The notes under the pieces were generated by a model that worked only from the letters and a program-made list of their open reading frames with translations, did no database searches and was not told the origin of the DNA. Made by a program: the position numbers and the translations under genes. Below, piece after piece: positions 1-64,000 of a stretch of 64,000 nt of DNA; the first letter of the stretch is position 1, and every line of letters begins with the position of its first letter. This DNA is from Arbacia lixula (Eukaryota > Echinodermata > Echinoidea > Arbacioida > Arbaciidae). The DNA is taken from NCBI GenBank assembly GCA_963669155.1, contig OZ022576.1:5179322-5243321 (forward strand), in the 5' to 3' direction.

Positions 1-3000
1 TTTGAGTCAAAGGCATACATCCACTTAAGTTGAGAACACTCTTTCTTAGTGTTCAAGTACAGACTGTTGACTTAATAATTCTGGTCTACTTCCCGTGGTC
101 TTCCCCTGCTTGGTTTTCCCCAAGAATTGATTGTTCATCAGATGAAAATGTGATGAAAAATGAAAGTGACTGCACTTGAAATATTTCTTTCATATAACAT
201 AAATCAGTGTAGACAGTCAGACACCAGTGAAAACAAAGGTCATCTACATAGACCCATCTGTTTTTGCTTTTTCCAACAGATAGATTTTGATAGGCCATTC
301 AATAAAATGCACAACTTTTTGTAAGTTGATCCTCCTGATACATGTCAGATGGAGAATGTCTAATGAATGTATGGTGAAGGTGGGATGAAAACAGGGTTTT
401 TGCACTGTATGCACACTCTCCAGGTCGGTGAGAAACATAAAGTTCATACCGTTTTGTGATGATGTAAGGAACATGAACAATGGGTTGTGCCCTGGGAGAA
501 AACCTGGGATATAAAGAGCTCTATGATTTCCTAAGCAAATTCCTGCTCCTACCTTCTGATTCAGCTTCCTGAAAAAGCAGAAAGAGCAGAGAGTGAACAT
601 TCTTCTTGTTTGTTTTAAAACCTCACAGGCCTTAGGTACTTCTAGTCTTCAGGTACAGACTGAGTTAACCCCCCCCCCCCCCCCCCTCAGTCCCACAGGC
701 AAGAAACTATGTTACTATTACTATGGGGCAGTCAGTGTCTTGGTTAACAACTTCCTTCTAACTGGTCAGAATGCTTTCTTACTCTCGCCTTAATCCAGTG
801 ATTCAGTTTCAGTGGATGGAATGCACTCTTAATCTATTACATGTTGCTGCTGCTAGTCAGAACAACTTTGAGGTTTCCATTTGTTACATATTTTTTTAAA
901 AAGATGTCTGTACAATTACGTAAAGAATGGAAATAGTAAACTCTGTGATGCCATCTCAAAACACATGTCTGCAGAACGAGACTAGAGGCTGACTTAGGTG
1001 TATTAGGAATCCTGTACAAACATAGGATCTACATGTAGTCTCTGGAGTTTCAGACTCAGGCACCAGACTGACTGACAAAACAGGGGGAAAATACATGGGG
1101 GCTTGGGGCAATTTCGCCCCTGAAATGCTTAAGAGAGCCCTGGGGAAATGTTAAGAGAGCCCCCAAAATTCCCATAGTCCCAATGTAAAATTGTAGCCAA
1201 ATGACCGATGTGCCGAAAAAGTTGCCCCGAAAGTGTTAAATTATTTTTTCCTTGTGACAAATGATTTATGCGTGTAAACTAGGTGGTAGGTAGATTGATT
1301 GCATCTTCTGAGAAGCAATAAAGAATGTGGAAATGAAGATGACCATAGGCAGGTCTTCATGACACTCAAGTTGCATATATCTCACTCAGACCTCTATGGG
1401 TTGCGAAATGTTGAAAAGGAAACTGCATCAGCGTGAAACAAGCGAATACAATGCTACTGTTTGCCCACTTAAAACTCCAGCTTCTATTTCAAAATGCACA
1501 ATATGCTGATTATTTCTTCCTCATTAGCCATTATATCCATACTTTCTAGAAGCAGTGTTTACAAATTATGCTGATACAAACCGGCAGAGATAAAATGGAG
1601 CGAGTTTGACGACATCCCTGTGCTGACTGACTAGAATGCTTCTATCCGCCAATATTCACTGCAAATTTGCTAAATGCAACTTCAATCACATGCACATCTC
1701 TTTGCCATTTTAAATCAGCATTTGCTGTATAAAGAGCATTTTTTTTGTAAAATTGATCCACCAAAATCTGACTAATGGCATGATGTAAATGCTTATTCTA
1801 GCTTAAAAATTAGACATCAACATGCATTTATAGCACATCTTTTGTCCTAATTAGTCTTACAGTATTTCCCAGATGAGAAATATTCTGTGTGTGTTGTCAA
1901 GTTAAGACTGGTGAAGATGACCCTGCTTGTTAACCTGGTCATGTGCCTGATGTGGATATTTGAGTGGAAATGGGAGAGGTCGCAAGGAGAAGAGGACAAG
2001 AAGGAGAGGACGGTACTTATTGCTCAAGGATCGCAGCTTGATGTAGGTCAAAGTGGACAGTGTGCAGTATTTAACCTGGGTGAATTCTGTTTACTGTGTT
2101 TGTTCATGGACTAGCTGATTGCAGAGACTGCTCTAAACTATTTATGACATGCTTGCATGAGGTTGGGTTCTTTTGTATCATGAATTCAAAATTGCTATTC
2201 CCTCTTATTTTTTTCATAAATGTTTTTTTTTAATTATTTTTTTTAACCTTTTTATCTTTGCCTACTGTATATGACGTACCAGTGTTCTAGAGAAAACCAA
2301 GAAGATATTGTGGGGATTTAATAACACAAGAGTAAATTCTGTAGTGTTGTGTTTTATAGAGACTCTTCACAACATATTATTATTTTATGCACACAGTGCA
2401 TGTGATCAGCAAACAGGACTCATTACCTCTGAATCATCCCGGGGCAGCCAATCTACTTTAGGTGCAGCTTGCTACCTTAAAGGCATTCAGTTAGTTTAAT
2501 AAGTATGCCTCCTTAAAGGAGAAGGAATTAGTTTTGTAGGACACCAAGATATCTGCAACGTAGTACACAAATCAATGTATGATGCTTGACAACCTATTTG
2601 GTTGACTTTATGCAGCAGCTGAGAATGCTAGTGGTAGAATTTGTGGACATTGGCGGCATTATCAAACTAAAGGCCCATTTACACTGTCAAGCAAATATCA
2701 AGATTTTTCTAAGATCGCGATTTTTTTTTGGGCAAGTGTAAATGGTGAGATATAAAATCGCGATTTGAAAAATCTCGATCTTAGCAAGTGTAAATGAGGC
2801 TTAAGTAATTTCCAGGTTTCTAAGAAACATTTTTTTCTTGTGTTATCAAACTGCAGTACATGTACGTTCATGTAGATGAATAATTTGAAGTGTTGTACAG
2901 AATCTTCATGTTCTGGATGAAATACACAAACAAAATGCGTTGTCCAAGATTTATGGAATATATGAAAGATCATTGGAAATGGTGATTACTCATTGTAGCC

Positions 3001-5870
3001 ACAGTGCATTTCATGCACTATAGTGTTTGTGGATGCAATGTATATTATGTGGCTGCTACAGTATGTAAACAGTCTGTAAGTGTAAACCACTAGTGCTGCA
3101 AAAAAATGAATAGAACGATCTGATGATTATATTATTTCAAAAATGCCAAATGTCCGGATCAGTTCACCAATTTGCCTCAAACTTTCCCCTACATGCTTCT
3201 TTGCTTTATGCGCATCAATACAAGTCGATTTTGGGGTTGGTTGTTCTCCTTTAAGAGAGACAAAGAGTGACGTCTTTAGAACTTTAGGGAGCCAGGGGGG
3301 TAGAGAAACTGCACTAGTAGCTGCTTCCTCTGGTCCCACTGAATCTACCTCAACAGCAGCCAGCAGTTGTGGGCGGGGAAGGGCATGATTCACTCTACAG
3401 CCTCAGATTGTTCATAAAACCCACCCATTTAATTCAGACCGAATGATGGGCCCCAATCTTCAGTCTGAAGTCTGAATGAAGAGATTGTTACCGGTGTTGA
3501 TACTGATGGAATGTAACGTCTCTGTTTAAGACCTGCGCAAACACTTACCCTACGTTAGTTCTGATATGTCTTGATTGTTCATTTGCGAACGATAGTGATG
3601 AGTGACACTTTCATGTCTGAGATGTGCATTCACGTTCTTGTTAAGACGTACCATGTAGGACATCAGTGATGTACTGGTATTTCAATATAGGTTATTTCTA
3701 ATGAAATCTTCATCAACCCTTTGACTGGCAAACAAAACATGCTTGCAGAAATTTATGTGTATAAATTGTGCAAAAGTTCACAAAAAGCACACATAGAGTT
3801 AAGATGCATGACTGGGAACTTGGAGCTTCCTATGAAACTCTCGTGATAGGGATGCTCATGTGAAAATGGGAAGTTTTCAAGTGGGGGATGTTTCTGCGAG
3901 CTGATTGCAACATCTGCATAAACTTCCTGTCTTCCGCTACTTCCAATTTCTGGGCCGACAGTGTGACGTGACTTCTTATTCTTTGAAGAATGGTTGCTTA
4001 TATATAAAAAAAAATATCCAAGGTCAGCATAAAAGGAAGGCTACCAGCTTAAGTGACTCGATTCCAAGAAGGAGCTTGATTCATTTTCCATGTATGCACT
4101 TGCACTTTCGCATTCACCTTGCATGAAAAGTCCATAATGATTAAATTTGCTAATGTACTACAATGACATGATGGACTAAATGTAGTCATTATGCTGGATT
4201 CCTGAATTCCTGCAGTCTGCACAATTTCCTGCTTATTTTTACCAAAAAAAAAACATCTCTCAGCTGTGATTTCATTCCACTCTAGATGAAAAATAGCTCA
4301 GTAATCTAATTTCTTTGTATATTTTTGCAATGAAATTGATATATTATGTGTGAACACAAATTTGTACAAAGTGGGTACCATCAGTGGGTGAAAAGCGCTG
4401 ATGCATATAGTGGTGAGTGCCACCTGTTTAGAGAAGCCATTTGTCCTCATCATGCAATCACTTTCATTTCCTTCTCTATATCCTGACTCCCTCACTGCCG
4501 GCGTCCTAAAGGTTTGGGAGCAATGAGTAAAACAACTGTCAGTGCCGTTATCTTTCTAAAAATAACACTCAAACATTGTCCACAGAAGAGCAGCATGATA
4601 TGTGTGGCAAAAATTCCTAACTTTAGAAATGCGTCATGTTTTAAATTTTTTTGGGAAAAGAGTTTTGTATGTACATTACATGTGCTTACAAAAGTGTAGA
4701 TCTTTAAAGTAACACCTGAAATCCTGAGGTTGAAAAAGTAAGGCATAAGTGTGCATTAGAAGACGCTAGATAACAAAATAAACATTGAAATACAAAACTA
4801 GAATATGTACATTGCTCTTTGTAGTTTTCCATGGTGTGTAATTTTTGTGGATAAAATGTTAAATTTCGGTGAAAGAAAAACCGTCCCCAAAATACATTTA
4901 GTGAACAAATAGGAAGAAAGAATCTGCACAAGCACACACATGTACATTTGTGTTTTATTGACATGGGCAATTGGCATGGGCTAGAGGTCAAGATCAGAGA
5001 GGTCACATCTAATAGAGACTCCAGGCTTCTGAGACAGGAATCATTCAAGTACGGTATAATTCTGTCATGCTGGGCTGCAGTGAGCTGAGTGGGAGATACA
5101 CAATGCAGATGACTTTGTCTTGCTGATCATCTTGATATGAATTTATCCAGATCTCACTTCTGCTGGAAAGGGCTCTGTACCCTCATGTTACAGCTGTTGT
5201 GTGACAATGAAATGTTTCTAACAAATGAACCCTGAGGGAAATTACTTCGAATGCTACTCTCATATTACAAGATCATGGATAATTCTAAGACTCTACCTAT
5301 TTCATTTCATTTGTGTTTTATCTCTTCTAATGCATCTTCAAGTGTAGAACATTGTAACAGAAACATGGCGGGTCCAAAAGAGGTACATTATTAGTAGATT
5401 TATCACATTAACATTGTCTATGACATTACATTTTGTTCAAACTTTACTTTTAAACTTTGTTGACTACATTCCATGATCATTATTCCATTAGAAGCCAGGT
5501 ATCTCTATTCAAATTGCACTATAAACAGACACGTGAATTGTACATTAATGCAGAAATTATTTTGCCACATTCAATGTGTATTTTTATCTTGGTTGATGAA
5601 GTTTGTTTGGCTAGATTAGATGACTGCTGTCCGGAGGAAAACCATACTCACCTCACTAATTAACCCTTTGTGTGCCAGACAAAATGTTGTTGAGGGCGCT
5701 TTTATGTGTATTTATCCTGAACAAATCCACAAGTGGCACATAAAAGGTTAAATAGAATAATCCTGGGTGCATTCATGCAAACAAACTTGAGCACATGTTG
5801 GGGAATAAACCAGGATGCTAACAACTGTGACTGTCAATGCTTTATTTTGCTTTTGTTTTGCTGCTTGCAG
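1..5870. other. Non-coding flank or intron 5' of the receptor gene
   Basis: I find no exon with splice sites and a recognisable protein here. The first exon seen (5871) starts in the middle of a codon and carries neither a start codon nor a signal peptide, so this stretch is probably intron of that gene. It holds a poly-C run near 671-686, a foldback element at 2670-2803, poly-T/A runs and an unassigned stretch open on both strands at 3127-3393. No cysteine-rich EMI or EGF exon was found by reading all frames, though a short one could be missed. Confidence 0.5.
2670..2803. repeat. 134-bp foldback element (CATTTACACT termini)
   Basis: Ends AAGGCCCATTTACACTGTC and GCAAGTGTAAATGAGGCTT are inverted, and the interior contains the inverted pair AAGATCGCGATT and AATCGCGATT. 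No ORF. Confidence 0.85.
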
Positions 5871-32267
<26,397 letters not shown>

Positions 32268-35200
32268 GCCTGGAGCTCAGACTCACTGTAGATAGGATAC
32301 CTGTGATGTACTTAGTTGAGCTGATGCTGCTGTTTAGTAGGAATATGTAAAATCCATGGTGGGTACATTAAGTTAGCAACAACAGTTGGCATTGTACTTC
32401 AATGTGTCCAATGTATCATCATTAAATCAGGTACTTATTTCATTAAAATGATACTCCCAAGCAACTCATGAAATATGTGATGGATATGCCTTCTTATGCC
32501 TCAATCCCAAACAGATGGTTGCTTTCTTTTTTTATTGGGAAAATTTTCATCATTGAAATGAACAAAAAAAAATACAAAGCATCTGTTCAAGGCACTTGCT
32601 ATCATAATTGGAATAAGGATGGTAAGATAAGTATTTTAGTGTGTTTTGATATTCTTTCATGGTGTAGTTTACGAGTTGAAAATGCACAAAAAATGAAAAT
32701 GCTTAAAATGGTCAAACTGTTGACACCATTATAGTGAATCTATGCCCATAGACATCAACGGGCTTCTCTTATTCTTCCATTATATCTTGTAACTACATGA
32801 GAGCTGCTGAATAGCTGGTGCGGAAACATGAAGACTTCTTTCAGACTTGATGTACACAGTATTGAGTATTGAGCATTGAGTAAAATAGTACTTACTACGT
32901 TGCCCAAACAGGGTATTCTTTCATGCGTTTGCCAAGTTGTTGCTGCCATATTTGCTTTCACTTTTTATACAGCTTCCTGTGCTTGTACCACAAACGATGG
33001 TGACATTTTATGAATATGCACTTGTATGTTGCTTATTATTTGCCTAAACACTTGCCAATGAGTTCAGCTCCGTCATCAAATGCGGCTCTATTTTTTATAT
33101 GCTTGCTGCTGCCCTTCATGTCATTACCATGAAGATAACGTGCTTGAAATGTGAATTTACATTCTGGTGTGGGACTGCTTATTTGAGAGGGTCATGATCA
33201 CTCCTATTTAGGCAATTAATTACATTTTTTTTTTAAATTCTTTGTTAAAGTGAAGATGCAATAAGTTGCTTGAGTAATGGTACTGGGATGTCAAGCTACT
33301 CTGTTAGGCACAGCGTGCCAAGCAGAGCAGGTAGTAATGCATAGAATTTTAGATGTCTAGATGGATGTTTCTATATGTGAAGCAGAAAGTAGCAGTTCAA
33401 CTAGATATTGATGAATTGTATATTGATGTGAAATACATCACATGATCAATTGTTTATAGTCACATCTGTAATATAAATTAAATGCTGTATCATAGTAATT
33501 TTTCTTTATTTTATCTCTATTATCTGTGTATATTATGAATCATGTAAAGTAAATCAACTCATGGAACTTCTGTGGCTTCTAGATTGTGAATATTTTCCCA
33601 TCTACCTATGTACATAATCATGCTGAAGTGTAATTATTCAAGGCATGTGTATAGAGACCATTGTGTCATGATAATCTCTAATGTGGGCTCAAGCAATTTT
33701 TGTAAAAAATCCCTTTAGAGAGTGTCAAGAAAAACTCGCCCAATGAGATTCATAGCATCGTGTTGAATGGCTGTACAGGATAAGGCAGACAGGAAGTGAA
33801 ACAAACAACTTTTTCAAACTAGATTTTCATTTTTGTTATACAGTTTGCCATCATGTATCTACATTTTTCTTCAAATTCAGATTTTCTTTTTGTACACTTG
33901 GATATGTCTTCCCAGAAAACAAATTAATCATAATGAGTACATGAATTCTATCACTGTCATGTCATTAATTTCTTCAATGATTTATGCAAGTAAGATGCAG
34001 TGATATTTCTGAGTTTCAGCTATTGCATATGATATATTAATTGAATCTGAAATTAATATTTAGAGAAATATTGAGGAATCATTTGATTTTTTTGAAAATG
34101 TTACTTCTGAAAGCGTGGCTTAGAAAGGAAAAGCATCCATGTTTATATTCATGTGATTTTTAATATTTCAAGCTTCTTACCCTCAAAATCTTATGTACAC
34201 AATTACGAGAGAGGAATATTACAATTGTTTTCTCCTCTAGCTGTCACACTATTGATACATGTATTTACCATGGTGACATGGTTTTAGGTTTTTACAGTTC
34301 CAAGTACTGAGTTTGTCTGGTATACTTCCCAGATTAGACACAATTATTTTTTTTTGAACCATTGAAAGGGAAGTCTATTGATGGACTCTTGACAGGCAGC
34401 AATCCAAATTGTACAATGGTATATGTTCTACTTACCGTTCCCTTCATACGTAACGGTCACAATTCTTTTGAAATAATTTGTCTTCCTCTATGTATTGCAC
34501 ATATCTGTTCCGAATTGTCTTTTGTGAAGTTTTTTTTATCCTAATCCTTATGTACTTCAATGGTAACCGGCCCCCAACATGTTAATGTGGAAACTCTGTG
34601 GTAGGATGAAACACCTAGAAACAGTGATACATGAACTGTCTTTCAAGTAGAGAAAGTGGTAATTATTTGAGAGACACTATCTTGCATATAAAATAGCCTC
34701 TATGATAATAGCTGCCTTGTTAACAACAATAACAAGCGGTAGAAGCCAATCTCCATCGAAACTAATGATCTGAAATAAAAACAATATATATACGATTAAC
34801 ACCACTTCTATTTGCTTTTTAGTGACTAATTTTGGCAGTGATTTTTTTTTTTACCAATTCATTATTTTTCTTAAGGAGATATGATTTTCAGTTGGGCATA
34901 TTGGGTGTAAGTTTAGACCCGATTAGAGCATTATGTACTTATTTTTTCTACTGATAAGTCGTGCCATAAAATGCCAAAGAAACCCCATTTTAAAAGGATT
35001 TTTGTTTAGTTTATGTCACCCATTGTCACAATACTCTTCATAAAGAAGCACTTTTTTATGATATTGATTTGTTTTAAAGATTAATTAGCAAATATTAGTT
35101 GTATTATGAGTAATGTTTGTAGCCAAAAGGCATAAGGCTAAATATTTGCCAGAATTTCCAAACAATGTAATGTGTACCTCTTGTCAAACAAAAACTGTAA

Positions 35201-35979
35201 TTCATACATGTATGATATGGTGGCTCATTTCTTTATAAGATGTCCAAATTGTTTGTGTACCTTGCTGAGCTACTTTATGTTTCTTTTGATGACGTAATGA
35301 AATATTCTATGGTGTTATTTCCATCTTTTTTTGGGGAAAAAAATCAAAACTAGAATGACTGTACTTGGTATGTGGGAGAACAGTCGGCAAAGCTTAAGTC
35401 ATGTGGACCAAGTAAACAATGTTTTTTTTACTGCAAACAGTTATACATTTTTTCAATGAAATTGAGGACAAAAGTACTGCAATAAATGTTCATTTAGATG
35501 ATTATAAGCCTTGGCAATAAGGCCTTGGCTAGTAGGCAGTATAGATTGACCGTTTGATAATTTATGCAAATCTAATTTGTATTAAATTGAATCACACATT
35601 CTTCCTCATGTAAACATCAATGTTCGAGGTAACATTTTCACAGGCAGCAAGGTTCCATTACCAGCCCACTGATCAGGATTTTTATGAGTGACTACAATCT
35701 TGTTTTGAAACATAACTGTCCATATCAGTGCAATCATTACTTGCCTTTGAATGATGTTTCATTGTCTGTACAGTCGTATCACCATGGGTGATACTTGTAA
35801 ATAAATACTGGTATTCATATCGCAGACCTTGTGTGTGAGTGTTTATGCTTATAATGCAGTGTTGGATAGTCAAGGTTACATGTATGATTTGTAGCTAAAT
35901 CTACATTCACACACAGACACACACACACAAACATACACATACAGTACATATGCAAACATACACCAACACATTCTAGTAC

Positions 35980-36583
35980 TACGTGTTGAAAAAAAAATTG
36001 ACACTTTTGAAAAATAATTAAAACTTAGTATCAACTCAAATCAAGCTGAAATTGACACATAAAGTTAAGGGATGTCATTTTTTTTTACAGGCAGGTGACA
36101 TGACTTCTTTTCTTGTAATACATGTAATCCTTGTTGCAATGAGATTGTTGCAATGAGATTTTCACTTTTGGACAAATTTGGATCGAAACATTTTGTGTAT
36201 CAGATAATCGATTCAGAACAAAAAAATGGTAATTGTGCATCACATATGCTACTCCACAATTTCTCTTCTGCCAGAAGCATCATGCATTATTAATGACACT
36301 ATGATGGCAGTTGCTAGTGGATTAACAGGTGTGATACACAATAGTCGTTGTTGTGTTTGGGGAATTTATCATCTCATACACACAAATTTTGATGTCAAAA
36401 TTTATTCATAAGTGAAAATCTCATTAAAATATTCCAAGGATTATTACAAGTAATCAATGAAATGTCACAAAACCCGTCTGTAAAAAAAAAATTGACATCC
36501 CTTGACTTTATGTTTCATTTTCAGCTTGATTTGAGTTGAAACTAACAATTACTTTTCAAAAGTGTCAAGGTCTTTTGTAACAC
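35980..36583. repeat. About 600-bp foldback element with 7-bp direct repeats
   Basis: Left arm about 35980-36180 and right arm about 36405-36583 are inverted copies (for example TTGACACTTTTGAAAA near 35998 against TTTTCAAAAGTGTCAA near 36554) around a loop of about 225 bp. CTAGTAC stands on both sides (35973-35979 and 36584-36590), consistent with a target-site duplication. Confidence 0.75.
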
Positions 36584-37302
36584 CTAGTACATGTACATGT
36601 AAATATTTGTATTCCTCGCACAAATATTGTATACCTTCACACACCTTGTAATTTAGGCTGATACACTTTGTTAATTCCACATTCATGGCCTACATATTTC
36701 ACAACTAAAATTGGGTGGAAGGTGATAAACAAATCAGATAATGGGACTCTTCATGAAATAATAATTGCAACAATAATTCATTGATATTGGTATTTACACC
36801 TGTTTATTACAACTTTCAGTGCCTCCTGTACAATCATTGATTCGCTTTGTACAAAATCTGCAAATAATTAACATTATTAAGATCAGGGTTTTCTTAATGT
36901 AACCCATAAGGTGCAAACACATCATATGTGCATATGTTAATGGTGGGTGTGGAGGGAAACCTAGTCATGAGATGCCTGTTTCAATGCCAGAAAGTTGATG
37001 AGTAAATGTTTGTTCTGCCTTCTCATTGATCAAGATCTTTTCGCCTTCTTAACCATACAAAAACATGAATGCAGAGAGAAATAGGAGCTTTGAGCAAAAA
37101 AACTTACCAGCGATCAGATGGAAATTAGCAGTATCTAATATTTTGTCTGTAATAGTCTACAATGCATGGAATCTAGGCTGTGTGGATGCACACCTCCCTT
37201 TGTGTGTATATTTACTTCAACACTGTTATGGGCTCAGCATTATATCAATGGATAATCTATCCTAATAGAGTACCAAAGTGGTGTTGTCTCATGCATTATT
37301 AT

Positions 37303-37475
37303 GCTGGTTTCTGCTCATCACTCAAGTGAGAGTTTCACTGGTACGACATTGTCTAGTGGGCTAGTGTCAGGCACTCTCATTGAGAGATCCTGCTACAATC
37401 ACTGCTGTTTGCTAAACCCACATAGTTTAGAACCAGTTGTCTTGGCAACATGCTCATATGATGTCACACTTCGGT
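37303..37475 (+). repeat. Dispersed repeat, copy 2
   Basis: Same sequence family as 6316-6475, same strand, with substitutions and small indels. The left inverted terminus is damaged; the right one (GTTTAGAACCAGTTGTCTTG) is intact. Confidence 0.75.
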
Positions 37476-37599
37476 ACAGAAGCTTTCAATACAAGCAGAA
37501 AAAAATCCAATGCAGGTCAGGACAAGGATATTTTTAAAACAAAATCCATATCAGTAATGATGTTATGGAAGTTCACTGATGTTAAAACAGAGATCGGCC

Positions 37600-37734
37600 A
37601 GGCATTTCATTAAAGGACTTGTCGGATATTTTATCCGACATGTTTGCTCTCGGCCAATAAGATGCAAGCATTTCAGTAGCTTATAACAGTTTGTCGGATA
37701 AAACGTCCGACAATTCCTTTGATGAAATGCCCCC
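37600..37734. repeat. Foldback element family TTGTCGGA, copy 1
   Basis: About 135 bp with inverted ends GGCATTTCATTAAAGGACTT and TTCCTTTGATGAAATGCC and internal TTGTCGGATA/TATCCGACA inversions. Nearly the reverse complement of the element at 40108-40245. Confidence 0.85.
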
Positions 37735-40107
37735 CAGGACATACCGGTATGTGTCATCTCATCATCTTCACGTATCTATTGTCCTCTTACTCCAACGTTG
37801 TTGAATACGCATGGGAATAAATGCCAGTTGTCAATATATTGATATACCTACCAACCTACTTTGAATGCACATACAAGGACATATTTATCTTCCAGTAAAC
37901 TGCTACACGTAAGTAGAGAAAAGCGGTACAACAGAGAGGCATAACACAACCTCACATGTACAGATGTTCCCACCTTCGTAGTTTTCAGATTTAGTCTAAA
38001 TATTCTTTAACTTTTTAGGATGAACTATCCTTTAAAAAGAAAAATTATGCAAAGTTATTACACAATTGACATAGCAATACATGTATTGTGTTGTTCATTC
38101 AGAATATTTGGTAATTATTGTTTGAAAATCCTTTTGGAGCAATCATTCCATTATGTGGCCTCTAATTTATTGCTGCCATTCACAAAGTAATGAGAGCCTC
38201 TAAAATCACATTTGGGAAAATGACCGAGAAAAAACTACAAGTAGCGGATATGATGAAGCAAAAGTCACATCAGGTGCAGGAAAAAGTCAAGACCATTTCC
38301 AATCTCTGCTTTACCTGAACCAGATGAATTGGTAAATGAACCAGCATGTTGTTATTCAAAACACTATTGAAATTATAATTTTAACTATTCCTCAATATAA
38401 TGGGCCTTTAACAATTTGTCCTAAAATTGTTCTGAAATTTATCTCCTAGGATTTTTTCCAGATACCTGTTAGCAATGTTCGCCTCTTCTTTTTTTCAAGT
38501 GATTTGTTAACTGATTAACATTTGCTGACAGCATCATTTGATGTCTGCAACTCTCTTTTACTTCACATCCTGAATGATGGAAGTTAGAGAAATCATTATA
38601 CACAGATACTGGTAAAATAGACAAGACTCCTACAAGCTAGAAACATTCTTATGATGTATAAACACCTTTCAGGTAACAAACAACATAACGATTCATGAAC
38701 TTACAGACTAACTGAGTGTACACTTGTAAGCACACACAAACATAATAGCATGAGAATATTGCCTTTCTTGTCAAACATGTAAGCCAAGATATTAAAGAGT
38801 ATAAATCTGCAAAGATATATCTTTCATATTCAGAATACATGTGCCCATAACCTATGCTTGTGTGAAAGGCAAAATAAGATTCCTCATTATAATGTGTGTT
38901 TTTTTTAATAATTCTTTAATTTGTTGAACTTCATTCCATCAATATTCAGATTTGAAATTGTGCTTACTTCAAAGTTGAAGTACGGTCACAATACAACCTC
39001 AATGTGTTTAAAAACCTCATTTACATTGACCTTAAAATGTATGAAGCTTGTCTATGGAACCAAACTGGGTTGGAGGGTGGACAAACTGAGCTGTTTGCAT
39101 CTTGTGAGTAACACTCGAGAGCCATTGGTAGGAGTTTGTGCCTAAAAAGGCAATGGCCTTGACTTTGAGCTCAAACAACCTGTAAATGTGAGAATGAATA
39201 TTCTTGTCTCATAATTAACCTTGAATATTGAATTTACCCACTGGCTCACTTTCTTCTACCTAGTTTGTTAAAGTGCTTGCCAATAGGCAGTCCTACCATT
39301 GCATGTTCTGAAAACTTGATTGAAAATCTACCATCCTTTAAAAATACTTCTCCTCCTCAAGAGCAATTTAAAACATTTGCAGTACATTCATGTGATGCGA
39401 GTGCCTCATACCGGCCAACTAGTTTTCAAATAAGGTCAAACCAAGATAATCAGCTCAAATATTTAAATTTCACTCATGTATCAATAAAATTGTGCTCTGC
39501 AAAGAACTGCTTTCGTATTGAAGATTATCAAGAAAATTTTAGAGAAATGTGCTTGGAAACATCACATTTTGATTTGACTGAACCTGGCATCTCATGACCT
39601 TTCAAGTGGTATGAAAAGATGACGGCAACCTCTCTACAACTGTTGGGAAATCACAGAAGTACAAATGCAAGTTGATAGAAACAGATATTTTGAATTAAAA
39701 TGTTCAATTGTTAAATATTTCAACATTTTGCCCAATCTTTCCTCCCAAAATCTTGCATTTTGTTTCTTATGCGTAAATATAACAAAGCGCACACCCCAGC
39801 CCAAATAACATGCATTGAGTAGAAATATGCGGGGGCCAGTAACGAGAGAAGGGTCGGTTTGTTGACCACTTACTATACATACATGCTTCATTTTACATTG
39901 GCATTCATCCTGACGACTGAGACTTCTGCTCAGACCACACTCTGCAGTAACAAAGCACTGAGGCTACTTTCACACGCTGGAATGTCTCTCCCTGCATGAC
40001 AACTGTTCTTTCCTATGTATAGGTTAGTCAGGAAAAAAAGATGCATCATTGTATACATTGTCTGCTCACACATTGTATCTGCTTCATTCTACATCGGATC
40101 AGGTACA

Positions 40108-40245
40108 GGGGGGCATTTCATCAAAGGACTTGTCGGACGTTTTATCCGACAAACTGTTATTAGCTACTGAAATGCTTGCATCTTATTGGCCGTGAGCAAA
40201 CTTGTCGGATAAAATATCCGACAAGTCCTTTGATGAAATGCCCCC
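40108..40245. repeat. Foldback element family TTGTCGGA, copy 2
   Basis: About 138 bp with inverted ends GGGGCATTTCATCAAAGGAC and GTCCTTTGATGAAATGCCCC. It lies in opposite orientation to copy 1, 2.5 kb away, just downstream of the probable polyadenylation signal of the HDGF-like gene. Confidence 0.88.
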
Positions 40246-40313
40246 AGGACTTGAACTCGTTGCAAGAACCAATTACAGCTGACTTGTCTATCCCTAATCA
40301 TTCACTATTTGTG

Positions 40314-40319
40314 TTTATT
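40314..40319 (-). promoter_or_regulatory. Probable polyadenylation signal of the HDGF-like gene
   Basis: Minus-strand AATAAA, about 190 bp after the stop codon at 40507. It would give a short 3' UTR. Inferred from motif and position only. Confidence 0.5.
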
Positions 40320-40506
40320 GGCAACAACTCACTGATGATCGCATGCTCTTATGCTACTGTTGGCGGCATGTTCCTCGCTGTTTGTTGATCAAATGCTTTC
40401 TTGTGATTGATCACATGACCTCTTGCTGTTAGTCACATGATCTCTTTCAGTTGATCACATGATATATTCTTGTAGACCACATGGTCGTTTGCTGTAGGTC
40501 ACATGC

Positions 40507-40564
40507 TCAGTCAGAGTCCAGGTCCATTCCATCATCACTGAAAGCTTGGTCTCTGCCGCTTGCT
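40507..40564 (-). CDS. HDGF-like exon 16: C-terminus
   Basis: Acceptor TTTCAG, phase 2 in, stop TGA at 40509-40507. It encodes [18 protein letters not shown]. If the intron were retained the protein would end two residues after the previous exon with a TAA at 40974-40972, giving nearly the same product without this acidic tail. Confidence 0.82.
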
Positions 40565-43500
40565 CTGAAAATGCAAATGCAATCAAAGACATTAAGCATG
40601 CTTACCATCAAAATTCTATAGAATTTCTTTTTCTCTTTTCTCATTGAAACAAAGCTTAGCCTTTGCTCTTATTTTGGAGCTGGAAACCACAGGCAACCAG
40701 GGTAGCATTTGATTTGTTCCAACGGAATATTCACATTTGTGAAACAAAGCATAATCACTAAACGGTATTGTGAGGGAGGTATGCGGTATGCTACGATTGT
40801 TAAATTTAAAAATCAGTTACATCAAAACACATTTGGAAGCCCAATATAAACATATACTCAACATTTTTTCTTAGACCCGATTTCAGGACATTAATGTGTT
40901 TGAATGAATTAGTAATAGTCTTGGTCTCCTAAGAGGTAGGTATGGCGTACTAATACTAATGAGAACGGGTCTTACCTGTCCTGCTCCCCATCCGAGATGT
41001 CCATGTCATCGCCCACACCTGTGGCCACTGCAGGGGGTGCGGTAGGGGGTGCGGTAGGGGGTGCAGCGGTGGCCTGGTGGGGTTGCAGGGTTGGCACAGC
41101 AGGGTAGGAAGCACCAAGTACCGGAATCCTCTGCCCCTCTAGCTGAGGTACACCGCTGGGGTCTGGTACCCGCTGCCAAGAGGGTGGGTTGGCTGGAGGC
41201 AGCTTTGGCTGCTGCTGCTGCTGACGCTGACGCAAAGCCTTCCCATACTCAGGAGGAACATCATCATCATCTACCTCGTCATCCTCTCCCTCCGCAGCTC
41301 GCATGTTTGCTGCTCCATACCCAGGAGGAATGTCGTCGTCATCGTGCCCTCGTCGGTGAGCTTGGCCGTACTCTACGGGGGCGTCGTCATAGTCTTTCTT
41401 GGCCCTGGTGGCCTTGCCATACTCTGGCGGGATGCTGCTGGCGTCGATGCGGTTGGCCCGGCCGTACTGGGCAGGCACTGAGGAGGAAGACCCTGGGTGT
41501 GTTCTGTGCTTGTCAGACGACGATGACCTCCCGCTGGATGTATCCCAGCGGGATCCACGGTCGAGTCTGCTGTGCTTCTCGCTGGAGGAACCTGAAGCCC
41601 GGGCAGGAGGACTTCTCGGCCCCTTGCCCTTGCTGCTGTCTCTACGTGTCTCTTTGCTGGCTTTCCCCTCGATTGTCTCAAAGCCTTGCCGTGACTGGAG
41701 CAACGACCGCGCCCTTTCCCACCAATCCTCCCCTAACCGGGACACCTCTTCCTCGTCCTCCTCAACCTCCTCCTCTTTCTTGTCCTCAGAGTTATCTTCT
41801 GGAGTTCCCATGTCCATGTCATCGCTATCATCATCTGGAGTTGCTAATGCCATATCATCATCCCCTTGCTCTTCTTCACCTTCTTCCTTCTTGTCCTGTG
41901 TGTCTTCTTCAACGTTTCCTTTCTCCGTGTCCTGTTCCTCATCGTCCGGCTTATCATCACTGTCCAGCTTCATTAATCCTTCCTCAGCTGCTCGTTTTAG
42001 TAAGTCTCTGGTCACACTGGATCCCGAGAACAGGTTCCCCCCAAACCCTCCCTCTGGGGATATACTCCCTTTTGCATCGGGGGATCTGGGCTTCTCCTTC
42101 GCATCAATGTCTCTCCCCGGTTCAGCACCAGTCACACTTTCACTTTCTTTAAGCACCACAGCCTCTTCTTCTTCTGGCGGTGGAGTGGTCTCCTGTGGAA
42201 CGATATCAACATATTCCTCTTTGTCCTCTGTCTCTGCGGAGTCCACCGAGTCATTCTGAGCAGAATCCTTGGCTTCCTGATTGTCTACTTCCATGGGTTT
42301 GTCCATCTGTCCATCAGTCTGTGTGGTATCCCGGTTAGGTTCTACTTCACCATTCTCCTTGGTTTGCTTCTCCTCTGCCTTGCTGGCTTCTAGGTCTTTC
42401 CCTTCAGGTCCTGCTGGCTTGCTGGAACTGACAACTTCCTCCACTCTGTTCTCTTTGTTATCTGTTGAACACACAAAAGTAACCCATAAATAAAAGCATA
42501 CCACAAAAATATTTGAGGCCTTAAGGTTTGTCAAGTTCTAAACTGGATTCTCCGTATGCCAGTTTGCCTTATTTTACAAAGCTTTGTGGTCAATATCAGT
42601 ACAATCTGATTTCATATGATGAAGATACCCTTTAGAAAGAATCCATTAGGCTGATGCAAATGTTAACTCATGCTTTTTTCCAACTTGAATCATATCCTAA
42701 ATTTGAAATAATATACCAAAATGCTCACTAGTTTTCAATGGAAATTTGAATTTGACTTATGACATTGAGATCAATGGAAGCATATCAATGTGCAGTGAAA
42801 TGGAGATGGGGCAGACAGATAGTGCAATGGAGATCAGGTGTAAAATCTATCTAATGTCCACGGGTAATGCTGGAGTGTGAAGTGCTTCAAACAGCCTCTC
42901 ATCATACCATAACATGTGATGAATATGATCACAGAGTGCTACAACTCTCTGTCCTCAGCTCTTTGAACAGTACTTGACTTAATAACGTGCTTTTTATCAG
43001 CTTAAATCACCTGACTTGGGGGCCTGGGCTTCTTTCAAGGCTTCTTGTTCTATTTCTTTCTTGAGTAGGGCTGCACTCTCAGAGTCTTGCATGAGACACA
43101 GTAGCTTAAGCTTGTTGTAAAGGTACTCCGCCTTCTTGCGCACTGCATCGCTCGACTTGTATTTACGGACCTGCCAATGCAATCACAGAATGCACACTCA
43201 TTTAACATGCTCAGTCCCAGAGTGAAACAAGCACTTAATTTTCAAATTGGCAATGTGCTGGAAATGTTTATATCACACTTTTACTCTTCAGATTGGAATA
43301 CATTTATTTCTCTACGTACCATTTTGTTACTGTTAAGCTTATCTATGATAATGCTTTGATATAGTGCTGATAATTTTGTGATAAAAATCTGATTTTACAA
43401 AAATAGTGTTGCCGATTTGAAACCCAAATAGTGATCAGTTTTGCTCTTAAATGGCCTTGGTTGTGAATGAGTAGGCCAGTATACAGCGCTGATTGCTACT

Positions 43501-46500
43501 CACCCGCTTTATCGTCTGGACGAAATCAACATGTTTCTTGAGGAGGCTGGGTGTGAGGCGGTCCATCATCTGATCGATGCTTGCCATGATCTGTAAACTA
43601 CGAGCTGGTTCCTTCACGAGTAGAATGGGAAGATTATAATAATAATGATAAGCAAACACTTCCATTTACCGCATAACACAAAGGCATAATCGCATGTCTC
43701 TTTGTGCTAAAAAAAAACCCAGAATACATTTGGAACGGAAATAGTACACTTGGTTCATAGTGGTGATATTGACAAAGAGCGAAATAGGTATGTTTTCAAA
43801 TCACTTCTGAGCTGTTGATTCTAATCATTCCATAGAATAAGTGGCTGCATGTGAAAATGACCTTCCTTGCCCCAAAAGATCTTCTTATATTTTGTGGGAC
43901 AGAAAAGGTGAAACATGTATCTTCTTGAAATAGCCTTGTTTGAAGTATGAACACTTAATAATGGGCTCAAGATTATGTCTTGGTAGTGTTGTCCTTCTAG
44001 CATATTCCAGTAGCATTTTAAAATGGATCTGTGCATGCATGAATGAACAATGGATAATCTTTTGGAGTCTACAAAATCTCAATTTTGCCATTTGCTGGAA
44101 ATACAAACTATAGTATTTGTTTTCTTCAAATTCTACTTACAGGGTTATCTAAGGCAAGAGACTGCTTGAGATCGACATGGTAGTTTTCAATTTGTTCTGC
44201 GGTTTCTGCAATAAGGAAATAGATAAAGATTAAGATTAGATTTACAAGAATTACACAGTACTTATTGGATAAGAAGATTTGGAGACAAAATATGACTATT
44301 AAAATAACATTTAAAAATGTATTTAACTCTAATGAGATGTCCTACTTGCATATTCCTTAATTCTGGGGTTCAAAAGTCAGCACAATTAAAAGAATATTGA
44401 ATGGAAATAGCTGTTTCATAACTCATCTTTTTTTTCCAGTTTCACTTCAAAATAACAGTAGTATTAATGATTTGGGGAATAAAGATTTCTATAGTGGCCT
44501 GATCAAAGATTGTGTGCTCAAAATTACACTTTAATCAATGACCAGTCACCAAAGCTTAGAAGAGGACTCTTCGCAATCTTATCTAACATGATTACAGAAA
44601 AGATCTAATATTGAGACCAAGAAGGTTCACATATTTACCTTTGTACTTGTCCTTTAGGAATCTGCATCAAAGAATGACAACATGAGGATAAACAACAGTT
44701 AGCAAGACATGCATCAAGAATCATTTAGTAAAATCTAAATTGTTTAGCAGGCCATTATAACAAGTTGGGAATAACTGTTGCAAGTGAAGTTGTTAAAAGG
44801 CGCCTTATATGGACAGTAGTACAGTCATACCTGTACATAGAGACTGCTCAATGGAGACCAAAATGTGGTTGTTATGATAAGGTGGACTGTATGTACAGGT
44901 TACCAGCATAAATGTTTCGACAACAACAAAGTGGTCAAGGGGAAAGAACAAATGTGGTCTTTATAGGCAAGTGGTCTTTCTGTACAGGTAGTCACTACAG
45001 CAGGTTTCAATCTATTACAATAACAAATGGCTGACCTGAAGAAAAAAATATAATGCTGCAATGACATATCATTCTTTGATACTTATATCAGACTATTAAT
45101 ATTTCTGAAAAGTCTACAAGAAAGCTATCCCTGGTATACAAGTGACTCCTCTTAATTAAACTTCCAATATCACACATTGTACACAAAGAAAAACAGCTTT
45201 TAATTCATCTTAACCTTAACTCCAGAAGGGGGGACGGAACATCCACTCCATATCAAAATACACATGCTGTGATGTATTTATTTCAAATCTTGCACAACTC
45301 CTGAAAGAATTATGTGATTTTGAAATGGTCTTTGACTTTGCTATTTGCCCATAAGTGGTATTGAATCGGGCAGGAGACTTGAAAGGCGTGAAACGTCAGG
45401 ATGATATATACCTAAATTCCAGGGGATTTAAGATACAGCAGAAGAACTTGATTGAAATGGGCTTTCACATCAGTCTTACCCTTCTCTTGCTTTTTTCTGT
45501 TGTTGCTCTTTCATTTTGAAGGCAGCTACTTCTTTTTTCCTTTTCTAGAAGACAAGTCAGATTGGGGTAAAATATTCATGAATCTCTGGAGTAGTTGGTA
45601 GAAAAGGGCACAGGCACAAGCAACAACGAAGAAAATATATATATTTGAGAATTAAAATGGAAAATATGGTCCTAAATATATGGACCTGTTGGATTCAGTA
45701 ACAGGGGTTTATTGAAGGATGAATAAAATGAGGTCATTTATTAAATAAAATGACACATTCTTGAAAGAAAACTGAAGATCCTTTATGCCAGTTCTCAGAG
45801 CAGAAGCACGTTTGCTACCTTATTCACAATCATTTTTAGATTTAAATGCACAACATAAACGTCTTTAAAAAACTGTAAAAAAAGAAAGAAATAAAAGCTT
45901 ATGTAATATTTGACTAAACACAGCAACATGGAACAGAATGACAGCAAATAGAAGTCATCCAACAATGGTTGAACAATGCCTGATGAAATGATGAAATGAA
46001 ATGAAAAATATTTTTGACTTACCTCTTCCTGTTTCCTTTTAATCTCCTCCTGTTTCTTCTGGGCCTCTGCCTTTTTCCGCTCCTCCTTCTTCTTCCCTTC
46101 TTCCTCTCGTTTCTTCTTCTGCTCAAGCTCTTTCCGCTTTTCTTCCTGCTTCTTCTTCAGCTTCTCCTCCTTCTTTTTCTCCTTCTCCTCTTGCTTCCTC
46201 TTCTCCTTCTCAAGCCGTTTCCGTTCTTTTTCTTTCTCTTTTTCTTCCCTCCGCTTTGCCCTATCTGCTTTTGAGTCCTCCTTATCATCATCTTCTTCTT
46301 CCTTGGTTTTATCTTCTTCTGCTTGTCTTGCTTTGTCGGCAGTGTTGTCTTCTTTGTCTTCCTCCTCTGAATCTGCTAGACGTTTTGTACTTCCACTGCT
46401 CTTCTTGCCCTCCTTCTTCTTGGGTGGTGATGGTTTGATCTCATCTTCACTGGATGCCTGGTCATCATGGACAGCATCCCCCTCTACTTCATTGTCCACT

Positions 46501-49364
46501 TCATCTTTCATTTCGCTCTTCACCTTCTCTTCACTCTCGGATGATTTCCGCTTCTTCTTTTTCTCCTCCCTTTTCTTGGCTTTCTCTAATTTTTCTTTCT
46601 CGTCTTCTTTGCGTTCTCTCTCCCTCATTTGTTTCAGCTGTTCGGCTTCTTGCTTTTGTTTAGCCTCTTGAATTTTTCTTTTCCTTTCTTCATCTCTCTT
46701 TTTCCATGATGTATGGAAGTCTGTTTCACTATCACTAGAAATGAAAAGAAGAAAATGGAAGAAAAATGGAAACAATCTTTGATTAAAGGAATTTGAATTA
46801 CTTTATAGTTTATCTCATGATGTCATGACAGGATTATATGAAATATGATATGAACAATCATTTGAATATTGGGTAATAAGATAAACGCTAAATAACTTTA
46901 TAAAGCACAATCCAAAATACTAGTGGAAAGGATGTGGGAATGATGCAATTGGTTGTTTCATCAAGTTTTTTGAGTGGCGAGTATGAGTCAAAAAGCTGCT
47001 AAGTGATTGCTTATTCCTCTAGCAACAATATGCAACACAAACTAATTTCTGGTAAGTTTAAGTGAAGAAAACATGAATACTTCTTTGTGATATATTCTTG
47101 ATTTCATATCAGATTCATTGAGGAAATTTGAAAGAAATATGGGTATTCATGTTCAGAGGTTGAGTGTCACAATTGCATAAACTGATAATTCTACTTGCAG
47201 GAGGAGAGTGGAGAGGGATATATCACTTACCTTGACAGCGTATCACTTGGGGAGTCCAGGACTTTTTTGGGAGTAGATTTCTTCTTGGCACTGGACTTTG
47301 GAGCTGACCGTGGTTTCTTTTCTGCAGAAAAATAAAAGGCGTGGAAAGCATTAAATAAAATGTTTAAAAGGGTTTTGTAAAATATTATGAACAATGTGAT
47401 CGCAAATCACTATGCTACTTATTACACTCTCATAACTTTGATCGAGGACGGTAAGAGAGAGAAAGCGTGAATGAGAATATGAGGAATGATATTAATACCG
47501 GACGGGAAAGATATTTTTAGTAACATACCTTTAGGTGTCTGTTTCTTGGCTGGAGTTTTCTTCTTGCTCTTCTTTGGTTTTTCTTCCTCTTCCTCTTCTT
47601 CTGCTTCATCTTCTTCAGAATCCCTCACAGATTCTTCCTTCTCCTCCTCCTCCTCCTCATCACTATGAAGAGATTTCTTCTTCTTCCCTTTGCGCGAAGT
47701 GCTCCCACCTTGTGACTGACGGCCTTTCTGCTTCGGGGCAAACTCCTTCAATGATATTCAATGAAACACATACGCTGTTACATAGAGATTCCTACTAATG
47801 CTGAATGCTGAACAAACTTGTGTGACTGCATTGTGAACACTGCTGAACTCTTTGTGCTAGACAAAATAAAGCCCTGTGGTAGATATGTGTACTATTTGTA
47901 AATTAATTCACATGTGACAGATAAAGGCTCAACAAGATAATTATTCCACAAATGAATTCATCTGTATCCCTTTATCAAATACAACTTTCCAATATTTTGC
48001 AAGGAAATTATCCAATAACCTTCCCCATTCACAGAATAAAGCTTCCTCATCATATTTCGGACACTTGCATTTACATGATTTGGATATCATTAAATAATTC
48101 CTTGAAGGGGACAATGATAGAAACATCATTACATAATCCATGATTGCATAAAACAAGGCCTCATCACCCTTTCACCTCAAAACTCTTTTTTGAAAATTGC
48201 TTTATTTGGATGTCAATTGGCAATATCTACAAAAAAAAAAAAAAGAAGGAAGAAAAAGTCAACAGTGTGTCTTCAAAGCCCGATACATCCCCAGATTTAT
48301 GAGGCAATTGTGAATCTGAGCCGCCTCACCTCTCCACTACTCTCTTCTTCAGAAGGTGTGGCATCATAGTCAGTATCTCCCATCTCTTCTCCCTCTATCA
48401 CCTCAGCCTTCACACTGCCAGAGGACTGCCGTGACTTCTTCTGCCGAGCCTACACAAATAAGTGGGGGGGGGGGGGGGGGAATGACGCCAAATGCTAACA
48501 GTAAATAAAACAATACTTACTGTTCACACTGCTCATGATCAGCCCATATTCATCCTTTTTTCCTGTATGATTCTTTATAGGATCCGTCACTGCATCTTTT
48601 AGCACTGAACTACACCTTCCAGAACCAAATGCCATTCAACCCAATGTGTGCAAGGCAAATGGTTTCTCTATGGGATTTGTGTGCATTATTGGTGAAAAAA
48701 TGTGGCACATAGAGTTCATTCATGGTGGTTATTCAAGTCTTTGTGTGCATTTGGGTATGGAAAAGCACCAATGTGAAGTTAGAGAAGAACATATCAATGG
48801 GGGCATTGTTGGTAAAGATTACTTTTTAGGGCACATGTGGATACACTGAGAAAATAATCCCATATTCTAAGCTAAACTAGCAAAAATTAGTGAATGACAA
48901 CTCAAATGAAAAAAAAAGCAAATTTTTAAGCCTGACCTTCACTCAGAGTGCCAACCCTGAATATAGGGAGACATCAGAGTACTTGTGATGTGCATATGTT
49001 ATTGTAATACAAGATATATAAAAGTGAGGAAAGGGATCAAATGAGAGAAAAATCAATCAAATCTTTGCAGCCTTCCTTTTTAAGTGTCGCATATAAAAGA
49101 CAACAAATCAAATTCACGCCAAATATACATGAATATTCATTAGTGCTTAGGTATGTCAGATGTTAAAATGAGAAGAGATTCCTTTAGAGCATTACTCACC
49201 TTAACACTGTCTCCGCTTGCTTTCCTCTTTCGTGGCTGAGGCTTCTTCTTCTCCTGCGGGTGACAGCAGAGTGCAAAATATTATATCAATGTAAAATTAG
49301 AGCATTTCCATTACTTGATGCATTTAGTTTTCTACACACAAACACATACACACACACAACACAT

Positions 49365-49433
<69 letters not shown>

Positions 49434-52266
49434 GTTTATAGATATATTCCTAAAATGAAGTTTACAACCTTCCATTTATCCATGGAAAATTAAATTGCTG
49501 AAAACTGACATTAATTGAAGCAAACTTGATAGTCTATCATGAAACTTGGACTGCCCTCTGACAGCAGGCAGATTTATTCAGCCCTGCAGTAGTTTATAAA
49601 TAACTATAGTAGCTACAGTGCTGTGTTAACTCCAAAGTCAACGCACACAACATCCCACACCCGTACTATACAACCCACAACCACATAGCCTGCGTGTACA
49701 TAATCAAGCGTGATTGAGAAATGCGCCTTAAATCACCAACCAACAACACTCATGCCATCAGGTTAATGTTTAACCCACAATAGAACTCCTGGGGATTCCC
49801 CTTGGCAGCTGGGGGGTTCCCCATTCAGCTGACCTTTGGCTTTGGTTTCTTGCTCCCCTCATCAATGACCAGGTCGGCATCTGAGTCGTCATCCTCCTCC
49901 TCTTCTTCCTCCTCCTGTGCCGGGAGATCCTGCCCTTCTTCTTCCTCAGTCTTCACCGCTGAATCCTCATCAGTGGACGAGCCTGCAGCCTGGGATAGGA
50001 CAGGTTTAAAAAAATATATATATATATTATTTTATGCTTCATCAGACATCGCTTTTCCTCATTTTTATGGTTTCTTGAATGACTTCACAGCTTAAACTCA
50101 ATTATCTTTGGTTAAGTTTAGGATCTGGGCTAGAACAGGGTTATGTTTAGGGTAGAGTTTAGTGAGGCAAATATGTTATTTTATGGCACTTTTGTGGCTG
50201 CATCGTTGCAAACACTAACATTCTGTAACGCCCACCACAACTCAAGACTCAACTCAACTCAAGACGCCCACCACAAGTTTCAAGACTGGTTTCAATGGGC
50301 TTTCAGGATGAGCATACACACATAAAAGTACCTGAGTGTATTTGGTGAAACATAAATTACTGCCCCCCCCCCTCAAAAAAAAAATGTGGACCAGATTTTG
50401 CAACATTTAACATTTGACAATGGTCTAAGTAATCATATTCTATAACACTACACTACACAGAAATTATGAGCAGCAGAGCTGACACAGCAAAGAGAAGGAA
50501 TACTTACTACTCCATGAAACTTGACATTGGGGTTATTTTCAATCTCCCACAAGCCAATGTTGAAGGCTTCAAAACGCTTGTGCGGTTTGCCAAACTTCTC
50601 TTTGAACTGCTTGTATGGATAGAGGTCCTTTACTCCCATAAATGCACTATATAAAATGGTATGAGAGTTATTAGTGCAAAAATGGTGAATCATTATAATT
50701 GCTAAAAAGGGACAGTATCAATGAAAATTCCACAATTCCACAAAGCATGAGTGATACATGTGTGTATCCTCCAGTATGGTAAGACTGATATAATGAGTAT
50801 GGTATAGTCATAACTGTTGATTCAAAATGGTTCCTTGAAGAAACGGATACGAGTTGGATAACATAGGATATCTGTTGATGCATTAAAATCACTAGTTTCA
50901 TCAGTTACACACCACTGATCTGTTCATTACCTATAATTGGTGCATATAAAAATGAATGACGTTCACTTTTTTCCAAGAAGTTTTAACTGTCATACATATG
51001 TGTAATTCTGCTGGTGCTGGTCCCGATATATGTTGAATATTATAACTTGCTTGTGGGACCTTCTAAAACTTTCACAGGGCTGCCAACCTTAATCAAAATA
51101 TTTCAGTATTCCTTAGGCTAAAAATCTGTATTTTCAAATTAAGATAATAGAAGAAAGCATGAACTAGAACTTATGAAATCAGTATTTTGTATCAAACCCT
51201 CAGTATTCTTCCCAAGTTTCAGTATGAAATCCTGAAAATCAGTACTTCTTGGCAGCTCTGCTTTCAAGTTCAAGATGCAAATCAGTAAGGAAGCATAAAA
51301 ACTGCAAGATAACCATATGACGATTCAAAACAAACATTTTTAATCCTAGGTATTTGTTTTGACTCAGAAATTTATCCAGGGTTAATTACTGCATCATTAC
51401 AGGGTTATGCATCATTAAACTTGCAAAAGTTTGTTTTATGAATGCAAAACAAATAGTCCTAAATACAGGGATGTTAGACAAAGTTTTGTCCCAGACCAGG
51501 CCATCACTTTAATTAACCTCTTTACATTACAAAATAAACTAACATCTGGACATAATATGAAGTGAGAGACCTGAAAATGAGCATCCATCTCTAGGATTGT
51601 TGGAAATTCACTGTACTATGTTAAAACATACACAAATTGAGGTATCTCATTAAATACTGGAAGAGGTCACCGGCTGTGCGTAATTTACGAACAGCTTGGT
51701 GACACAACCCCCTGTATTAATAACAGTTGCAGCACTTACGTTTCATGGGTACCAAAGAAGAAGATAGGATACTTGTTTGGTGGTGGTTTCACTCCTCCCT
51801 CCGGCACTTCATCCACCTAACAAAAACAACAAATTATACATGTCATTTCTGGGCCTTAACTCTCTCAATACCAAACTTAGAGTGTCCAATGTAAATCATA
51901 ACACAATTTACTGCCTGTGGGCTTAAGAGCCTTTACACTGTCTACATTAACTCCTAGAACCTGTTTATGAACGACACCAGAAATAAGATGATTTTAATGG
52001 CTGCAGACAAATCATGACAACCACATCAGTGGAAGTTTGCACTTGAACTGAAATGCATTGAAAAACATGGAAAAGAATCAGTGCCTTATCCCTTCTGGAA
52101 ATATTAGTGGCCATGCAGAGGCAAGCTAATAAGACATGCCCTGTTTGAGTTTTTTATCTGATCGCTAATGAAAGATTATTTCACTTACTCTGGCAGGCCA
52201 AAATGGCCATCCCTTCATCTTGGCAAACACCTTCTCTCCTGGTTCATAACTCTTGGGTCGAGACAT
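40507..52266 (-). CDS. HDGFL2/PSIP1-like: HDGFL2/LEDGF-like PWWP chromatin-binding protein, 16 exons
   Basis: Nuclear protein of the hepatoma-derived growth factor family. In the family the PWWP domain reads methylated H3K36 nucleosomes and the integrase-binding domain (IBD) tethers partner proteins; both roles are inferred here. Exons in transcription order: 52266-52189, 51816-51740, 50646-50508, 49989-49834, 49253-49200, 48449-48330, 47745-47529, 47321-47231, 46734-46023, 45544-45480, 44661-44639, 44205-44141, 43590-43504, 43170-43011, 42461-40976, 40564-40507. All splice sites are GT-AG and the total (3588 bp) reads through as 1195 residues. Residues 1-98 form the PWWP domain, with WPFWPAR in place of the canonical PWWP core. 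Residues 99-570 are acidic and Lys/Glu-rich. Residues 580-665 resemble an IBD. Residues 682-1195 are an acidic, Ser/Pro-rich extension with five YG repeats. It is larger than I recall vertebrate HDGFL2 or PSIP1 being. Confidence 0.92.
40976..42461 (-). CDS. HDGF-like exon 15: long acidic C-terminal extension with YG repeats
   Basis: Acceptor AACAG, donor GTAAGA, phase 1 to 2, 1486 bp. It encodes [13 protein letters not shown] and acidic Asp/Glu blocks, then [36 protein letters not shown], Ser/Arg-rich stretches, five YG repeats (41228-41480), polyglutamine (five Q) and Pro/Ala-rich TAPPTAPP, ending MDISDGEQD. The antisense frames here (363 and 286 codons) are composition artefacts. Confidence 0.9.
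41228..41480 (-). repeat. Five-copy protein repeat, P-x-x-Y-G-x-A
   Basis: Within exon 15 the protein reads [40 protein letters not shown] and [10 protein letters not shown], separated by 6-18 mostly acidic residues. The shared core is (V/I/A)-P-x-(E/Q/G)-Y-G-x-A. I do not recognise this as a named domain. Confidence 0.85.
43011..43170 (-). CDS. HDGF-like exon 14: end of IBD-like domain
   Basis: Acceptor TGGCAG, donor GTGATT, phase 0 to 1. It encodes [28 protein letters not shown] and onward. The YKS stretch sits where LEDGF has its Phe-Lys-Val loop, so partner binding may be closer to HDGFL2 than to LEDGF. Confidence 0.87.
43504..43590 (-). CDS. HDGF-like exon 13: IBD-like helices
   Basis: Acceptor TTACAG, donor GTGAGT, 29 codons. 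It encodes [20 protein letters not shown] then DFVQTIKR. The Asp in SIDQM may match the partner-binding Asp of the LEDGF IBD; this is an inference from pattern only. Confidence 0.87.
44141..44205 (-). CDS. HDGF-like exon 12: start of IBD-like domain
   Basis: Acceptor TTGCAG, donor GTAAGT, phase 1 to 0. It encodes [20 protein letters not shown] and NP. Confidence 0.83.
44639..44661 (-). CDS. HDGF-like exon 11: 23-bp micro-exon
   Basis: Acceptor ATGCAG, donor GTAAAT, phase 2 to 1. It supplies only FLKDKYK plus split codons. Without it the frame between exons 10 and 12 is lost, which is the main support for it. Confidence 0.75.
44812..45010. repeat. Possible dispersed repeat in HDGF-like intron 10
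   Basis: The segment carries the recurring motif CTGTACAGGT/CTGTACATAG three times and GTGGTC(T/A) several times, as in repeats I associate with marine invertebrate genomes. Only one copy is in the window, so this is weak. Confidence 0.35.
45480..45544 (-). CDS. HDGF-like exon 10
   Basis: Acceptor TTCTAG, donor GTAAGA, phase 0 to 2. It encodes [20 protein letters not shown], continuing the charged helix. Confidence 0.8.
46023..46734 (-). CDS. HDGF-like exon 9: long Lys/Glu/Arg coiled-coil region
   Basis: Acceptor TTCTAG, donor GTAAGT, phase 2 to 0, 237 complete codons. It begins [19 protein letters not shown], then long K/E/R repeats predicted to form single alpha-helix or coiled-coil. This matches the charged segment between PWWP and IBD in HDGFL2. 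The antisense frames are spurious. Confidence 0.9.
47231..47321 (-). CDS. HDGF-like exon 8
   Basis: Acceptor CTGCAG, donor GTAAGT, phase 1 to 2. It encodes [19 protein letters not shown] and [10 protein letters not shown], basic and serine-rich. Confidence 0.85.
47529..47745 (-). CDS. HDGF-like exon 7: charged segment
   Basis: Acceptor TGAAG with a poor pyrimidine tract, donor GTATGT, phase 0 to 1. Alternating acidic and lysine-rich runs, ending AKKQTPK. The acceptor is the weakest in the gene, but frame and composition support it. Confidence 0.78.
48330..48449 (-). CDS. HDGF-like exon 6
   Basis: Acceptor TGTAG, donor GTGAGG, 40 codons. It encodes [17 protein letters not shown], then an acidic segment with [13 protein letters not shown]. 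Confidence 0.85.
49200..49253 (-). CDS. HDGF-like exon 5: basic stretch
   Basis: Acceptor CGCAG, donor GTGAGT, 18 codons. It encodes [18 protein letters not shown], a good candidate nuclear localisation signal or AT-hook-like basic patch. Confidence 0.85.
49372..49430. repeat. (CA)n microsatellite
   Basis: An uninterrupted CA run of about 29 repeats with shorter CA stretches just upstream, in the HDGF-like intron 4. Confidence 0.95.
49834..49989 (-). CDS. HDGF-like exon 4: acidic linker
   Basis: Acceptor CCCAG, donor GTCAGC, 52 codons. Glu/Asp runs followed by a basic KKPKPK end, possibly part of a nuclear localisation signal. Confidence 0.85.
50508..50646 (-). CDS. HDGF-like exon 3: PWWP C-terminal helices
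   Basis: Acceptor TATAG, donor GTAAGT, phase 2 to 0. It encodes [19 protein letters not shown] and then [19 protein letters not shown], the helical end of the domain. Confidence 0.93.
51075..51262. repeat. Possible short foldback element
   Basis: Ends AGGGCTGCCAAC and TTGGCAGCTCT are inverted, with CAGTATT repeats between. It lies in intron 2 of the HDGF-like gene. Inner arms are poorly matched. Confidence 0.45.
51740..51816 (-). CDS. HDGF-like exon 2: PWWP middle
   Basis: Acceptor GTTAG, donor GTAAGT, phase 0 to 2. It encodes VDEVPEGGV through [11 protein letters not shown], the beta-strand F-F-G-T motif of HDGF-type PWWP domains. Confidence 0.93.
52189..52266 (-). CDS. HDGF-like exon 1: start codon and first part of PWWP
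   Basis: ATG at 52266-52264 followed by [20 protein letters not shown] and FWPAR. Donor GTAAGT. 26 codons, phase 0. The start is chosen because the PWWP domain begins within a few residues, as in HDGF proteins. Confidence 0.93.
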
Positions 52267-53861
52267 CTTTGATTTCTTCACCAATGGTTGGTCCTCCAGT
52301 CAAAAAAGCTATATACATACAGGTGGGGGGAATGAATAAAGAAGAACATTACACAATCATTGTCGTGAAAACGTAAGTTGGAACGACATAGAATTTTCAC
52401 AGCATGTTTATCAGAAATTTGTGAACAAATTCCATATACATTTATGTGTTTAAAGCCCCCTTTCATACTGAAGGTGAAGTGGAGTTACTCCAGAGTAAAT
52501 CAGGGTTGAGTTGATCCGCTTGTACTGCGGACCGACTTTACACCCCCTTTCATATTGACAAGCACTGCAGGGGTATACCCGCAGTCGTTTCCATGGTTTC
52601 CAAGCAAGTCTGCTCCATACACGTGGCCAAATTCCCCAACGAGCGATTTGCATACAGCTGAGTGAACAGCTGAGCTGAACTAGCTAGCGATGGGTGCCGG
52701 TAGTATACTGTAGTGGCTAGATAATGGCTGGCTACAGTATATCGTATCTGTTCGCTTTCAGCTGTAGTAACAGTCTTACCTATGTCGTTGAGCTGGCGCT
52801 GGTGTTCACACACTCAAAATGTTGCATGTGCACTTGTTGTTGACAGTCGGGGTCACCGATTGACAGGAATTTTTTACCCGCGAGGTCACAGCAATAAGCG
52901 CATACCACATTTCCGGTGCGAAGTAACTCTGTTTGAAACCCTCTTCTACTAGGAGTGGGTTGAGTACTTCACTTTGAATCTGGATCGAAAAAAAATCTCA
53001 GAATTTTCACATTGCTCTCCAAAGTGGAGTAACTCCTCCTGGGCTCCAGAGTAACTCCACTTCGGCTCTCAATATGAAAGGGGCCCAAGTGAGGTTTATA
53101 CTAGGGGTTGATATTCATCCTGTCCAGCACCCATGCTTTACTAATACTACTTTAGTCATTGTGCTGGTTAAAGCTAATAATGCAGCATACGCACAAATAG
53201 GCTAGCTAGCCACCAGCTTATGGAGTTCGGTGAAACTGCTTATTCCGAACTTGTAGATATAATGTACACGTAGATCTCTTAGAATTAATTATCTATCTGT
53301 TATTGTTATTTATGTTAACATGGTCATGGACGCACAAACATGACAAAATGACCAAAATGGAAAGCATGAAAGAACATCGATGATTTAGGCATACCAGAAG
53401 AAAATGAGGGATTGATATCAATTCTCATTAAAATTATGTTACACTTATAGGTCTAAACTCCATCAAACCATTAGAATAATCAAGTTTTTAACAATACTTC
53501 GCCCCATATTTAAAAAAATCATCACCCAGGCCAGGCCATTATCATTCATTGTCAATTGACAATTATTGCAGAGTTTCGTGAGAAAGGCTATCAATTTGTC
53601 TGAAAATTCTGATCCAGTATCGATAAACGAGATGTCACTGATATCTGACTTAGCATTCTCTACTTACTTAGTTCGAGAAACAGTTTATCTAAGCTTCACT
53701 TTATAGCGTGAGTTCTCAGTGAGATGTCACTGGCATTCTATTGCAGAAACGGGCCCTGTGGCTGTGTCATGTGTGTGTGTTTGTGTTGTGTGTGTTACAG
53801 CCCGTCAAATTAGGCCCAGACCAGGGCACGGATTGAAACTAAAAAGTCAGTCAACACTTAC
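52267..53861 (-). other. 5' UTR end and first intron of the HDGF-like gene
   Basis: Just before the ATG the minus strand reads CTTTTTTGACTGGAG followed by GACCAACC, a usable acceptor placing the exon edge near 52293. The rest, to the donor at 53861-53860, would be intron. It contains the foldback element 52454-53086; the remainder is AT-rich with no ORF. Confidence 0.5.
52454..53086. repeat. 633-bp element with terminal inverted repeats
   Basis: The left end (AGCCCCCTTTCATACTG, then GAAGTGGAGTTACTCCAGAG) and the right end (CTCCAGAGTAACTCCACTTC, then CAATATGAAAGGGGCCC) are inverted over about 45 bp. The interior is unique and moderately GC-rich, with no transposase. Probably a non-autonomous DNA transposon. 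Confidence 0.85.
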
Positions 53862-54060
53862 CACCTTCCTCAATACTTTGGCAGATTGAGAGCTAGTAAA
53901 AGTTCTTCTGCAAGACAACCCAAGAGTCCGAGTGGGTGAGGATGAGGAGGGATTCACTGACTGTCAGCTCACGTTAGATGTAGCTCGCAGGCCGCGGCAT
54001 ACACTATGCTAACGCGCTGAACGGCACCTGCGATGCGCCCGTACTAATCCTACTAGATTG
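53862..54060 (-). promoter_or_regulatory. Probable 5' UTR exon and promoter of the HDGF-like gene
   Basis: A strong minus-strand donor, GGAAGGTG then GTAAGTG, sits at 53861. Upstream of it (53940-54050) the DNA is richer in CpG than its AT-rich surroundings (GCGGC, GCGCTGAACG, GCGCCC). No ATG-led ORF of note. The transcription start cannot be fixed; no TATA box seen. Confidence 0.5.
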
Positions 54061-56495
54061 ATATTCTAGTGCATTAAGAATAGCGCCATTTTTGATCAAG
54101 CGCAGGCTCATTATTCATTATAATAATTTATATTACGTTTTAGATTTAAAACAAATATGTCACAACAGATCAGCAAAAACTAAATAAAATAATTACGAGT
54201 GAAATATTTTATTTATTAAATTTATATCACAAATGTAGGTTTTGGTAATATTATGATTTATTTATCTCTCTATGGTGACTCACTTAAAGGGAGTTGTCAC
54301 CCTAATAATAAGTTGCTTTCAAAAGAAAGCAAAGTCATCCATGAAACAAGTCAATGAAAATGTAAACGGAATAGGACAAGAAGTAAACAAAACATATACA
54401 AAAATTAGCCAATAGCCGTTTGTAATTTGCTCCTCTTTAAATTAACAAAACATGTGGCAGCCAGAGAATAATTCTCAGCCGGTTGGGCATCCCTCGCCTT
54501 ATAGGCCTCCATGGTAATCACCTCTCCCATAATTCATATAGCATTGATATATAGGTAAGGGTGTACTTTCCTTTAAAAAAAAAGTGCTAAAGGTCTAGAT
54601 GATTTACTCGGCTTTGATGAAGTTTTCAAGGAGAAAATATGAAAAGAAAGGACACATTTCGCACTCTTAAAAACAATACAACGAAGATCCAAAAACTAAG
54701 GGCAGTTTTCAATTACTTTTCACGACACCATAGTTGTTGTTTTTTTGTTTGTTTTTTTACATTTTGCCAATAAAAATAATTTTTTAAAATAATTTTGTTC
54801 TTGCCCGTCGTTTTTGCTATTTCCCTCTCTTATCGTTCTGCTTTAGACATGCATATAAGGCCTATCGTCCCTTTAAAATTAAAGGGATATTCCATCTTGA
54901 AATTAAGTTGGTTTTAATAAAAGCAGAAACATGAAAGAAACATTTAAGTGAGGGTTTGATTAAAATCCGTCAAAGGTTAAGAAAGTTATGATCTTCTAAA
55001 GTTGTGATTTTGTGACGTCACGTCGAGGTGCTCTCTCGTTACGATATGTAAGGTACATTTTTTGGAACATTCATTTTCTCAAAAGGATTTGCATCATTTT
55101 ACTTGTGCATTATTTTGATAAATCATTAGAAACAAGTTTTTGCACACATACCTCTTTGAAAAAAAAATATATTCCTTCATTAACAGAGGAAAAGAGCAAT
55201 TACAGTATATACAACAACAAAAAAAGTTGTCCAAAAGTATAAATCTCATGAATGTTCACAGGACTTGTAAGAATGATAATTGATAAAATGTCATGAAACC
55301 TACTTCGGAAATAAAATAACAACCTTTGACGTCAAGGTGTGTCGATTTCAGCTTGATTCAAATTGTAGGCCTAACGTATTTTTGATTATTTTTCACAAAT
55401 GTGTTTCTCCACTCACCAACATTGTTTTCCTGAAATTAACGGTTCAGGGATGTGCAGTTATAAACAAAAATGTATATTCTCATTTTGACACCTTTTTACT
55501 TATTTTTGAACACATTTTTTTTTCTCCATAATACTCGGATTTAGTAGGCCTACGGAGTCATAAACATTGAATTGAATATGCCAATACATGATCATATTTA
55601 CCGTATCAAAAACATTTATTTGGCCACAGGCCTATCATTAAAAATAGGGGTTTTTTTTAGTGAACGGAGGTTAAATGATAAAGTTAAGTACTCGATTAGA
55701 TTTGTTCTTTCATAACAGTTTCTATGCTGGATGCATTAAGGAAGATGGATAGGATAAATGCATTGTAATTCCATGTCTAAATACGTGTTATCTAAATACG
55801 ACCACTTGGAGACTCCCACCTTTATCCTAAAGGTTAGTATGTCAGACACATGGCTGCTCTATGGGGTTTCTATGTCTATGTATTGTGTAGAACTTAAAAT
55901 GGCACATAATGAGTTCAACGTACTGTCCTAGGCCTACACAGAACATCTTGGTCTAGAGAAAGTGCACATAGGCATTTAGGAGTGATGGCATAAATGACCT
56001 CTTTTCCCAACTATAGACCTATTTATTTGGGTGGGGGTTGCTATAAAACCTGTTAATATTGATATTGTAAACACTAAAGATTGGCTAAGATCTGGCTCGT
56101 ATTCACAAATCACAACGGTCGCTATCAATATACTATTTGGGGCCTCCAAATCTATAACAACGAAGAGTTTCTTTCCTCCAAAGTGAGAGGAGGACCCCCC
56201 CCCCCCACACACACACACAAACAACATATGGAGGCACGCAGCTGACGCACACGAGCATGCACACACACAACACAAAAGACACGGGTTTTTTTTAAATAAA
56301 ATATATTTCAAGTTGTAAAAGTTTACTCTAGTAAATGTCATTCAGGGACTAGCCTTATAAAATTTGAGAGTGGGCTATAACCTTGAGTGTAATAGGGGCT
56401 TATGGAAAGTGGGTCGTAAACTTGGAAACATGATTTTTGGCGGGGGAGTGGTAAATGGACTTATATCACATAATATTTTATGTTTTTAAATGTCA
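54061..56495. other. AT-rich intergenic DNA with repeat fragments
   Basis: No gene seen. Two short stretches begin with an AAAGGGA motif typical of a dispersed repeat: 54293-54580 and 54880-55070. The second shares AAGTTGGTTTT and AGAAACATGAAAGAAACAT with 62520-62606. A C-run plus CA microsatellite lies at 56195-56220. Confidence 0.6.
54880..55070 (+). repeat. Dispersed repeat, copy A
   Basis: Starts AAAGGGATATTCCATCTTGA, contains AGAAACATGAAAGAAACAT and TGTGACGTCACG. The first 85 bp recur at 62520-62606 in the same orientation. Confidence 0.65.
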
Positions 56496-56499
56496 GTAG

Positions 56500-57249
56500 T
56501 GTTACGATGAGTTCACGCCAGAAAGGATCGCACAAAATGATACCATTATTTAGTTTATGTGTTCTTTATTATATAGGGTATTTCCCCTTTAAAATCAAGA
56601 CAAACTTTCACAACTTTGTACAATGACTCTACATAAACATTAGAAATATATTTAAGCTTACAATACTGCAGGATACTTTGGCGAATGAATCCACGGCTCT
56701 CGTTGATGGTCCAGTTGATAATCCGATGCAGTATTCCAAATTATGATCGCAACGTTGATCCCAATGTTGTACGCTGAAGAACAGGTATTCCAGATAGTCA
56801 AGTCCAAATAGATGATCCAAGATGGTCAAATGTTATTCCACAGAGCTTTCACGGCTTTCACAGGCAGGATCTCATATTAAAAGCGCTATTTAACAGGCAG
56901 GTATTTATCATCCTAGAAGGTTCCATTAACTGTGCTTCCAGAAATTTCTCAATATATCCAGTAAGCTCTACATTGTACATATACCTATGCTTGTAAACAT
57001 GAAAATCAATATTGACCTGACCCAGATTACACTGATGAGTCATCACTAGCCCATCTGAGCTCTTTTATTATGCTAATGAGTCTCAGCTAGCTGTAACATT
57101 TTTTCATGTAAATAGCATTCCAGACTCTTCCAGGCAGTACATTGCGCAATGTTTATTTCACCAGTGAGGAATTTCACAAGCACACAGAGTGCAGCTCATT
57201 CAAGTGCTACATGTATGGCTATATGTATAACTTATACACATTTGTAACA
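56500..57249 (-). repeat. 3' LTR, 750 bp
   Basis: On the minus strand it runs from TGTTACAAATGTG (57249) to CATCGTAACA (56500), with perfect 6-bp inverted termini. It contains an AATAAA at 56570-56565, near the end, as expected for an LTR polyadenylation signal. Positions 56913-57249 match the other LTR without indels; 56500-56912 have no counterpart there. Confidence 0.85.
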
Positions 57250-57262
57250 CTTTCCCCCATGG
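57250..57262 (-). other. Polypurine tract of the retrotransposon
   Basis: The minus strand reads CCATGGGGGAAAG directly before the TGTTAC of the 3' LTR. This is the expected position and composition for the plus-strand DNA primer. Between it and the pol remnant (57263-57734) is about 470 bp of AT-rich internal sequence without ORFs. Confidence 0.8.
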
Positions 57263-57734
57263 AAAAAAAGAAAATTTTGCCGTAGCAAATTTTTCTTTTA
57301 CATTTTCAAACATTTAAAGTTACCTAAATAAAGATGTTCACCTTCTCTGCATTATGAACAATCATACTTTTATGTTTGAACACTTACAATATCATATTCC
57401 TAGGTCGTATTTATGACAACTCATAATTTAACCCTGACAACTTGTCTTGAGTATTTTGTTACTTTGAATTTCTTATTCAACCATTTTGATGACATGTATT
57501 ATCCATACAATAGTTTCTTCATTAACAAACAAATTTTTTCGATACCATAATCAACCGGCAAGGCACTTACTTGCACTGAATGTTTCCACATGAAAATAAA
57601 CTCCAAAAATCTTTTTGCCAAAGTCTTTTGGATATATGGCAATTTTCATTTGTCACCATACTGATTCTATAACATATTTACACATAATCACATACCTTGT
57701 GACAAAACTTATTACTTCTTTGTTGTGTTTTTTT

Positions 57735-58316
57735 TCACACTCTGGACAATGCATCAGCTATGACATTGTTTTTGCCTGATACATGCACAATTTTGAGGGC
57801 ATAGGGCTGGATCAGCAGACTCCACCTGAACATTCTACTGTTCTTGGTTTTGAACCGATCCAGGAAGACAAGGGGGTTGTGGTCTATGTACATGATTATC
57901 TCCCCTTTACTGTTTGTAAGATACACTTCAAACTGCTGAATGACAGGGATCAGACCGAATGCCTCCTTAGCCTTTTCCAACCGATATGGGTGTTTGATTG
58001 GCCTAGCATCCCCAACAACAACATCATGCACAGTCAGTGGGGTGCAACCTACTTTGTCTTTGCAAACGTCCCCAAATTCATGCAACAAATCAGTTACATC
58101 TTTTCTCTGATCTTCAGGGAGGTAACTCAACACTTCCTGTGTTTGCCCTAACATCTCCGTGTTAGACAACCTGACACTAGGTGGCTCACTCATGTTTACA
58201 TCCGATTCAGACATGTCCACATCTGATTCCACCACATCTACTTTATCATTTACCATGTGTATCACCCCAACTGGCTGGCTAGCCTCTCGCTCAAAGTATT
58301 CTTTGAGCATGCACAT
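57735..58316 (-). pseudogene. RT/RNase H remnant of the retrotransposon, RT core deleted
   Basis: The frame runs from the spacer after the integrase (LPEDQRKDVTDLLHEFGDVC, then PLTVHDVVVGD) to the segment that normally precedes RT (PIKHPYRL). It then passes at about 57975-57985 straight to RNase H sequence (YIDHNPLVFL, SGKNNVIADALSR). The RT palm with its Y-x-D-D motif is absent, as is the N-terminal part of RNase H. The junction keeps the reading frame. It is in a different frame from the integrase ORF, which it overlaps at 58262-58316. Confidence 0.88.
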
Positions 58317-60055
58317 GACACACCCTTTGATCTTTTCTCCCGAGTACCGATCACATAATTGACATCATTCAGTTTCTTCTTGACACAGTACGGTCCACTG
58401 AACTTGGCCTTTAACGGCTCACCCTGCAATGGTAGCAACACGAGTACTTTGTCACCAGGCTTGAAAGTACGCTCTTTAGCATGTTTGTCTGCTTTCTTCT
58501 TCATGCTTTCTTGGGACGTTTTCAGATGTCCCCTAGCTACCTCACATGCCTTAAACAGCCTTTCACGGAACTTTGACACGTAGTCAAGGAGGTTTACATC
58601 ATCATCCTGGGACATGAACCTCTCTTTTATGAGCTTAAGAGGGCCCCTCACCTCGTGACCGTACACCAACTCAAAAGGACTAAATCCCGTTGACTCATTC
58701 GGGGAGTCCCTAGTAGCAAACAACAAACATGGGATGCCCTTATCCCAGTCCTCGGGGTGCTCCTCACAATATGCCCTAATCATGGTTTTCAGGGTCTGAT
58801 GGTAGCGTTCTAATGCACCTTGAGATTGGGGATGGTAAGCTGACGACTTCAGCTGTTTGATACCCAACTGATGCATCACCTCTTGAAATATGTTCGACAT
58901 GAAATTGGATCCCTGGTCAGACTGAATTTCCTTGGGCAGACCATACCTAGTGAAAAACTGGACTAGGGCCTCTACCACAGTCTTGGCTGTAATATTTCTG
59001 AGTGGCATTGCTTCTGGGAAACGGGTAGACATATCCATGATTGTCAAGAGGAACCTATGACCTGACCTAGTTCTAGGCAAAGGGCCAACACAGTCAACTA
59101 GAACCCGAGTGAACGGTTCATCAAATGCGGGTATCGGAATCAATGGTGCCGGCTTGATCGACGGCTGTGGTTTACCAACCACCTGACATGTGTGACAAGT
59201 TTTACAAAACTCAGCCACATCTTGACTCAACTTCGGCCAATAGAAATGCCTCATGATTCGATCTTTTGTCTTTCTGACACCTAAATGGCCGCCAACAGGT
59301 AACTCGTGGGCAATTCTCAAAATCTCATTGCGATAACAGGGAGGGACAACAATTTGATGGACAACAGTCCAATCCTCATCAGCTGGCCTAAGGGGAGGTC
59401 TCCACTTCCTCATCAAAATGTCATCTTTGACATAATAGCACTCAGGGACATTAACAGCCTCAGCCTCAGAACACGCAGTCTGAGACAAGCCCTTTAATTC
59501 CATGTCTGCCTGTTGTGCCTGAACCAAGGAAGACTTACTAAACAGCTCACCACTGCTAGCCTCGGAGCCTAAAACAGCACCCCCTTCATTCAAATCCTTG
59601 AAAAAGGTTTCAGCCAACCAAACCCCAGTATTCTCCTCCACGTCAACACAATCCGCATCATCGTGCGCATCCCTACGAGCCTGAGACCTAGTAACAACAC
59701 AGGCTGGGAAAATTCCTGGTACTTCTTCCTGTAAGTTCTCAGTTTCCGGAACCTCAACTGGTTTTTCCAAAACCACAACACAATCCGGAAAAATCCCTGG
59801 GAACTTCACCTGTAACTTTTCAGCTTCAGTAACCACAACGGCCGGTTGCTCTGAAACACCTGGCGACGCAACAACCTTGTCGCCAGCCAAGTCATTACCC
59901 AGCAAACAATCTACACCCCGCATGGGCAACTCTGGGATGACTCCAACAGTAACAGGACCAGAAACTAGGTCACACTTCAAATCCACCTTATACAAGGGAA
60001 CGGTGACACAACTGCCAAAAATAGGCTGTATCAAAGCCTTGGCATTCAATTGCAC
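58262..60055 (-). CDS. Protease C-terminal part and integrase of the retrotransposon
   Basis: Open for 597 codons. The N-terminal 60 residues (LPMRGVDCLLGNDLAGDKV) are the end of an aspartic protease. About 150 acidic spacer residues follow. The integrase then has a zinc-binding region (HELPVGGHLG and CKTCHTC), the catalytic core with Asp in VLVDCVGPLP, Asp in IQSDQGSNF and Glu in QGALERYHQTLK, and a C-terminal GPY-type module (FSGPYCVKKK). The active-site residues are all present. The frame ends shortly after the GPY module by a frame change. Confidence 0.9.
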   Translation of the reverse strand: MQLNAKALIQPIFGSCVTVPLYKVDLKCDLVSGPVTVGVIPELPMRGVDCLLGNDLAGDKVVASPGVSEQPAVVVTEAEKLQVKFPGIFPDCVVVLEKPVEVPETENLQEEVPGIFPACVVTRSQARRDAHDDADCVDVEENTGVWLAETFFKDLNEGGAVLGSEASSGELFSKSSLVQAQQADMELKGLSQTACSEAEAVNVPECYYVKDDILMRKWRPPLRPADEDWTVVHQIVVPPCYRNEILRIAHELPVGGHLGVRKTKDRIMRHFYWPKLSQDVAEFCKTCHTCQVVGKPQPSIKPAPLIPIPAFDEPFTRVLVDCVGPLPRTRSGHRFLLTIMDMSTRFPEAMPLRNITAKTVVEALVQFFTRYGLPKEIQSDQGSNFMSNIFQEVMHQLGIKQLKSSAYHPQSQGALERYHQTLKTMIRAYCEEHPEDWDKGIPCLLFATRDSPNESTGFSPFELVYGHEVRGPLKLIKERFMSQDDDVNLLDYVSKFRERLFKACEVARGHLKTSQESMKKKADKHAKERTFKPGDKVLVLLPLQGEPLKAKFSGPYCVKKKLNDVNYVIGTREKRSKGVSCACSKNTLSERLASQLG

Positions 60056-60125
60056 TCTCTGGTGGCAAAGTCACACTACCTTCCACCAACAACGTCTGAT
60101 TGGACCCTGTATCCCTATACCACTG
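60056..60125 (-). pseudogene. Protease active-site segment of the retrotransposon
   Basis: The DTGS motif of an aspartic protease is encoded at about 60113-60102 in a frame different both from the gag ORF that ends at 60115 and from the frame that opens at 60055. A gag-pro frame change may be natural in such elements; the second one within the protease must be damage or a sequence error. Confidence 0.7.
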
Positions 60126-60723
60126 GCTTACCTGCCTCACCAGATGAACTAGGGGCCACTATTCCCTCAGACAAAAAGCTACGATATTTTTGATCAACCT
60201 GCGTAAGTTTATCGTCAAAATTGAACGGACGATTTTCAATGACCTGTCTATCTCTACCTGGGACACTATCTTCTGGGAGGACACTTTTTGGCATGACAAA
60301 CCCAACTTCTTTCTTTTCCTTATTTTGCAATTTCCAGCACTGGGCTTTTAAGTGCCCCTTCTTGTTACAATGAAAGCAAGTTGGAGGTGGTTTTGCCGTA
60401 CCTGAATTGGCAGACTGATTTTTGGATGCCGGATGTGAACCACTGCTAGTGTTGCCGCCTTTACTTTGCACATCTTTTGCTTGGCCAATACCCTTTTGTG
60501 CATCATTCTGATTTTTACCTCTATAACCAGAGAAATTTCGGAACAATGGTCTGTTATCATTCTTGTGAGTTAGCTCGTACTCATCAGCCATTTGAGCTGC
60601 TTTTTTCAGATCTGTGATTTTGTGATCATCTAGGTGGGATCTCACATTGGAGGCAACATTCTTTTTGAACTCCTCCAACAACACTACCTCTCTGAGGCTA
60701 TCAAAATCTTCCCCCACTTTCAA
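60115..60723 (-). pseudogene. gag C-terminal part with zinc knuckle
   Basis: 202 codons. It starts with the second half of the SCAN-like region (REVVLLEEFKKNVASNV and KKAAQMADEYEL). An Asn/Gln/Ser-rich linker follows, then the CCHC knuckle CFHCNKKGHLKAQC near 60336-60380 (C-x2-C-x4-H-x4-C). A stop codon precedes this part at about 60732, where the family has a Trp. Confidence 0.85.
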
Positions 60724-60769
60724 TGAACCATATCACCTATCAAACATCGTTTCCTTTTCACGAGCAAAC

Positions 60770-61402
60770 TCAATTAACATGTGTCTGACCTGGCTTGCGG
60801 CTTGTATTTCTGAATTTCTGTCTGTACGCCTCCGGTACCAATTCATATGCATTCAGTACTGCTTTCTTTACAGTAGCATAGTTACATGACTGTTCTGCTG
60901 AGAGAGATGAGTACATGTCTGCTGCTTTACCAACAAAAACACTTTGGAGAAGCACCGGCCAAAATTCTTGTGGCCATTTCATCGTACTAGCCACTTTCTC
61001 AAATGAGACAAAATATCTGTCAACTCTGTCCTCTTCAAATTTTGGCACCAAACGAACATTCTTTGCCACATCGAATGTATGGGACTTATTGTCTTGTGCA
61101 CGAGTCTGAGATAATTCAAGCTCACGCAATTTCATCTCCATTTCTAGTCTTCTCATTTCAATTTCTGCCTCTCGCTGTCTTTGTCTTTCTTCAGCTTCAG
61201 CTTCACGCTGTCTTTGTTCTCTTTCAGCTTCTCGCTGTCTTTGTTTTTCTTCAGCTTCAGCTTGTCGCTGTCTTTGTTCTCTTTCTCTCTCAAATTCCAT
61301 TTTAGCAAGCTCAAGTTGTGTTTGATCTGAACGACCCATTGCTTGGGCTTGTTCAACCGGTTGGGTTTGTTGTCTAACTGTCCTGTGACTAGCTACTATC
61401 AA
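60770..61402 (-). pseudogene. gag central part: coiled-coil and first half of SCAN-like region
   Basis: About 210 codons. A strongly charged Glu/Arg/Gln coiled-coil (repeats of QRQREAE) precedes a conserved region with FEKVASTMKWPQEFWPVLL and VKKAVLNAYELVPEAYRQ, like the gag and SCAN family. It ends at a frame change near 60770. It is out of frame with the N-terminal piece, with the change near 61400. Confidence 0.85.
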
Positions 61403-61547
61403 GTATCTCTGCCTTCTTCATACCCTGTGTCAAATCAACATTCAAATGTTGGGCAATAGCGATCAAATTACACTTTCTTAATCTTTCCAAATCTTTGTAG
61501 GACAAATCTGTCCTCTCGGCAAATGCCTTAGCATCGAAGGTACTCAT
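61389..61547 (-). pseudogene. gag N-terminal part
   Basis: ATG at 61547-61545, reading MSTFDAKAFAERTDLSYKD and on through KCNLIAIAQHLNV. It stops at 61389 after 52 codons because of a frame change about 15 codons-equivalent before the stop or less. This segment looks like a SAP-like helical motif (LRKCNLIAIAQHL); weak. Confidence 0.75.
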
Positions 61548-61798
61548 GATTGTACACAGTATACAACATACACAATCAACATATGTGAAAGCTTGTCTGT
61601 ATGTATTCTAGGATAGAGCAATCAAAGTTATGACCAAAATTTCAATGAATTTTGAACAATGTTGGCTCATTACCAATGTTCATCTCCCGGACAAGCCCCT
61701 GCAGGTTATCACAGGTACATGACTGGAGCTAGGATGACATGTTAAACTCTGAGGTCCTATATCCAAGTCACTCATATATATACTACAATCTGTACATT
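61548..61798 (-). other. Leader between 5' LTR and gag
   Basis: No ORF and no match to the other LTR. The primer-binding site should lie here but, because the 5' LTR is cut, I cannot identify it. Confidence 0.6.
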
Positions 61799-62135
61799 CT
61801 AGAAGGTTCCATTAACTGTGCTTCCAGAAATTTCTCAATATATCCAGTAAGCTCTACATTGTACATACACCTATGCTTGTAAACATGACAATCAATATTG
61901 ACCTGACCCAGATTACATTGATGAGTCATCACTAGCCCATCTGAGCTCCTTGATTATGTTAATGAGTCTCAGCTAGCTGTAACAGTTTTTCATGTAAATA
62001 GCATTCCAGACTCTTCCAGGCAGTACATTGCGCAATGTTTATTTCACCAGTGAGGAATTTCACAAGCACACAGAGTGCAGCTCATTCAAGAGCTACATGT
62101 ATGGCTATATGTATAACTTATACACATTTGTAACA
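61799..62135 (-). repeat. 5' LTR, truncated to 337 bp
   Basis: The minus strand begins TGTTACAAATGTG at 62135 and matches the 3' LTR for 337 bp with about 8 substitutions and no indels. It then stops at CTAGA (61799), which is shared by both sides. The remaining 413 bp of the 3' LTR, including its polyadenylation signal, are missing here. Confidence 0.87.
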
Positions 62136-62519
62136 GTAGTACATGTATAAACTAGCTCTGGTATTATATACATAGGTGTATATAATTTTATTATATATAT
62201 AATTTTATTATGTGTATTTTTCTTCTCCAGCGTTTCATTTAATTTGTTTGTCTTCACCTAGTAATCAGCGCCATCGCAACCTCTATTCTTCTTTTAGGTG
62301 TATATATATACATGTATACATATATATATATATATGGTTGTGTCATTTAATGGGTAACTATACTTTCTGGAGCTTTGTGAATGAAATATATAATTCTATA
62401 CAACATAAAACACAATTACATTATCTTGAAAGGAAGTGATAAGAAGGGTTAGTGTTGGTTACCGGGTAATTCCAATATTGTATGATTTAAACAAACAATT
62501 ACATTGCCTTGTCGACGTG

Positions 62520-62606
62520 TTGTGAAGTTAAAGGGATAGTCCACCCTGCCATTACCGGTAAGTTGGTTTTGATCAAAACAGAAACATGAAAGAAACATAT
62601 TAGTTT
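62520..62606 (+). repeat. Dispersed repeat, copy B (truncated)
   Basis: Starts TTAAAGGGATAGTCCACC and runs to AGAAACATGAAAGAAACAT, then diverges from the copy at 54880. Confidence 0.65.
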
Positions 62607-62768
62607 CTTGGACAAGAACCACCATGCAGGACTTCTCAGAGGCACGCTTGTGGAGAACTTCCCGCTTGGCAGTGGTCCAGCCCTCCCCACTAAAGTTAAG
62701 CAGTTCCTTGCTGGAATCCATGTATTCTTGTCCTGATACGGAAGACCCCCGTCTACGATGACAGCTTG
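62600..62768 (-). pseudogene. Unassigned coding-like fragment
   Basis: The minus strand reads CHRRRGSSVSGQEYMDSS, then KELLNFSGEGWTTAKREVL and HKRASEKSCMVVLVQE. Codon-like composition and a compact charged sequence suggest a former exon or transposon ORF, but I do not recognise the family. It begins right at the ATG-repeat tail of the LINE-like sequence and ends at the repeat copy at 62606. Confidence 0.35.
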
Positions 62769-62769
62769 C

Positions 62770-62880
62770 CATCATCATCATCAACGTTTAAAGTCCGTTT
62801 TTTCCTCTTTGTGGGGTTAGACCATTCATTTCCTTGATGGCTCTCCTCCATACTGTCCTGTCATTTGATTCACCAGATAC
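62770..62880 (-). mobile_element. 3' tail of a LINE-like retrotransposon
   Basis: The minus strand encodes ESNDRTVWRRAIKEMNGLTP and a few more residues, then TAA (62790-62788), closely followed by ACGTT and (GATGAT)n at about 62784-62771. A D-R-x-x-W-R end followed by a short simple-repeat tail is typical of the C-terminus of LINE ORF2 proteins. The 5' part is lost or unrecognisable beyond about 62930. Confidence 0.6.
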
Positions 62881-63734
62881 AGATAATGAATAAAATGCAA
62901 GTCTTCCCTTGGTGAAGGTTTCTACTCTTCTCCCTTCACAAAGCTTTTCCCTCCAGCTAGAGCCACATGAGATACAATGGGATTTGGGGGTGTGGTCTAA
63001 CTTTTTGGGGTAGCATTTACATGTAGAATATGGGAGAAGCTAGGGGTGTGGCCTCTGCCTGGTGGCTTCACTGAGAGACAAAGAGAAAGTACTTGGAAGT
63101 GCTTGTATAGATGTGGGTCAAGTGTGGTTTGGGTGAGAGGATGTTTAGAAGACTTTAATGATGTGGTCTGAGCAGGAGAGACCAAACAGAGATTGGTATA
63201 AATCAAATAGAGGATGGCGGAAAGGTGAAGATTTAAAGGTAGATGAACAGGGACATTCATGTCAAGCAGCTCCCATCCCACTGTCTCTTATAATCTACAC
63301 GATTTAAACATCATGTTCCAACATTATGATAATATAACATAAATTGTGTCAAATATTGTATGTAATATGAGAATGAAATGCACTATGTAATGCTGTAAGT
63401 TATAATGTAGATGATTTGCTTGTATTCCTTTTCTGTTCGATTATCACTTTGCTTAGTTCCATACATTTTGTAAATGTCATTTTTCACGAATATCATTTTC
63501 ATCAAGAAAATGGATGATTGTATTGTGCAGATTCTGAAATACATACTTGGAGAGCCTGTCTAGGTGCAATCATAATAGAAACACACAGCCTTGAAAATAT
63601 GGTATTGGAATATAATTTTTTACCATGATTACAATGTTTTTTAAATAATATTTCTTTCAAAAACTACATGTATAATTGTATGGTAGAGGGTTTTAGATAT
63701 GAGTAAGGAATAATTACTGGCTAGATACTATAAT

Positions 63735-64000
63735 TAGTAGAACAAAGTGCACTTGATAAGTTACATATTATTTTAAACAGTGAATAGGGATTATAAAAAA
63801 TCCGCAAGACAAAATTGAAGAGTTTAACAATTATATGTATACTGATGGATGTAATTTTCATGTGAATATGTCATAAACTGTAATTGATATAACAAAGTGC
63901 ACTTGATAAAATACATAACATTATAAGAAGTGAATGTGGAGAATCTCTGGAAGACAAATTTATAGGGTTCAACAGTTGTATTGATGGGTGTAATTTTCAT
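63735..64000 (+). repeat. Tandem duplication, about 150-bp period, cut by window end
   Basis: Both copies contain AACAAAGTGCACTTGATAA (63741 and 63891) and end with GTAATTTTCAT (63851-63861 and 63990-64000). Similarity between is patchy. More copies may lie beyond the window. Confidence 0.75.

Follow-up and report, generated by a model that had tools for sequence, protein, structure and literature searches.

Results

The window, the 64,000-nucleotide stretch of Arbacia lixula DNA analysed here, carries an LTR retroelement on the minus strand at 56500-62135, flanked by a CTAC target duplication. Its domains run from a Gag with SCAN-like and CCHC segments through protease and integrase to a remnant of RNase H, and reverse transcriptase (RT) is absent from the copy itself. 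We interpret the locus as a decayed insertion of a Ty3/gypsy LTR retrotransposon of Gmr1 type, in an RT-less internal-deletion form, and give this explanation as a whole a probability of about 0.78. The initial annotation placed the element at 57250-61547, which is almost exactly the internal region, from the edge of the polypurine tract (57250) to the gag ATG (61547); the whole element is larger.

56496-56499, minus: CTAC target site duplication on the element's 3' side, matching 62136-62139
56500-57249, minus: 3' LTR (TGTTAC...GTAACA), 750 bp
57250-57258, minus: polypurine tract GGGGGAAAG, adjoining the 3' LTR
57735-58316, minus: ORF that spans the linker from integrase to RT, an N-terminal RT stub and the C-terminal half of RNase H
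57966-57978, minus: junction at which a deletion took out about 1 kb, the RT core together with the first half of RNase H; RT lies here in 29 of 40 copies and in none of the other 11
58262-60055, minus: ORF for the C-terminal part of the protease, an acidic spacer and the whole integrase
about 59177-59347 and about 58829-59116, minus: integrase zinc-binding domain and catalytic core, followed by a p58/GPY-like C-terminal module
60115-60723, minus: ORF for the second part of Gag (SCAN-like end, CCHC knuckle)
60770-61402, minus: ORF for the first part of Gag, in which a tandem repeat rich in Glu, Arg and Gln occupies 61163-61283; frame interrupted
61684-61699, minus: remnant of the primer binding site (GGGGCTTGTCCGGGAG)
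61706-62135, minus: 5' LTR lacking its 3' end; aligned with the 3' LTR over 341 bp, it shows 9 mismatches
62136-62139, minus: CTAC target site duplication on the element's 5' side

The reading frame of this copy is also broken between 60055 and 60115, and the ORF at 57735-58316 lies in a different frame from that of the integrase. Pfam profiles detected the integrase zinc-binding domain (4.8e-21) and rve core (1.1e-12), together with RNase H at about 57801-57971, which ends in DALSRV and covers only the C-terminal half (profile positions 51-105 of 105, 4.4e-8). The CCHC and SCAN matches (the latter PF02023, 4.1e-4) each fell below their own gathering scores. We take 'GPY' to be the name of the integrase C-terminal module. 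The 3' LTR is shorter than the LTRs of the other copies that were fetched in full, which measure 899-997 bp with the exception of one 5' LTR set at 1600 bp. In all 20 copies fetched with 9.5 kb the polypurine tract motif occurs once, beside the 3' LTR. The primer binding site of other copies reads TGGGGGCTTGTCCGGGA, about five bases past the LTR, and presumably resembles tRNA-Pro.

We evaluated the order of the pol domains in relatives from the same genome by scoring 40 copies from among 82 candidates, which were ranked by how closely they resembled the integrase of the window copy, with pieces of one RT-containing copy (L013) as queries for RT and RNase H. RT followed by RNase H was found downstream of integrase in 29 of the 40. 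The remaining 11, the window copy among them, gave no RT match; they are a lower bound on the number of RT-less copies, and 11/40 is a share among scored copies rather than an unbiased frequency, since the candidates were ranked by likeness to an integrase that is itself from an RT-less element. None of the 16 RT-containing copies fetched with 9.5 kb had a second RT match elsewhere or RT upstream of integrase; the other 13 were covered over 1.55 kb. L013 begins with a SCAN domain above the gathering score (PF02023, 9.7e-9), a CCHC match below its cut-off and a DTG protease-like stretch recognised by eye, and continues with integrase (2.5e-21), p58_C, RVT_1 (1e-32) and RNase H (1.5e-33). A single open Gag-Pol frame of 1600-1630 aa, measured stop to stop, is present in 9 of the 16 RT-containing copies fetched in full. 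The acidic spacer was seen in the window copy and in one RT-containing copy whose protease region was read. Intact relatives, as the 29 copies with RT and RNase H downstream show, have the order integrase-RT-RNase H, and it is not a product of nesting. The proposed order of gag, protease, integrase and RT/RNase H is confirmed, with the correction that RT is missing from the copy for which it was proposed, and the assignment of RNase H to the same element as integrase is borne out.

The LTR pairs of 19 of the 20 fetched copies differ by 0-2 mismatches (none in 9 of the 20); in the twentieth, L021, the end was not set. The flanks of the 20 comprise 4-bp target duplications in 16, 5-bp matches in two, poly-C in one and one not set. 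The family is recently active in the A. lixula genome. The four RT-less copies fetched in full besides the window copy have LTR mismatches of 2/933, 1/997, 2/899 and 0/947; three of them have a 4-bp flanking duplication, and L025, with its 5' LTR set at 1600 bp, has one of 5 bp. Because their own LTRs are near-identical, these four were inserted already lacking RT.

In the RT-less copies the deletion lies at one common junction (11 of 40), and the reading frame stays open across it in all 11, in three lengths; Gag, protease and integrase share one open frame in three of the same four fully fetched copies. The RT loss in the window copy and the recurrence of the deletion elsewhere are absent from the initial annotation. 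Differences between RT-less and RT-containing copies are concentrated around the junction, over about 80 bp on its upstream side and about 100 bp on its downstream side, where between-group divergence in 20-column bins is 0.05-0.25, against 0.02-0.03 just outside. Farther away it lies between or near both within-group values, and the groups are not distinct. Label permutation (5 versus 16 copies) gave p = 0.0005 immediately to either side of the junction; downstream the values were 0.005 at 60-150 columns and 0.57 beyond, and farther upstream 0.21 and 0.06. In the untranslated 3' part the between-group divergence is 0.03-0.07; as this is below the divergence at the junction, relaxed constraint on the RT stub is an insufficient explanation.

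In trees of gag, integrase and the 3'-UTR, read without support values, RT-less copies are interspersed among RT-containing ones. One base, at column 413, splits all 11 RT-less from all 29 RT-containing copies. Columns that fully separate the two groups number 10 when gaps are counted and two when gap-free, so that a single origin of the deletion appears likely from the alignment rather than proven. RT-less copies at different sites share linked changes, in one group L024, L033, L046 and L047 and in a second L012, L025, L028, L034 and L035.

Discussion

The Gmr1 clade of Ty3/gypsy elements, with Gmr1 of Atlantic cod, is reportedly due to Goodwin and Poulter in 2002. As judged by architecture and Gag type, the element described here matches a new member of this published clade: 29 of 40 copies have a Ty3/gypsy-type pol with integrase ahead of RT, Gag is SCAN-like (above the gathering score in the one RT-containing copy scanned), and the LTRs point to recent activity. 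It is no more than a candidate for the further lineage, with an acidic spacer of its own, that was first suggested. Among solved structures, yeast Ty3 is the best match for both the RT-RNase H and the integrase piece from one copy (1.6e-83 and 7.8e-44; 7q5b, 4ol8), although 7q5b has the reverse order, with RT-RNase H at 619-1008 and integrase at 1085-1452. The earlier reading of Ty3/gypsy-type enzymes in a copia-like order agrees with these matches and those to Pfam.

In the accessible parts of the literature, integrase before RT is the hallmark of Gmr1 (PMC8220671, PMC3587641, PMC6238403, PMC2774666), and Gmr elements with a SCAN domain have been reported (PMC4131045; also PMC4592553), including over half of those in frog, where no other element type carries it (PMC4131045). 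The excerpts available for tetraodontiform fish describe a single Gag-Pol of 1634 aa (PMC11117352), close to the 1600-1630 aa of nine copies here, and the Gmr1-like arrangement first proposed for this locus fits on order, Gag and Gag-Pol length alike. Compared by description, the LTRs differ, at 337-518 bp in tetraodontiform Gmr1-4 (PMC11117352) and 899-997 bp here. A TIHG protease motif is mentioned for Gmr-1 as 'data not shown' (PMC2577118) and is not defining in the passages of the other papers cited here; by eye, the translation of one copy showed DTGSNQTLL and no TIHG in the protease. The restriction of the arrangement to deuterostomes was too narrow, since Gmr1-like elements have also been reported from an annelid (PMC8220671) and from crustaceans (PMC3587641). 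As the gene order has been published before, it does not call for a fresh description. A scan with the integrase against viral contigs yielded no relative, and among the titles listed for Gmr1 in echinoderms or starfish, or in non-autonomous form, none was about an RT-less Gmr1 family.

The in-frame junction, the divergence limited to its surroundings and the 0-2 LTR mismatches of four copies suggest that the RT-less form is a long-standing deletion allele, probably mobilised in trans with RT from its full-length relatives and shuffled through recombination. A shared deletion and recent insertion with paired LTRs and target duplications are traits of trans-mobilised non-autonomous LTR elements; the 11 RT-less copies have the deletion in common, and the four fetched in full besides the window copy show the recent insertion. 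In this model, RT-less RNA would be packaged together with RT from full-length relatives, then copied and integrated in trans, and RT-less and RT-containing RNAs would swap sequence by template switching, which would leave distinctiveness only around the junction.

That integrase precedes RNase H merely because two elements are nested or adjacent has a negligible probability: the missing RT and broken frames of the window copy would fit such an artefact, but RT and RNase H follow integrase at the other sites, nine copies carry the whole in one open frame, and it is ruled out by copies that show the identical order within LTRs and target duplications of their own. Several independent deletions between short repeats (GGGAGG / AAAGAGG), in otherwise ordinary family members, would account for a break at a short GAGG match, for the intermixed trees, for the mere two gap-free separating columns and for the diverse junction sequences among RT-less copies. 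We nevertheless regard recurrent deletion as distinctly unlikely, given the identical break in 11 of 11, the linked changes common to RT-less groups at different sites, the base at column 413 and the near-identical LTRs of four copies that were inserted as RT-less elements. A single RT-less lineage whose flanks were made similar to RT-containing copies by genomic gene conversion, rather than by recombination in reverse transcription, is less improbable and still has the odds clearly against it. The genome does hold many near-identical copies, yet gag differs by 2.0-5.7% among RT-less copies while the LTRs are matched within each of the four outside the window, as expected if shuffling came before integration.

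A more far-reaching reading, to which we give somewhat less than even odds, is a long-lived parasitic allele within a living Gmr1 population. Such an allele would encode Gag, protease and integrase in frame with an RNase H tail, receive RT in trans and persist through constant recombination with RT-containing elements, the two forms behaving as a single gene pool with a difference at one locus. A defective subfamily that coexists with an autonomous one and depends on it is similarly described for barley BARE2/BARE1 (PMC3735527) and wheat Angela (PMC9744471), which are plant copia elements. BARE2 is unable to make Gag (PMC3735527) and the coding sequence of non-autonomous Angela is degenerate (PMC9744471), whereas here Gag, protease and integrase can stay open with RT/RNase H lost.

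If an RT-less form that recombines in this way does exist, the family would be a natural test of which retrotransposon proteins elements can share and of the frequency with which RNAs packaged together recombine, since the parasitic allele is tagged by one deletion and young copies are numerous. Should the parasitic-allele reading hold, elements would have RT in common, and each would encode its own Gag and integrase.

Integrase lies upstream of reverse transcriptase in intact relatives

The element in the window is damaged, and carries the following features:

56500-62135, minus strand: LTR retroelement, with a CTAC flank at either end
57966-57978: RT-less junction, an in-frame deletion of ~1 kb of the reverse transcriptase (RT) core

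The span 57250-61547 proposed in the initial annotation is real, with the polypurine tract at one limit and the gag ATG at the other. The 5′ LTR is truncated, the primer binding site is damaged, and the LTR pair has 9 mismatches over 341 aligned bases, a greater difference than between the LTRs of relatives fetched from the same genome. Gag is divided between two ORFs and protease-integrase forms a single ORF of 597 aa, while RNase H retains its C-terminal half only, in a frame different from that of integrase; RT is absent from this copy. In the N-terminal part of Gag, an imperfect tandem repeat of 27-60 bp (61163-61283) encodes a Glu/Arg/Gln-rich stretch, at which BLAST alignments of several other copies are interrupted, perhaps through variable repeat number. 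A 46-bp repeat, 89% identical, flanks the element (54904-54949 and 62559-62604, ~7.7 kb apart), and is perhaps another dispersed repeat.

Searching the genome (607 Mb) with the integrase yielded 82 candidates. The 40 that were scored comprise the window copy, 20 copies fetched as 9.5-kb segments and 19 represented by 1.55 kb covering the RT region. LTR ends in the 20 fetched copies were placed by the GTAACA motif. All 20 start TGTTAC and finish GTAACA, except that the end was not set in copy L021. LTR mismatches number 0-2 in 19 copies (zero in nine); L021 has eight, with a mis-set LTR end, and a second partial family copy (Gag part, L021:1-800) seems to adjoin it. The 5′ LTR of L025 was set at 1600 bp versus 899 bp for its partner. 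Flanks comprise 4-bp duplications (16), 5-bp matches (2), poly-C (1) and one not set. A single open frame spans 1600-1630 aa in 9/16 RT-containing (RT+) copies and 1288-1290 aa in 3/4 RT-less copies of this set.

Presence of RT and RNase H was scored by tblastn using pieces of one RT+ copy. RT follows integrase and precedes RNase H in 29/40 copies; the integrase-before-RT order claimed from the window is therefore genuine, and a property of intact elements. An RT match was missing in 11/40, including the window copy, which is not a frequency estimate because the scored copies were those most similar to an RT-less integrase. Among the 16 RT+ copies with 9.5 kb of sequence, no RT match occurred at another position. 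Examined in pieces, one RT+ copy encodes SCAN, CCHC (below cut-off), a DTG protease-like stretch, the integrase zinc domain, rve, p58_C, RVT_1 with YIDD, and RNase H. Among solved structures Ty3, which has the two in reverse order, is nearest to this copy's RT and integrase.

Passages in PMC8220671, PMC3587641, PMC6238403 and PMC2774666 give integrase upstream of RT as the hallmark of Gmr1. Frog Gmr elements are described as carrying SCAN in over half of cases, and no other element type there as carrying it (PMC4131045); PMC4592553 calls the SCAN domains of zinc-finger proteins strikingly similar to Gmr1-like Gag. The family shares with Gmr1 this order, SCAN in Gag (in the one RT+ copy scanned) and a single Gag-Pol frame, 1600-1630 aa in nine copies versus the 1634 aa reported in a passage on tetraodontiform Gmr1 (PMC11117352). 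The TIHG protease motif, attributed to Gmr-1 in one remark (PMC2577118), was not seen in one copy's translation. By pol order, SCAN-like Gag and Gag-Pol size, we file the element as Gmr1-like.

An RT-less form with a shared junction

The deletion fuses an N-terminal RT stub to mid-RNase H at a GAGG match in the window copy, L012, L024, L025, L028, L033, L034, L035, L041, L046 and L047. Despite three inter-anchor lengths (101, 104 and 119 nt), all 11 keep the reading frame across the junction, and in all 11 the tail is open through the RNase H C-terminus.

RT-less (n=11) and RT+ (n=29) copies diverge by 0.05-0.25 per 20-column bin from ~80 columns upstream to ~100 downstream of the junction, falling to 0.02-0.03 just beyond, and separate completely at two gap-free columns. 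Near the junction RT-less copies differ among themselves (up to 0.23); RT+ copies are almost uniform. Farther away, between-group divergence falls between or near within-group values, with which 5 versus 16 copies agree. In RT-less copies the stub is unconstrained, yet it has diverged further than the untranslated 3′ part (0.03-0.07; 5 versus 16), which makes the junction alleles seem older than the flanks presently attached.

Label permutation (5 RT-less versus 16 RT+ copies) gave p = 0.0005 directly beside the junction on either side. On the RNase H side p was 0.005 at 60-150 columns and 0.57 further on; on the integrase side it was 0.21 at 135-300 columns and 0.06 beyond 300, with a net difference of 0.0009. 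The wider flanks of RT-less copies are not distinct from RT+ flanks, and these copies are dispersed in gag, integrase and 3′-UTR trees (no support values read).

We prefer a model where a single old deletion gave rise to the RT-less form, whose carriers would be copied in trans with RT supplied by RT+ elements and would recombine with them. For the mixing of junctions and flanks, gene conversion between genomic copies is a possible but doubtful alternative; for the common junction, repeated independent deletion between the same short repeats appears more improbable still. Passages in PMC3735527 and PMC9744471 already describe non-autonomous LTR elements depending on autonomous partners, so the RT-less form would be a nice case of known partner dependence rather than a new principle.
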